NCBI GenBank assembly: GCA_021792455.1
Contig: JAJYUP010000012.1
Location: forward strand, 1-47,300
Origin: Actinomycetes bacterium
Lineage (GTDB): Bacteria > Actinomycetota > Thermoleophilia > Solirubrobacterales > Solirubrobacteraceae
Reading direction: 5' to 3'
Length of the DNA: 47,300 bases
Made by a program: the position numbers and the translations under genes. This document shows positions 1 to 47,300 of the stretch, piece after piece. Each line of letters begins with the position of its first letter. Positions within the stretch are counted from its first letter, which is position 1. The notes beneath the pieces are model-generated. The model did not search any database, had not been told where the DNA came from, and saw only the letters and a list, made by a program, of their open reading frames with translations.

Positions 1-1045
1 TGAGGTGCGCAAGCTCCTTCCGCAGCGCCTCCGCCCCATCGATCATCGTCCTGAACTTCAGCATCGAGAAGGCCCTGCCGTCCTGGCCGACCCGCCGCTG
101 GGAGAACAGCACAGGGCCTGGCGAGTCGAGCCTCACGATGATCGCGATCACCGCAAGCAGCGGGCTGAGCAGGACGAGCCCGGCGAGGGCGCCGGAGATG
201 TCGAGGCAGCGCTTCAGCAGCTTCGAGCTGCGGGGCAGCCCGAACTGCTTGACCCCGAGCACGGTCAGCCCGTCGAGGTCGTCGAACTCGACGGAGGAGC
301 CGACGACCTCGAGCATCCTCGGCACGAGCGAGACGTTGAGGCGAAGCTGCCCCGCCGCCTGGACCAGCTGCGGGATGTGCTTGGCGTCGCTGTGCCTGGC
401 GGCGATGATGATCCGGTCGATCCCGTGGGCGGCGACGAGCCTGCCGAGCTCCTCCCCCCTCGCGAGCCTGCGCATCTCCTGGGCCTCCTGCAGGGCGCTG
501 TCGAAGGGCAGCGTCAGCTCGATGCTCGCCTGGCGGCGCAGATGGCCCTCGAGCTTTGCGGCCACCCGCTCGCAGGCGCGCCGCTCCCCGAGCAGCAGGC
601 AGCGCTCAGGTGGGAGCGCTGCGAGCACGAGCCTCCTTGCGAGCAGCCTGAGTGCGAGCAGCAGCACGAGCAGGATCGAGATCATCGCGAGGATCTGCCC
701 CCTGCCGAGTTTCGGGCTGAACAGCAGCGGGGCGGCGATCCAGAGCAGGAGCGTGTAGGCGGTCGCGGCGCGCAGCAGCCCTGGCGCCTCCTGCAGCGTC
801 GACTTGCGCAGCAGCCGCTGATCGCGGTCGTAGAGGCCGGCGAGCTTGCCGATCGGCAGGATCAGCGGCAGCGCGAGGATCGCAAGGATGTGCCAGCGGT
901 CGTCCCTGACGAGCTTCGTGACGAGGGTGAGCGTGATCGCGACCGCGAGCACGTCCGCCCCTGCGAGCGCCCGCCGCAGCACGGAGTCCCGCCGGGCAGG
1001 CACGCCCACCAAACCGAACCCAGGCACGGCGGAGCCGTGCCCCAC
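1..1045 (-). CDS. Sugar transferase, polyprenyl glycosylphosphotransferase type (partial, C-terminus outside window)
   Basis: Translation of the minus strand gives an uninterrupted frame entering the window from the left edge. The N-terminal half is hydrophobic, with several membrane segments. It is followed by a Rossmann-like middle (GIDRIIIAARHSD) and the start of the bacterial sugar transferase domain: KRCLDISGALAGLVLLSPLL, then SPGPVLFSQRRVGQDGR and KFRTM near residue 330. Family knowledge: these enzymes transfer a sugar-1-phosphate to undecaprenyl phosphate at the inner membrane, the first step of exopolysaccharide repeat-unit assembly. The frame has no ATG. GTG at 1045 behind a G-run is chosen, but the frame stays open upstream into the 3' end of the BY-kinase gene, so a longer or overlapping start is possible. 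It lies just downstream of the Wzz/BY-kinase gene on the same strand, probably in one operon. The catalytic C-terminus is not visible. Confidence 0.85.
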   Translation of the reverse strand, partial: MGHGSAVPGFGLVGVPARRDSVLRRALAGADVLAVAITLTLVTKLVRDDRWHILAILALPLILPIGKLAGLYDRDQRLLRKSTLQEAPGLLRAATAYTLLLWIAAPLLFSPKLGRGQILAMISILLVLLLALRLLARRLVLAALPPERCLLLGERRACERVAAKLEGHLRRQASIELTLPFDSALQEAQEMRRLARGEELGRLVAAHGIDRIIIAARHSDAKHIPQLVQAAGQLRLNVSLVPRMLEVVGSSVEFDDLDGLTVLGVKQFGLPRSSKLLKRCLDISGALAGLVLLSPLLAVIAIIVRLDSPGPVLFSQRRVGQDGRAFSMLKFRTMIDGAEALRKELAHL

Positions 1046-1098
1046 CCCCCCGACATCGCGCTCGAGGGTCTGCTCGAACGTACCTGACCCTGCGGCGA

Positions 1099-2895
1099 TC
1101 AGGAGGCGCTCCTCGACAGTGGCCGCTCCCCCCGCATCCGCGCCCGCTTCGGCTCCGATCCGCCCGTCGAGTAGCGGTAGGCGTAGCCGTAGCGGGAGCC
1201 GCGCGCGTTCACGCCGTTTGCGACGACGCCGAGCGTAGGCGCCTCGAGGCTGCGCAGCTCCTCCGCAAGCCGCGCAGCCTCCTCAGCGCTGTTCCTGCGC
1301 AGGCGCCCGACGACGATGACCCCATCGACCTTGCGCAGAAGTGGGATGGCATCCGGCACGACTGACATCGGCGGCGTGTCGATCAGCACGAGGTCGTAGA
1401 TGCTGCCCGCCCAGGAGAGCACCTCCTCGATCGCCCTGCTCTCGATCATGCCAGTCGGGTTCGGCACCCCATAGCCGGCGGACAGGAGGCTGACGGAGCC
1501 GACCTGCGAGCGCAGCGCGCGTGCGCCGGGAAGGTGGGTATGTGCGTGCTCCCGCCGTGCACCCTCCAGCTGCACGCCCTCTCGCCCAGCGCGCTCCCCG
1601 ACTGCACGGTGCAGCTGCGCGCCCTCTCCCTCCGCACCGTGCAGCTGCGCGCCCTCTCCCTCTGCACCGTGCAGCTGCGCGCCCTCTCCCTCTGCCCTCG
1701 CCTGCGCAAACGCGCCGTGCAGCTCGAGATCCTCCCCCTCCTGGCCGCCGATCCTCGCCTCCTGGACCGCCTCCTCGAGCGTTGCGACCCCGACGATCGC
1801 CTCCGCGAGGCCGGGTCCGGCGCTCAGGCCGAGCAGGTTCGCGAGCGCAGGCCTTCGGAGGTCCGCCTCGATCATCAGCACGCGGGCGCCCATGCTCGCA
1901 GCCGCCTCCGCAAGCCCGAGCGTGATCGTCGACTTGCCGTCCCCAGGGGTGGCGGAGGTGATCAGCACGAGCCGCACGTCCCTGTCGACGTTGAAGTACC
2001 GAAGCCGCGCCCTCAGCATCCTCATAGCCTCGAGCTCAGCGGTTGGAAGCGGCGGCAGGGGCGCACCCTCGCGCAGGGCCGCCCTCCGGTAGGCGGCGCT
2101 CTCAGGCACGCTGCCGAGCAGGGGCAGGCGGTAGGCGCGCTCGAGGTCCTCCGGCTCCTTGATGCGCCTGTCGAGCCGCTCGATCAGGAACGCGATGCCG
2201 AGCCCGATGATCAGCCCGAGCACCGCGCCGAGCGCGACGTTCCTCGTGATGTTTGGGGAGGAGGGGCCAGCCGGGGGGCTGGCCCGCTCGGCCACTTCGA
2301 TGCCTCCACCATGCAGGCCGGCGAGGATCGCGAGGGACTGCTCCCTGTCCCTCAGCGCGAGGCCCTGGGGACCGGCGCGCTGGCTCTTCGACAGGGCGGC
2401 GAGCTGCCGCTGCACGAGCGCCTGGGCGCTCACGAGATATTTCGTCGCAGCGGCCGCCTGGTCTTCTGCGAAGCGGCTCGCGTACGCGTTCGCGATCGAG
2501 GCGGCGAGCTGGGGCGAGGCGGCGGTCGCTTCGATGCCGATCACGCTCGATTCGCCTTCAGGGACGATCTTCACGCTTTCCTTCACGCTGCCTGGGGTGA
2601 GCCCTTCCCCGAGCGCGGCGGCGACCTGGCCGGCGACGGGCCCGACTTCGAGCAGCTTCACCTCCGTCTGCTGCCTCGCCTTCGTTTCCAGGCCGGCGCC
2701 GACCGACAGCCCTGAGAGCTGCTGGGCGAGCTGCGCTTCGCTGAAGACGAGGGAGGACTTCGCGGTGTAGCGCTTCGCCTGCTGCTTCGAGAAGAAGTAG
2801 GCGGAGCCGCCGACGAGCAGCAGGCACAGCAGGATCACGGGCGCGCGGCGCCTCAGGATCGCAAGCGAGCGCTCGAGGTCGATCGTCTCGGTCAT
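1099..2895 (-). CDS. Wzz-type polysaccharide co-polymerase fused to a BY-kinase-like ATPase, with repeat insertion
   Basis: The protein has 598 residues. Start ATG 2895 is chosen because GGAGG lies five bases upstream; a longer frame begins at 2934. Layout: TM1 at about 18-35, periplasmic part, TM2 at about 217-238 (GAVLGLIIGLGIAFLIERL), then a cytoplasmic P-loop domain with Walker A GDGKST near 318, Walker A' (LMIEADLRRP) near 340 and Walker B (YDLVLIDTPP) near 500, ending in a tyrosine cluster (SRYGYAYRYSTGG). Family knowledge: such proteins control polysaccharide chain length and export, and autophosphorylate on C-terminal tyrosines. Oddity: about 70 residues between Walker A' and Walker B (nt about 1525-1735) are low-complexity and include three EGEGAQLHGA repeats. 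The next gene on this strand is the sugar transferase. Function is firm by motif; whether the insertion is tolerated is inferred from the intact frame. Confidence 0.9.
   Translation of the reverse strand: MTETIDLERSLAILRRRAPVILLCLLLVGGSAYFFSKQQAKRYTAKSSLVFSEAQLAQQLSGLSVGAGLETKARQQTEVKLLEVGPVAGQVAAALGEGLTPGSVKESVKIVPEGESSVIGIEATAASPQLAASIANAYASRFAEDQAAAATKYLVSAQALVQRQLAALSKSQRAGPQGLALRDREQSLAILAGLHGGGIEVAERASPPAGPSSPNITRNVALGAVLGLIIGLGIAFLIERLDRRIKEPEDLERAYRLPLLGSVPESAAYRRAALREGAPLPPLPTAELEAMRMLRARLRYFNVDRDVRLVLITSATPGDGKSTITLGLAEAAASMGARVLMIEADLRRPALANLLGLSAGPGLAEAIVGVATLEEAVQEARIGGQEGEDLELHGAFAQARAEGEGAQLHGAEGEGAQLHGAEGEGAQLHRAVGERAGREGVQLEGARREHAHTHLPGARALRSQVGSVSLLSAGYGVPNPTGMIESRAIEEVLSWAGSIYDLVLIDTPPMSVVPDAIPLLRKVDGVIVVGRLRRNSAEEAARLAEELRSLEAPTLGVVANGVNARGSRYGYAYRYSTGGSEPKRARMRGERPLSRSAS
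1609..1700. repeat. 30-bp tandem repeat, three copies, inside the BY-kinase gene
   Basis: The element GCAGCTGCGCGCCCTCTCCC recurs at 1611, 1641 and 1671, so the period is exactly 30 bp (ten codons). Degenerate relatives continue on both sides (about 1555-1740). The array keeps the reading frame and lies between the ATP-binding motifs of the kinase. Confidence 0.9.
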
Positions 2896-2944
2896 GTTCC
2901 CTCCAAGGTCATCGATTCCCCCCAAGCTCGCCAATTCGCTCCAG

Positions 2945-3049
2945 GCCCGCCGACTGCCTTCGTGCTTACCGCCTGCCTTCGGGCTTACCGACTGCCTTCA
3001 GGCCCGCCGACTGCCTTCACGCTTGCCGACTGCCTTCAGCCCCGCCGAT
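2945..3049. repeat. 19-bp tandem repeat, five copies plus a partial, upstream of the BY-kinase
   Basis: Units resembling GCCCGCCGACTGCCTTCAG begin at 2945, 2964, 2983, 3002 and 3021, with a partial at 3040. The array is intergenic, 50 bp upstream of the BY-kinase start, so it probably lies in its leader or promoter. The rest of 2896-3406 holds the paired palindromes (3104-3151) and a 22-bp repeat (3276-3334). No gene is supported there. Confidence 0.9.
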
Positions 3050-3103
3050 GACGGGAGGCCTCGGTGCAGGACCGATCATCACAGCGCCCTCGATCGCAGA
3101 CAA

Positions 3104-3151
3104 GAGTGCTGAGCACTCATCTTTCTCGCGCCCTGAGTGGTGAGTACTCAC
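3104..3151. promoter_or_regulatory. Two matching inverted repeats (candidate operator pair)
   Basis: GAGTGCT-G-AGCACTC at about 3104-3118 and the perfect palindrome GTGAGTACTCAC at 3140-3151 share the core TGAG(C/T)ACTCA (3110-3119 and 3141-3150). The cores are 31 bp apart, about three helical turns, which puts them on one face of the DNA. They lie between the divergent BY-kinase (start 2895) and LuxR-type regulator (start 3407), so either gene could be the target. The bound protein is unknown. CIRCE is excluded because the half-sites are in the wrong order and have no 9-bp spacer. Confidence 0.55.
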
Positions 3152-3275
3152 GTTTTCCCCGTGAGCGAACGTATCGGACGGCACCTCGCCGCACCTGTCG
3201 GCTACGATCGCGTGCGGCTTGGCGGCAGCGCAGGCCGGGCAGGGCGGAGGCACCGCATCTTTCAGCAGGCGCCAC

Positions 3276-3334
3276 CAGGCAGCACGGAAGGTCACGCAAG
3301 GCAGCACCGCAGGTCACGCAAGGCAGCACCGCAG
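3276..3334. repeat. 22-bp tandem repeat upstream of the LuxR-type regulator
   Basis: GGTCACGCAAGGCAGCACCG occurs twice with a 22-bp period, preceded by a degenerate partial copy. It lies in the leader of the regulator gene, between the palindrome pair and the GTG start. The frame is open through it, but the likely start is downstream. Confidence 0.8.
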
Positions 3335-3406
3335 GTTTCATCGTTGCAGGGAGCAGGCTCCCAGCCGCGCCGGGGGCGGGCGAAACTGAGGAAGCAAGGG
3401 GGAAGC

Positions 3407-5548
3407 GTGCGTTCACTACCCGTCGGCGAACCGCAGCAGGGCGCGGCGGGCGCGGAGCTGGCGCCCTCGATCCAGGCGACGCCCCAGGCCTCCGTCGCGC
3501 AGCTGCAGCCGCTCCAGGCCCGGACTCGCCAGCACCAGCATCAGCAGCTGCGGCTGCTCGTCACAGCTGCGATCGCGCTGCTTCGAGAGTCGGCGCACCT
3601 CGACGTCATCGCCGCCGTCGCGTCGATCACGCTGCAGCAGGCCAGCCAGATCGTAGGCCAGCTCGAGCGTGAAGGGGTGCTCACAGGCGCCTCCCCGGCA
3701 CGTCTGTCACTCCCCCAGGAGGGCGTCGCCGCCCTCGAGCAGCTGCCCTCGTCTGTCTGCGCGCTCATGCACGCCGGCTGCGCGGAGCAGCTGCGCGCGC
3801 GTGGCGCCTCCGACCTCGAGGTCTGCCGCCATCTGCTGCGCGCGCCGGGACAGGGCCTGCCTGCCAACGTCGCCGCGCTCCGCCGCTGCGCGCACGCACA
3901 CATGCGTCGGGCGAAACCCAGGGAGGCGGCGGTGTGCCTGCAGCGGGCGCTGCGTGAGCCGCCTCAGGAATCGCAGCTGCCGGAGATCCTCACAGAGCTC
4001 GCGGAAGCGCTCGCCGGGGCGCAGATGCACCGCGCCGCGATCGACACCGCGCAGCGGGCGCTCGAGCGGTCACAAACGCTTCAGGACCAGGCGGGCGCCG
4101 TCGTCGCGCTGTTCAAGGCGCTGTGCGCCTGCGGTCAGGCCCAACAGGCGCTATCGCTGCTCAGCGGTGAGATAGAGCGGCTGCAGGGAGTGGACGAGGA
4201 GCTTTCGCTCCGTCTCGAGATCGAGCTGCTGCGCCAGGCGCCGCTGCACCGCTGCATCCTCGAAGCCGCCCTTCAGCGACACCGCGCGCGCGAGCTCGAC
4301 GAGACCCTGCCGTCCAGCCCCGCCTACCTGCTCGCCGTCGGCCAGATGCTCGGGATGGGCCCTGCTGCCCGGGCGGCGGACGCGATTGCCACGGTGCGGC
4401 GGAGCCTCCGTCTCGGCGGGCTCGAGCCTCGGCACCTCGAGTCTGCGGTGCGCTCCGCGCTGCTCATGCTCCGCGCCGACGACCCTGAGACGGCGCGCGC
4501 CCTCATCGCGCTCGCGCGCTCGCCGATGCCTGGCACCGCAGCTGCGCCGGCGCTCGACGCGGTCGAGGGGCTCATCGAGCTGCGGTGGGGATCGGTCGCC
4601 GTCGCCTCTCAAAGGCTGCAGGCGGCGCTCGAGCTCGCCTGCGAGCGGGGCGAGGAGTACCCCAAGTGGCTCGCGCTCGCCTTCCTCGCCCACGCGCTCC
4701 ATGAGCGTGGCGAGCGCGAGAGGCTCGCCGCCCTCATTGCGCAGCACCCGCCTGAGCGCCACGAGCAGAACATGGTCGCAGCGGTCATGCGGGTCGCGAA
4801 GGGCAAGCACCTGCTCGGGCTCTCAGAGCACCGGCTCGCACTCGAGGAGCTGCTCGCCGTCGATCGGCGCAAGGAGGCGATCGGGCTCACCAACCCCGCC
4901 GGATACCACCACATCGAACCCGCAGTCGACGCGCTCATCGCGCTTGGCCGCCTTCGCGAGGCGCTCGAGCTCGCCAACCGCAACCTCCAGCGAGCGCAGG
5001 CGTGGGGCGCGCCGATCACGATCGCCCTTGCCAAGGGCGCGCTCGCATCCTGCCTGCCGCCGAGGGAGGGGATCGCGCTGATCACGGAGGCGATCGGATC
5101 GCTGCCCGCCGACGCGAACATCACGCGCGCCGATCTCTTGCTGCGGGAGGGCCGCATCATGATCGCGGCTGGCCAGCCGCGCGAGGCGAGGATCGTGCTG
5201 CGCGAGAGCCTCGACACCGCGACGCGGATCGGCGCCCTCCGGATCGCGACCGCCTGCCAAGCGGCGCTGCACAGCCTTGGCGCCCGTCCCCGCCGTCCCC
5301 ACACCCATGGCGTCGACTCGCTCACGGTCGCTGAGCAGCGCGTCGCGATGCTCGCCGCCTCTGGCCTGCAGAACCGCGAAATCGCCGAACGCCTCCACCT
5401 GTCGGTGCGCACCGTCGAGAACCACCTTCGCCACGTCTACAGCAAGCTGTGCACCGACAGGCGCGGCCTCGCGAACGCGCTCGGCACCAGCGGATCCAAC
5501 GGCGGGGTGCTCAGCGTCGTGCCGGTCAGCCCGGGCGGCGCAGGCTGA
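3407..5548 (+). CDS. Large LuxR-type transcriptional regulator with helical-repeat sensor region, no ATPase domain
   Basis: The protein has 713 residues from GTG 3407, chosen because AAGGGGGAAG directly precedes it; the frame is open to 3137 through repeats. The last about 70 residues contain a LuxR helix-turn-helix (LTVAEQRVAMLAASGLQNREIAERLHLSVRTVENHLRHVYSKL, split here as LTVAEQRVAMLAASG and SVRTVENHLRHVYSKL). The middle is alpha-helical and Ala/Leu-rich, consistent with TPR-like repeats. An N-terminal winged-helix-like segment (VIAAVASITLQQASQIVGQL) resembles the stretch that follows the NTPase in LAL/MalT regulators. No Walker A is visible, so this looks like an LAL regulator without its ATPase. 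Its TGA (5546-5548) is 14 bp before the first candidate start of the sigma factor gene, suggesting translational coupling and a shared regulatory circuit. Signal and targets are unknown. Confidence 0.85.
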   Translation: MRSLPVGEPQQGAAGAELAPSIQATPQASVAQLQPLQARTRQHQHQQLRLLVTAAIALLRESAHLDVIAAVASITLQQASQIVGQLEREGVLTGASPARLSLPQEGVAALEQLPSSVCALMHAGCAEQLRARGASDLEVCRHLLRAPGQGLPANVAALRRCAHAHMRRAKPREAAVCLQRALREPPQESQLPEILTELAEALAGAQMHRAAIDTAQRALERSQTLQDQAGAVVALFKALCACGQAQQALSLLSGEIERLQGVDEELSLRLEIELLRQAPLHRCILEAALQRHRARELDETLPSSPAYLLAVGQMLGMGPAARAADAIATVRRSLRLGGLEPRHLESAVRSALLMLRADDPETARALIALARSPMPGTAAAPALDAVEGLIELRWGSVAVASQRLQAALELACERGEEYPKWLALAFLAHALHERGERERLAALIAQHPPERHEQNMVAAVMRVAKGKHLLGLSEHRLALEELLAVDRRKEAIGLTNPAGYHHIEPAVDALIALGRLREALELANRNLQRAQAWGAPITIALAKGALASCLPPREGIALITEAIGSLPADANITRADLLLREGRIMIAAGQPREARIVLRESLDTATRIGALRIATACQAALHSLGARPRRPHTHGVDSLTVAEQRVAMLAASGLQNREIAERLHLSVRTVENHLRHVYSKLCTDRRGLANALGTSGSNGGVLSVVPVSPGGAG

Positions 5549-5755
5549 GGGCTGAGGGCACCGTGCAGACCATTGCCCAGGAGAGCCCCAAGGGCGGGCG
5601 AGAGAGCCGCGGCGGGACGGCGCAGGCTGAGGGTCGCGTGCATACCATCGCGAAGGAGAGCCCCAAGGGCGGGCGAGAGAGCCTCGGCGGGACGGCGCAG
5701 GCTGAGGGTCGCGTGCATACCATCGCGAAGGAGAGCCCCAAGGGCGGGGTCGCAA
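5538..5755. repeat. 75-bp tandem repeat, three copies, tripling the sigma-factor start region
   Basis: The element GAGAGCCCCAAGGGCGGG recurs. The GTG codons at 5563, 5638 and 5713 are exactly 75 bp apart, and each follows a GCTGAGGG ribosome-binding-like element. The unit begins with the last codons and stop of the LuxR gene (GGCGCAGGCTGA), so the duplicated piece spans the gene junction. The period is 25 codons and all three starts are in one frame. Confidence 0.95.
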
Positions 5756-6462
5756 GCCGGGGTCCTGACCAGGCCCGCGGCAGCAGGGCCGCGTTCACAG
5801 AGGCCTATCGAGCCCACGTCCACGACGTCTACGCCTTCTTCTCCTACAGCAGGATCGCCAAGGAGGACGTCGAGGACCTCACGCAGGCCACCTTCGAGCG
5901 GGCGCTCCGAGCGTGGCACAGGTTCAACCCTGCCACAGCCAGCGCCAAGACGTGGCTGCTCTGCATCGCTCGCAACCTGCTCATCGACCACCACCGCCGC
6001 CTCCGGAGACGCCCCCAGGTGCCGCTCACGGACGCCCATCAGTCTCAACTGCGGCAGGAGGCGGAACCCTTCGCGGCAGGCGGCGGCACGGGCAAGAGCG
6101 CTTTCGGCTGCCACGCCGACGACGGCGCTCGCGCGCTGCCCTTCGGCGACCAGGCGGAGGAGCGGCTGCTCGCCGCTCTCGCCAGCCTCTCCCAGCGCGA
6201 GCGCGAAGTCATCGCGCTGCGCTTTGGGGGCGAGCTCAGCGGCCCTGAGATCGCCTCCCTGCTCCGCCTCAGCCTCGCAAACGTCCAGCAGATCGCCTCA
6301 CGCGCCCTTCGCCGGCTGCGCGCCGAGCTCGAGGACTCTCAGGAGGCAGCGGATCCCGCTCGTCCTGCTCGGGATCTCGCAGCGAGTCCCGCTCAGCAGG
6401 CGAGCACACCCTTCACCAGCTGCTCCCAGCCTGCCTGCAGACGAGAGACGCTCATTCCCTGA
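5563..6462 (+). CDS. ECF-type RNA polymerase sigma factor with repeated N-terminus
   Basis: Domains: sigma region 2 (FTEAYRAHVHDVYAFFSYSR, then EDVEDLTQATFERALRAWHRF and WLLCIARNLLIDHHRR split at this point), a variable linker, and sigma region 4 (LSQREREVIALRFGGELSG, then EIASLLRLSLANVQQIASRA). It directs RNA polymerase to specific promoters, typically for stress or envelope responses. Three in-frame GTG starts, each with its own GAGGG element, give 299, 274 or 249 residues. Only the last start (5713) yields a protein without the 25-residue repeats. No anti-sigma gene is adjacent; the upstream neighbour is the LuxR-type regulator. The last about 23 codons overlap the 3' end of the convergent TetR gene by 70 bp. 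The family is certain; the start is not. Confidence 0.88.
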   Translation: MQTIAQESPKGGRESRGGTAQAEGRVHTIAKESPKGGRESLGGTAQAEGRVHTIAKESPKGGVASRGPDQARGSRAAFTEAYRAHVHDVYAFFSYSRIAKEDVEDLTQATFERALRAWHRFNPATASAKTWLLCIARNLLIDHHRRLRRRPQVPLTDAHQSQLRQEAEPFAAGGGTGKSAFGCHADDGARALPFGDQAEERLLAALASLSQREREVIALRFGGELSGPEIASLLRLSLANVQQIASRALRRLRAELEDSQEAADPARPARDLAASPAQQASTPFTSCSQPACRRETLIP

Positions 6463-6995
6463 GCTCTCATCTGGTGCATCACGAGCTCCGCGCACAGGCA
6501 GGAGAGCAGGACGTCTGCGAGATAGTCGGCGTCGAGCCTCGCGTTCGCCTGCTCGATAAGCATCCGCACGTGCGCCCTGTAGGCGCTGTAGGGGCCGGCA
6601 TCGAACCGCCTTCCTGGGCCGCTTGCGGTCTGCGCGGCCAGCAGGATCTCACCGTGGGCGGCGATGTGGCCAAGCAGGCCTTCGCCGAAGGCGATCAGCC
6701 GCTCGCAGGGGCCGGCTCCTGGTCCAAGTGGAGCAGGCCCCCTTATGAAAGCCTCCTGGAAGGCCGAATCGCTTGCCTGAAGCAGCGCGAGCGCAAGTGA
6801 GGCACGGTCGCCGAAGCGCCGGAACAGCGTGCCCTTGCCGACGCCCGCCTCAGTTGCGATCGCGTCCATCGAGGTGCAGCTCACCCCGTCGCGCATGAAC
6901 AGCCGCTCTGCGGCGGCAAGGATCTTCTGCCGGTTGCGGGCAGCGTCGGAGCGCTCGTGCCGGGCGCCCAGGACGGGAAGCTCTATCGGTTTCAT
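6393..6995 (-). CDS. TetR/AcrR family transcriptional repressor
   Basis: The protein has 200 residues from ATG 6995. The N-terminal helix-turn-helix is typical of TetR: RQKILAAAERLFMRDG, then TSMDAIATEAGVGKGTLFRRFG. The C-terminal ligand domain is unspecific. It is divergent from the yceI-like/FMN-reductase pair, with two inverted repeats and an extended -10 element between them. The usual arrangement is that the repressor controls itself and its divergent neighbours. The 3' end overlaps the sigma factor 3' end by 70 bp. The inducer is unknown; the redox neighbours suggest a quinone or similar electrophile, which is inference only. Confidence 0.92.
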   Translation of the reverse strand: MKPIELPVLGARHERSDAARNRQKILAAAERLFMRDGVSCTSMDAIATEAGVGKGTLFRRFGDRASLALALLQASDSAFQEAFIRGPAPLGPGAGPCERLIAFGEGLLGHIAAHGEILLAAQTASGPGRRFDAGPYSAYRAHVRMLIEQANARLDADYLADVLLSCLCAELVMHQMRAQGMSVSRLQAGWEQLVKGVLAC

Positions 6996-7003
6996 CTCAA
7001 CTG

Positions 7004-7054
7004 GGACCGTGGTCCGCTTTGCTATAGTGTACCGCCTAAACGGACCTCAGTCCG
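7004..7054. promoter_or_regulatory. Candidate TetR operators flanking an extended -10 promoter
   Basis: GGACC-GT-GGTCC (7004-7015) and CGGAC-CTCA-GTCCG (7041-7054) are inverted repeats sharing GGAC/GTCC half-sites. Between them is TGCTATAGT (TATAGT at 7023-7028), an extended -10 for rightward transcription of the yceI-like gene. Binding of the adjacent TetR protein here would block both divergent genes. Confidence 0.6.
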
Positions 7055-7203
7055 GTTGCCTGTCGGCCCCGCGGGCGCCTCTTCGAGTCTCGCCCAGGAC
7101 CTTCGCACAGTCAGGCACGGTCGTGGGATCACGACGACGCACCCCCCAGAGCACAGAGACCAGCAGAGAACACGAAGACCAGCACAGAACGCAGATATCG
7201 GCA

Positions 7204-7260
7204 GAGAGCTCAACGACAAGCAGAGAGCTCAACGACAAGCAGAGAGCTCAACGACAAGCA
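7204..7260. repeat. 19-bp tandem repeat, three perfect copies, in the yceI leader
   Basis: GAGAGCTCAACGACAAGCA is repeated three times without mismatch at 7204, 7223 and 7242. A degenerate GAGAACACGA partial follows, then the AGAGGAG ribosome-binding site. Each unit contains the SacI-like palindrome GAGCTC. It lies in the 5' untranslated region. Confidence 0.95.
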
Positions 7261-7284
7261 GAGAACACGAGCAAGAGGAGTCAC

Positions 7285-7854
7285 ATGAGCACTGACGTTC
7301 AAACCCCAACAGACCTCGAGGCCCCAGTACCGCAGCAGATCCCCGCCGGCACCTGGAAGCTCGACCCCGTCCACTCAGCCGCGAGCTTCTCGGTTCGCCA
7401 CATGCTCGTCGGCACCTTCAGGGGAGAGTTCGACCAGTTCGACGTCACGCTCTCCGACGGCAGGCTCGAAGGGACCGCTGAGGTCGCCTCGCTCCGCATC
7501 AAGGACGAGAGGCTGAAGGGGCACCTCGGCTCCCCTGACTTCTTCGACGCAGAGCGCCACCCGCAGATCTCCTTCCAGTCGCAGCAGCTCAGCGTCGAGG
7601 ACGGGAAGGTGAGCGGGCAGGGCACCCTCACCGTCAAAGGAGTCACCGCCCCTGTTCAGTTCACTGGCACGATCGCCGGGCCGGCGATCACGCTTGGCGA
7701 GGTCGAGAAGATCGGGCTCGACCTCCAAGCAACGGTCGACAGGGACGCGCTTGGCCTATCCTGGAATGCGCCGCTGCCGAAGGGCGGACTCGTGCTCGGC
7801 AGGCAGGTCACGATCGACGTCACCCTCGAGCTCGCGCGTGCTGAGCAGGAGTGA
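7285..7854 (+). CDS. YceI-like lipid-binding family protein
   Basis: The protein has 189 residues. ATG 7285 is preceded by AGAGGAG. Typical YceI features are GTWKLDPVHSAASFSVRHM near the start, then F-GEFDQFDV, DFFDAERHPQISFQS, GTLTVKGVTAPV and GLDLQATVDRDALGLSWN. Family knowledge: YceI proteins form a lipocalin-like barrel that binds long isoprenoid or similar amphiphiles. No signal peptide is seen, so it is probably cytosolic, as in many actinobacteria. It is the first gene after the TetR-controlled promoter and probably co-transcribed with the FMN reductase 27 bp downstream. The family is sure; the ligand is unknown. Confidence 0.93.
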   Translation: MSTDVQTPTDLEAPVPQQIPAGTWKLDPVHSAASFSVRHMLVGTFRGEFDQFDVTLSDGRLEGTAEVASLRIKDERLKGHLGSPDFFDAERHPQISFQSQQLSVEDGKVSGQGTLTVKGVTAPVQFTGTIAGPAITLGEVEKIGLDLQATVDRDALGLSWNAPLPKGGLVLGRQVTIDVTLELARAEQE

Positions 7855-7881
7855 CGACGCGGTGCGGAGAGGCAGGCCAGC

Positions 7882-8550
7882 GTGACCTTCAGAGAGTCAG
7901 ACACATCGGATCGTCGCACTCGCCCGGCGGATCACGCCGCTTCGGCGGCGGATGATGCGCAACCGGTTCGCCTGCTTGGGATCGTAGGGTCACTCAGGCC
8001 TCACTCGCACAACAAGAGGCTGTTGTCTGCGGCGGCGCTCCAGCTGCCGCCGCAGACCACGCTCACCGTCTTCCCGCATCTCAAGCGGGTCGAGCCCTTC
8101 GACGAGTCGGATGAGGAGCCTCAGGGTGGCGGGCCGCCGGGGGCGAACGCGCTGCTCGCCGCGATCAGGGCGGCAGATGGGATCCTCTTCGTCACCCCTG
8201 AGTACAACGGCTCTATACCAGGGGTGCTCAAGAACGCCGTCGACTGGGCGTCCCGCCCAACGCCCGCGACCTCCGCGCTTGCCAACAAGCCGGTCGCGGT
8301 CATCGGCGGAAGCACGGGGATGTTCGGCGCCACCTGGTCCCAGCAGGAGCTGCGGAAGGCCCTCAAGCTCGCTGGGGCGCGCGTCATCGACGCCGAGCTC
8401 GCGGTCCCCTCCATAGACACAGCCTTCCGCGATGATGGAAACCTCGCCAACCCCGCCAGCAGGCGCCGCCTCAGCGAGATCCTCCAGATCCTCTCAGAGG
8501 AGGCGCGCACGACCGCCGCGATGCGAGCTGCAGCAGCCGCGGCGGGGTGA
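7882..8550 (+). CDS. NADPH-dependent FMN reductase family protein
   Basis: The protein has 222 residues from GTG 7882. The flavodoxin-like fold shows GSLRPHSHNKRLL (phosphate-binding loop), the family motif PEYNGSIPGVLKNAVDW and IGGSTGMFGATWSQQELR. These enzymes reduce FMN, quinones or azo compounds with NAD(P)H. About 30 disordered residues precede the fold, longer than usual. It is 27 bp downstream of the yceI-like gene under the TetR-controlled promoter, which suggests a role in handling redox-active compounds. Its stop TGA overlaps the GTG of the next frame (GTGA at 8547-8550). Confidence 0.92.
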   Translation: MTFRESDTSDRRTRPADHAASAADDAQPVRLLGIVGSLRPHSHNKRLLSAAALQLPPQTTLTVFPHLKRVEPFDESDEEPQGGGPPGANALLAAIRAADGILFVTPEYNGSIPGVLKNAVDWASRPTPATSALANKPVAVIGGSTGMFGATWSQQELRKALKLAGARVIDAELAVPSIDTAFRDDGNLANPASRRRLSEILQILSEEARTTAAMRAAAAAAG

Positions 8551-8588
8551 GGCGGACATCGAGGCGGCGGGGTGAGGCGGAGATCGAG
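8539..8588. repeat. 25-bp direct duplication at the FMN-reductase/sbcD junction
   Basis: GCGGCGGGGTGAGGCGGA followed by (C/G)ATCGAG occurs at 8539-8563 and again at 8564-8588 with one mismatch. The unit contains the GTGA stop/start overlap, so the junction itself has been copied. The period is not divisible by three, so the second GTG is in another frame. Confidence 0.9.
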
Positions 8589-9818
8589 GCAGCCGAGGCG
8601 CCGGCGAGATCAGCCCATCGTCTGCCCAGGAGTGGCATCCTCTCTGTCGCCTCCTGTCCAAGCCCGATCATCGGAGAGTGTCCTCTGGTCAGGTTCATCC
8701 ACACCGCTGACTGGCATCTCGGCATGCAGGCTCACTTCCTGCCTGCAGAGGCGAGGGCGCGGTTTGCGCAGGACAGGTTCGACGCCGTCCGCAGGATCGC
8801 TCACCTCGCCTCTGCGCACAGCTGCGCGTTCGTCCTCGCCGCCGGCGACCTGTTCGATTCCAACCACGTCGATCGGCGGGTGATCGCCAAGGCGATCGAC
8901 GCGCTTTCAGCGTTCACCGTCCCGGTCCTGCTGCTGCCTGGCAACCACGACCCGCTCGACCAAAGCTCTGTGTACAGGAGCGCGGATTGGATGGAGCACG
9001 CTCCCCCCAACGCCATCGTGCCGCAGCAGAGCGGGACGGTCGCAGACCTTCAGATCGACGGAGTGGAGGTCGTCGCCGCACCGTGGCAGACCAAGCACCA
9101 GCTACACGATCCGCTGTCGGACTGCCTTCAGATGCCACCCGTCCCTCATCGCTCTGTTCGCGTCATCGTTGGGCATGGCATCGTCGACGACCTCAGCCCC
9201 AGCGCAGAGGACCCGGCGCTCATCAGAGCCGAGCGCATCAGGGACCTGCTCTCTGAAGGCGCGGCCCACTACCTCGCCCTTGGCGATCGCCACTCCGTCA
9301 CCGAGATCGCACAGACGGGCGGGCGCGCGTTCTATTCAGGCACTCCCGTGTCGACTGACTACGGTGAGACCGACCCCAACCGCGTGCTCCTCGTAAGCCT
9401 CGATCGGGACCGCTGTCAGGTCGAGCCTCAGGCGATCGGGAGTTGGACGTTCGAGCGCGTTCACCGCGAGCTCACGAGCGACGCCGACGTCGATCAGCTC
9501 ATTCACACGCTTCAAGCGATGCCGTCCAAGCCGACCACCGCCGTCAAGCTCGCCCTCCAGGGCTCGCTCACGCTCGCGGCGCACGCAAAGCTCGAAGAGG
9601 CACTCGAGCGCTGCGGGGAGACGCTCGCTGCGCTCGACACCTGGGAGCGTCACACCGATCTCATCGTAGAGCCGGATGAGGCGGACCTGCAAGCGCTCGA
9701 CGTCTCAGGCTATGTGAGAGAGGCGCTTCAGCAGCTGCGCACCGAAGCCGCCTCCCCTGGCGAGCAGGCAGCGGTCGCGCGCGATGCGCTCAACCTCCTC
9801 TACAGGCTCGCAAGCTGA
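8547..9818 (+). CDS. sbcD: SbcD-like DNA repair exonuclease (metallophosphoesterase subunit)
   Basis: Motifs of the Mre11/SbcD phosphoesterase fold appear in order: HTADWHLG near residue 51, AAGDLFDSNHVD near 100, LLPGNHDPLD near 131, VIVGHGIVDD, and YLALGDRHS in place of the common ALGHxH. With the SbcC partner it would process hairpins and double-strand ends using two metal ions. The only canonical start in frame is GTG 8547, overlapping the previous stop, giving 423 residues with an unusual 46-residue Arg-rich lead. A CTG at 8685 has GGAGAG upstream and would start at the conserved VRFIHTADW. The true start is therefore undecided. The sbcC-like gene follows after a 24-bp repeat array. Confidence 0.9.
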   Translation: MRRTSRRRGEAEIEAAEAPARSAHRLPRSGILSVASCPSPIIGECPLVRFIHTADWHLGMQAHFLPAEARARFAQDRFDAVRRIAHLASAHSCAFVLAAGDLFDSNHVDRRVIAKAIDALSAFTVPVLLLPGNHDPLDQSSVYRSADWMEHAPPNAIVPQQSGTVADLQIDGVEVVAAPWQTKHQLHDPLSDCLQMPPVPHRSVRVIVGHGIVDDLSPSAEDPALIRAERIRDLLSEGAAHYLALGDRHSVTEIAQTGGRAFYSGTPVSTDYGETDPNRVLLVSLDRDRCQVEPQAIGSWTFERVHRELTSDADVDQLIHTLQAMPSKPTTAVKLALQGSLTLAAHAKLEEALERCGETLAALDTWERHTDLIVEPDEADLQALDVSGYVREALQQLRTEAASPGEQAAVARDALNLLYRLAS

Positions 9819-9846
9819 GGATCGTCGGAGCTCTCAGATGCGGATC

Positions 9847-9918
9847 GCCGCCCTCGCCCACACCTCCGTCGCCGCCCTCGCCCACACCTCCGTCGCCGCC
9901 CTCGCCCACACCTCCATC
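9847..9918. repeat. 24-bp tandem repeat, three copies, between sbcD and sbcC
   Basis: GCCGCCCTCGCCCACACCTC begins each of three 24-bp units at 9847, 9871 and 9895. The array fills most of the 114-bp gap between the two genes. The sbcC start has no visible Shine-Dalgarno sequence, so the array may separate the pair translationally. Confidence 0.93.
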
Positions 9919-9932
9919 GCTCCGCTGCGCAG

Positions 9933-12719
9933 ATGAGGCTCCACTCGATCTCACTGCGCGACTTCCGAGGCGTACAGGCGCTCCACGTCCAGCTCGACCC
10001 CAACGGGATCACGATCATCGAGGGGCTCAACGAGAGCGGCAAGACCTCTATAGCCGATGCCTTCATGCTCCTGCTCGAGGAGAAGGACTCGACGACGAAG
10101 GCCGCGGTCAAGGCGATCCAGCCCGTCGGCAGAGATGTCGGCCCGGAGGTCGAGGCGGAGCTCACCATCGGTCCCTACAGGCTGCTGTATCGCAAGCGAT
10201 GGCTCAGGGAGAGAATGACTGAGCTCGAGGTGAGCGCGCCTCGCGCCGAGCAGCTCGCCGGCGAAGCCGCCCATCGCAGGGTGCATGAGATCCTTCAAAG
10301 CGAGACGGATCTGACGCTGCTCAGGGCGCTCCGATATCAGCAGGGCATCGCGATCTCCCAGCCTGAGCTCCACAGCTCTCCAAGCCTCGCAAAGGCGCTC
10401 GACCTCGCCGCGGGAGGGGGCGAAAGGCTCGGCGGCACCGACGAGGAGGCACTGCTTCAGCGGGTCGAGAGGGAGCGCCTTCGCCACTTCACGCCCACAG
10501 GCGCAGCCACGAAGGAGCGCACTCAGCGGGTGGAGCTTCTGCGCGAGCGCGAGAAGGAGGTGGAGGCGCTCGAGCAGGCGATCGGCGAGCTCGAGCAGAC
10601 TGCGGAGCGCCTGCGACAGATTCAGATCGAACGCTCGAAGCTCGAAGCCCAGAAGCCCGACCTCGATCGGCAGGTCGAGCAGCACACACAGGCTGCTCGG
10701 CAGATCGAGCAGCTCGAGCTTTCACTCGAGCGGGCTCAGCACACCCATCAGCAGGCACAGAGCGCGCTGCGGGAGGCGGGGAGCGCCACTGAGAGGCGTG
10801 ATCAGCTCGCTCGCAGCGCAGAGTCCACCGCAGCAGAGGCCGCCCGCCTCGAGGAGGCGATCGCGGCAAGCCAGCCGAGGCTCGCCGCAGCAGCGGAGGC
10901 CGTCGAGCAAGCGAAGCGCGAGTGTGAGAAGGCCGCCACCGCACTTGACGACGCCGAGCACCAGGCGGATGCGCGCAGCGCAGTGCTCGATCTCTTCAAG
11001 CTGCGACTCGAGCGCGACCAGCTTCGCGAGCGCGCGCAACGCGTCACTGAAGCGGAGCAGACGATCGCGACCGCTGAGCAGTTCCTGTCCTCCTGCACGA
11101 TCGATGACACGCTGCTCGCCGCCATCACCGAGGCGGCGGAGGGGCTTGCCGTCGCCCGCGGCAGGGCGGAGGCAGGCATGCCCAGGGTGTCGATCGAGGC
11201 GCTGCAGCAGGTTGACCTCAACGTCGACGGACAGATGCGCACCGTGCCCGCCGGCGAGCGCACAGAGCACCTCGTCTCCAGGCGTCTGGAAGTCCAGGTC
11301 GGCGACCTCGTCCGAGTTGCCGTCAGCCAACCTCAAGCCGCCGACGACGCGCAGGCGACCCTCTCGGAGGCGCAGAATCAGCTCGCTCGCCTGCTCGCCG
11401 AGGCAGGCGCATCCTCCGTCGCTGAGGCGCACACCATCGCCCGCAGGCGCGCTCAGCATCGAGCTGACCTCGCCAGTGCAGACCAGCGTCGAGAAGACGC
11501 CCTCAGAGACCTCGATCCTGCCAAGCTCTCCGCCAAGCTTCACCGTGCTGAGCAGCGCCTCACAGAGCTCGAGGACCGGCTCGACGACTCCACCCTCCCC
11601 ACAGACTCCCTCGAAGGTGCGCAGGCCCTCCTCAACGAAGCGAAGGACACGTTGCGAGCGGCAAGCAACGATCACTCAGATCGACAGCAGGAGGTCGATC
11701 GCGCACGCAGCGCGCTCCAAGAGTTCAAAGAAGAGGCGCTCGTTCACGCCACTCGGCTCGAGGCCGCGCGCAACGCCCAACAGGAAGCCGCAGATGCGCT
11801 GCAGCGCGACAGGCAGACCGCGGCTGACGATGCGCTTCAGGACGCCGTCCGGCAGGCTGAACAGGTGCTCGCCGCCGCTCAGTCCGCGCTCCAAGCAGCC
11901 GAGGGGCAGCTCAGCGCCGCAGACCCTCAAAGCACGCACGCGAGACTGCGGAACGCCGAGAAGCGGCAGGAGAGCCTCAAGCAGCGCATCGGCGAGCTCG
12001 AACTCGAAGCGACGCAACGCAGAGCCCACCTCGAGGTCAAGAGCGCCGACGGCCTCGCCGATCGGCTCGCCGAGGCGCGAGCTCAGCTGCAGGACCTCCA
12101 GCGTCAGGTCGATTCGGAGGACAGGCGCGCCGCTGCAGCGGAGCATCTCCATCGAACGCTGCTTGCAAAGCGCCAGCAGGCGCGAGAAGCCTACGTTGGT
12201 CCCTTCTCAGAGAAGGTCAACGCATACGCGCGGATCCTCTATGGACCTCACGTCGAGGTCAGCATCGACGAGCAGACCCTGTCCGTCCTTCACCGCACGC
12301 TCGATGGAAAGACTGTGCCGTTCGACTCGCTCTCAGGTGGAGCGAGGGAGCAGCTCGCCGTCCTCACGCGCCTCGCGTGCGCCGCGCTCGTCAGCACCCC
12401 CACCCCAGCCGGCGCCTCCGCCCCAGACGGAGCCTCCGCCCCAGAGGGAGCCTCCACCCCAGACGGCACCCCAGCTGCAGGCAGCGCCCCCGCCCCAGAC
12501 GGCGCCTCCACCCCAGAGGGCACCCCAGCTGCAGGCAGCGCCCCTGCAGGAGTGCCCGTCATAATCGACGACGCGCTTGGGTACTCCGACCCGGAGAAGC
12601 TGCAGCGAATCGGTGCCGCCCTCTGCGTCGCGGGTGGCGATTGCCAGGTGATCGTCCTCACCTGCGAACCGGGGCGCTACCAAAGCGTCGGCGGAGCGAA
12701 GATCGTCACGCTGCCGTGA
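9933..12719 (+). CDS. sbcC: SbcC/Rad50-like (YhaN-like) SMC ATPase with repeat insertion before Walker B
   Basis: The protein has 928 residues. N-terminal Walker A is GLNESGKTS near 30. Long Glu/Arg/Ala-rich coiled coils follow, broken at about 385-465 by a beta-rich domain. No CxxC zinc hook is present, unlike classical SbcC/Rad50. The C-terminal ATPase half has the signature SLSGGAREQ near 800 and Walker B/D-loop VIIDDALGYSD near 875. Between them about 50 residues are Ala/Pro/Gly repeats (GASAPDGASAPEG, TPAAGSAP). Pairing with the upstream SbcD-like gene supports a role in DNA end processing. The absence of a hook resembles YhaN-type relatives. ATG 9933 is used although no ribosome-binding site is visible. 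Confidence 0.88.
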   Translation: MRLHSISLRDFRGVQALHVQLDPNGITIIEGLNESGKTSIADAFMLLLEEKDSTTKAAVKAIQPVGRDVGPEVEAELTIGPYRLLYRKRWLRERMTELEVSAPRAEQLAGEAAHRRVHEILQSETDLTLLRALRYQQGIAISQPELHSSPSLAKALDLAAGGGERLGGTDEEALLQRVERERLRHFTPTGAATKERTQRVELLREREKEVEALEQAIGELEQTAERLRQIQIERSKLEAQKPDLDRQVEQHTQAARQIEQLELSLERAQHTHQQAQSALREAGSATERRDQLARSAESTAAEAARLEEAIAASQPRLAAAAEAVEQAKRECEKAATALDDAEHQADARSAVLDLFKLRLERDQLRERAQRVTEAEQTIATAEQFLSSCTIDDTLLAAITEAAEGLAVARGRAEAGMPRVSIEALQQVDLNVDGQMRTVPAGERTEHLVSRRLEVQVGDLVRVAVSQPQAADDAQATLSEAQNQLARLLAEAGASSVAEAHTIARRRAQHRADLASADQRREDALRDLDPAKLSAKLHRAEQRLTELEDRLDDSTLPTDSLEGAQALLNEAKDTLRAASNDHSDRQQEVDRARSALQEFKEEALVHATRLEAARNAQQEAADALQRDRQTAADDALQDAVRQAEQVLAAAQSALQAAEGQLSAADPQSTHARLRNAEKRQESLKQRIGELELEATQRRAHLEVKSADGLADRLAEARAQLQDLQRQVDSEDRRAAAAEHLHRTLLAKRQQAREAYVGPFSEKVNAYARILYGPHVEVSIDEQTLSVLHRTLDGKTVPFDSLSGGAREQLAVLTRLACAALVSTPTPAGASAPDGASAPEGASTPDGTPAAGSAPAPDGASTPEGTPAAGSAPAGVPVIIDDALGYSDPEKLQRIGAALCVAGGDCQVIVLTCEPGRYQSVGGAKIVTLP
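12402..12549. repeat. Nested 18/57-bp repeat coding an Ala-Pro-Gly insertion in the SbcC-like ATPase
   Basis: Short units like GCCTCCGCCCCAGACGGA repeat, and a larger block containing GGCACCCCAGCTGCAGGCAG occurs twice about 57 bp apart. All periods keep the frame. The encoded segment lies between the ABC signature and Walker B. Confidence 0.9.
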
Positions 12720-12834
12720 GGCGCCTCGCGACCGCACATCCCGGCCCGCCCGCGACCGCTCCCTCTCAACTGCGCCTCCTCAGACTGAGGCAGAGCAGAG
12801 CCGCCCCTGCACTCGAAGAGCAGCGCCCCTCGCT

Positions 12835-13014
12835 TCAGCGCAGCCTTGGCCTGCCTGCGATCAATGCGCCCCCGACGACGATGAGCGCCGCGATCACCAC
12901 CCATTCGGCACTCGAGGACGTTTCTTCTGTCAGGTCGTAGATCATCCCTGCAAGGCCCAGCCCTGCGAAGACGATCCCCACCAACATCGCTGCTGCGCGA
13001 TACCACCTCGTCAT
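12835..13014 (-). CDS. Small two-helix membrane protein (hypothetical)
   Basis: The protein has 59 residues from ATG 13014 (MTRWYRAAAMLVGIVFAG...). There are two hydrophobic helices (AAAMLVGIVFAGLGLAGMIY and WVVIAALIVVGGALIAG) joined by an acidic loop (DLTEETSSSAE), with an Arg-rich C-terminal tail. It is not recognised. It lies convergent with sbcC and downstream of another small membrane gene on the same strand. Helix pattern and frame support it; there is no functional evidence. Confidence 0.6.
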   Translation of the reverse strand: MTRWYRAAAMLVGIVFAGLGLAGMIYDLTEETSSSAEWVVIAALIVVGGALIAGRPRLR

Positions 13015-13119
13015 CCCGTCCACACTACAGCAGCGCCGCCCCTGCGACACGATGCAGACAACCGCCTGCGGCAGGTTGCAGACAGGCTTCTGCGGCGGGA
13101 TGCAGACAGCCGCATCGGC

Positions 13120-13371
13120 CTAGCCTGCCGCGAACGGCCCGTGTCCGAGCACGCCGAGGATAACCACGCACAGAGCGGCGAGCCCGATCAGCGTCAGCAG
13201 CGCAACGAGCGGCCACAGCTTCGCCCCGCTCATCGGCATTCGCAGCGCCTCCAGCTCACGTCCCAGCCTGCCCTGCCACCCCTCGCCTGCCGCCGGCTTC
13301 GCTGCGCTCAGCAGCTCTGAGAGCTCTGAGAGCTCGCGCTCGTCCTCTCCCAGCATGTCCTCGAAGCTCAC
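13120..13371 (-). CDS. Small membrane protein (hypothetical)
   Basis: The protein has 83 residues. The acidic N-terminus (MSFEDMLGEDERELSELSELL) is followed by a linker and one strong transmembrane helix (WPLVALLTLIGLAALCVVIL) near the C-terminus. The organisation resembles small anti-sigma-like or cell-envelope accessory proteins, but no motif is recognised. It sits between the O-antigen-ligase-like gene and the two-helix protein on the same strand. Downstream, TGCAGACA recurs at 13052, 13077 and 13100 as a weak repeat. Confidence 0.6.
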   Translation of the reverse strand: MSFEDMLGEDERELSELSELLSAAKPAAGEGWQGRLGRELEALRMPMSGAKLWPLVALLTLIGLAALCVVILGVLGHGPFAAG

Positions 13372-13488
13372 CGCGCCATCCCTTCGCTCACGCGAGATCT
13401 CCCAACCTGCCGCCCATTCATCGGGGGATCATCCCTTCAACAGCCTCATCACCGCTGCACCGCATCCGTCATCGCTGCACCCTCAGCC

Positions 13489-15663
13489 TCATCCCTTGAA
13501 CAGAGGGTCGTGGCGGTCGAGGGCGTGAGCCGTCCGCCAAGCCGTCAACGCCGCTCCTGTCCTGCCCCGCTCAGCTTCGATCCTCGCAAGCACCGCCCAG
13601 GACTGCCAGTCGCTCCTCGCGTTTGCGATCGCCGTCCTCGCCAGGCGCGAGGCGGCCCCCAGGGATCCATCCTGCTCGAGCACCAGTGCCTGCTGCAGAG
13701 GCGCTTCCGCAGAGAAGGGCTCTATCGCTGACGCGGTCTTCGCATCGCTCAGCGCCGCCGCCAACCGCCCACTTCGTGCTTCGGAGACGCTTTCGCGCAT
13801 CGACAGCTGCTCGCTCAGAGGCCAGGCGATCGCAGCGATGCTCAGCGCTCCCACCGCCGTCCAGGCCGCAGCGCTTCCCATCCGGGCAGGCCGCCGCCAA
13901 CGCAGCCTCCGCCGACCTCGCCCTGCCCGAGTCAGCCCCCATCGACGTCGCTCTCCCCCACGCAGCCTCCGCCGACCTCGCCCTGCCCGAGCCAGCCCCC
14001 GCCAAGCCTCGTTCACCCCCTCCTCCTCCGCACGACGCACCCCAGCCCCGCCTGCACCGTCCCTGTGCTCCCTTGCCAAGCCTGCCGCCACCAGCAGCAT
14101 CAACACTGACACCAGGGCGGGCAGCTGCCACACCCAGTCGTAGATCGCCGCCACCCAGAAGGCGACGCAGCTGCTTGCGATCGCGGCGGCGATCTCGCGC
14201 GATCCGTTGAAGCCCAGCGCCCTCTGCCGCCATCTCCCCAAAGCCCTTCCCCTCAGCGCTCCCCACAGCCCGCTTGTCAGAAATGCCGCAAGAAGCAGGA
14301 TTCCCGGCAGCCCCAGCTCACCCAACGTTTCGAAATACAGTGAGTGCGCGTTCTTCACATAGCCGAAGATGCTCCCCTTTGAGGGCCACCAGATCCAGAA
14401 CGTGCCTGCGCCTATGCCGAGTGGGTGTGACAGAAAAGCCGCCAGGCATGACAGCCACATCTGCCAGCGGCCCTCTCCACTCAGGCCTGTCAGCCGCCCT
14501 GCGATGCTTTCGCCGGGCTTCATGTAGATGCCGCGCCCTTCGAAGCGATGCCACAGGCGGACGAGCTCCGCGGGCCCGCCGAAAGCCAGGAACAGGATCA
14601 CCGCCGCTGCGAGGGCGACTCCCACCCACACACCTGGCCTCACCTCTCTCAGGCGCGAGGCGCGCCTCAGCGCGGAGTGAGAGCCTCCGCGCTCACGCTC
14701 GATCAGTGAGATGGCACCGTTCAGGACAGCGACGCCGAGGCAGACCAATATCGTCATCAGGATGAGAGCGCCGCCCTGCCGGGCGGCGGCGGTGTTGGCA
14801 GCGTTGTGCATCACTGCGGGCCGCTCGCTCGTCGCCGCGATCAGGATCGCCCCGCCGCCTGCGCCGAGGGCCATGCTCGCCGCTGTCCACAGCCTGCCGC
14901 CGCCAAGCGCCAGCAGCACAACCACTGCCACAGCCATCTCCAGCCAGCCCCCGCGGGAGAACGTCAGGTAGCTCGTCGCGAGCATCATCGGGATGCATGC
15001 CGCCGCTGCGCTTCGCGCCAGCAGGTGCTTCGCCCTCGCTGCGAAGTGCACTGCCAAGGGCACGCCCATCGCAACCAGGGCGGCGAGCCCGTTCCAGTAG
15101 TTGATCGGCCAGCTCAGGCGCTGTGCTGACCCTGAGAGGAACCTCCCCGTCAGCTGCGATCCTGCAAAGAGGCCTGGGCTCAGGCGTGAGCACAGCGCGA
15201 GCACGCAGACGACCGCGATCGCACAGAGAAGGCCTGCCATCAGGTGCACGCGCGTTCTCGCCGTCACCGCCAGCAGGCCGAGGGCGAGAAACCCTCCGTA
15301 GACGGAGAGCTGCGACATCTGTTCGACGCTCGAGCCGCCGCTCAGAGACCACAGAGCGCTCACCCCTGACCACAACGCCAGGGCGAGCAGGATGCCCAGC
15401 GTCAGGATCCCCTGCCTGCTCAGCCTCCCCAGGGGGAGCACGCCGCAGAGAACGCCTGCGATCGCCACCCACCAGATCGCAACGCCGACCTCCCCGTAGA
15501 GCACGCGTTCGTAGCCGCCGCCGTTCACCGCGAGGTAGAGGGGCAGCACGAGGCCGAGCAGGAAGGAGGCGGAGCTCTGCCCCAACACCGCGACTCGCGG
15601 GCGCCTCTGCGCTCTGCTTCTCAGCCTCTGGGCCGCTGCCGCCTCGAGCGTGTATGCATCCAC
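13489..15663 (-). CDS. O-antigen ligase/Wzy-like membrane protein with C-terminal TPR-like domain
   Basis: The protein has 724 residues from GTG 15663 with GAGAGG just upstream. About a dozen hydrophobic segments are visible. The loop FLSHPLGIGAGTFWIWWP...NAHSLYFETLGELG carries the NxHSxYxxxxxExG pattern of the Wzy/WaaL (PF04932) family. After the last helices an Arg-rich insertion (two copies of LARAGRGRRRLR-type sequence) precedes a further helix and a TPR-like tail (SEARSGRLAAALSDAKTAS...). It probably polymerises or ligates lipid-linked polysaccharide at the outer face of the membrane. It fits with the sugar transferase and BY-kinase at the left edge. It is divergent from the secreted protein at 15763. 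Confidence 0.88.
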   Translation of the reverse strand: MDAYTLEAAAAQRLRSRAQRRPRVAVLGQSSASFLLGLVLPLYLAVNGGGYERVLYGEVGVAIWWVAIAGVLCGVLPLGRLSRQGILTLGILLALALWSGVSALWSLSGGSSVEQMSQLSVYGGFLALGLLAVTARTRVHLMAGLLCAIAVVCVLALCSRLSPGLFAGSQLTGRFLSGSAQRLSWPINYWNGLAALVAMGVPLAVHFAARAKHLLARSAAAACIPMMLATSYLTFSRGGWLEMAVAVVVLLALGGGRLWTAASMALGAGGGAILIAATSERPAVMHNAANTAAARQGGALILMTILVCLGVAVLNGAISLIERERGGSHSALRRASRLREVRPGVWVGVALAAAVILFLAFGGPAELVRLWHRFEGRGIYMKPGESIAGRLTGLSGEGRWQMWLSCLAAFLSHPLGIGAGTFWIWWPSKGSIFGYVKNAHSLYFETLGELGLPGILLLAAFLTSGLWGALRGRALGRWRQRALGFNGSREIAAAIASSCVAFWVAAIYDWVWQLPALVSVLMLLVAAGLAREHRDGAGGAGVRRAEEEGVNEAWRGLARAGRGRRRLRGGERRRWGLTRAGRGRRRLRWRRPARMGSAAAWTAVGALSIAAIAWPLSEQLSMRESVSEARSGRLAAALSDAKTASAIEPFSAEAPLQQALVLEQDGSLGAASRLARTAIANARSDWQSWAVLARIEAERGRTGAALTAWRTAHALDRHDPLFKG
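13901..13997. repeat. 60-bp spaced direct repeat coding the Arg-rich insertion in the O-antigen-ligase-like gene
   Basis: CGCAGCCTCCGCCGACCTCG and the following CCCTGCCCGAG occur at 13901 and again at 13961, period 60 bp (20 codons). The frame is kept, and the insert lies in a soluble loop before the last transmembrane segment. Confidence 0.88.
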
Positions 15664-15762
15664 AGCGCCTCTCTACGCTGAAGGCCCCGATTGGCTGACG
15701 CCGCCCGCCCTTCACCCGCTCCCCGCTGTCAGGGACCGCCCGCCCGGCGCGTAGTACAGGCA

Positions 15763-16344
15763 ATGCAGCCTCGCCGCCTCGCCGCCCGCTCCGCTCCGCG
15801 CCCGCTCCTCATCTCGCCACTGCTCTCGCTGCTGCTGCTGGTCCTGCTCTCGCAGCCTGCGAGCGCAAGGAGAGTGCTCGCCCCGCCTGGCAACTCTGGC
15901 GTCGAACAGTACGTCGAGATCGTGCCGGGTCCGGAAGGAAACGAGCCTGTCGGCTCGCAAAAGCCCCACAAGGGCGTGCTCTCGCCCTCGGAGCGCACAC
16001 AGCTCAAAGCCGCTGGCAGCGAAGCACGCGCCCTGCAGGCCTTCGCAGAAGACACGGGGGCACAGAGGAACGCCCGCAACAGCACCAGCTCCACCTCCCG
16101 CTCTGCACGCTCGGCCGCCAGCGCCGCTCGCCTTCGTTCGAAACGGCGCGGCGGGCGGGGCTCGCCTCCGTCGTCCACCCCACCTTCAGGGACACCGCCT
16201 GGCAGCGCAGGCAAGCCGCTCATCCAGGCCAGCGCTGCGAGCTCCTCTCGGGGCCTTGGCCTCGGCCTGCCGATCGCGCTCTCCGCGATCGCGCTGCTCA
16301 GCTTCATCGGCTACATCATCAGACGGCGCATGAAGAGCAGCTGA
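15763..16344 (+). CDS. Secreted, C-terminally membrane-anchored protein (hypothetical)
   Basis: The protein has 193 residues from ATG 15763. It has an N-terminal signal peptide (PLLISPLLSLLLLVLLSQPASA), a mature start RRVLAPPGNSGVEQYVEIVPG, a Ser/Arg/Pro-rich disordered middle and a C-terminal helix (GLPIALSAIALLSFIGYII) followed by RRRMKSS. This is the plan of a cell-envelope surface protein with a retention helix; no sortase LPxTG motif is seen. It is 3 bp upstream of the glycosidase gene on the same strand and therefore very likely co-transcribed, and divergent from the polymerase/ligase. Function unknown. Confidence 0.75.
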   Translation: MQPRRLAARSAPRPLLISPLLSLLLLVLLSQPASARRVLAPPGNSGVEQYVEIVPGPEGNEPVGSQKPHKGVLSPSERTQLKAAGSEARALQAFAEDTGAQRNARNSTSSTSRSARSAASAARLRSKRRGGRGSPPSSTPPSGTPPGSAGKPLIQASAASSSRGLGLGLPIALSAIALLSFIGYIIRRRMKSS

Positions 16345-16347
16345 GGC

Positions 16348-18000
16348 GTGGCCCGCCTCCCTCAGCCGCCGGCGGAGCGTTCTCAGAGGCCCACCCTCTG
16401 GACCCTCGCCTCCCCCCTGCTCCTCGGCTGCCTCCTGCTCACCTGCATCCTGCTTCCCGTTCTCCGCAACGCCTACGCCGCCGCGCGCACCGCGAGGCAT
16501 TCGACGGCCCGGCCCACCGCTGGGCATCCGACAGCCCCGCTCACCGCGAGGCACAGTCACCGCCACTCCGCCGCCCAGGGGCTCTCCGCCCATCGCAGGG
16601 CCGGCGATCCGGTGCGAGAACTCCAGACTGGGTTCAGCGACGGCGAACTGTTCCAATCGAGCAACCCCGCCGTCAGAGCGCTCTGGCTTCGCAGAGCCAA
16701 GGAGGAGCACGCCTCCACCATCCGACTCGAAGCGAGCTGGTCATCCATCGCGCCGATCAGGCCGCCGAGCGCCTCAGACGCGGAAGACCCCGCCTGGTCG
16801 GGCTACAGCTTCAGTCAGCTCGACGAAGCGGTCAGGTCGGCGGCGGCGGAGCACTTCAGAATCCTCATCACCGTCAATGGCGCACCGAGCTGGGCTGAAG
16901 GGGCTGGCAGGCCACCGTCCGCAACGCCTGGGACGTGGAAGCCGAACGCCACCCAGTTCGGCCTGTTCGCGAAGGCGCTTGCGAGGCGCTACAGCGGCTC
17001 CTTCGTCCCAGCTCACCAGAGCTCGCCGCTGCCTCGCATCAGCTGGTGGCAGGCTTGGAACGAGCCGAACCTCTCCGTCTACCTCGCCCCACAGTGGGTC
17101 CGCTCTCACCACAGGTGGATTCCGACGAGCCCCTCCATCTACCGCAGGATGCTCGACGCCTTCTACTTCGCGATCCACAGATCTCTGCCTCATCAGCACG
17201 TCGTCAGCGGCGGCACCGCCCCCTATGGCGATCCCCCAGGCGGCCAGAGGATGCCGCCGGCGCAGTTCGTCAGGCACCTCTTCTGCCTCACCGAAAGGCT
17301 CACGCCGGCTCGCTGCCCTCAGCGCGCGTACTTCGACGTCCTCGACCACCACCCCTACTCGGTCGCAGGGCCCTACTTCAAAGCGCTCGACAAGAACGAT
17401 GTTGCGATCGCGGACATGCACAAGCTCACGCAGCCGCTTCACATCGCACAGCGGCTCCATCTGATCGGCGGCCCAAGGCACCACGAAGTGTGGGTCACCG
17501 AGGTCTCCTGGGACAGCGACCCGCCGGACCCGCATGGAGTGCCGGCGCTTCGGCAGGCCCACTGGATGCAGCAGACCTTCCACCTGCTCTGGCAGGAGGG
17601 CGTCTCCACCGTGCTCTGGTACCTCATCGCAGATCAGCCGCCGATCCCCTCCTACTCGACGACCTACCAGTCGGGAACCTATTTCATCGACGGAAAGCCG
17701 AAGCCATCGGCCACCTCGTTCAGATTCCCGCTCGTCATCGCCCACCGGTCGAGCACGCAGCGCTCTCAGCACGCCCCCGCAGCTCGCCTCACCACCGTCA
17801 GGCTCACGCTGTGGGGCAAGAGCCCGCTCCACCGCTCCCCTGTGCACGTGCAACAGCTCCAAGGCAAGCGCTGGAGGACGATCGAGACCTTCAGGCCGCC
17901 TGACCGCAGCGGCGTCTTCGAAGTGTTTGTCACCGTCGCCGAACGGAGCACCATCAGGGCGATCACCGGCGGGATCCGCACCCTGCCGCTCGATGCCTAG
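16348..18000 (+). CDS. Membrane-anchored glycoside hydrolase, GH-A clan-like
   Basis: The protein has 550 residues from GTG 16348. An N-terminal anchor (LLLGCLLLTCILLPVLRNAYA) is followed by a low-complexity Thr/His/Ala spacer, then a TIM-barrel glycosidase. WWQAWNEPN places the acid/base at about Glu239, and WVTEVSWDS the nucleophile at about Glu385, as in GH5/GH39-like enzymes. A small beta domain closes the protein. It probably acts on an extracellular or surface polysaccharide, such as the one built by the neighbouring polymerase. It is 3 bp after the secreted protein gene, so one operon. Substrate cannot be read from the sequence. Confidence 0.85.
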   Translation: MARLPQPPAERSQRPTLWTLASPLLLGCLLLTCILLPVLRNAYAAARTARHSTARPTAGHPTAPLTARHSHRHSAAQGLSAHRRAGDPVRELQTGFSDGELFQSSNPAVRALWLRRAKEEHASTIRLEASWSSIAPIRPPSASDAEDPAWSGYSFSQLDEAVRSAAAEHFRILITVNGAPSWAEGAGRPPSATPGTWKPNATQFGLFAKALARRYSGSFVPAHQSSPLPRISWWQAWNEPNLSVYLAPQWVRSHHRWIPTSPSIYRRMLDAFYFAIHRSLPHQHVVSGGTAPYGDPPGGQRMPPAQFVRHLFCLTERLTPARCPQRAYFDVLDHHPYSVAGPYFKALDKNDVAIADMHKLTQPLHIAQRLHLIGGPRHHEVWVTEVSWDSDPPDPHGVPALRQAHWMQQTFHLLWQEGVSTVLWYLIADQPPIPSYSTTYQSGTYFIDGKPKPSATSFRFPLVIAHRSSTQRSQHAPAARLTTVRLTLWGKSPLHRSPVHVQQLQGKRWRTIETFRPPDRSGVFEVFVTVAERSTIRAITGGIRTLPLDA

Positions 18001-18161
18001 ACGCTCAGTCTCGAGGGGAGGAGGTCCTGCATGCCCATCGGCTTGTCAGGGTCAGCGCGCCCGCTTCGTATATCTCGGCACAGTGCGCGAGTTATCGCGC
18101 AGGCGGTGTGCCCGAGATCGAGGGCAACCGACGGTTCGCAAACCTCTCGTGGAGGACTCCA

Positions 18162-18869
18162 ATGTCACACAGGGCAACGATCGCCGTCCTGCTCAGCGCC
18201 GCTGGACTTGCGGTCGGAATCGGCGCCACTTCGTCGAGTGCGAGCGCGGCTGAACGGTGCCCGCCTGGCGCTCCGTCTGGTCCCTACTGCATACAGACCG
18301 CGATAGGGCTGGAAAGCTCGCAGCACAAGGCCATCGTCGGCAGCAGCGACGTCGTCCATCTCAGGGTCCGTTGCGCGTTCACGACCGAATGCACAGGAAC
18401 GCTTCAGTTCGTTCTGAAGGGATCTGCCCACGCGGTCAAAGGCAAGAAGGGCAAGGCGCCGAAGAAGGGCGCAGCGATCGTCGGAGGCGAGGGGCTCATC
18501 ACACGGGGAGCAGCCCACGCCGCAGACAGCTCTGCGAAGGGCAGGAGCGCCAACGAGAGCAAGGCGCGCCACAAGGGCAAGACGCACCACAAGAGCAAGA
18601 CGCACCACAAGAGCAAGACCCATCCGAAGAGACCGCAGCGCCTCGTCTATGGAACCGCCCTCTACAGGGTCAGCGCTTCGCAGACCAGGACTCTCGACAT
18701 CAAGCTCAACCCCGCTGGGCGCAAGGCGCTCTCCGCACATCACGTGCTCAAAGTGAAGGTCGTCGCGACCGAAGCCTCGCACACGAAGGTGATCGACGAG
18801 CTGACGATCAAGCAGAGGCGCAGCAGAGGCCACAGCCTCCACAAGACCTCCAAGCACCACAAGAGCTGA
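18162..18869 (+). CDS. Secreted Lys/His-rich repeat protein (hypothetical)
   Basis: The protein has 235 residues. ATG 18162 is preceded by GGAGG at 18151. The signal peptide (IAVLLSAAGLAVGIGATSSSASA) is followed by a beta-rich domain with a Cys pair (VRCAFTTECTG), then a strongly basic insert with repeats of KTHHKS, then a second beta stretch and a basic tail (SLHKTSKHHKS). Charge and secretion suggest binding to acidic wall polymer, DNA or metal, but this is inference. The 18-bp array lies in the basic insert. It stands alone between the glycosidase and the amidohydrolase. Confidence 0.75.
   Translation: MSHRATIAVLLSAAGLAVGIGATSSSASAAERCPPGAPSGPYCIQTAIGLESSQHKAIVGSSDVVHLRVRCAFTTECTGTLQFVLKGSAHAVKGKKGKAPKKGAAIVGGEGLITRGAAHAADSSAKGRSANESKARHKGKTHHKSKTHHKSKTHPKRPQRLVYGTALYRVSASQTRTLDIKLNPAGRKALSAHHVLKVKVVATEASHTKVIDELTIKQRRSRGHSLHKTSKHHKS
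18561..18625. repeat. 18-bp tandem repeat coding KTHHKS units
   Basis: AAGACGCACCACAAGAGC is present twice perfectly (18579 and 18597), preceded by a diverged copy at 18561 and followed by a partial at 18615. The period is six codons. Confidence 0.93.
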
Positions 18870-18948
18870 TCAGCGTCGCGATTCGGCAGGCTTCAGGCGG
18901 TCAGGGCAGGCGCTTCCGCTTCGCTGCGCGCCCCGCTACCCTCCTCTC

Positions 18949-20178
18949 GTGACCTCCCGCCCAGACGCAGCGCAGATCCACGCTGAGGCGGCAGCGCCCT
19001 TCGAGCTCGAAGCGCAGCGGCTGCTGCCGAGCGACACTGAGATCATCGACGCCCACACCCACCTCGGCACTGATGAGGATGGACGCTCACTGGATCTGCA
19101 GCAGCTGCTTTCCCTGCTCGATCAGGCTTCGGCAGCGAGAGCATGCGTGTTCCCTCTCAACGACCCTCAGCGCGTGCCCGCCTACAGGGCGCCAAACGAC
19201 GCCGTCCTCAGGGCCGCCGCCGAATCTGATCGCAGGCTCGTTCCCTTCTGCAGGCTCGATCCCGCTGAAGAACCTGTCAAAGAGGCGGAACGCTGCCTCG
19301 CCGCAGGCGCAAAGGGCATAAAGCTGCACCCACGAGAGCAGGCGTTCACCTTGGAGGGACAGGAGATCAACGCGATCTTCAAGCTCGCAGAAGACGCGAA
19401 GGTGCCTGTCCTCATCCACGCAGGCAGAGGTCTTCCGCCGATCGCCGATGGCCTCGTCGATCTCGCGCTGAAGCACCCAGATGCGACGCTCATCCTCGCG
19501 CATGCGGCGATCTGCGACCAGGGCATCATCACCGCGAGGCTGAAGGACCACCTCAGGATCATCTATGACACCTCGTGCTTCTTCCCAATCGACGTCATCC
19601 AGCTGCTGTCGAGGGTGCCGCCTGAGCGCCTCGTCTTCGCCTCTGACCCTCCATATGGGCTGCCCGTCGCTGGGCTGTACCTCGCGCTGCGCGTCGCATC
19701 GCAGGCGGGCTTCGACAGCTGGGCTCGCAGGGCCGTGCTTGGCCACACGATCGCGGGGCTGCTCGAGGACGGTGAGCTGCCAGAGCTCTCGCCGCCGCGC
19801 AGGGGCCGCCACCTCACGCTCTCTGGCAGGCTTGCCCGAATCTACACGTATGTGAGCGTCGCTGGGCCTGCGATGCTCTCTGGTTCAACGCAGCAGGCGA
19901 TCGCGATGCTCGAGCTGGCCGTCTCCGCCTGCAGGGACCCCCGCCCAGGCGCTGATGAAGAAGCGCTCGAGATCATCGGCAAAGCGCTGGAGGCGGTGAG
20001 CGCTCTGCTCCAGCGCACAGACGAGGAGAAGAGCAGCCTCAGGCTCGCATTCGACCTTCTCTACCGATCACTCGTGCATGCTGCAACTGAGGTGACAGAC
20101 GCTGAGATGCTCGAAGCGGAGATCGAAGCAGAGGAGCTGCCCGCCTCTGTGCAGGCGGCCTTCGAAGCCAATCGCTGA
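18949..20178 (+). CDS. Amidohydrolase-family metal-dependent hydrolase (TIM barrel)
   Basis: The protein has 409 residues from GTG 18949. Metal-site motifs of the Amidohydrolase_2 type: IDAHTHLG near residue 30, GIKLHPREQ, VLIHAGRG, LILAHAAICD and LVFASDPPYG. A C-terminal extension of about 120 mostly helical residues follows the barrel and is longer than usual. Related enzymes decarboxylate or hydrolyse small carboxylic or aromatic substrates in the cytosol; the substrate here is unknown. It is convergent with prmA (41 bp between stops) and has no operon partner. Confidence 0.88.
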   Translation: MTSRPDAAQIHAEAAAPFELEAQRLLPSDTEIIDAHTHLGTDEDGRSLDLQQLLSLLDQASAARACVFPLNDPQRVPAYRAPNDAVLRAAAESDRRLVPFCRLDPAEEPVKEAERCLAAGAKGIKLHPREQAFTLEGQEINAIFKLAEDAKVPVLIHAGRGLPPIADGLVDLALKHPDATLILAHAAICDQGIITARLKDHLRIIYDTSCFFPIDVIQLLSRVPPERLVFASDPPYGLPVAGLYLALRVASQAGFDSWARRAVLGHTIAGLLEDGELPELSPPRRGRHLTLSGRLARIYTYVSVAGPAMLSGSTQQAIAMLELAVSACRDPRPGADEEALEIIGKALEAVSALLQRTDEEKSSLRLAFDLLYRSLVHAATEVTDAEMLEAEIEAEELPASVQAAFEANR

Positions 20179-20218
20179 CCGCAGGCGCCGACGAGGCGCT
20201 TGCCTGCTCTCGCCGCGC

Positions 20219-21100
20219 TCAGCACATCGTGAGCCAGATGCCAGCCCATTCGCCCTCGACACTGCGGGCACGCTCGAGCAGAGGCAGATGACCGCTGAAC
20301 GCGGAGCTCACCTCATCCGCCTCCTCGACGAGCACGCCGCTGAGCAGCAGCTCCCTCGGGGGGGTCGTCATTCTCGAGGCGATCGCGCTGAGCGTCGGCC
20401 GAAGCAGGTTCGCGAGCACGATCGCCCCATCGAGCGGCGGCAGCGGCTCGGTGAGCAGGTCCGCCTCACGCAGCTCCAAGCTCACACAGTTGCGTGCCGC
20501 GTTGAGGCTCGCAGCGGCGATGCTCTCGCGATCGAAGTCGAGGCCGATCACGGGATGGAAGCGAAGCTTTGCGGCGGCGATCGCAAGGATGCCAGAGCCC
20601 GTGCCGAAGTCGAGCACCCTGCGCTGCGCAGCCCGCTCGCCCTCGAGTGCGGTGATCTGCTGATGCAGGTCGAGCAGCATCTTCAAAGACAGCTTCGTCG
20701 TCGCGTGAGAGCCTGTCCCAAAGGCCTGGCCTGGGTCGATGACGATCTCATCGACACCCTCCCCCTCACCCCGCTCCATCCAGGGCGGCCTGATGTACAG
20801 CGAGCGTCCCCGCCCCAACCCCGCTCCTTCACCCCGTATCAGCGTCGGCCGATGAAACGCCCTCCACCGCTCATGCCAGTCGTTGCGAATCGTGCTCGTC
20901 GAGATCTCGCAGAGAGCTCCTTTCGCGGTCGCCTCGAGGTCAGGCAGCGCAGGCAGCTCCCCCTCCGCGCCGTAGATCGCGTACTCGACCCTGCCATCAG
21001 CGAGCTCGAGCTCTTCGACTCCGCCCCCCGCGAGCTCGAGCAGCTCGGCGAGCACGAGCTCAGCCCGCTCGCTCTGAACGCGCAGCGCAAGCCTTATCAC
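20219..21100 (-). CDS. prmA: Ribosomal protein L11 methyltransferase-like protein
   Basis: The protein has 293 residues from GTG 21100, whose GTGA overlaps the dnaJ stop. PrmA features: [18 protein letters not shown], motif [35 protein letters not shown] and ANLLRPTL near the catalytic loop. It uses S-adenosylmethionine to trimethylate ribosomal protein L11. The N-terminal substrate-binding part ([16 protein letters not shown]) is present. The hrcA-dnaJ-prmA order is common in Gram-positive genomes, and the start/stop overlap suggests translational coupling with dnaJ. Confidence 0.93.
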
Positions 21101-22233
21101 GTCGAATGATGTCGGAAGACCCTGCGCAGCTTCGCGAGCATCGACTCCTCTGAGCGGAGGTTCTCCTCGGTGATGCTGCCCTGCAGCTGGGCAAAGAGCT
21201 GCCTCTGCGTCTCGCTGAGGCGCCTTGGGATCACGACGTCGATTACGACCTTCAGATCGCCCCTCCTGCCACGGCGCAGCTGTGGCATGCCCTGTCCCTT
21301 CAGCGTGATGATCTCGCCTGGCTGGACGCCAGGATGAATCGTGACGGGGACAGTCCCGTCGAGCGTGCTCACCTCACCCTCGCCCCCAAGCGCGGCGAGC
21401 GAGGCTGGGATCGACAGGACGGTGAGCAGGTCATCGCCTTCGCGCAGGAACCGCTCGTCAGGGCGCACCTTCACGAGCACATAGAGGTCGCCTGCCGCCG
21501 AGCGGCGCTCGCCTGCATGCCCCTTTCCCGCGATCCTGATCCGCTGGCCGTCTGAGATCCCCGCAGGCACCTCGACTGAGACGGTGCGCCTGCCTGAGCG
21601 CAGGCCCTTTCCTGAGCACTGCCTGCAGGGTTGACGGGCCAGGCGGCCGCTGCCATGACAGGCGTCGCAGACGACCGTCCTCACCATCTGGCCGAACGGC
21701 GTCCTGCTCACCGCCTGCAGATGACCTTCGCCCCGGCAGCGCGAGCAGGCCTCGATCGGGGTCCCAGGCTCTGCGCCGTTGCCATGGCAGTGCTCACAGA
21801 CCTCGATCGCCTCATAGCTGACCTGGACCGTGTTGTCATGCGCTGCCTGCGCGAGATCGAGCTCGATCGTGACGGCGATGTCACCGCCAGAGGCGGGTGC
21901 GCCGCGGCTGCGAAAGCCGCCGCCTGCCCCGAAGAACGCGTCGAACAGGTCGCTGATCGAGCCGAAGGCGTCGAAGTTCGGGGCATATCCGCCTGAGCGC
22001 AGCCCGTCGTGGCCATACCGGTCATAGGTCGCCCTGCGCTCCGCGTCAGAGAGGATCTCATACGCCTCCGCAGCCTCCTTGAACTTCTCCTCCGCATTCG
22101 GGTCCTGCGCGTTGACGTCTGGGTGCAGCTGCCTCGCAAGCTTCCGGAAGGCCTTCTTTATCTCCTGCTCTGAGGCGTCCCTCCTGACGCCGAGCACCTC
22201 ATAGGGGTCGCGTGGTGTTGATGTCGTACTCAT
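21097..22233 (-). CDS. dnaJ: Chaperone protein DnaJ
   Basis: The protein has 378 residues, the usual length. J-domain with HPD ([11 protein letters not shown]), a short Gly/Phe-rich region ([10 protein letters not shown]), four CxxCxGxG zinc motifs ([32 protein letters not shown]) and the C-terminal client-binding beta domains. It is the co-chaperone that delivers unfolded proteins to DnaK and stimulates its ATPase. It lies downstream of hrcA, separated by 218 bp that contain a 14-bp repeat array, and overlaps prmA. No dnaK or grpE is in the window. Confidence 0.97.
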
Positions 22234-22301
22234 CGATGTCTTCGTTGCGCAGGGCCCTCAGCTTCGATCAGCTGTCGCCCTCATTCGGTGGTTGCTCTTC
22301 G

Positions 22302-22413
22302 TGCTCGCTCTGGGGTGCTCGCTGTGAGTTGTTCGCTGTGAGTTGTTCGCTGTGGGGTGTTCGCTGTGGGGTGTTCGCTCTTGGCTGCTCGCTGTGGGGT
22401 GCTCGCTGCCGCG
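22302..22413. repeat. 14-bp tandem repeat, about eight copies, between hrcA and dnaJ
   Basis: Units such as TGTTCGCTGTGGGG and TGCTCGCTGTGAGT follow one another from 22302 with a 14-bp period and small variations. The array fills the spacer of an operon that is usually tight. Confidence 0.93.
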
Positions 22414-22451
22414 GGCGCCTGTCTGCACGGGTGCCCTGGGCCGCTGCACGC

Positions 22452-23474
22452 TCAAGCATCCGCGTAGGAATCTTCGACATACCGAGAGAGCTCGTTCGCC
22501 GCTGCGCGGACGGTGGTTATCGCACCCCTGTAGTCCATCCGCACAGGCCCTATGACGGAGACCGCCCCAAGCTTGCGCTGAGCGAGGCCATATGCCGCCG
22601 CGACGACCGACAGCGACCTCATCGCAGGCAGCTCGTTCTCCTCGCCGATGCTGACGTAGACATCAGGCGCTGAGAGCGCAGTCCGCAGCAGGCTGAGCAG
22701 CGCTGCGCGCTGCTCGAGCAGGTTCATCAGCTCGTTGAGCTCAGCGATGTTCTCCCGCTCGCTCGCTTGAAGCAGGCGCCCCGCCCCGCCGACGTAGATG
22801 CCTGCCTCCGCATCTGCGATCGGCTCCTGAAAGAACGCAGGTGCGAGCCTGTGCAGAAATGACAGCTCAGTGTGAGGCAGAGACTGGTCGAGGAGGCGCT
22901 GGTGCAGCAGCCTCGAGCCAAGCGCATGGCCGACGAGCCGCTCGTTGAGGTAGGCGCCCGCCCATCCAACGAGACCAGAGTCGACAGGTGCGTCGAACGT
23001 CGCGATCATCTTCGTGACGGCACCCGTCGAGGTGATCGTGACGACCGCTACGACCTGAGGCTGCAGCGCCAGCACCTCGACGTGGCGCACGATCGCGATG
23101 TTGAGCGGTGGAGCGGAGACGACAGCGAGCAGGTTCGTGATCTGGGAGAGCGCCTGTGTCGTGCAGCGCATGGCATCGTCAACCTCCCTGCGCATGAGCG
23201 ACAGCTGAAGCTTCGGCTGCGGAAGCCGGCTGGAGGAGAGCATCCTGTCGACGACGTAGCGGCGCCCAGCGTCCGTCGGGACACGCCCAGCGGAGGTGTG
23301 GGGATGGGTGAGCAGACCCACCTCCTCGAGATGGGCGAGCTCGCTGCGCACAGTGGACGGCCCACAGTCGAATCCAGGCTGCGCCGCGATCGTGCGCGAG
23401 GGGACAGGCTGCCCCGTCTGGATGTGGACGTCGACCACGATGCACAGGATCTGCTCCTGTCGTGGCGTCAACAT
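22452..23474 (-). CDS. hrcA: Heat-inducible transcription repressor HrcA
   Basis: The protein has 340 residues, standard length. N-terminal winged helix (MLTPRQEQILCIVVDVHIQ, TGQPVPSRTIA, GPSTVRSELAHLEEVGLL, HPHTSAGRVPTDAGRRYVVD) followed by the GAF-like dimerisation domain and a conserved C-terminus (YGLAQRKLGAVSVIGPVRMDY). HrcA represses chaperone genes by binding CIRCE elements. No CIRCE is seen upstream of this gene or of dnaJ. TAGAAT lies six bases before the ATG, as in leaderless actinobacterial transcripts. Confidence 0.96.
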   Translation of the reverse strand: MLTPRQEQILCIVVDVHIQTGQPVPSRTIAAQPGFDCGPSTVRSELAHLEEVGLLTHPHTSAGRVPTDAGRRYVVDRMLSSSRLPQPKLQLSLMRREVDDAMRCTTQALSQITNLLAVVSAPPLNIAIVRHVEVLALQPQVVAVVTITSTGAVTKMIATFDAPVDSGLVGWAGAYLNERLVGHALGSRLLHQRLLDQSLPHTELSFLHRLAPAFFQEPIADAEAGIYVGGAGRLLQASERENIAELNELMNLLEQRAALLSLLRTALSAPDVYVSIGEENELPAMRSLSVVAAAYGLAQRKLGAVSVIGPVRMDYRGAITTVRAAANELSRYVEDSYADA

Positions 23475-23486
23475 CCTTTGATTCTA
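23475..23486 (-). promoter_or_regulatory. Candidate -10 element of a leaderless hrcA transcript
   Basis: On the minus strand TAGAAT is followed by CAAAGG and then the hrcA ATG. A TANNNT hexamer six bases before the start codon is the usual spacing for leaderless mRNAs in actinobacteria. No good -35 is seen. Confidence 0.4.
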
Positions 23487-23576
23487 GGAGCCCGCCCCGC
23501 TGGCTGAGACTGATGAGCTCTCAACCTCGCAAACACTCAGGCCGCCCCCACTGGGCGGCCCTCCCCAATCCGCGCC

Positions 23577-24005
23577 CTACAGCGCAAGCGTCGCTTCTGC
23601 GTTGCGGATGATCTTGCTGCCAGACTGCTCAGCCTCGACGTCGACGATCGCGCGGCCATCTGCGATCTCCCTGACGATGCCTCTGACGGTCACCTCCTGC
23701 TCCGGCACCCCCATCCCCCTGAACTGGACGGAGAGCCGCTTCAGATGCGTCGGGCCGCCAGCGGCGTCGGTGAGCGCGCGCGCGACCTGGGCCATGCTCC
23801 ACAACCCATGGAGGATCTTGCCAGGCAGCCCGACAGAGCGTGCGAACTCCTCGTCGATGTGGATTGGGTTGAAGTCGCCAGAGGCCCCTGCATAGCGGTA
23901 GGTGAGGTACCTGTCCGGCGTGACCTTGAGCTCTGGGATCGGCTCGCCCACTCTGAGCTCGCCGGTGTGATCGCCAACTCTCTGCTCGCTCATCAGATCA
24001 GACAC
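23577..24005 (-). CDS. MaoC-like dehydratase, hot-dog subunit (HadB-like)
   Basis: The protein has 142 residues from GTG 24005, or 138 from ATG 23993. The MaoC catalytic motif is clear: YAGASGDFNPIHIDEEFARSVGLPG, with Asp and His (quoted here as GDFNPIH) followed by ILHGLWSMAQVA. The gene overlaps or abuts the neighbouring hot-dog gene, as in two-subunit 3-hydroxyacyl dehydratases such as mycobacterial HadAB. It would provide the catalytic half, dehydrating 3-hydroxyacyl thioesters in fatty-acid metabolism. The exact substrate is not readable. Confidence 0.9.
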   Translation of the reverse strand: MSDLMSEQRVGDHTGELRVGEPIPELKVTPDRYLTYRYAGASGDFNPIHIDEEFARSVGLPGKILHGLWSMAQVARALTDAAGGPTHLKRLSVQFRGMGVPEQEVTVRGIVREIADGRAIVDVEAEQSGSKIIRNAEATLAL

Positions 24006-24438
24006 CTCTCACGATGTTCGTCCATGTTCCTCTGCAGACCTCCTCGCCCCGCTGGTTGCGAGAGACCGACTCGAAGATGTAGTAGCCGAGGCCAACGCGC
24101 TCGAAGATGTCCGCGACGCTCACCTCCGTCGACACCTCGTCGCCGGCGACGAGCACAGGACCCCACTGAAGCTCCTGGCCGCCGTGGACGAGACGAGCGA
24201 AGTTCGCTTCCACTTCAGGGTCGAAGAGCGCGACCCCAACCGCGGGCAGCCCATAGACGACAGCGAACATCGGGGGCGCGACGACATCGGAGAAGCCCGC
24301 TGCCCTCGCAGCGTCGAGATCGAAGTGCAGAGGGTTCGTCTCCCCAACTGCGCGCGAATACTCCCTTATCTTCTCCCTGCCGACGGCGTAGCGCATCGGC
24401 GGGAAGCTCTTGCCGATCGCTTTCGTGTTGACTGGCAC
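23998..24438 (-). CDS. MaoC/FAS1-type dehydratase, non-catalytic hot-dog subunit (HadA-like)
   Basis: The protein has 146 residues from GTG 24438, chosen because GGGAG lies nearby and the conserved domain begins right after it (VNTKAIGKSFPPMRYAVGREK). The frame opens upstream to a TTG at 24513. Features of the FAS1-like N-terminal dehydratase family: IREYSRAVGETNPLHFD, VVAPPMFAVVYG, HGGQELQWGPVLVAGDEV. It normally pairs with the catalytic MaoC subunit, whose gene overlaps its 3' end. It is divergent from the ABC exporter. Confidence 0.88.
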   Translation of the reverse strand: MPVNTKAIGKSFPPMRYAVGREKIREYSRAVGETNPLHFDLDAARAAGFSDVVAPPMFAVVYGLPAVGVALFDPEVEANFARLVHGGQELQWGPVLVAGDEVSTEVSVADIFERVGLGYYIFESVSRNQRGEEVCRGTWTNIVRGV

Positions 24439-24864
24439 TGCAGACGCTCCCTTCGCGATTGACGCGATCTCGGATCCCTGTGCCCGCCAGACCGAGACCG
24501 AAGGTGACGGCAAGCGGTGCGACGGGGCAGTCTACCGTCTGAGGCCTGCGAGGCACTGCGACCTGAGGCACAGGCGCAGACGAGCGATAGAGCACGCTCG
24601 CTCCTGAAGCTGAGGTGAGAACGGCGGCTTGGGGGCGGCCTCGCACCCATTGCTTACCTTGTCCCTACAGACCTCTGATCGGCGTTTTAGGGCCGTGCTC
24701 TGAGATGTCACTGGCCTTCGAAGCAGTCGAAGGGGCAGGCTGAGCGCGCCCCCTGCGCAACGGCCTGTGAAGCAGCCTTGCAGCGACCCGAGCAGGAACC
24801 CGCCAAGCACTCGAAAAGCAGCCGCAGGGCGACATCGAGGGGCACATCCAGGGACACACACAGC
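24439..24864. other. Intergenic region between divergent dehydratase and ABC exporter genes
   Basis: No supported gene. The region must carry promoters in both directions but no convincing -35/-10 pair is seen. CCTTCG (24715-24720) and CGAAGG (24728-24733) form a short inverted repeat with a seven-base spacer, a weak operator or hairpin candidate. Confidence 0.5.
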
Positions 24865-26328
24865 ATGTACTTCGTCTATCTTCGACGTGAGCTGCGCCGC
24901 AGGGCGAGGCAGGCGGTTCTGATCGCCATCGGCCTCGCAGTGGGAATCGGCCTCGTCGTCACCGTCTCCGCCGCCTCAGCAGGAGTGAAGAGCGCCCAGG
25001 GCGAGGTCCTGCACTCCCTCTATGGGGTTGGCACAGACATCACGGTGACGAAGACAGCTGCGCCTGGGTCGAGCGGCGCACAGCGCTTCCGATTCGGAGG
25101 GGGCGCGAATCACGCAGAGATCACGCCAGGGCAGCACATCTCCCGGCAGACGCTGCGTCCCAGCTTCGGCGAGTCGACGCTGCCCTACAGCGACGTGGCA
25201 AAGGTCTCCTCTCTCGCGGGCGCAGCAGGCGCGACAGGCGCGCTGACGCTGACGGACACCTCGTTCTCAGGGACGATCCCAAGCTTCAGGGAAGCGGGCG
25301 GACGCTTTGGCGAACCTGCGGGCGCCACAGGATCTGAAGCGGGGCGATCAGGCCCAAGCGCGGCATTCTCGGTGAGCACGTTCACAGTCGACGGCGTGGC
25401 GATCAGCAGCTCACAGGTCGGTCCGCTCACCGCCGCCGAGGTGACGAAGGGCTCCTACTTCAAGGCAAGCGAAGCAGATTCGCCCGTCGCGATCGTCAGC
25501 TCCACCTACGCGAAGCAGCATTCGCTCTCCGTCGGCTCGAAGCTGAGCGTCGCCGAAGAGAAGGTGTCTGTGATCGGGGTGGCGAGCGTCCCGTCTGGAG
25601 CAGCAGAAGTCTACCTGCCACTCGGCACCGCCCAGAAGCTGTCTGGCTCGAGCGGGAAGATCACGACGATATTTCTGCGCGCCTCGAGCGCAGGCGATGT
25701 CTCCTCCCTTGCATCGAAGGTGAGCAGGGCGATCCCCGGCGCGACGGTCGCAACATCTGAATCGCTTGCGAGCGAGGTGAGCGGCTCGCTGCAGAGCGCC
25801 TCAAAACTCGCGAACAGCCTTGGCAAGTGGCTCTCGATAGTCGCGCTGATAGTCGCCTTCCTGCTCGCCGGCCTCCTGATGGTCTCAGCGGTCTCCCGGC
25901 GCGTGCGCGAGTTCGGCACGTTGAAGGCGATAGGGTGGCGAACGAGGCGGATCGTGGGCCAGGTGATGGGCGAGGGCATCGCGCTCGGCATCGGCGGCGG
26001 CATCCTCGGGATCGTGCTCGGCGTCGTCGGCGCAGAGGTGATCACCGCAATCTCGCCGTCTCTGACCGCGACCGTCGGACCATCGTTTGCGAACGGCGGT
26101 GCATTCGCCGCGGCCGGGCCTGGAGCCTTCGGCGCAGCTGCGGGCAGATCAGCAGGACGAGGCGCCTTCACGCACACCGTGCTCGTGCACATGACAGCGC
26201 CACTGCAGGGCGGAACGATCGGACTCGCCGTCGGGCTTGCGATCGCAGGTGGGCTGATCGCGGGCGCGTTCGGCTCCTGGCGCGCAGCCCGCCTGCGGCC
26301 CGCCGCGGCCTTGAGGAGCCTTGCATGA
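24865..26328 (+). CDS. ABC transporter permease, MacB/FtsX type
   Basis: The protein has 487 residues from ATG 24865. TM1 (AVLIAIGLAVGIGLVVTVSAA) is followed by a large extracytoplasmic domain (Ser/Gly-rich, containing SSTYAKQHSLSVGSKL), then three further TM helices, with the FtsX-type segment VREFGTLKAIGWRTRRIVGQ between TM2 and TM3. A Gly/Ala-rich loop (GGAFAAAGPGAFGAAAGRSA) lies before the last helix. Such permeases move lipids, peptides or signals by mechanotransmission. The ATPase gene overlaps by ATGA at 26325-26328, forming an operon. Confidence 0.9.
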   Translation: MYFVYLRRELRRRARQAVLIAIGLAVGIGLVVTVSAASAGVKSAQGEVLHSLYGVGTDITVTKTAAPGSSGAQRFRFGGGANHAEITPGQHISRQTLRPSFGESTLPYSDVAKVSSLAGAAGATGALTLTDTSFSGTIPSFREAGGRFGEPAGATGSEAGRSGPSAAFSVSTFTVDGVAISSSQVGPLTAAEVTKGSYFKASEADSPVAIVSSTYAKQHSLSVGSKLSVAEEKVSVIGVASVPSGAAEVYLPLGTAQKLSGSSGKITTIFLRASSAGDVSSLASKVSRAIPGATVATSESLASEVSGSLQSASKLANSLGKWLSIVALIVAFLLAGLLMVSAVSRRVREFGTLKAIGWRTRRIVGQVMGEGIALGIGGGILGIVLGVVGAEVITAISPSLTATVGPSFANGGAFAAAGPGAFGAAAGRSAGRGAFTHTVLVHMTAPLQGGTIGLAVGLAIAGGLIAGAFGSWRAARLRPAAALRSLA

Positions 26329-27128
26329 GCAGCGAGCCGTCGCACAGCCGCCCCCCTTCTCCGCCCCAGGACACCACCCTGTCTCTCGCGCTCGGCACCG
26401 ATGCGATCAACGGGAGCACAAGCCTCGCCTCCTCGGGGCAGAGCGTCTACGAGCTGAGGGACGTCGTGAAGCGATTCGGACGCGGTCCGAGCGCGGTCGT
26501 CGCGCTCGACAGAGTGACCCTGACGGTGAAGCAGGGCGAGTTCCTCGCGATTCAAGGCCCAACGGGCGAGGGCAAGACGACGCTTCTGCTTCTGCTCGGT
26601 GGGCTGGACCGCCCAACCTCAGGAACGATCCTCTACGGCGGCCGCGACCTCTCGAGCCTGAGCGAGCAGGAGCTCGCGCAGCTTCGCGCCTCTGCGTTCG
26701 GCTTCGTCTTTCAGACGTTCAACCTGATCCCAACGCTGACCGCCCAGGAGAATGTCGAAACGGCGCTCGTCCCCGTTCACGCCTCGCCAGCTGACCGGCG
26801 CAGGCGCGCAGTGGAGATGCTTGCGGAGCTTGGCCTCGCAGACCGCGCAAAGCACCTTCCAGGGGAGCTCTCAGGGGGCCAGCAGCAGCGCGTCGCGATC
26901 GCGCGGGCGCTGGTGAAGGAGCCGGCCGTTCTGCTCGCCGACGAGCCGACGGGCAACCTCGACGAGGAGACGAGGGATGAGATAGTGACCCTGCTGGAAC
27001 GGCTGTGGCGCGCGCGCTCCCTCACCCTGCTGATGGTCACACACGACAGCACGGTTGCGCAACGGGCGCAGCGCATCGCCGTGATGAGGGCTGGACGCCT
27101 CACAGCAGGCGTGTCGCGAAGCGCCTGA
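26325..27128 (+). CDS. ABC transporter ATP-binding protein, LolD/MacB type
   Basis: The protein has 267 residues from ATG 26325 in an ATGA overlap with the permease stop. About 40 disordered residues precede the nucleotide-binding domain. Walker A is GPTGEGKTT (usually GPSGSGKST), the Q-loop is FVFQTFNLIPTLTAQENV, the signature LSGGQQQRVAIARAL, Walker B VLLADEPTGNLD and the H-loop VTHD. It energises the FtsX-type permease at the cytoplasmic face of the membrane. Confidence 0.95.
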   Translation: MSSEPSHSRPPSPPQDTTLSLALGTDAINGSTSLASSGQSVYELRDVVKRFGRGPSAVVALDRVTLTVKQGEFLAIQGPTGEGKTTLLLLLGGLDRPTSGTILYGGRDLSSLSEQELAQLRASAFGFVFQTFNLIPTLTAQENVETALVPVHASPADRRRRAVEMLAELGLADRAKHLPGELSGGQQQRVAIARALVKEPAVLLADEPTGNLDEETRDEIVTLLERLWRARSLTLLMVTHDSTVAQRAQRIAVMRAGRLTAGVSRSA

Positions 27129-27668
27129 GCGGCCGGAGCGCTCCCTGGCGGCGCTTGCGGTTCAGGCGGCTTGTCGTGACCGGCATCTCGCCACGCAGCC
27201 CAGCGCGCACGATCTCGACCTTCCACTGAGCCGTCCACGTGCGGTGCCTCCTCTTCTCGCGGAACGATCTCTCCCTCGGTTGAGCGGCCCATCCTGCTGC
27301 TCGTGGCAGGTGGCGGTCTCGTGGTTGCCGGAGCGGTCGAGCCGGGTCTTGGTCCACGCCCTGGGAGGCAGCGCCTCGAGCGTCTGGATCAGCTGCGGGG
27401 AGCGCTGGCGCAGCGTGATGAAGCCGACGCCGAGCTGGTCGAGCTCCCGTGTCTTTATGGGTGTCTGCCAGTGGCTTTGCGCGACTTTGGCCACAGTCCG
27501 CTGTTTATCATCGTCGTCTTGGGCTGCTTCGAGAAGATGCCCGAGGGTGAGATGGCGGCGCTGGCGTGGCGCAGGGAGGCTCTGGCCGTCCGCGATCGTG
27601 CTGAGGGTGGAGATCCCGGCATCGATGCTGGTCTTCCCATGATTCGGATCCTCCTTCAGGGGCGCCAT
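27100..27668 (-). pseudogene. Decayed DDE transposase fragment
   Basis: The minus frame ending at 27162 contains LDQLGVGFITLRQRSPQLIQ and LEALPPRAWTKTRLDRSGNH, typical of the middle of a DDE transposase. After this the resemblance moves to another frame (VEIVRAGLRGEMPV and on to 27100), suggesting frameshifts. No intact N- or C-terminus is present. The remnant sits between the ABC exporter and the ssb gene, at the left limit of the accessory region. Family assignment is not certain; it differs from the IS1634-type gene at the right edge. Confidence 0.5.
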
Positions 27669-27710
27669 GACAGCCCTGCCAGAAAGTCTGGCGCGGGAGT
27701 CTCCGACTCC

Positions 27711-27807
27711 AAGAAATCTGGGTCAGATCACACTCTCGGTCGAACCCAGGGCAGCTCAGAGAAATCCGGGTCAGATCACACTCTCAGTCGAACTAAGGGC
27801 GGCTCAG
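27711..27807. repeat. 48-bp direct repeat between transposase remnant and ssb
   Basis: Two adjacent copies begin AAATC(T/C)GGGTCAGATCACA at about 27714 and 27762, period 48 bp with about five mismatches. They have lower GC than the surroundings. Their position beside a transposase remnant suggests old insertion-sequence ends, which cannot be confirmed here. Confidence 0.75.
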
Positions 27808-27907
27808 AACGCAAAAAAGCCGCCCCCGCCTTCGTCTCGCAGGAGCGGGACCGCCTCGCAGCGACTCCGCGAGACGGCCCCGCCTCAGTGCGTATGCGCA
27901 GCGCGCC

Positions 27908-28351
27908 TTAGAAGGGCACCTCGTCGCCCGCGGATGCAGCGCCGGCGGCAACGAGCTCACCCTCGCCATCGGTTGGTCCATCGAGCCCAAAGTCGCTCCT
28001 GCCGCTCCCCGCAGATGGCGAGCCCAGGAACTGCACGGCGTCGGCGACGATACTGACAGCCTGGCGTCGCTCCTGCTCAGCGGTCTCCCACTCGCGCCAC
28101 TCGAGCCGACCATCGACGGCGACCTGGGCTCCCTTGCCCATGTAGCGGTGAACCGCCTCACCAGGCGCGCCAAAGACGCTGACGTCGAAGAAGTTCGGCC
28201 GGTCCTGGTAGTCGCCCTCCGCATCGCGTCTCGTCGCGTTGCACGCGATACGAAGGCTGCAGACGCTCGTGCCCCCAGGGGTGGCCCTGAGCTCGGGGTC
28301 ACGAGTGAGCCGACCGACGAGGACGACGCGGTTGATGTTCGAGTAGGCCAT
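27908..28351 (-). CDS. ssb: Single-stranded DNA-binding protein (accessory copy)
   Basis: The protein has 147 residues. ATG 28351 follows AAAGGAGA. OB-fold sequence NRVVLVGRLTRDPELRATPGG, FDVSVFGAPGEAVHRYMGKG, VDGRLEWREWE, then a short disordered tail ending DEVPF, the acidic tip that recruits repair and replication partners. It is shorter than main chromosomal SSBs and stands alone, without rpsF and rpsR, so it is probably a second copy belonging to the adjoining mobile-element-like gene set. A 60-bp repeat array lies in its leader. Confidence 0.95.
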   Translation of the reverse strand: MAYSNINRVVLVGRLTRDPELRATPGGTSVCSLRIACNATRRDAEGDYQDRPNFFDVSVFGAPGEAVHRYMGKGAQVAVDGRLEWREWETAEQERRQAVSIVADAVQFLGSPSAGSGRSDFGLDGPTDGEGELVAAGAASAGDEVPF

Positions 28352-28437
28352 TTTGCATCTCCTTTTGCGTGTCTGGCCGCTCCCCTGCGATCACGCTACG
28401 CGACGGTTGGGACGGGATCCTCTGGCGACCATCGATC

Positions 28438-28653
28438 TCACCGCCCTGGGGGCCCGTTTTCGAACATCGCACGCCCCTTCGCCGTCGCCTCCGCAACCGT
28501 TCCCCTTGGGGGCCCGTTTTCGAACATCGCACGCCCCTTCGCCGTCGCCTCCGCAACCGTTCCCCCTGGGGGCCCGTTTTCGAACATCGCACGCCCCTTC
28601 GCCGTCGCCTCCGCAACCGTTCCCCTTGGGGGCCGTTTCGCAGCGTCAGCCAC
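28438..28653 (-). CDS. Possible repeat polypeptide encoded by the 60-bp array
   Basis: A 71-residue frame on the ssb strand consists of units MFENGPPGGTVAEATAKGRA (20 residues, three times) with short flanks. Each unit has its own AAGGGG-N7-ATG, so translation could begin in any unit. The frame lies between the hypothetical gene at 28706 and ssb, same strand. No similarity is recognised. It may simply be a non-coding array that stays open because its period is 60 bp. Confidence 0.25.
   Translation of the reverse strand: MADAAKRPPRGTVAEATAKGRAMFENGPPGGTVAEATAKGRAMFENGPPRGTVAEATAKGRAMFENGPPGR
28441..28640. repeat. 60-bp tandem repeat, just over three copies, upstream of ssb
   Basis: GGGGGCCCGTTTTCGAACAT begins near 28448, 28508 and 28568, with a partial at 28628. 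Copies differ by one base. The period is 20 codons and the array has no stop in several frames. On the minus strand every unit has AAGGGG seven bases before an ATG. Confidence 0.97.
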
Positions 28654-28705
28654 CGCCGCCCCTGAGCCGCCCCTGCACCGCCCCCGTTGGAGCCTCGCGT
28701 CCCTC

Positions 28706-29008
28706 CTACTGCTCCTGCACGCCGGAGGCTATGTACTGAGCCACCGACGCGCCCAGGCCCAGATCGATCGTCACTGAGCCGCCGCTCAGATGAAGACGAG
28801 AGTCGTCCTCGGTGATCGTCGCCTCCCAGCCGTGCATGTCAACGAATCGCACAGCTGAGCGCAGCACCTCGGCGCGGCGCTTGTCCCGATCGTCATTCGT
28901 CATCGAGCGGTTCTGTTCGAGTTCCAGCGTCGCGCGCACCTGCTCCGGGGACTTCTCGCGCAGATCCTGGAGGTTGCGGTCGATTTCCGTCGCCACTGGC
29001 GCGAGCAT
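28706..29008 (-). CDS. Small soluble hypothetical protein of the accessory region
   Basis: The protein has 100 residues. ATG 29008 is preceded by AAAGGA at the right distance; a longer frame starts at 29056. Helical N-terminal half (ATEIDRNLQDLREKSPEQVR, LELEQNRSMTNDDRDKRRAEV) and a small beta C-terminal part (GWEATITEDDSRLHLSGGSVTIDLGLG). No known domain is recognised. It is on the same strand as, and between, the Replic_Relax-like and ssb genes, so probably part of the same element. Confidence 0.7.
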   Translation of the reverse strand: MLAPVATEIDRNLQDLREKSPEQVRATLELEQNRSMTNDDRDKRRAEVLRSAVRFVDMHGWEATITEDDSRLHLSGGSVTIDLGLGASVAQYIASGVQEQ

Positions 29009-29065
29009 CAGATCCTTTGGAGTTCTCGGGTGTACCGACACGTTGCACGTCCTCACATTCTCGGG

Positions 29066-29314
29066 TCATCGGCGCCGGTCCTCATCGCGCCGCCGCTCGC
29101 AATCAAAACCTTCTCCCAGCTGCTCTGCATCCGCTGCCTTCACCTCGTCGACTGTGGAGAGATACGCATCTGCGATACGCAGCTGTGCGCCGAGCTGGAC
29201 GGCGCCCGCTCACACCGCGAGCGCCGTCCCTCTCGCTTCTGCTTGCGCACCAGCTTCTGCCTGCGCACTCGGGCGCTCTGCAACCGCCTCCGCTTCGAGC
29301 TGTACAGCGGCCAC
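29066..29314 (-). pseudogene. Small gene-like frame interrupted by an in-frame TGA
   Basis: From GTG 29314 the minus frame reads VAAVQLEAEAVAERPSAQAE, then an Ala/Glu-rich stretch and TGA at 29212-29210. The same frame continues AGAVQLGAQLRIADAYLSTV, then DEVKAADAEQLGEGFDCERR to TGA at 29068-29066. Codon use looks like a real gene, and AAVQLEAE/GAVQLGAQ look like copies of each other. It fills most of the 354-bp gap between the Replic_Relax-like gene and the 100-residue hypothetical. Either a small gene broken by a duplication or two tiny genes; low certainty. A 23-bp direct repeat (CAGCGGCC(A/G)CACGCGCAGATG) lies at 29306-29351. Confidence 0.3.
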
Positions 29315-29362
29315 ACGCGCAGATGTGCAGCGGCCGCACGCGCAGATGTGCAGCAGGCTTCC

Positions 29363-30160
29363 TCAGCGCTGCGCCAGCAGCTCGTCCAACGCCAAGATCG
29401 CGATCGAGCGCTCGGCGCTGCATGCGCACACCGCACGCAGCACCGCCTGCTCGCTCACAGGGCTCACCACGTAGATCACGCCGGCCACCTGCCGACAGCG
29501 CGCCCAGGCGGTGCAGATCTTCTCCAGGCGCCTTGCCGACTTCACCGACAGCTCGACCTCCACGGCAATCGGCGGCTCCGTCTCTCCTCGCCCCCAGATC
29601 ACCAGATCTGGCCGATGCGCCACGCGCCGCCCAGCACCCATCAGGGTCGCGCTCGCCAGCGCGCCTCCGAGCTCGCGCTCCTGCCGGCGCAGCTCGCGCT
29701 CACCGGCGATCCTCGCGCAGGGCAGCTTCCGCTCCAGCCTCGCCGCCACGCAGGCGCAGGCGATCAGGTGCTCTGCGTTTGCCGCGGAGACTCTGCATGG
29801 TTCCAGTCCCTGCTCGCCGCATGCCTTCATGCCCGCGCTCGTGGCCGCGAACAGCGCGGGTCTGCCCGCCAGCGGACGGCTTCGCCTCAAAAGCCCTGAG
29901 CGCGCCGCCGCCGACAGGCGGGCCGTTGCTGAAGCCCCCGAGATGCCTTCGCGATCGGCGAGGGCATCCGCCGTCACGGCCCCCAGACGGGACGCCCAGG
30001 CCACGATCTCTTCGGCCAGCTGCGGCCTGCCCGTCCAAGCACCGGCTCGCCCGCGCCGCTCCATCCTTCGCGCCGCCTCGCGCCGCACCTGCTCGCCTGC
30101 TCTGCGGCCTCCCAGCGCGTCCTTCCCATCCATCACAGGCTCCTTTTCCTTCATCGTCAT
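29363..30160 (-). CDS. Replication-relaxation (Replic_Relax)-like protein
   Basis: The protein has 265 residues. ATG 30160 follows GGAGGG, 16 bp after the VirD4-like stop; the frame opens upstream to 30307 through the repeat array. Winged-helix-like N-terminal half (VTADALADREGISGASATARL, GRPALFAATSAG) and a C-terminal part HRPDLVIWGRGETEPPIAVE followed by VELSVKSARRLEKI and AWARCRQVAGVIYVV. The PD...EVE...K arrangement recalls the PD-(D/E)xK nuclease fold. The family occurs on plasmids and conjugative elements beside TraG/VirD4 ATPases, as here. A role in processing or binding transferred DNA is inference. Confidence 0.65.
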   Translation of the reverse strand: MTMKEKEPVMDGKDALGGRRAGEQVRREAARRMERRGRAGAWTGRPQLAEEIVAWASRLGAVTADALADREGISGASATARLSAAARSGLLRRSRPLAGRPALFAATSAGMKACGEQGLEPCRVSAANAEHLIACACVAARLERKLPCARIAGERELRRQERELGGALASATLMGAGRRVAHRPDLVIWGRGETEPPIAVEVELSVKSARRLEKICTAWARCRQVAGVIYVVSPVSEQAVLRAVCACSAERSIAILALDELLAQR

Positions 30161-30176
30161 CGTCCCTCCTGCCTCG

Positions 30177-31949
30177 TCACTTTCGCCCTGTTGCGTCGTC
30201 ACGCCGCCCCGTTGCGTCGTCACCTCGCCCCGTTGCGTCGTCACGCCGCCCCGTTGCGTTGTCGCCTCGCCCCGTTGCGTCGTCACGCCGCCCCGTTGCG
30301 TCGTCACCTCGCCCTGCTGCTGCTTGCCTGTGCCCAGTGGCGTTCTTCGGCGCGCTCGAGCGGATCGCCGCCAGGCTCACGCCTGCACAGGGCCCTGCGT
30401 GGACGATCACCGCCGCGCAGCCGCGGGGGAGGGCCCTCACCGTCTCTGGCGGCAGGATCCGCTCTCTCACCCGCACCTCCGTGCTGCGACCGCCGCTGCT
30501 CAGGGAGCGGCGCCAGGCGCCCCTGCAGCCTGCGAGCTTCGAGATCGTCTCCGCCGACTCTGGGACCACCTGCCTGTGGGCGATCGTCGTCGTCAGGTTG
30601 CCCAGCACCTGCCTCTCGAGCCCCTCGCGCCCGTCCAGCTCCAGGTCTGAGAGCTCCTGGGTGCCCAGGACCAGGCTCATCCCCGCGGCCCTCGCACGCG
30701 CGAAGAGCCCACCGATCTCGGATGCCGCCAGCGCCGCGAACTCGTCGATCACCGCCAGCCAGGGGATGGTCTCGCCCTGGAGGCAGGCCATCGTCGTCGA
30801 CAGGTCGGCCACGATCGCGGAGCCCAGCATCCGCATCAGCAGCGGCCGCCTGTCGGACCGCAGCCGGAAGAGGACCACTGAGCCGCTTTCGATTGCGCTC
30901 AGCAGATCGAACTGCGGCGCCGCCTCAGTCGCTGGGTCGAGCCACCTGCCCACGTCGGACTCCGCGACGATCGAGATGCGGTCGCGCACCCCGGAGAGCT
31001 CGCGCCGCTGCCGCTCGGTCAGGGAGTCCAGGTAGTCATAGATCGGGCTCGCCTCCTGCTCTGCCAGGCCGCGCGCCAGCTGCTCCAGCTTCGCTGGGTC
31101 CAGATGCTCCGCCAGGACGCGCAGGCTCAGCTGCATCTTCGCCGCTCTCAGGGCCCTCGTCTCGTAGCCCAGGAAACGTTGGGCCTGCCGCAGATAGTGC
31201 GGCTCTGTGAACCGCTCACCGGCGAGCAGCTTGTCGGCGATCTCCGTCTCTGAGCCATTCGCGAACGGGTTGAACACGGTGTCGCCGTCTGGCGACCACT
31301 GCAGCAGACGCCTCCCTGCCGCCTCTGCGGCGGCGCTCAGCGCCGCGTGGAGATTCCCGTCCTCCTTCGGGTCGACCACGACCACTGGCAGCCCCTGCTC
31401 GATCGCCCTGCAGGCCAGCAGCGTCTCCGTCACCGTCTTGCCGGACCCTGCCGCCCCCACCACCAACGTGTGCACACCGCCGGCGCGGCCGCCGATCGGA
31501 ATCCGGACGCAGCGGCTGTCGGCGTCGGTGCCGACCACGACGGTCAGCTCGCCGTCACGAAGCTCGGTCGCCTCGCTGCCGCTGCCCACGCGCCTCACCT
31601 CGCGCGCCAGCATCGCCAGCATTTGCAGCGGGCCGCGGCGCTGCCTCGCGGAGGCCGCCAGATCCATACCGGCGGCGAGCTCCCTCTGCTCCCTTGCGCG
31701 GCAGCGATACGTCGCGCAGCCGCCCGCGCTCAGAAGCGCGAGGCTCAGACCGCCGAGGTCGGGGGCCACCAGAACCGTCGCGCCGAATGCTGCGGCCGCC
31801 CAGGTCCAGCGGAGGTTCAGCGCCCTCAACGCGGCGCTCAGAAGAAAGCCGGCCGCAAGGCCGGCGATCACGTCAACTGACGTGCCTGCGAGCCAGTGGA
31901 TCGGCATCGCAAGCGGCGCGAACGGGTCGATCCCGTTTGACGGTTTCAT
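30177..31949 (-). CDS. VirD4/TraG-like conjugative coupling ATPase
   Basis: The protein has 590 residues from ATG 31949. Two N-terminal hydrophobic segments (DVIAGLAAGFLLSAALRAL; TWAAAAFGATVLVAPDL) are followed by Walker A (VVGAAGSGKTVTETLL) near 165, VVVVDPKEDGN near 190 (family motif) and Walker B WLAVIDEFAALAAS near 400. FGTQE-like GTQELSDLELDGR and IAHRQVVPESAETIS follow. The C-terminal about 43 residues are six DDATGR(R/G) repeats from a 21-bp array. Family knowledge: membrane hexamers that pump DNA into a type IV secretion channel. The Replic_Relax-like gene starts 16 bp downstream. Confidence 0.85.
   Translation of the reverse strand: MKPSNGIDPFAPLAMPIHWLAGTSVDVIAGLAAGFLLSAALRALNLRWTWAAAAFGATVLVAPDLGGLSLALLSAGGCATYRCRAREQRELAAGMDLAASARQRRGPLQMLAMLAREVRRVGSGSEATELRDGELTVVVGTDADSRCVRIPIGGRAGGVHTLVVGAAGSGKTVTETLLACRAIEQGLPVVVVDPKEDGNLHAALSAAAEAAGRRLLQWSPDGDTVFNPFANGSETEIADKLLAGERFTEPHYLRQAQRFLGYETRALRAAKMQLSLRVLAEHLDPAKLEQLARGLAEQEASPIYDYLDSLTERQRRELSGVRDRISIVAESDVGRWLDPATEAAPQFDLLSAIESGSVVLFRLRSDRRPLLMRMLGSAIVADLSTTMACLQGETIPWLAVIDEFAALAASEIGGLFARARAAGMSLVLGTQELSDLELDGREGLERQVLGNLTTTIAHRQVVPESAETISKLAGCRGAWRRSLSSGGRSTEVRVRERILPPETVRALPRGCAAVIVHAGPCAGVSLAAIRSSAPKNATGHRQAAAGRGDDATGRRDDATGRGDNATGRRDDATGRGDDATGRRDDATGRK
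30184..30312. repeat. 21-bp tandem repeat, six copies, at the 3' end of the coupling ATPase gene
   Basis: GTTGCGTCGT or a one-base variant recurs at 30190, 30211, 30232, 30253, 30274 and 30295. Flanks alternate (CACGCCGCCCC, CACCTCGCCCC), giving a 42-bp higher-order period. The frame is kept, and the array is also open in the frame of the next gene. Confidence 0.95.
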
Positions 31950-32281
31950 GCCGTCACTCCTTTCTGGCGCCCTTCCAGATTGGCGCCATAGATGTGGAAA
32001 GCGCCGCCGGGGGGCGGCGCTTCGTCGTGTTGGGTTGCGGCCTCAGGCCGCGTTCGTTGCGCTGCAGAGCAGCGCCCGAAGACAGGGGGGCCTCAGCGCG
32101 CCTGCGCAGAGCGCGCAGCGTTCAGGGCTGGGGCCAGGTTCCTCAGGTGTGTCGATCCAGGCGGACAGCGGCGGCTCACGCCCAGGCCAGCGCAGCATCA
32201 GGGAAGAGCTTCGCGGCTATGCCAGCTCGACCTCGCGTGGGCTCACGCAGGCCAGCGCAGCATCAGGGAATAGCTTCGCGG
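31950..32281. other. Intergenic region with duplicated gene end
   Basis: The 332 bp between the coupling ATPase and the upstream hypothetical gene hold no supported gene. The right part is the 67-bp repeat described separately. The left part is GC-rich, with GCCGCCCCCC-type runs. Confidence 0.6.
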
Positions 32282-32325
32282 CTATGCCAGCTCGACCTCG
32301 CGTGGGCTCACGCCCAGGCCGTCGC
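32174..32325. repeat. 65-67-bp tandem repeat overlapping the 3' end of the hypothetical gene
   Basis: GGCCAGCGCAGCATCAGGGA followed by AGCTTCGCGGCTATGCCAGC appears twice (units from 32174 and 32241), and GCTCACGCCCAGGCC restarts at 32306. The second copy contains the last codons and TAG stop of the gene at 32282-33310; the first is a non-coding copy of the same end. Confidence 0.93.
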
Positions 32326-33310
32326 GAGCGATCATTGCGAGCACCTCTGTGTGCACCCATGGCGTTCGCCTGCCGCTTCGGCTCTCGACCGCGAGCCCGA
32401 TCCGCCGCGCAAGCCAGGTCGTTTCGCCGCTCACGACCCCGCGGCTCTCGCGCTTCATCCGTCCACAGCGAAGCGCGATCTCGCTCATGCTCGCCTCCCC
32501 TTTTCTCACCGCCTCCAGGACCGCCTCGCGCAGCGCGCGGTTCAGCACGATCCTGCTCGCGTGAACCCTCGCGAGCTCACCGGCAAGCGTTGCGGTGCTC
32601 ACTGACCGGGCGTGCTCGTGGGCGATCAGCGCACGGGCGCTCACCCGCGCAGGCTCATAGCTTTCCAGCCTGCCCACCACCTCACGAAGGCTCACTGCCC
32701 TGCGTTGGCCCTCTGGGCCGGAGCAGCAGTTCATGCACCAGCGCAGCTCCACTGGATAGGCGCTGCCTGGGAGGAGCGCCAGCTCAACGCGCTCGCCGTC
32801 AGCCGAGGCCAGCGTCACCCAGGGCGCTTCGGAGCCCGCCTGCAGCGGCGGTGGGACGATCGTCTGTCCCCACTCGGTCGCCCCCATCGGCCCTGCCGCC
32901 GGTCCTGCGCAGTCCAAGGCGGCGCCGCGCACCGCGTCAGGCGGAACGAGTGTCAGATCCTCTCCTCTCACCTGCCGGCACCACTGGTCTCCCGCGGTGC
33001 GCAGATACTCCTCGCAGATGACCTTCGCGTTGGAGGAGGGCTCGTCTGGCGCCAAGTGCGCCACCAGCCTTCGGTCGCCCATAGTCGCGCAGTCCCAGTC
33101 GATCAGGAGCATGCTCCCACCGGAGCCTCGCCGCAGGACGATCTCACGCTCCTGTCCGTCGGGAGCGCGGTAGCTCGTCAGCCTGCAACCGCCCTCGAGA
33201 GTGCGCCTGCCCCTGCTGCGAGAACGCTCAGCGGATGAGGTGAACGGGCGTTGACGCTCACGCCCAGCATGGACCGTGAGCGAGTGAGATGAGGCGACGG
33301 TGCGAGGCAT
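32282..33310 (-). CDS. Hypothetical protein with C-terminal DNA-binding-like region (accessory element)
   Basis: The protein has 342 residues. ATG 33310 follows GGAG; the frame is open to 33391. The N-terminal part is basic and disordered. The middle is a beta-rich domain with a Cys-rich patch (WCMNCCSG). The C-terminal part has helix-turn-helix character (MSEIALRCGRMKRESRGVVS, GETTWLARRIGL) and ends TPWVHTEVLAMIARDGLGVS-PREVELA. Such tails recall regulators of integrated elements, where a related sequence feeds the coupling ATPase operon; this is from memory only. It is probably the first gene of the minus-strand operon that includes the coupling ATPase. A perfect 22-bp palindrome lies 119 bp upstream of its start. 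Confidence 0.6.
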   Translation of the reverse strand: MPRTVASSHSLTVHAGRERQRPFTSSAERSRSRGRRTLEGGCRLTSYRAPDGQEREIVLRRGSGGSMLLIDWDCATMGDRRLVAHLAPDEPSSNAKVICEEYLRTAGDQWCRQVRGEDLTLVPPDAVRGAALDCAGPAAGPMGATEWGQTIVPPPLQAGSEAPWVTLASADGERVELALLPGSAYPVELRWCMNCCSGPEGQRRAVSLREVVGRLESYEPARVSARALIAHEHARSVSTATLAGELARVHASRIVLNRALREAVLEAVRKGEASMSEIALRCGRMKRESRGVVSGETTWLARRIGLAVESRSGRRTPWVHTEVLAMIARDGLGVSPREVELA

Positions 33311-33990
33311 AGCTGTCTCCTGCGGGTTGGGGGCTCCTCTGCCCGGATCTCGATCGAACGGCCTTTTAGGGCACGCAGGGGATGGCTTCAAGGCCCCCTC
33401 GCCACCACGAGGACGAGCTCTCGCGGGACGAGACCCCTATAGGGGTCTCGGTGTCAGACGATCAGGCGCGAGGAGCTCGCGAAGCTGGCGCGCGGTGAAC
33501 CGTCCACAGGGCGAGGGAGAGCTCGATCAGGAGTCGCGCTGGTGCGCGGAGAGGTTCGTGCGCGGAAAGCGCGGCAAAGGCAGGGGAAGCAGAGAAGAAG
33601 AGGGCGCCAAACCTAGCAGCGTCTCGCGACACCGCTGCCCTCGGCCACAGCGCTCACGTGCTTCTCATGCACCTCTCGCGACGGCGTTAGGCTGCAGTTT
33701 CCGATGGGCGAGCGGAAAAGTCACGCAGTCAGCCTCCTGGCAGCCGTCATGGCAACTGCGCGTCTCTGCGCTCTCGTAGGCGGGGCACCTGCACCCTCAG
33801 ATCGGGCGACTGCGGCGCGCAGGGGGCCGACGCGCTTGTCCCCGCGCGCCAACGCGACAATCCTTCGCGCCGTGTCCGCGACGGCGCGCGTCTCGGGCCT
33901 CTTTGGCACCGCACCCCAGGGATGTCATCCAGCCCCACTGCCCGCCCAGCTCGAGCGTCGTGGCAGCCGGGACGCCACGTTCAGGGGCAG
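33311..33990. other. Gene-poor region upstream of the element operon
   Basis: About 680 bp without a convincing gene, containing the 22-bp palindrome at 33429-33450. A 96-residue plus-strand frame (33704-33994) ends in an ATGA overlap with the methyltransferase start but has no ribosome-binding site and poor codon structure. Confidence 0.5.
33429..33450. promoter_or_regulatory. Perfect 22-bp palindrome (candidate operator)
   Basis: CGAGACCCCTA is followed directly by its exact reverse complement TAGGGGTCTCG, with no spacer and centre TATA. It lies 119 bp upstream of the hypothetical gene that heads the minus-strand element operon. A spacerless palindrome of this length fits a dimeric repressor site better than a terminator (no T-run). 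The binder is unknown. Confidence 0.55.
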
Positions 33991-34620
33991 ATGAACCTCG
34001 AGGCGCAGCCGATCGAAGACTCGCAACTGGTCGAGCGCGTCATCCGCATAGGAGGACATCAGATCGAGCTGCTGCACCCCCGCGACAGCGAGTCGCTCAT
34101 CGATCAGCACGCATTCGAGCAGGACGAGCTGCTGCCCTACTGGGCGGAGCTGTGGCCGAGCGGCCTCCAGCTCGCTCACGCCCTCACACAGCGCAGGCTC
34201 TCTCACATGCGCATCGTTGAGCTTGGCTGTGGGCTTGGCCTGCCAAGCCTCATCGCCGCGGCCGAGGGGGCGCACGTGCTTGCGACCGACTGGTCTGCTG
34301 CCGCGCTTGCACTGCTGCAGCGCAACGCCGCACGCAACCGCGTTCGCCTGCAGACCATGCAGGTGTCCTGGGCGTCGCCTCGAGCGCTCATCGAGCTCGC
34401 CCCGTTCGACCTCGTGCTTGCAGCTGACGTCTGCTATGAGCGTCGCAACGTCGCGCTGCTGCTCGACCTCATGCCGCGCCTCGCCACGGAGTCTCTGCTC
34501 GCTGACCCCCGCAGGTCGTTCACGGACGCCTTCCTAGAGCAGGCGCCGCGCTTCTGGTGCGCTCAGACCAGCGAACGAGAGGGGGTCGCGATCCACCGCC
34601 TGCTCCGACATCGCAGCTGA
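33991..34620 (+). CDS. Class I SAM-dependent methyltransferase (Methyltransf_16-like)
   Basis: The protein has 209 residues from ATG 33991, close after AGGGG. Sequence LPYWAELWPSGLQLAHAL precedes motif I IVELGCGLGLPSLIAAAEGA; VLATDWSAAALALLQRNA and FDLVLAADVCYERRNVALLL follow. This matches the lysine-methyltransferase-like group (ETFB/METTL21-type), which methylates proteins. Its target is unknown. It stands alone on the plus strand between two element-like modules and is convergent with the quinone oxidoreductase. Confidence 0.85.
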   Translation: MNLEAQPIEDSQLVERVIRIGGHQIELLHPRDSESLIDQHAFEQDELLPYWAELWPSGLQLAHALTQRRLSHMRIVELGCGLGLPSLIAAAEGAHVLATDWSAAALALLQRNAARNRVRLQTMQVSWASPRALIELAPFDLVLAADVCYERRNVALLLDLMPRLATESLLADPRRSFTDAFLEQAPRFWCAQTSEREGVAIHRLLRHRS

Positions 34621-34650
34621 GCGGGCTGCAGCCAGGGAGAGGCGCTCCGC

Positions 34651-35580
34651 TCAGAAGACGATCACCACGCGACCGCGCAGGCCGCCGGCGTCCATCATGC
34701 GCTGCGCCTGCGCCGCCTGCTCTGGCGGGTATTCGGCGGCGACCCTCAGCTGCAGGCGCCCCGCTGAGGCGGACTGACGCAGCTGCTCGAGCCAATCGGT
34801 GCGTTCGAGAACCGTCGAGACCATTATCGCCTTCACCTCGATGCCGCGCTCCGTCGACTCTGGCTGCCAGCCGCGAACGACGACGATCCGACCACCGTCT
34901 CTCATCGCGCCGAAGACAGCCTCGTGCAGCAGCGCAGTGTCGAACACACCATCGACCCCCTCTCGCTCCGCTTCGCGCACGGCAGCGACAAGCATCTCGC
35001 CGCGGGGCACGACGACGTCAGCGCCGAAGCTGCGCACGAGACCCTCGTCCTCAGGCTTCGCGTCCGCGATCACGCGCAGACCGGCCTCCTTGCCGAGCGC
35101 GATCACATAGGAGGCGAGCAGACCGGCGCCGCCCGTGACCGCGAGTGACTGCCCAGCCCGCAGCGACAGCGCGTCAAGCCCAAGCTTCGCCGTCAGACCG
35201 TTCATCGGCAGTGTCGCCGCCTGCTGCAGCGTCGCGCCATCGGGTATCGGCACGACAGAGGCCTCCGGCACGACGATGAACTCAGCTTGGGCGCCTCCAA
35301 GCGGGCGCCTCGGCGTCAGGGCCGCCATCACGCGCTCACCGGGTCGCAGGCGCGTGACGCCTTCGCCAAGGGCGTCGATCACGCCCGCGGCGTCCATGCC
35401 AGGCGTCCATGGCGGGGGCAGATCGCCGCCGCCGGCGAGCCGCAGTCCGCTGTCGGTCGGGTTCACGGCCGCCGCCGCAACCGCGATCCTCACCTCGCCG
35501 CGCGAAGGGTCAGGGACCGGGCGCTCGATCAGCTGCACCGCCTCATATCCATCAGGCCGAACGATGCCGACAGCCCGCAT
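34651..35580 (-). CDS. NADPH:quinone oxidoreductase-like (zinc-less MDR family)
   Basis: The protein has 309 residues. ATG 35580 is preceded by GGAGG; the frame is open to 35658. MDR features: MRAVGIVRPDGYEAVQLIER, VAAAAVNPTDSGLR, PWTPGMDAAGVIDALGEGV and the nucleotide-binding region SLAVTGGAGLLASYVIALGK with RVIADAKPEDEGLVRSFGAD. No zinc-ligand Cys cluster is seen. Such enzymes reduce quinones or enones with NADPH. It is downstream of the AhpD-like gene on the same strand with a 21-bp repeat array between them, so possibly one redox operon. Confidence 0.88.
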   Translation of the reverse strand: MRAVGIVRPDGYEAVQLIERPVPDPSRGEVRIAVAAAAVNPTDSGLRLAGGGDLPPPWTPGMDAAGVIDALGEGVTRLRPGERVMAALTPRRPLGGAQAEFIVVPEASVVPIPDGATLQQAATLPMNGLTAKLGLDALSLRAGQSLAVTGGAGLLASYVIALGKEAGLRVIADAKPEDEGLVRSFGADVVVPRGEMLVAAVREAEREGVDGVFDTALLHEAVFGAMRDGGRIVVVRGWQPESTERGIEVKAIMVSTVLERTDWLEQLRQSASAGRLQLRVAAEYPPEQAAQAQRMMDAGGLRGRVVIVF

Positions 35581-35669
35581 CTGCCACCTCCGAATCAGAG
35601 CGCGAGAACGATGAACACCTGCGAAGCGCCCCTGCGCAGCCACGCGAGCGATCGGCAACCGGACGAGTA

Positions 35670-35793
35670 CCCCGCGAGCTCACGGGACGACCCCCTGATC
35701 CTACAGGGCGACCCCACGAGCCCAGTGGACGACCGCCCGAGCCTACGGGACGACCCCGCAAGCCTACGGGACGACCACCCGAGCCCATCGCAG
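35670..35793. repeat. 21-bp tandem repeat, five copies plus a partial
   Basis: Units resembling CCCGAGCCTACGGGACGA begin at 35670, 35691, 35712, 35733 and 35754, with a partial at 35775. The array fills much of the 274-bp gap between the AhpD-like gene and the quinone oxidoreductase. Unit-to-unit divergence is higher than in most arrays here, so it is probably older. Confidence 0.93.
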
Positions 35794-35854
35794 AGGCGGC
35801 TGGAAGCAGGCGCGGCCTTCGAGGCAGTCGACTCAGCGCTCAGCGGCACAGCCG

Positions 35855-36406
35855 TCAGGCCGTCGGGTTCGCAAAGTCGAAGACCTGCAGAGCCTCGGTG
35901 TCAGGCGCGATGTTGAGCGCGACGTTGATGGAGCCGAAGCCGCCGACCATCGCCGTGAGGATCGACAGCTCGACGATCTCCGCCTCAGAGAAGTGGCGCC
36001 GCAGATCGGCGACGATCTCGTCGGTGACGTGGGCTGCACCGACGCAGAAGGTCTCGACGTACCGCAGCGCCGCCTTCTCCGCATCAGTGTATGCACCATT
36101 CTCGACGTCGTCGATGTCCTCGTAGTCACGCTCGACGGTGTGGCCCTTCGCCACCGCAAACCTCGTGTTCTGACAGATGCGGCATCCAACGGTCCGTGCG
36201 ATCTTCATGCGTGCGAGGTCCTTGATCCGCATGTCGAGCACACCTTCGGTCCAGAGCTGCGCATAGAAGGTGAAGAACGACTCCATCAGCTCGGGCCTCC
36301 AGGCCATGATCCCGTTGAAGCGCCCTGCGACGCCAGGGACAGGATCGAGGCGCGGCTCTCCGACAGGTCCAATGATCGGCAGCTCAACCTTGCCGTCCGT
36401 GCTCAT
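35855..36406 (-). CDS. AhpD-like carboxymuconolactone decarboxylase family protein
   Basis: The protein has 183 residues. ATG 36406 follows GGAGGA; the frame is open to 36568. The all-helical family pattern includes DLARMKIARTVGCRICQNTR (CxxC redox pair) and AKGHTVERDYEDIDD, then TDAEKAALRYVETF and VELSILTAMVGGFGSINVAL. Relatives are peroxidases that recycle alkyl hydroperoxides using the CxxC. Immediately upstream lies a TTGACAG-N6-CTGTCAA inverted repeat overlapping the leader, suggesting repressor control. A quinone oxidoreductase follows downstream. Confidence 0.88.
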   Translation of the reverse strand: MSTDGKVELPIIGPVGEPRLDPVPGVAGRFNGIMAWRPELMESFFTFYAQLWTEGVLDMRIKDLARMKIARTVGCRICQNTRFAVAKGHTVERDYEDIDDVENGAYTDAEKAALRYVETFCVGAAHVTDEIVADLRRHFSEAEIVELSILTAMVGGFGSINVALNIAPDTEALQVFDFANPTA

Positions 36407-36425
36407 CAACGTCCTCCTCCGTTCT

Positions 36426-36445
36426 TTGACAGCTCCTGCTGTCAA
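36426..36445. promoter_or_regulatory. Inverted repeat operator candidate upstream of the AhpD-like gene
   Basis: TTGACAG (36426-36432) and CTGTCAA (36439-36445) are perfect seven-base arms around a six-base spacer. The site ends 20 bp before the ATG at 36406 and just upstream of the GGAGGA. On either strand TTGACA also matches a -35 hexamer. Arms of this type are typical of TetR-family dimers. Confidence 0.6.
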
Positions 36446-36624
36446 GGGTACTGGCATCGGCATCCCCTGCACGGGCGCCGCGCGCGCGGCGCATCTCCAG
36501 CGGTTCGGCATCGGTGCGTTCAGGAGCGGGCCGGGGTCGGCGCGACGCCGCCGAACGCTCAGCGGCAAACCTGCAACCGCCCTCGCAGGCCTTCGCCGGT
36601 CCTCGCCGATTGGTGAAGAGCTCT

Positions 36625-39600
36625 TCAGCTGTTCAGGCTCGACTGCCTTGGCGATGGGAGCTGCCCAACGCCGATCGCAGGCTCCAAGGGAGGTTCCCGC
36701 TGAAGCGCCGCGCGAACCTGCGGTGGCAGCCGGTGAAGGCTGTAGCCCTGAAGCAGCCCCTCGTGGACGTCGCGCTCGGCTGCGAAGATGATGCGCTCAC
36801 GGCCGATGTAGCGCCAGCGAGCGGGATGAACGCCGGCGCAGGCCTGCGCGGCGAGAAGCAGCGAGTCGGCCGTCAGCGCGCATTCACGCGCCCTGCGCCT
36901 GTCGGAGCAGACGAAGATCAGGTGCGGCGTGAGCCGGTTCTTTGCGTGATAGCGCTGGAGTGCGCTGGACCAGCCGGTGAGGAAGTGGTCATATCTGCGA
37001 ACCTTCGCTGCCCAGGCCGGCGTGTGCAGGCGATCGTCGAGGTCGACGAGCAGCTCGAGGCCGGCCCCTCTGTGCGCCGGCGCCTGCGCTGTGATCCGCG
37101 CATGCGGCCTGATCGTCTCGAAAGCGCGCACCTCTTCGAGATCGCCCGCGGGTCCTGCCTGCACGAACTGGTGTGCGACGGCACCGCGAGGGAGCGTGAG
37201 CTGAGCGGGGCCCATCACGGCACCCTCTCGCTCTCCCCGAGAACCAGGCGGCGAGAGCACGGCGTTCGCTGCACCTTCGAGCAGAAGCCCGCGCATGCCG
37301 ACAGCGCGCTCGTAGGCACAGCACCACGCGGCGGCGTGCACCTCCCGGCGAACGGCGGAAAGGCCAGCCCCGCCGGAACCCAGATCGAGTGGCTGACTGC
37401 GCTGAACGGAGAGCCCCCGCGCAGCCAGCAGCTTCAGCCCTGCGTCACTGAGACCGCAGCACATCGGCACGCCGCCGCCATCAGGCCTGTGAAGCTGGAT
37501 GCGCTCGAGAAGCCCGGCATCAGCGAGGCGCTTCAGCCGTCGCTGGGTCGTCGTGACCGCCCTGCCTGCGCCAAGGCGGCGATGCACCTCGCTGCTGAGC
37601 AGATGACCGAGCCTGCCGATGAGAAGGAGCACCTGAAGATCCTCCTGACGGAGAGCAAGGGCGCCGGGCGGGCTCATCCCCGCCCGACTGGACAGGCGGG
37701 CCGCCTGCCCACTCGAAGCACCTGGAACCTGACGAGCGCGGCTGGCGCCGTCGAGCTCGACGAGCTCCCGATAGCTCTGTGCGGCGAGCTTCGGCAGAGG
37801 CGGAAGAGCTTGGGGGACGACCTGCTCCTGTGACCTTTCGAGGGAGAGCGTCGACGCCGGAGGCCTCGAGAGGGACGCCTCGCCCTCCGTTGTCGGGGCC
37901 TCGCGCTCCGGGGCCGAGTCCGGAGAAGCCGCGGTGCGCGAGCTCAGGCGGACAGAGGCGAGCGATCTCGAACCTCCCGGCTGCTCACCTCCCAACGTCT
38001 GCGGAGAGCCCTCCTGCGCAGGAGCGCAGGAGCTCCCAGAAGGCGCGGGATGCCCAACGGAAGGCCCATCCTCGCGCGAAGGGAACAGGGAGCGCCCAGA
38101 AGGCGCGGGAGGCCCAGCTCCCCCCCGCGCCGATGGCCGCAGCCCCTCCTGCCTCACCCGCCCTCGAGGGGCCTGCGCCTGCTCTGCGTCTGCCGCCAGG
38201 CCTTCCCAATGCGGCTGGCTGAGATCAGACTTGTAGCGGCCACCTCGCTCAGCCTGCCTCGCAGCGTGCCACGCGAGCATCTGCTCATCGATTCTCATCG
38301 GGAGCGTCTGCGCGATGAACGGCGGCTGGCGACCCTCAGGGGTGCTCCAGCTGACGATCGCGTGATGCCTCGGCAGGTGGAGTCTCGCGTCAGGGTGACC
38401 GAGCGCTGCGAGATTCTCGATCCGCGGCCGCACCATGTCAGAGAACTGCGCCATCGTCAGCTTCGCCGACTCGCGCGCGTCCTGCACGGAGGCGGTTGCG
38501 AAGTACACCCTGTGCGCGAACAGCGCGTCGAGCTGCTCCCGCAGCTGCCTGTCCGTCCACTGCGCAGAGGTCTGCCAGCAGGCGACCGTCTCCAGTCCCG
38601 CTGAGCGCTTGAGCGCGATCGTCTCCGCAAAGCCGCGGTTGAGCGCGAGCGGAGCCTCATCGACCTTCAGCGCAACGGAGACGCGCTGCTGCGCTGGCAC
38701 CCGATCCTGCTGGCGCGCAAGGGCGGCGTCGAGCATCCCGACGAGCAGCTGCATCAGCACCGAGGTGTTGCCCGCGCCCATCTCACCAAGCGCACCCTTG
38801 ACGACGAGGACCTCACCCTGAGAGATGACCTCGTCGAAGTCGATCCTCAGCGAGTCGTTGAGCAGCACCCTCTTGATCGAAGGCGAGTTGAGCAGACGCG
38901 CGAGCTTGTTGACAGGCGCATCGAGCTTTGCGGTGGTGACGCTCCTGGCATCAGAGAGCTGGGCGCTGAGCTCCGCGGTGAAGAACTCCGAGATCTCCTT
39001 CAGCTCAGGCAGCTCCCGCACCCGCGCGCCGACCTTCGCCCTGTATGAGTAGCCATCCCGTCCAACCGAGAGCAGCCGTGCCGCGTCCCAAAGCGTGCTC
39101 TTGCGGTCGTAGGCGAGCACGGCGATGATCGCGTTGCGCAGATACCTGTCTGATGAGGCTTTGATGTCGGCGTCGTCGAACAGGTTCCTCAGCGCAGCGA
39201 CGACGTAGTCGGCGATGACGTCGGCAGGGGCATCGACAGCGAGCGGGTTGAATCCGCAGGTTGGGTGCGCGAAGTCGAGCAGGGTGCACGTCCTCTCCCT
39301 CGGCACGATGGACACTGCAGCCTCCGCAGCGTCGCCCTTCGGGTCGAGCAGCACGATCGCGCACCTCTGCCTGCGCAGATCCTCTGCGACGGTCGCAACG
39401 AGGTAGCTCGACTTGCCCTGCTCGACGGTGCCGGGAACCGCGGTGTTCTGCTTGCGCATCTCAGGGTGGATGGAGACGGGGCCATGCTGATCGCGCAGGG
39501 ACCCCTCCCCAGGCGGAGGCCTGTAGATCGCTGGCGGCGCCGGTGCAAGCGGCACCTGCGCGCGCGAGATCGCCACGTTCGCGAAGTCGACGGAGGGCAT

Positions 39601-40581
39601 GTGCCAGATCGCCGCGAGCTCGGTGGATGCGAGCACCCCCTTGCGGGTGCTCGGAAACGGGTTGCCCTCGCCCTTCACGACCCGGGCGCTGTAGGTGTGA
39701 AACAGGCGATGGCGCACCGTCGTGCCCCGCTCGACGAGCCTGTTCTGCGCCTCGCGAGCACGCAGCTCCGAGGCGACCCGCTCGCATGTGAGACGCTTCT
39801 GGGCGACGATCCTGATGTCCGTGAAGAACAGCGGCCTGTACTGGACTTCGAGGCCGTCCTGCAGTTCGCTGCGCTCGAGCACCGAGCCGACGCTTGCCCG
39901 CTGCCGGCGGCGTCGCGCAGACGCGGCCTCCTGCCGCCTGTACAGGCGCCTCGCATGCGCCTGAAAGCTCGCAGGCGCGGGCGTGAGCGCGAGCTGGACG
40001 AACGATGGCGCATCGCAGGCAGCCATCGTCATGAGCAGCCGGTTGACGGAGGGCTCGCTCTGATGCTGCAGCGGATCGATGACTGCGAGACGCTTGATGA
40101 ACAGATGCCGCTTCTTCAGGCGGAGCACGACAGGCGGACAGCAGAGGCGCAGCCGCTCAGGCGCAAGCCTGCAGTTCGGGTAGGCGGAGCGCAGCGCCGA
40201 CTGCACCATCGACAGCAGCTCCTGCTGGCAGCTGAGCGCAAGCCAGGCAGTCTGCCCATCGAAGTGAACCTCGAGGGCCACCGACGGCTGACCGCGCAGC
40301 AGCCGACGCCACCACCGCTGCAGCAGGCGCTTGTGCAGAGCCTCGAACATGTCGACGATCGCCTCAGCGCTCGCATCCTCCCCTCTGTAGGGGAGGACCC
40401 TGACGCGCACGTATCGACGGGTCGACCTGCTGCGAGAACGGAGCAGCGAGAGGAGCGCGAGCAGCAGGCCGAGGCTGATCGTCACGCAGAGGAGCGCGCG
40501 CTGGAGCGCAGGCGTCAGCCCACCGGCGGAGAAGACCGCAGACAGCGGAGCTGGCTCGAAGCACGACACCTCACCCCCCAC
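36625..40581 (-). CDS. Giant coupling-type ATPase fused to a Replic_Relax-like C-terminal domain
   Basis: The protein has 1318 residues from GTG 40581 (GTG 40569 is an alternative with a better GGGGGTGA). TM at about 29-48; a conserved middle; Walker A PGTVEQGKSSYLV near 385; IVLLDPKGDAAEA near 410; Walker B VSVALKVDEAP near 636; CWQTSAQW near 665 (sensor-like). A Pro/Ser/Gly-rich linker (about 787-953) leads to a winged-helix and Replic_Relax-like part (LLIGRLGHLLSSEVHRRLGA, TTTQRRLKRLADAGLLERI, LELLVDLDDR and WAAKVRRYDHFLTGW). It therefore joins in one chain what the 29.4-31.9 kb locus encodes as two neighbours. Presumed membrane DNA translocase; no relaxase or VirB4 is adjacent. The nuclease-like lysine position is not evident. 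Confidence 0.8.
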   Translation of the reverse strand: MGGEVSCFEPAPLSAVFSAGGLTPALQRALLCVTISLGLLLALLSLLRSRSRSTRRYVRVRVLPYRGEDASAEAIVDMFEALHKRLLQRWWRRLLRGQPSVALEVHFDGQTAWLALSCQQELLSMVQSALRSAYPNCRLAPERLRLCCPPVVLRLKKRHLFIKRLAVIDPLQHQSEPSVNRLLMTMAACDAPSFVQLALTPAPASFQAHARRLYRRQEAASARRRRQRASVGSVLERSELQDGLEVQYRPLFFTDIRIVAQKRLTCERVASELRAREAQNRLVERGTTVRHRLFHTYSARVVKGEGNPFPSTRKGVLASTELAAIWHMPSVDFANVAISRAQVPLAPAPPAIYRPPPGEGSLRDQHGPVSIHPEMRKQNTAVPGTVEQGKSSYLVATVAEDLRRQRCAIVLLDPKGDAAEAAVSIVPRERTCTLLDFAHPTCGFNPLAVDAPADVIADYVVAALRNLFDDADIKASSDRYLRNAIIAVLAYDRKSTLWDAARLLSVGRDGYSYRAKVGARVRELPELKEISEFFTAELSAQLSDARSVTTAKLDAPVNKLARLLNSPSIKRVLLNDSLRIDFDEVISQGEVLVVKGALGEMGAGNTSVLMQLLVGMLDAALARQQDRVPAQQRVSVALKVDEAPLALNRGFAETIALKRSAGLETVACWQTSAQWTDRQLREQLDALFAHRVYFATASVQDARESAKLTMAQFSDMVRPRIENLAALGHPDARLHLPRHHAIVSWSTPEGRQPPFIAQTLPMRIDEQMLAWHAARQAERGGRYKSDLSQPHWEGLAADAEQAQAPRGRVRQEGLRPSARGGAGPPAPSGRSLFPSREDGPSVGHPAPSGSSCAPAQEGSPQTLGGEQPGGSRSLASVRLSSRTAASPDSAPEREAPTTEGEASLSRPPASTLSLERSQEQVVPQALPPLPKLAAQSYRELVELDGASRARQVPGASSGQAARLSSRAGMSPPGALALRQEDLQVLLLIGRLGHLLSSEVHRRLGAGRAVTTTQRRLKRLADAGLLERIQLHRPDGGGVPMCCGLSDAGLKLLAARGLSVQRSQPLDLGSGGAGLSAVRREVHAAAWCCAYERAVGMRGLLLEGAANAVLSPPGSRGEREGAVMGPAQLTLPRGAVAHQFVQAGPAGDLEEVRAFETIRPHARITAQAPAHRGAGLELLVDLDDRLHTPAWAAKVRRYDHFLTGWSSALQRYHAKNRLTPHLIFVCSDRRRARECALTADSLLLAAQACAGVHPARWRYIGRERIIFAAERDVHEGLLQGYSLHRLPPQVRAALQREPPLEPAIGVGQLPSPRQSSLNS

Positions 40582-40595
40582 TCCGACGATCGCAG

Positions 40596-40725
40596 CCCCG
40601 CTGGACAGACCTGCCCGGACCCGCTGGACAGACCTGACCGGCCCCGCTGGACAGACCCGCCCGGCCCCGCTGGACAGACCCGCCCGGCCCCGCTGGACAG
40701 ACCCGCCCGGCCCCGCTGGACAGGT
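40596..40725. repeat. 23-bp tandem repeat, five copies plus a partial, upstream of the giant ATPase
   Basis: CCCCGCTGGACAGACCCGCC-type units begin at 40596, 40619, 40642, 40665 and 40688, with a partial at 40711. The last three full copies are identical, which points to recent expansion. The array starts 15 bp upstream of the ATPase GTG and lies in its leader. Confidence 0.96.
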
Positions 40726-40857
40726 GTCCCTCGCACGCCGCGCAGGGCACAGGCGCGCGATCGCGCCGCTGAGGCTACCGTTCGGTCAGGATCGGCGCTG
40801 GGGCGCTGACGGCGAGACCCTGACCAGACACCGAGACCTAAGACGCGGACGAGGGCG

Positions 40858-41718
40858 ATGAACGAACGCAGGCGACCACGACGAAGCGGCCGCGACCGCT
40901 CGCGGCCGCTCCCCCTCTATGCCACCCTGTTGGTCGCGCTCGCGGCTGCGGCAATCGCTCTCGCCATCTCGAGCTCTGGAAGCTCACGTGTGCACAGCTC
41001 CGGTGCACGCACAGCGAGAAGCCGAACGCCGGCGGGCGGATCGGCGGAGCGAAGGCCGGTGAGAAGGCAGGCGGAGGGGCGATCGGGGACGCAGGCACAG
41101 ACGGCCCGCGCAGCAGGGCAGCAGACGGCGCAGAGGACGCGCACGCACGCGGCGGGCAGCCGTTCGTCCCGACGGCGCAGGAGGAGCGAAGGGTCGCTGC
41201 CGCAGACCTCAGCGCTGCCATCCTCGAAGACGCGCACCTTCCGTGCGGAGATGTCAGCGCTGTGGAGCGCGATCGTGCTGGACAGGCCCTCGATCGCACG
41301 CTCAGCGTTCTTCCCAGAGAGTGCCTACCTGCAGCTGAAGGCGATCGAAAACCCCGCCGGAGACTACGAAAGCCGGCTGCTGCACGACTACTACATGGAC
41401 ATCGAAGCCGCCCACCGACTGCTCGGCGCAGGCGCCCGCTCAGCAGAGCTGGTCCGGGTTGAGGTTCCAAGGTCCTACGCGCACTGGGTGCCACCCGAAG
41501 TCTGCTACAACCGCGACGGCTACTACGAGACGCCCAACTCCCGGATGATCTACAGGGAGAACGGCAGGCTCCGCTCGTTCGGAATCGCTTCGCTCATCTC
41601 CTGGCGAGGCGTGTGGTACGTCGTTCATCTCGGCGCAATCCTGCGTTCCGCAGACGAAGGCCTGGTCGACGCCCCGTCCGAAGGCGCAGGCTACGCCGAA
41701 CCCTCCTCCACCTGCTGA
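40858..41718 (+). CDS. Membrane-anchored extracytoplasmic hypothetical protein
   Basis: The protein has 286 residues. ATG 40858 follows GAGGG. Basic N-terminus, one TM (LYATLLVALAAAAIALAISS), an Arg/Ala/Thr-rich spacer of about 80 residues, then a globular domain: MSALWSAIVLDRPSIARSAF, FPESAYLQLKAIENPAGDYE, HDYYMDIEAAHRLLGAGA, SYAHWVPPEVCYNRDGYYE, FGIASLISWRGVWYVVHLGA. This conserved-looking domain resembles an uncharacterised family that I recall from related actinobacteria; no function is known. It stands alone, downstream of the 23-bp array. Confidence 0.75.
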   Translation: MNERRRPRRSGRDRSRPLPLYATLLVALAAAAIALAISSSGSSRVHSSGARTARSRTPAGGSAERRPVRRQAEGRSGTQAQTARAAGQQTAQRTRTHAAGSRSSRRRRRSEGSLPQTSALPSSKTRTFRAEMSALWSAIVLDRPSIARSAFFPESAYLQLKAIENPAGDYESRLLHDYYMDIEAAHRLLGAGARSAELVRVEVPRSYAHWVPPEVCYNRDGYYETPNSRMIYRENGRLRSFGIASLISWRGVWYVVHLGAILRSADEGLVDAPSEGAGYAEPSSTC

Positions 41719-41726
41719 GCGAGAAG

Positions 41727-41820
41727 GAGCGGGTGGCCGGCGGCGGAGCGGGTGGCCAGGGACGGAGAGGGTGGCCTGGGGACGGAGAGGGTGGCCTGGG
41801 GGCGGAGCGGATGGCAGGTG
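41727..41820. repeat. 19-20-bp tandem repeat, about five copies, between convergent genes
   Basis: Units like GGAGAGGGTGGCCTGGGGAC begin at about 41727, 41745, 41764, 41784 and 41804. The array fills the space between the stops of the anchored hypothetical protein and the MFS transporter. Confidence 0.9.
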
Positions 41821-41827
41821 TCGGCTA

Positions 41828-43372
41828 TCAGGCGTGTCGCGCGGAAGGCGCGTGGGCGCGGCTCGCCCTCGTCGCAGAGAGAACGGCGGCAATCGCCATC
41901 ATCCCGATCGAGGCGTAGAAGGCGGCGTGCAGCCCAGAGGTGAATGCGCCTGCAAGCGCACCATGAAGCGTCGTCGAGCCGACGAAGATCGCGAACGCGA
42001 GATGGCGTGAGATCGAGCGAGAGGCGATGAGGATCGCCATCGAGTAGGAGAACACCATCCCAACGTTCGAGAATGTCCTGAGCATCCCAGAGGAGATGCC
42101 AAACAGCTGCGGGGGCGAGGCCTTCATGACCGCGGAGCTGTTTGCAGGGAAGAAGGATGAGGCCCCAACGCCGTTGATGATGCTCGCGAGCACGACGACC
42201 CAGAGACCAGTGTGAAGCGACAGCTGAGAGTAGACGATCAGCGCCCCAGCTTGGATCGCGAGACCAGCCGTCGCAGGCACGACCGGCGCCCACTTGTCCG
42301 CAAGCCGCCCTGCAAACGGACCAACGAAGCCGCCGATGACGTAGCCGGGCACGAGCAGCAGCGAGGCGTCGATCGGCGCGAGCCGGCGCGGGCCCTGCAG
42401 ATACATGATGACGAGGAAGAGCACCGCGAAGTTCGCAAGCCCCTGGAACAGCGCAGCGAGCAGCGACGGTGACATCGCAGGCACGGAGAACAGTTGGAGA
42501 TGCAGCAGCGGCTCGCGCTGCCGCCGCTCGATGACGACGAAGATGCAGAGCACGACGATCCCGCCGATGAGAAAGCCTCCGATAGACGTATCGAACGGTT
42601 TGCTTGCAAGCGTCGTGATCGCCCAGAGCACGCTGAACAGCCCAACGGCAAGCGTGAGAATGCCCGCGACGTCGAGGCGCTTGCGCTGGCGCGGAGCGGA
42701 GTCGTGCAGCACCCGCAGCGCGACGGCGACGGCGCCGAGACCGATCGGGACGTTGATCCAGAAGATCCATCGCCAGGAGATGTAGGTGACGATCGCGCCG
42801 CCAAGCACGATCCCAAGCACCGCGCCGATGCTCCAGCCGACGCTGTTGTAGCCGTAGGCCCTGCCTCTTTCCGCGGAAGGAAACAGGTCAGCGATGATCG
42901 CGCCAGAGTTGGCTGTGACGAACGCCCCGCCAACACCCTGGAGCACCCTGAAGGCGATGATCGAGGTCTGATCGAACGAGAGTGCACAGAGCGCGGAGCC
43001 GAGGATGAACACGAGGAAGCCCGCCTGATACATCCGCACCCGTCCAAACATGTCGCCAAGGCGGCCAACCTGGGTCGCAAGCACGGTGATGACGAGCAGG
43101 TAGCCGATGATGACCCAGACGACCGAGCCAAGCGGTATGTGCAGTGCCCGCTCGATCGCCGGCAGGGCAAGCACGACGATCGTCGTGTCGATGGCGGTGA
43201 TGAGCACACCCGTCATGACGACCGCCATCGCAAGGCTTCGATGGGCAGGTGCAGGCGAGAGGGCCGAGTGAGGTGCTGCCGGAGAGTGAGGTGCTGCCGG
43301 AGAGTGAGCTGCTGCCGCAGAATGAGGCTGGGCACGCCGACGATGACGATGAAAGCTCCCAAGAGTCGCCAC
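41828..43372 (-). CDS. MFS transporter, DHA2-like drug/proton antiporter
   Basis: The transport core starts about residue 45 of the chosen frame and has about 14 hydrophobic segments. Motifs: MAVVMTGVLITAIDTTIVVLALPAIERAL (TM1, motif D1-like, here cited as LITAIDTTIVVLALPAI), GRLGDMFGRVRMYQAGF (motif A) and RVLQGVGGAFVTANSGAIIAD (motif B-like). It would export small hydrophobic compounds by proton exchange. The start is unclear: GTG 43372 is used, ATG 43228 at the first TM is the conservative choice, and the frame is open to 43546. The extra N-terminus contains the 18-bp array (AAPHSP units). Divergent from the nitronate monooxygenase. Confidence 0.88.
   Translation of the reverse strand: MATLGSFHRHRRRAQPHSAAAAHSPAAPHSPAAPHSALSPAPAHRSLAMAVVMTGVLITAIDTTIVVLALPAIERALHIPLGSVVWVIIGYLLVITVLATQVGRLGDMFGRVRMYQAGFLVFILGSALCALSFDQTSIIAFRVLQGVGGAFVTANSGAIIADLFPSAERGRAYGYNSVGWSIGAVLGIVLGGAIVTYISWRWIFWINVPIGLGAVAVALRVLHDSAPRQRKRLDVAGILTLAVGLFSVLWAITTLASKPFDTSIGGFLIGGIVVLCIFVVIERRQREPLLHLQLFSVPAMSPSLLAALFQGLANFAVLFLVIMYLQGPRRLAPIDASLLLVPGYVIGGFVGPFAGRLADKWAPVVPATAGLAIQAGALIVYSQLSLHTGLWVVVLASIINGVGASSFFPANSSAVMKASPPQLFGISSGMLRTFSNVGMVFSYSMAILIASRSISRHLAFAIFVGSTTLHGALAGAFTSGLHAAFYASIGMMAIAAVLSATRASRAHAPSARHA
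43267..43320. repeat. 18-bp tandem repeat, three copies, at the N-terminus of the MFS gene
   Basis: AGTGAGGTGCTGCCGGAG occurs at 43267 and 43285, and a variant at 43303. On the minus strand it encodes AAPHSP. The period is six codons. It lies in the extension before the first transmembrane helix, or in the leader if the start is 43228. Confidence 0.93.
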
Positions 43373-43524
43373 GCAGAGAATGCTGACAGCAACAGACGCT
43401 CGAGGCCGAACTTTCGATGGGCAGGGTATCCTGCGCGCTGTCGGGACGAGGCTCACGATTTGCACGGCGAGCCTCGATGCCGCCTGACGCTGACCTCCAG
43501 AGCCTTCACCCTCCGCACCGATCG

Positions 43525-45009
43525 ATGACGCCGCGCTGTCCGCCACCTCCTCCAGTCGTCATCCAGGGCGGCATGGGTGTGGGCGTCTCGACGTGGCGGT
43601 TGGCTTCCGCGGTCTCGCGAGCAGGGCAGCTGGGCGTCGTTTCAGGGACAGCGCTTGCCGTCGTGCTTGCGCGAGAACTGCAGGATGGCGACCCTGGAGG
43701 GCATATGCGACGCGCGCTCAGGTCGTTCGTCGACGAGGATGTCGCCAATCGGATCGTGAAGCGCTGGTTCAGGGCTCGAGGGCGGAGCGAGGGCGACAGA
43801 TACCGCGCGGTGCCAGTCCCGAGACAGCACGCGAGCCGAGAGTTCTCAGAGCTGACGATGCTCGCAAGCTTCGCGCATGTCCACCTCGCGAAGGAGGGGC
43901 ACGCTGGGCAGGTCGGCTTCAACCTGCTCGAGAAGATCCAGATCCCGACTCTGCCGTCGCTGTACGGTGCGATGCTCGCTGGGGTCGACTGGGTGCTGAT
44001 GGGAGCCGGCATACCCCGGCACATCCCCGGGGCGCTGGACTCTCTCGCTGACCATCGCCCAACTGCCCTGCCCCTCACTGTCGCGAACGCCTCGAGCGAG
44101 GGTCGCTGCACGATGAGCTTCGACCCCACAAGCCTCCTTGCAGGCGGGCAGCCGCCGCTGAAGCGCCCAGAGTTCGCAGCGATCGTGAGCTCCCACGTGC
44201 TTGCAGCGCACCTCGCGCGCGAGCAGGACAGCCGCCCCTCTGCTTTCGTCGTCGAGCGGCACACAGCAGGAGGCCACAATGCACCGCCGAGGGGGCGCTT
44301 GCAGCTGAGCGGGCGCGGCGAGCCGATCTACGGTCCGCGCGACGAGGTCGACCTCGAGCGGATGCGCGAGCTTGCCGTGCCCTTCTGGCTGGCCGGCGGC
44401 TGCGGCCACCCAGAGAAGGTCCGCGAAGCGCTTCAGCAGGGGGCCTGTGGCGTTCAGGTGGGGACTGCCTTCGCGCTTTGCGAGGAGTCTGGCCTGCGCG
44501 CAGACCTGAAGCAGCGCGCGCGCGAACGCGTCGCCTCTTCTGGCCTCGTGGTGCACACCGACACCGCTGCCTCGCCGACTGGCTACCCCTTCAAGGTCGC
44601 GCAGCTGGAGGGCACGCTGTCCGAGGCGGAGATCTATGCCTCTAGGCAGCGACGCTGCGACCTCCGATATCTCGCGACCCCCTACGAGCGCATGGACGGC
44701 ACGGTCGGCTACCGCTGTCCCGCGGAGCCGGTGGAGGATCACCTCGCAAAGGGCGGAGAGCTGGCGGACACGGTGGGGCGAATGTGCCTCTGCAATGGGC
44801 TGACATCGGCCGCAGGCTTCGCTCAGGTCTCAAAGGGAGGCGTGGTGGAGCCGCCCCTGCTGACGCTCGGAGACGACGCTTCTGCGGTTGTCGCGCAGCT
44901 CTCGCCTGACGGACGCCCCTACAGCGCGCAAGACGTGATCGCATACCTGCTTGGAGCTGACGCGAGCGGCACTGTCGAGGCTGCATCGCTGAGCGCCGAC
45001 GAGGGGTGA
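43525..45009 (+). CDS. Nitronate monooxygenase-like flavoenzyme
   Basis: The protein has 494 residues from ATG 43525. TIM-barrel FMN enzyme pattern: VVIQGGMGVGVSTWRLASAV, GQLGVVSGTALAVVLAREL, EGHAGQVGFNLLEKIQIPTL, GVDWVLMGAGIPRHIPGALD, ERHTAGGHNAPPRG (catalytic His region) and CGVQVGTAFALCEESGL (phosphate-binding). It would oxidise alkyl nitronates such as propionate-3-nitronate with FMN and oxygen. The C-terminal Cys-containing part (RMCLCNGLTSAAGFAQ) is typical of the longer group. Divergent from the MFS exporter, so the pair may handle a toxic nitro compound (inference). Confidence 0.88.
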   Translation: MTPRCPPPPPVVIQGGMGVGVSTWRLASAVSRAGQLGVVSGTALAVVLARELQDGDPGGHMRRALRSFVDEDVANRIVKRWFRARGRSEGDRYRAVPVPRQHASREFSELTMLASFAHVHLAKEGHAGQVGFNLLEKIQIPTLPSLYGAMLAGVDWVLMGAGIPRHIPGALDSLADHRPTALPLTVANASSEGRCTMSFDPTSLLAGGQPPLKRPEFAAIVSSHVLAAHLAREQDSRPSAFVVERHTAGGHNAPPRGRLQLSGRGEPIYGPRDEVDLERMRELAVPFWLAGGCGHPEKVREALQQGACGVQVGTAFALCEESGLRADLKQRARERVASSGLVVHTDTAASPTGYPFKVAQLEGTLSEAEIYASRQRRCDLRYLATPYERMDGTVGYRCPAEPVEDHLAKGGELADTVGRMCLCNGLTSAAGFAQVSKGGVVEPPLLTLGDDASAVVAQLSPDGRPYSAQDVIAYLLGADASGTVEAASLSADEG

Positions 45010-45075
45010 GCGGGCGAAGGTGCGAGACAGCGCGCCAACGAGGGGAGCGCCAGGCCCTCCCCCGGCGCTCGGGAG

Positions 45076-45435
45076 TCACGGTGCCAGCAGCTCTGCGCTG
45101 ACGAGCGGCAGCGCCGCCTGCGTCTCGTCAGCGGTCACGAGCGTGAGCCCATGTGCAAGCGCCGTCGCCGCGATCCACAAATCGTTGCTCGGCTGGCGTC
45201 CGCTGGCCTGGCGCAGCTCGCCATAGCTGGCGGCGGCGGCACGGTCGATGGGTAGCGCCGGCGCGAGCGAGAGCAGCGCCGCGAGCTTGGCGACGCGACG
45301 CGCACGCACCGCATCTCCCTTCGCAGCCAAGATGCCGTGCTCCAGCTCGCCGACCGTCACGACGCTCACCGCCCACGGCTCAGAGACCTCACCAGCGTCG
45401 GCGACGATCACGCTTGTGTCGAGCAGGTAGCGCAT
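45076..45435 (-). CDS. vapC: VapC-like PIN-domain toxin
   Basis: The protein has 119 residues from ATG 45435, one base after the antitoxin TGA. PIN-domain acidic residues are visible in MRYLLDTSVIVAD, TVGELEHGIL, QPSNDLWIAATAL and LVTADETQ. VapC toxins are magnesium-dependent RNases that cut tRNA or rRNA and stop growth until neutralised by the antitoxin. The gene pair is tightly coupled. The chromosomal position near tRNA genes is common for such modules. Confidence 0.92.
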   Translation of the reverse strand: MRYLLDTSVIVADAGEVSEPWAVSVVTVGELEHGILAAKGDAVRARRVAKLAALLSLAPALPIDRAAAASYGELRQASGRQPSNDLWIAATALAHGLTLVTADETQAALPLVSAELLAP

Positions 45436-45436
45436 G

Positions 45437-45694
45437 TCAGCGTTCACCGGCTGCGGCCCGTTCCTCAGCGCGAGCTGCTTGGAGCTCAGCCGCCCAACCG
45501 GGATCAGCGGGCGCCTCGGTGCGAAGCTCAGCGAGTGCCTCAGGCGGTGCGAAGTCACGTGCGCCAGGCAGGGGTCCCAGTTCGGCCGCAGGGCGGCCGT
45601 TGGTAGTCACGATGAAGCGCTCGCCGCGCCCGACGGCGCGCAGCACCGCGGGCATCTCGTTTCGCAACTGCCGCTGTGCGATGGTCGTCGTCAT
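45437..45694 (-). CDS. Phd/YefM-type antitoxin
   Basis: The protein has 85 residues from ATG 45694. N-terminal Phd/YefM DNA-binding pattern TTTIAQRQLRNEMPAVLRAV and GERFIVTTNGRPAAELGPL. The charged C-terminal tail (AAELQAARAEERAAAGER) would wrap the toxin. TACACT lies six bases before the ATG on this strand, another leaderless-type promoter. It normally represses its own operon with the toxin. Confidence 0.9.
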   Translation of the reverse strand: MTTTIAQRQLRNEMPAVLRAVGRGERFIVTTNGRPAAELGPLPGARDFAPPEALAELRTEAPADPGWAAELQAARAEERAAAGER

Positions 45695-45952
45695 ACCCTG
45701 AGTGTAGAGCACACGCTACGCCGCGGCCTCAGTCTACGCGTGGGCGACGCTCCGCCCGTCCCGACCCAGCCGCCTGGCGCGAAGTCGCGCGCGCCCGTTA
45801 GCGCGGAACAGACGCAGACGCTCCGGACAGATGAGCTCCTCCATCCGGGCGCATGCGCCACCGGCTCGACGAGTGGCCTTGGCCGCGATCTCGACCGCCC
45901 ACAATGGGAGGCCGAACGAGTCCTGAGCAGTCAGCGAGGCCTATGTGCGCAG
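45695..45952. other. Intergenic region between toxin-antitoxin operon and tRNA-Glu
   Basis: No gene supported. Contains the antitoxin promoter at its left edge and sequence downstream of the minus-strand tRNA-Glu. No T-rich terminator is seen after the tRNA. Confidence 0.5.
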
Positions 45953-46025
45953 TACCGCCAACGGGATTCGAACCCGTGTTACCGCCGTGAGAGGGCGGCG
46001 TCCTAGTCCCCTAGACGATGGCGGC
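45953..46025 (-). tRNA. tRNA-Glu (anticodon CTC)
   Basis: The 73-nt minus-strand sequence folds as a cloverleaf. Acceptor GCCGCCA pairs with TGGCGGT (one G-U); the anticodon stem CCGCC/GGCGG holds loop CTCTCAC; the T-arm is ACGGG-TTCGAAT-CCCGT. Anticodon CTC reads GAG. The 3' CCA is not encoded. Confidence 0.97.
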
Positions 46026-46277
46026 GTGAAGCGGCAGCCTGAGGCTAGCAAACCCCTTGTGAGGCAGTGGAGTCAACGCACGAGGGAGGAAGCGAAGTCG
46101 CCCTCACGATGCCTGTACGCACGACTGCGTCGACGTCCACGACGGCGAGCGCGCAGGGCGATGCGGACGCGCGGAGGGGGTGCAGACGCGCGGAGCGCTG
46201 CGTCGATGCGCATGACGGCAAACGCGCAGCCCGATGCAGAGTGGCATGGGTCGATGCGATACTGTCCCTGCCAGCGG

Positions 46278-46362
<85 letters not shown>

Positions 46363-46370
46363 AACTCGAA

Positions 46371-46394
46371 AGCCCTGTTCTACAGGGCTTTTTT
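46371..46394 (+). terminator. Intrinsic terminator after tRNA-Leu
   Basis: AGCCCTGT (46371-46378), a three-base loop, and ACAGGGCT (46382-46389) followed by a T-run. An eight-pair stem plus T-tract is a classic rho-independent terminator for the plus strand. Confidence 0.92.
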
Positions 46395-46621
46395 GCTGCC
46401 CGCGGCGAGCCGTCCCCGGCGCGCGCTGCTGTACGTGATGCTGCCACTGGCAACAACGTACAAGTTCGCGTACATCGCGGAGGTCCGGGGTGGGCTGGGA
46501 GTCGGCACGATGAGCGTCAGGCAGATCGATGGGCGCCACTGGGCGGAAGTTTTTGAGGCTGGGTTCCTGAATCGCCTGCCGTGGTGGGCGGTTTGAGGGT
46601 TTGGGACTGGTCCGGCTTTGG

Positions 46622-47300
46622 CTACTTGCCGAGCTTGATGTCGAGCAGTTGCAGCGCCTTGGCCTGAATCGCGTTGGGCTTGGTCAGGCGCGTGAAGGTG
46701 TGCTCGCTCTCGCCGATGCGGAGCTGGTTGCGGGTGAGCGTGGAGAGCTCTTCGATGAGGTCGGTGAGGCTGTAGGCGGGCAGTCCGTCGGTGGTGCGGT
46801 GGCTGGCAGTCTCGGCTTTCGCTGCGGGGGATCGTGTGGCGGGCGCGACCGGGTCCGCCGGCGCCAGCGGCGTGTCGTCGGTGAAGATCATTGGCGCGAG
46901 GCGTGCCTGCAGCTCGAAGCAGACGTAGTAGGCGAGCAGGAACAGGAAGAAGTGGCAGCGGACACGCTGCTCGAGATGGTGGCGGATCGGGCGCACATCG
47001 AGTGAGGTCTCGATCGTGCGGTAGGCGCGCTCGGCCATCTTCAGCTGCCTGTAGACCCTGACGACCGCCCGGCTCGACAGCTGCTCGGGCGGGCAGGTGC
47101 TCCTGAGCACGCAGATGCCGTCCAGCGCGGCCTCCGTCTCGATCTGCTCTCTCTTGCGCTCGCAGGAGAAGGAGCCGTCTGTGATCGTGAGCTCGAAGTG
47201 CTTGGCGACCCTGTACTCGTTGACGACACGCCCAACGCGCTCGCCGATCTTCCCAGCGTCGGCGCCTTTCAGCCGGCCGCGAGGTGAGTCGAGCATCCCC
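46622..47300 (-). CDS. IS1634-family transposase (partial, N-terminus outside window)
   Basis: The C-terminal about 225 residues of a transposase enter from the right edge. Recognisable family stretches: SPRGRLKGADAGKIGERVGR, VAKHFELTITDGSF, LDGICVLRSTCPPEQL, YRQLKMAERAYRTIETSLDV (with the catalytic-region Glu) and RPIRHHLEQRVRCHFFLFLL. The tail ADPVAPATRSPAAKAETAS and DLIEELSTLTRNQ also fit. It appears intact here. The left inverted terminal repeat should lie in about 46520-46620 but is not resolved without the other end. It sits downstream of tRNA-Leu. Confidence 0.92.
   Translation of the reverse strand, partial: GMLDSPRGRLKGADAGKIGERVGRVVNEYRVAKHFELTITDGSFSCERKREQIETEAALDGICVLRSTCPPEQLSSRAVVRVYRQLKMAERAYRTIETSLDVRPIRHHLEQRVRCHFFLFLLAYYVCFELQARLAPMIFTDDTPLAPADPVAPATRSPAAKAETASHRTTDGLPAYSLTDLIEELSTLTRNQLRIGESEHTFTRLTKPNAIQAKALQLLDIKLGK

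What the first reader, a model, noticed from the sequence alone, without database searches (positions are those of the whole stretch)
5538..5755. Sigma-factor translation start tripled in frame by a 75-bp repeat spanning the gene junction
GTG codons at 5563, 5638 and 5713 are 75 bp apart, in one frame, and each follows its own GAGGG element. The unit includes the end and stop of the upstream LuxR gene. Copy number would alter both the N-terminus and the number of ribosome entry sites of a global regulator, a possible phase-variation-like dial.
Basis: partly seen in the sequence, partly recalled or inferred. Interest (0 to 1): 0.62.

Follow-up and report, generated by a model that had tools for sequence, protein, structure and literature searches.

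The report
Junction tandem repeat extends sigma factor
A 75-base stretch covering the end of one regulator gene and the start of the next has been copied 2.65 times, so the second gene (an ECF-type sigma factor) carries three in-frame start signals and a repeated front end; it is one of many gene-junction duplications in this bacterial lineage, most of which appear to keep ribosomes running from gene to gene.

Summary
A 75-bp tandem array (5550-5748, 2.65 copies) bridges a LuxR-type gene (stop 5546-5548) and an ECF sigma-factor gene. GTGs at 5563, 5638 and 5713 are in the sigma frame, each 4 nt after GAGGG.

The 'phase-variation dial' is not supported. 75 = 3x25, so copy number cannot switch the gene off. 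There is no unusual RNA fold, and no length data exist. The sigma factor is ECF-type, not shown to be global.

Codon scoring and a home-made gene caller favour initiation at 5563, giving 299 aa with a lineage-specific N-terminal tail. Use of 5713 alone is not excluded.

The array is one case of a wider habit. In this MAG and congener G021, duplicated stop junctions occur at 3-6% of stops, versus 0.3% in congener G009 and 0/143 in other, mostly actinobacterial, loci. Seven arrays at ATGA/GTGA junctions, including gatC-gatA, all have 3n-1 periods (20, 26, 47, 53, 62, 71, 80 bp) and read as relays of mini-ORFs joined by 4-nt stop/start overlaps, as in mycobacterial MIRUs. The sigma array is the 3n (fusion) counterpart. 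Junction repeats seem tolerated when translation stays continuous: inferred, post hoc, small numbers.

The parts
3407..5548 (+). LuxR-type regulator gene (ORF from 3137; coding-scored start 3407), TPR-like middle, GerE/LuxR HTH at its C-terminus; stop TGA 5546-5548
   Evidence: Pfam PF00196 E 6.2e-11; codon-model gene call; ortholog only in congener G021 at 49%
5545..5558 (+). 7-nt tandem duplication CTGAGGG x2 over the LuxR stop, putting the real stop out of register with the 75-bp array
   Evidence: read directly; register 82 versus 75
5550..5748 (+). 75-bp tandem array, 2.65 copies: 5550-5624, 5625-5699, 5700-5748
   Evidence: TRF; single locus in genome and genus
5554..5565 (+). copy 1 GAGGG + GTG start (5563); favoured sigma start, 14 nt after the LuxR stop
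   Evidence: chosen by home-made gene caller
5629..5640 (+). copy 2 GAGGG + GTG (5638), in frame
5704..5715 (+). copy 3 GAGGG + GTG (5713), in frame; last start codon before conserved region 2
5674..5708 (+). unit tail related to the LuxR 3' end (CGGG[A]CGGCGCAGGCTGAGGG, 20/21)
   Evidence: score 34, 0 of 1000 shuffles reach it
5563..6462 (+). ECF sigma-factor gene, 299 aa from 5563 (274 from 5638, 249 from 5713)
   Evidence: Pfam PF04542/PF04545/PF08281, NCBIfam TIGR02937
5806..6012 (+). sigma region 2
   Evidence: PF04542 E 2.4e-16
6175..6324 (+). sigma region 4
   Evidence: PF04545 E 8.3e-13
13418..13492 (-). second junction array in the window: 20-bp (3n-1) mini-ORF relay between genes 13489-15663(-) and 13120-13371(-); comparator, not part of the sigma array
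   Evidence: TRF period 20 at 13449-13493; relay read

Best explanation
A tandem duplication of the operon junction (LuxR tail, stop, SD, GTG and first sigma codons), made by slippage or unequal recombination in a minisatellite-rich Solirubrobacterales-related MAG lineage. Because the unit is 3n long and stop-free in the sigma frame, it was kept as an in-frame fusion. Ribosomes initiate mainly at the first GTG (5563), 14 nt after the LuxR stop, probably by SD-assisted reinitiation. They read through all copies, giving an ECF sigma factor with a hydrophilic repeated N-terminal tail. GTG 5638 and 5713 are minor internal starts. Copy number would lengthen or shorten the tail rather than switch the gene. 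Shown: array, frame, SD/GTG sets, coding-like codon use, intact sigma domains, recurrence of junction arrays in the lineage. Inferred: which start is used, coupling, tolerance rather than function.
For: Array and frames. Unit scores as coding in the sigma frame, 0.17 per codon against 0.168 for the sigma core; 2.9% of intergenic and 0.14% of off-frame windows score as high. The in-frame GTG 5449 inside luxR is disfavoured (-0.275). Gene caller selects 5563. The tail is absent from order-level homologs, which mostly start 3-14 aa before the equivalent of F28. Junction arrays recur: 22/715 stops in G000 and 14/248 in G021, against 1/361 in G009 and 0/143 in other loci; in G000 the rate at stops equals that of intergenic DNA (3.1 v 2.9%), as expected of a mutational background plus tolerance.
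Against: Within the unit, the coding signal is strong after the GTG (0.331) but weak before it (0.03), so translation upstream of 5713 is not proved. No proteomic or ribosome data. The genome is an incomplete MAG in 242 contigs; copies 2 and 3 share about 65 identical nt, so the exact copy number needs long reads.
Confidence: 0.6

Rival explanations
1. Neutral leader repeat: only the last GTG (5713) is used; copies 1 and 2 are untranslated leader, in frame by the 1-in-3 chance.
For: 5713 gives the shortest product; homologs have short N-termini; the unit half before the GTG scores only 0.03.
Against: Copies 1 and 2 keep SD, spacing, GTG and an open frame; whole-unit codon use is coding-like; 5563 sits closest to the LuxR stop.
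Confidence: 0.25
2. Functional tuning dial: copy number varies in populations and sets sigma-factor level or activity.
For: Copies 2/3 are identical over 49 nt (recent change); each unit carries SD+GTG. MIRU arrays between senX3 and regX3 differ between M. tuberculosis strains (PMC4213456).
Against: No length data; no array in the 23 congeners searched; in-frame unit cannot switch; such arrays are common across this genome; no special RNA structure (z 0.37).
Confidence: 0.1
3. Assembly artefact of a fragmented MAG.
For: 242 contigs, 83% complete; repeats are error-prone.
Against: Copies differ at diagnostic sites, the array is only 199 bp, and similar arrays with diverged copies occur at many loci and in a second genome.
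Confidence: 0.05

Closest known systems
Mycobacterial interspersed repetitive units (MIRU), e.g. three 77-bp units between senX3 and regX3 in M. tuberculosis H37Rv
   Same: Tandem 50-80-bp units at the junction of two regulator genes; sister arrays in this genus share the 3n-1 arithmetic (77 and 53 are also 3n-1) and ORFs coupled at -4 nt (PMC12548453, PMC4213456).
   Different: MIRUs are a dispersed family; this unit occurs once. The sigma array is 3n and makes an in-frame N-terminal fusion instead of a mini-ORF. Its unit is made of the local gene ends.
Coding-region VNTRs / in-frame minisatellites
   Same: Unit divisible by 3 adding residues; the 31 in-gene arrays (period 30 bp or more) surveyed in this lineage are all 3n.
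   Different: Here the unit also carries the SD and start codon and part of the upstream gene's end.
Simple-sequence contingency loci (phase variation, e.g. Haemophilus tetranucleotide repeats)
   Same: Repeat near the translation start of a gene.
   Different: Those shift frame or promoter spacing; a 75-bp unit cannot shift frame.

Membership tests
MIRU-type junction repeat | tandem repeat in the junction of co-directional genes | tested here: met
MIRU-type junction repeat | repeat family dispersed over the genome | tested here: not met
   one locus only in own genome and in the genus
MIRU-type junction repeat | unit ORF coupled to the neighbouring gene by a 4-nt stop/start overlap (3n-1 unit) | tested here: not met
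   75 = 3n, no mini-ORF chain at this locus; met at sister loci L208, L064, L176, L199, L262, L269 and window 13418-13492
MIRU-type junction repeat | copy number varies among strains | not testable with these tools
   whole-genome set holds one genome per species
Phase-variable contingency locus | copy-number change alters reading frame or promoter spacing to switch expression | tested here: not met
   period 75 is 3n; sigma frame open through every copy
ECF sigma factor | sigma-70 regions 2 and 4 present, region 3 absent | tested here: met
ECF sigma factor | adjacent anti-sigma gene (frequent, not obligatory) | tested here: not met
   neighbours are luxR upstream and a TetR gene on the other strand downstream

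The most novel reading that the evidence does not exclude
In this Solirubrobacterales-related lineage, tandem duplication of operon junctions is a recurrent mutation filtered by translation: at NTGA overlaps mainly 3n-1 units survive (relays of mini-ORFs, even inside gatC-gatA), and otherwise 3n units survive as N-terminal fusions, as in this sigma factor. This generates coupled leader peptides or protein tails that can evolve.
Probability: 0.35. Interest if true: 0.6.

Novelty: new variant of a known kind. Interest (0 to 1): 0.42.

Why it matters
If right, gene-junction repeats are not random clutter: their length is screened by the need to hand ribosomes from one gene to the next. The MIRU arrangement would then be a special case of a general rule that genome counts can test. 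The sigma array would show how such an event adds a repeated tail and spare start sites to a regulator.

Tried and rejected
Start at GTG 5449 inside luxR: rejected on codon score. RNA-structure role: z 0.37. Antisense ORFs (5526-5798, 4823-5755): scores near zero or negative, typical of GC-rich DNA. Copy 3 tail as a diverged repeat: not significant (27% of shuffles). Homology of the unit upstream of the 20/21 LuxR match: not significant. The unit in viral contigs: none. A cluster of differences around copy 1's start was seen, but 3 synonymous and 4 nonsynonymous codon changes are too few to interpret. Mini-ORF relays in general exceed a shuffle null only modestly (G000 31 v 23.9, max of 200 shuffles 30; G021 10 v 5.8, max 9; G009 6 v 5.0). 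The G021 'intergenic random' rate is invalid (all-N contigs). A script scan counting every duplicated stop gave a weaker mod-3 skew (NTGA, co-directional: 9 of 16 are 3n-1; others 18 of 35).

Full report
OBSERVATION. The window (contig C222 of an incomplete MAG, 83% complete, 242 contigs; relatives are Solirubrobacterales/Thermoleophilia) holds a 75-bp tandem array at 5550-5748, 2.65 copies. It bridges a LuxR-type gene ending at 5548 and an ECF sigma-factor gene ending at 6462 (Pfam and NCBIfam). GTG 5563, 5638 and 5713 are in one open frame; each follows GAGGG by 4 nt. The unit occurs once in the genome and in no congener. The part of the unit up to GAGGG matches the LuxR 3' end at 20/21 nt, so the unit is LuxR tail plus sigma head. 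The original LuxR stop is offset by an extra 7-nt CTGAGGG copy, and the copied TGAs are in a third frame.

WHICH START. A codon model trained on 0.89 Mb of the same genome scores the unit in the sigma frame at +0.17 per codon, equal to the sigma core (0.168). The other two forward frames are negative, and the sigma frame inside luxR (5449-5545) is -0.275. Only 2.9% of intergenic and 0.14% of off-frame coding windows score as high. The signal is stronger after the GTG (0.331) than before it (0.03), so the case for translation of copies 1 and 2 is good but not closed. A simple home-made gene caller picks 5563. Most order-level homologs start 3-14 aa before the position equivalent to F28 of the 249-aa form, so the tail is lineage-specific whichever GTG is used. 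No unusual RNA fold. I take 5563 as the main start (inference), with reinitiation 14 nt after the LuxR stop plausible (general mechanism reviewed in PMC12548453).

IS IT A DIAL? The unit is 3n, so copy number cannot shift the frame. Copies 2 and 3 are identical over 49 nt, which fits recent slippage, but no second strain is held, so variation is untested. Extra GTGs lie inside an ORF already translated from 5563.

CONTEXT. Tandem arrays are frequent in this genome: in about 1 Mb of G000 plus congener G021, 81 arrays with period 30 or more, of which 31 lie inside genes and all 31 are 3n. Duplicated stop junctions occur at 22/715 stops in G000, 14/248 in G021, 1/361 in G009 and 0/143 in other, mostly actinobacterial, loci; in G000 the rate at stops (3.1%) matches intergenic DNA (2.9%). 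So the sigma array needs no special explanation for its origin.

THE RELAY ARRAYS. G021 has the only ortholog of this LuxR in the genus (49%), and its downstream junction also carries an array, with a different unit: 80 bp, 2.7 copies. There each unit opens with a GTG overlapping the previous TGA (GTGA), giving luxR, a 27-aa ORF, a 27-aa ORF, then the next gene. The same design occurs at gatC-gatA in G000 (71 bp, 24-aa ORFs; GatC and amidase confirmed), at L176 (26 bp), L199 (62), L262 (53), L269 (47), and in the window itself at 13418-13492 minus (20 bp). In at least five of these (L208, L199, L262, L269, L176) the mini-ORF begins with a copy of the next protein's first residues. All seven periods are 3n-1, the only class that restores a -4 overlap in every copy. 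For periods not divisible by 3, chance would give 2 mod 3 in all seven with probability 1/128; this was noticed post hoc. Counter-cases exist: L175, 73 bp, breaks the chain, and the 61-bp duplication at L269 4884 does not lead to the next gene's start. In the genus, gatC and gatA overlap directly (-4) in 12 of the 21 genomes where both could be placed, so the array is derived; inferred insertions of 107, 44, 44 and 35 nt in G011, G006, G018 and G007 are all 2 mod 3 (from coordinates, computed; sequences not read).

COMPARISON. MIRUs are the nearest known kind: 77- and 53-bp units (both 3n-1) between senX3 and regX3 (PMC4213456), with an ORF coupled to the gene at -4 nt (PMC12548453). The sigma array is not a MIRU: not dispersed, no mini-ORF, 3n. 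Together the two outcomes, relay (3n-1) and fusion (3n), suggest that junction duplications persist when translation stays continuous. That is my inference from few loci.

LIMITS. Gene calls and codon scores are from my own scripts. Assemblies are MAGs. No expression data. The general rule needs an independent genome-wide count.

Noticed in passing
L208 6647-6840 (G000 contig C218): gatC-gatA junction carries 2.7 copies of a 71-bp unit that reads as two 24-codon ORFs linked by ATGA overlaps; 12 of the 21 genus genomes where both genes could be placed have the direct ATGA-type overlap instead.
   Followed up: yes
L064 4518-4730 (G021 contig C108): Ortholog of the window's LuxR gene followed by an 80-bp array with a different unit, making two 27-codon ORFs linked by GTGA to the next LuxR-like gene.
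   Followed up: yes
window 13418-13492 (-): Chain of mini-ORFs (7, 7, 7, 4, 17 codons) linked by NTGA overlaps between genes 13489-15663 and 13120-13371, on a 20-bp repeat.
   Followed up: partly
L199 11498-11563, L262 8722-8778, L269 1236-1333, L176 minus strand 1490-1571: Further junction duplications with 3n-1 periods (62, 53, 47, 26 bp) in which the mini-ORF copies the next protein's first residues.
   Followed up: partly
window 7157-7266: 19-bp repeat (5.8 copies) in the leader just upstream of the gene starting at 7285.
   Followed up: no
window 40595-40723: 23-bp repeat (5.6 copies, 95%) just upstream of the long minus-strand gene 36625-40581.
   Followed up: no
window 28447-28638 and 32173-32313: 60-bp (3.2 copies, 97%) and 65-bp (2.1 copies, 96%) arrays outside clear genes or at a gene end.
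   Followed up: no
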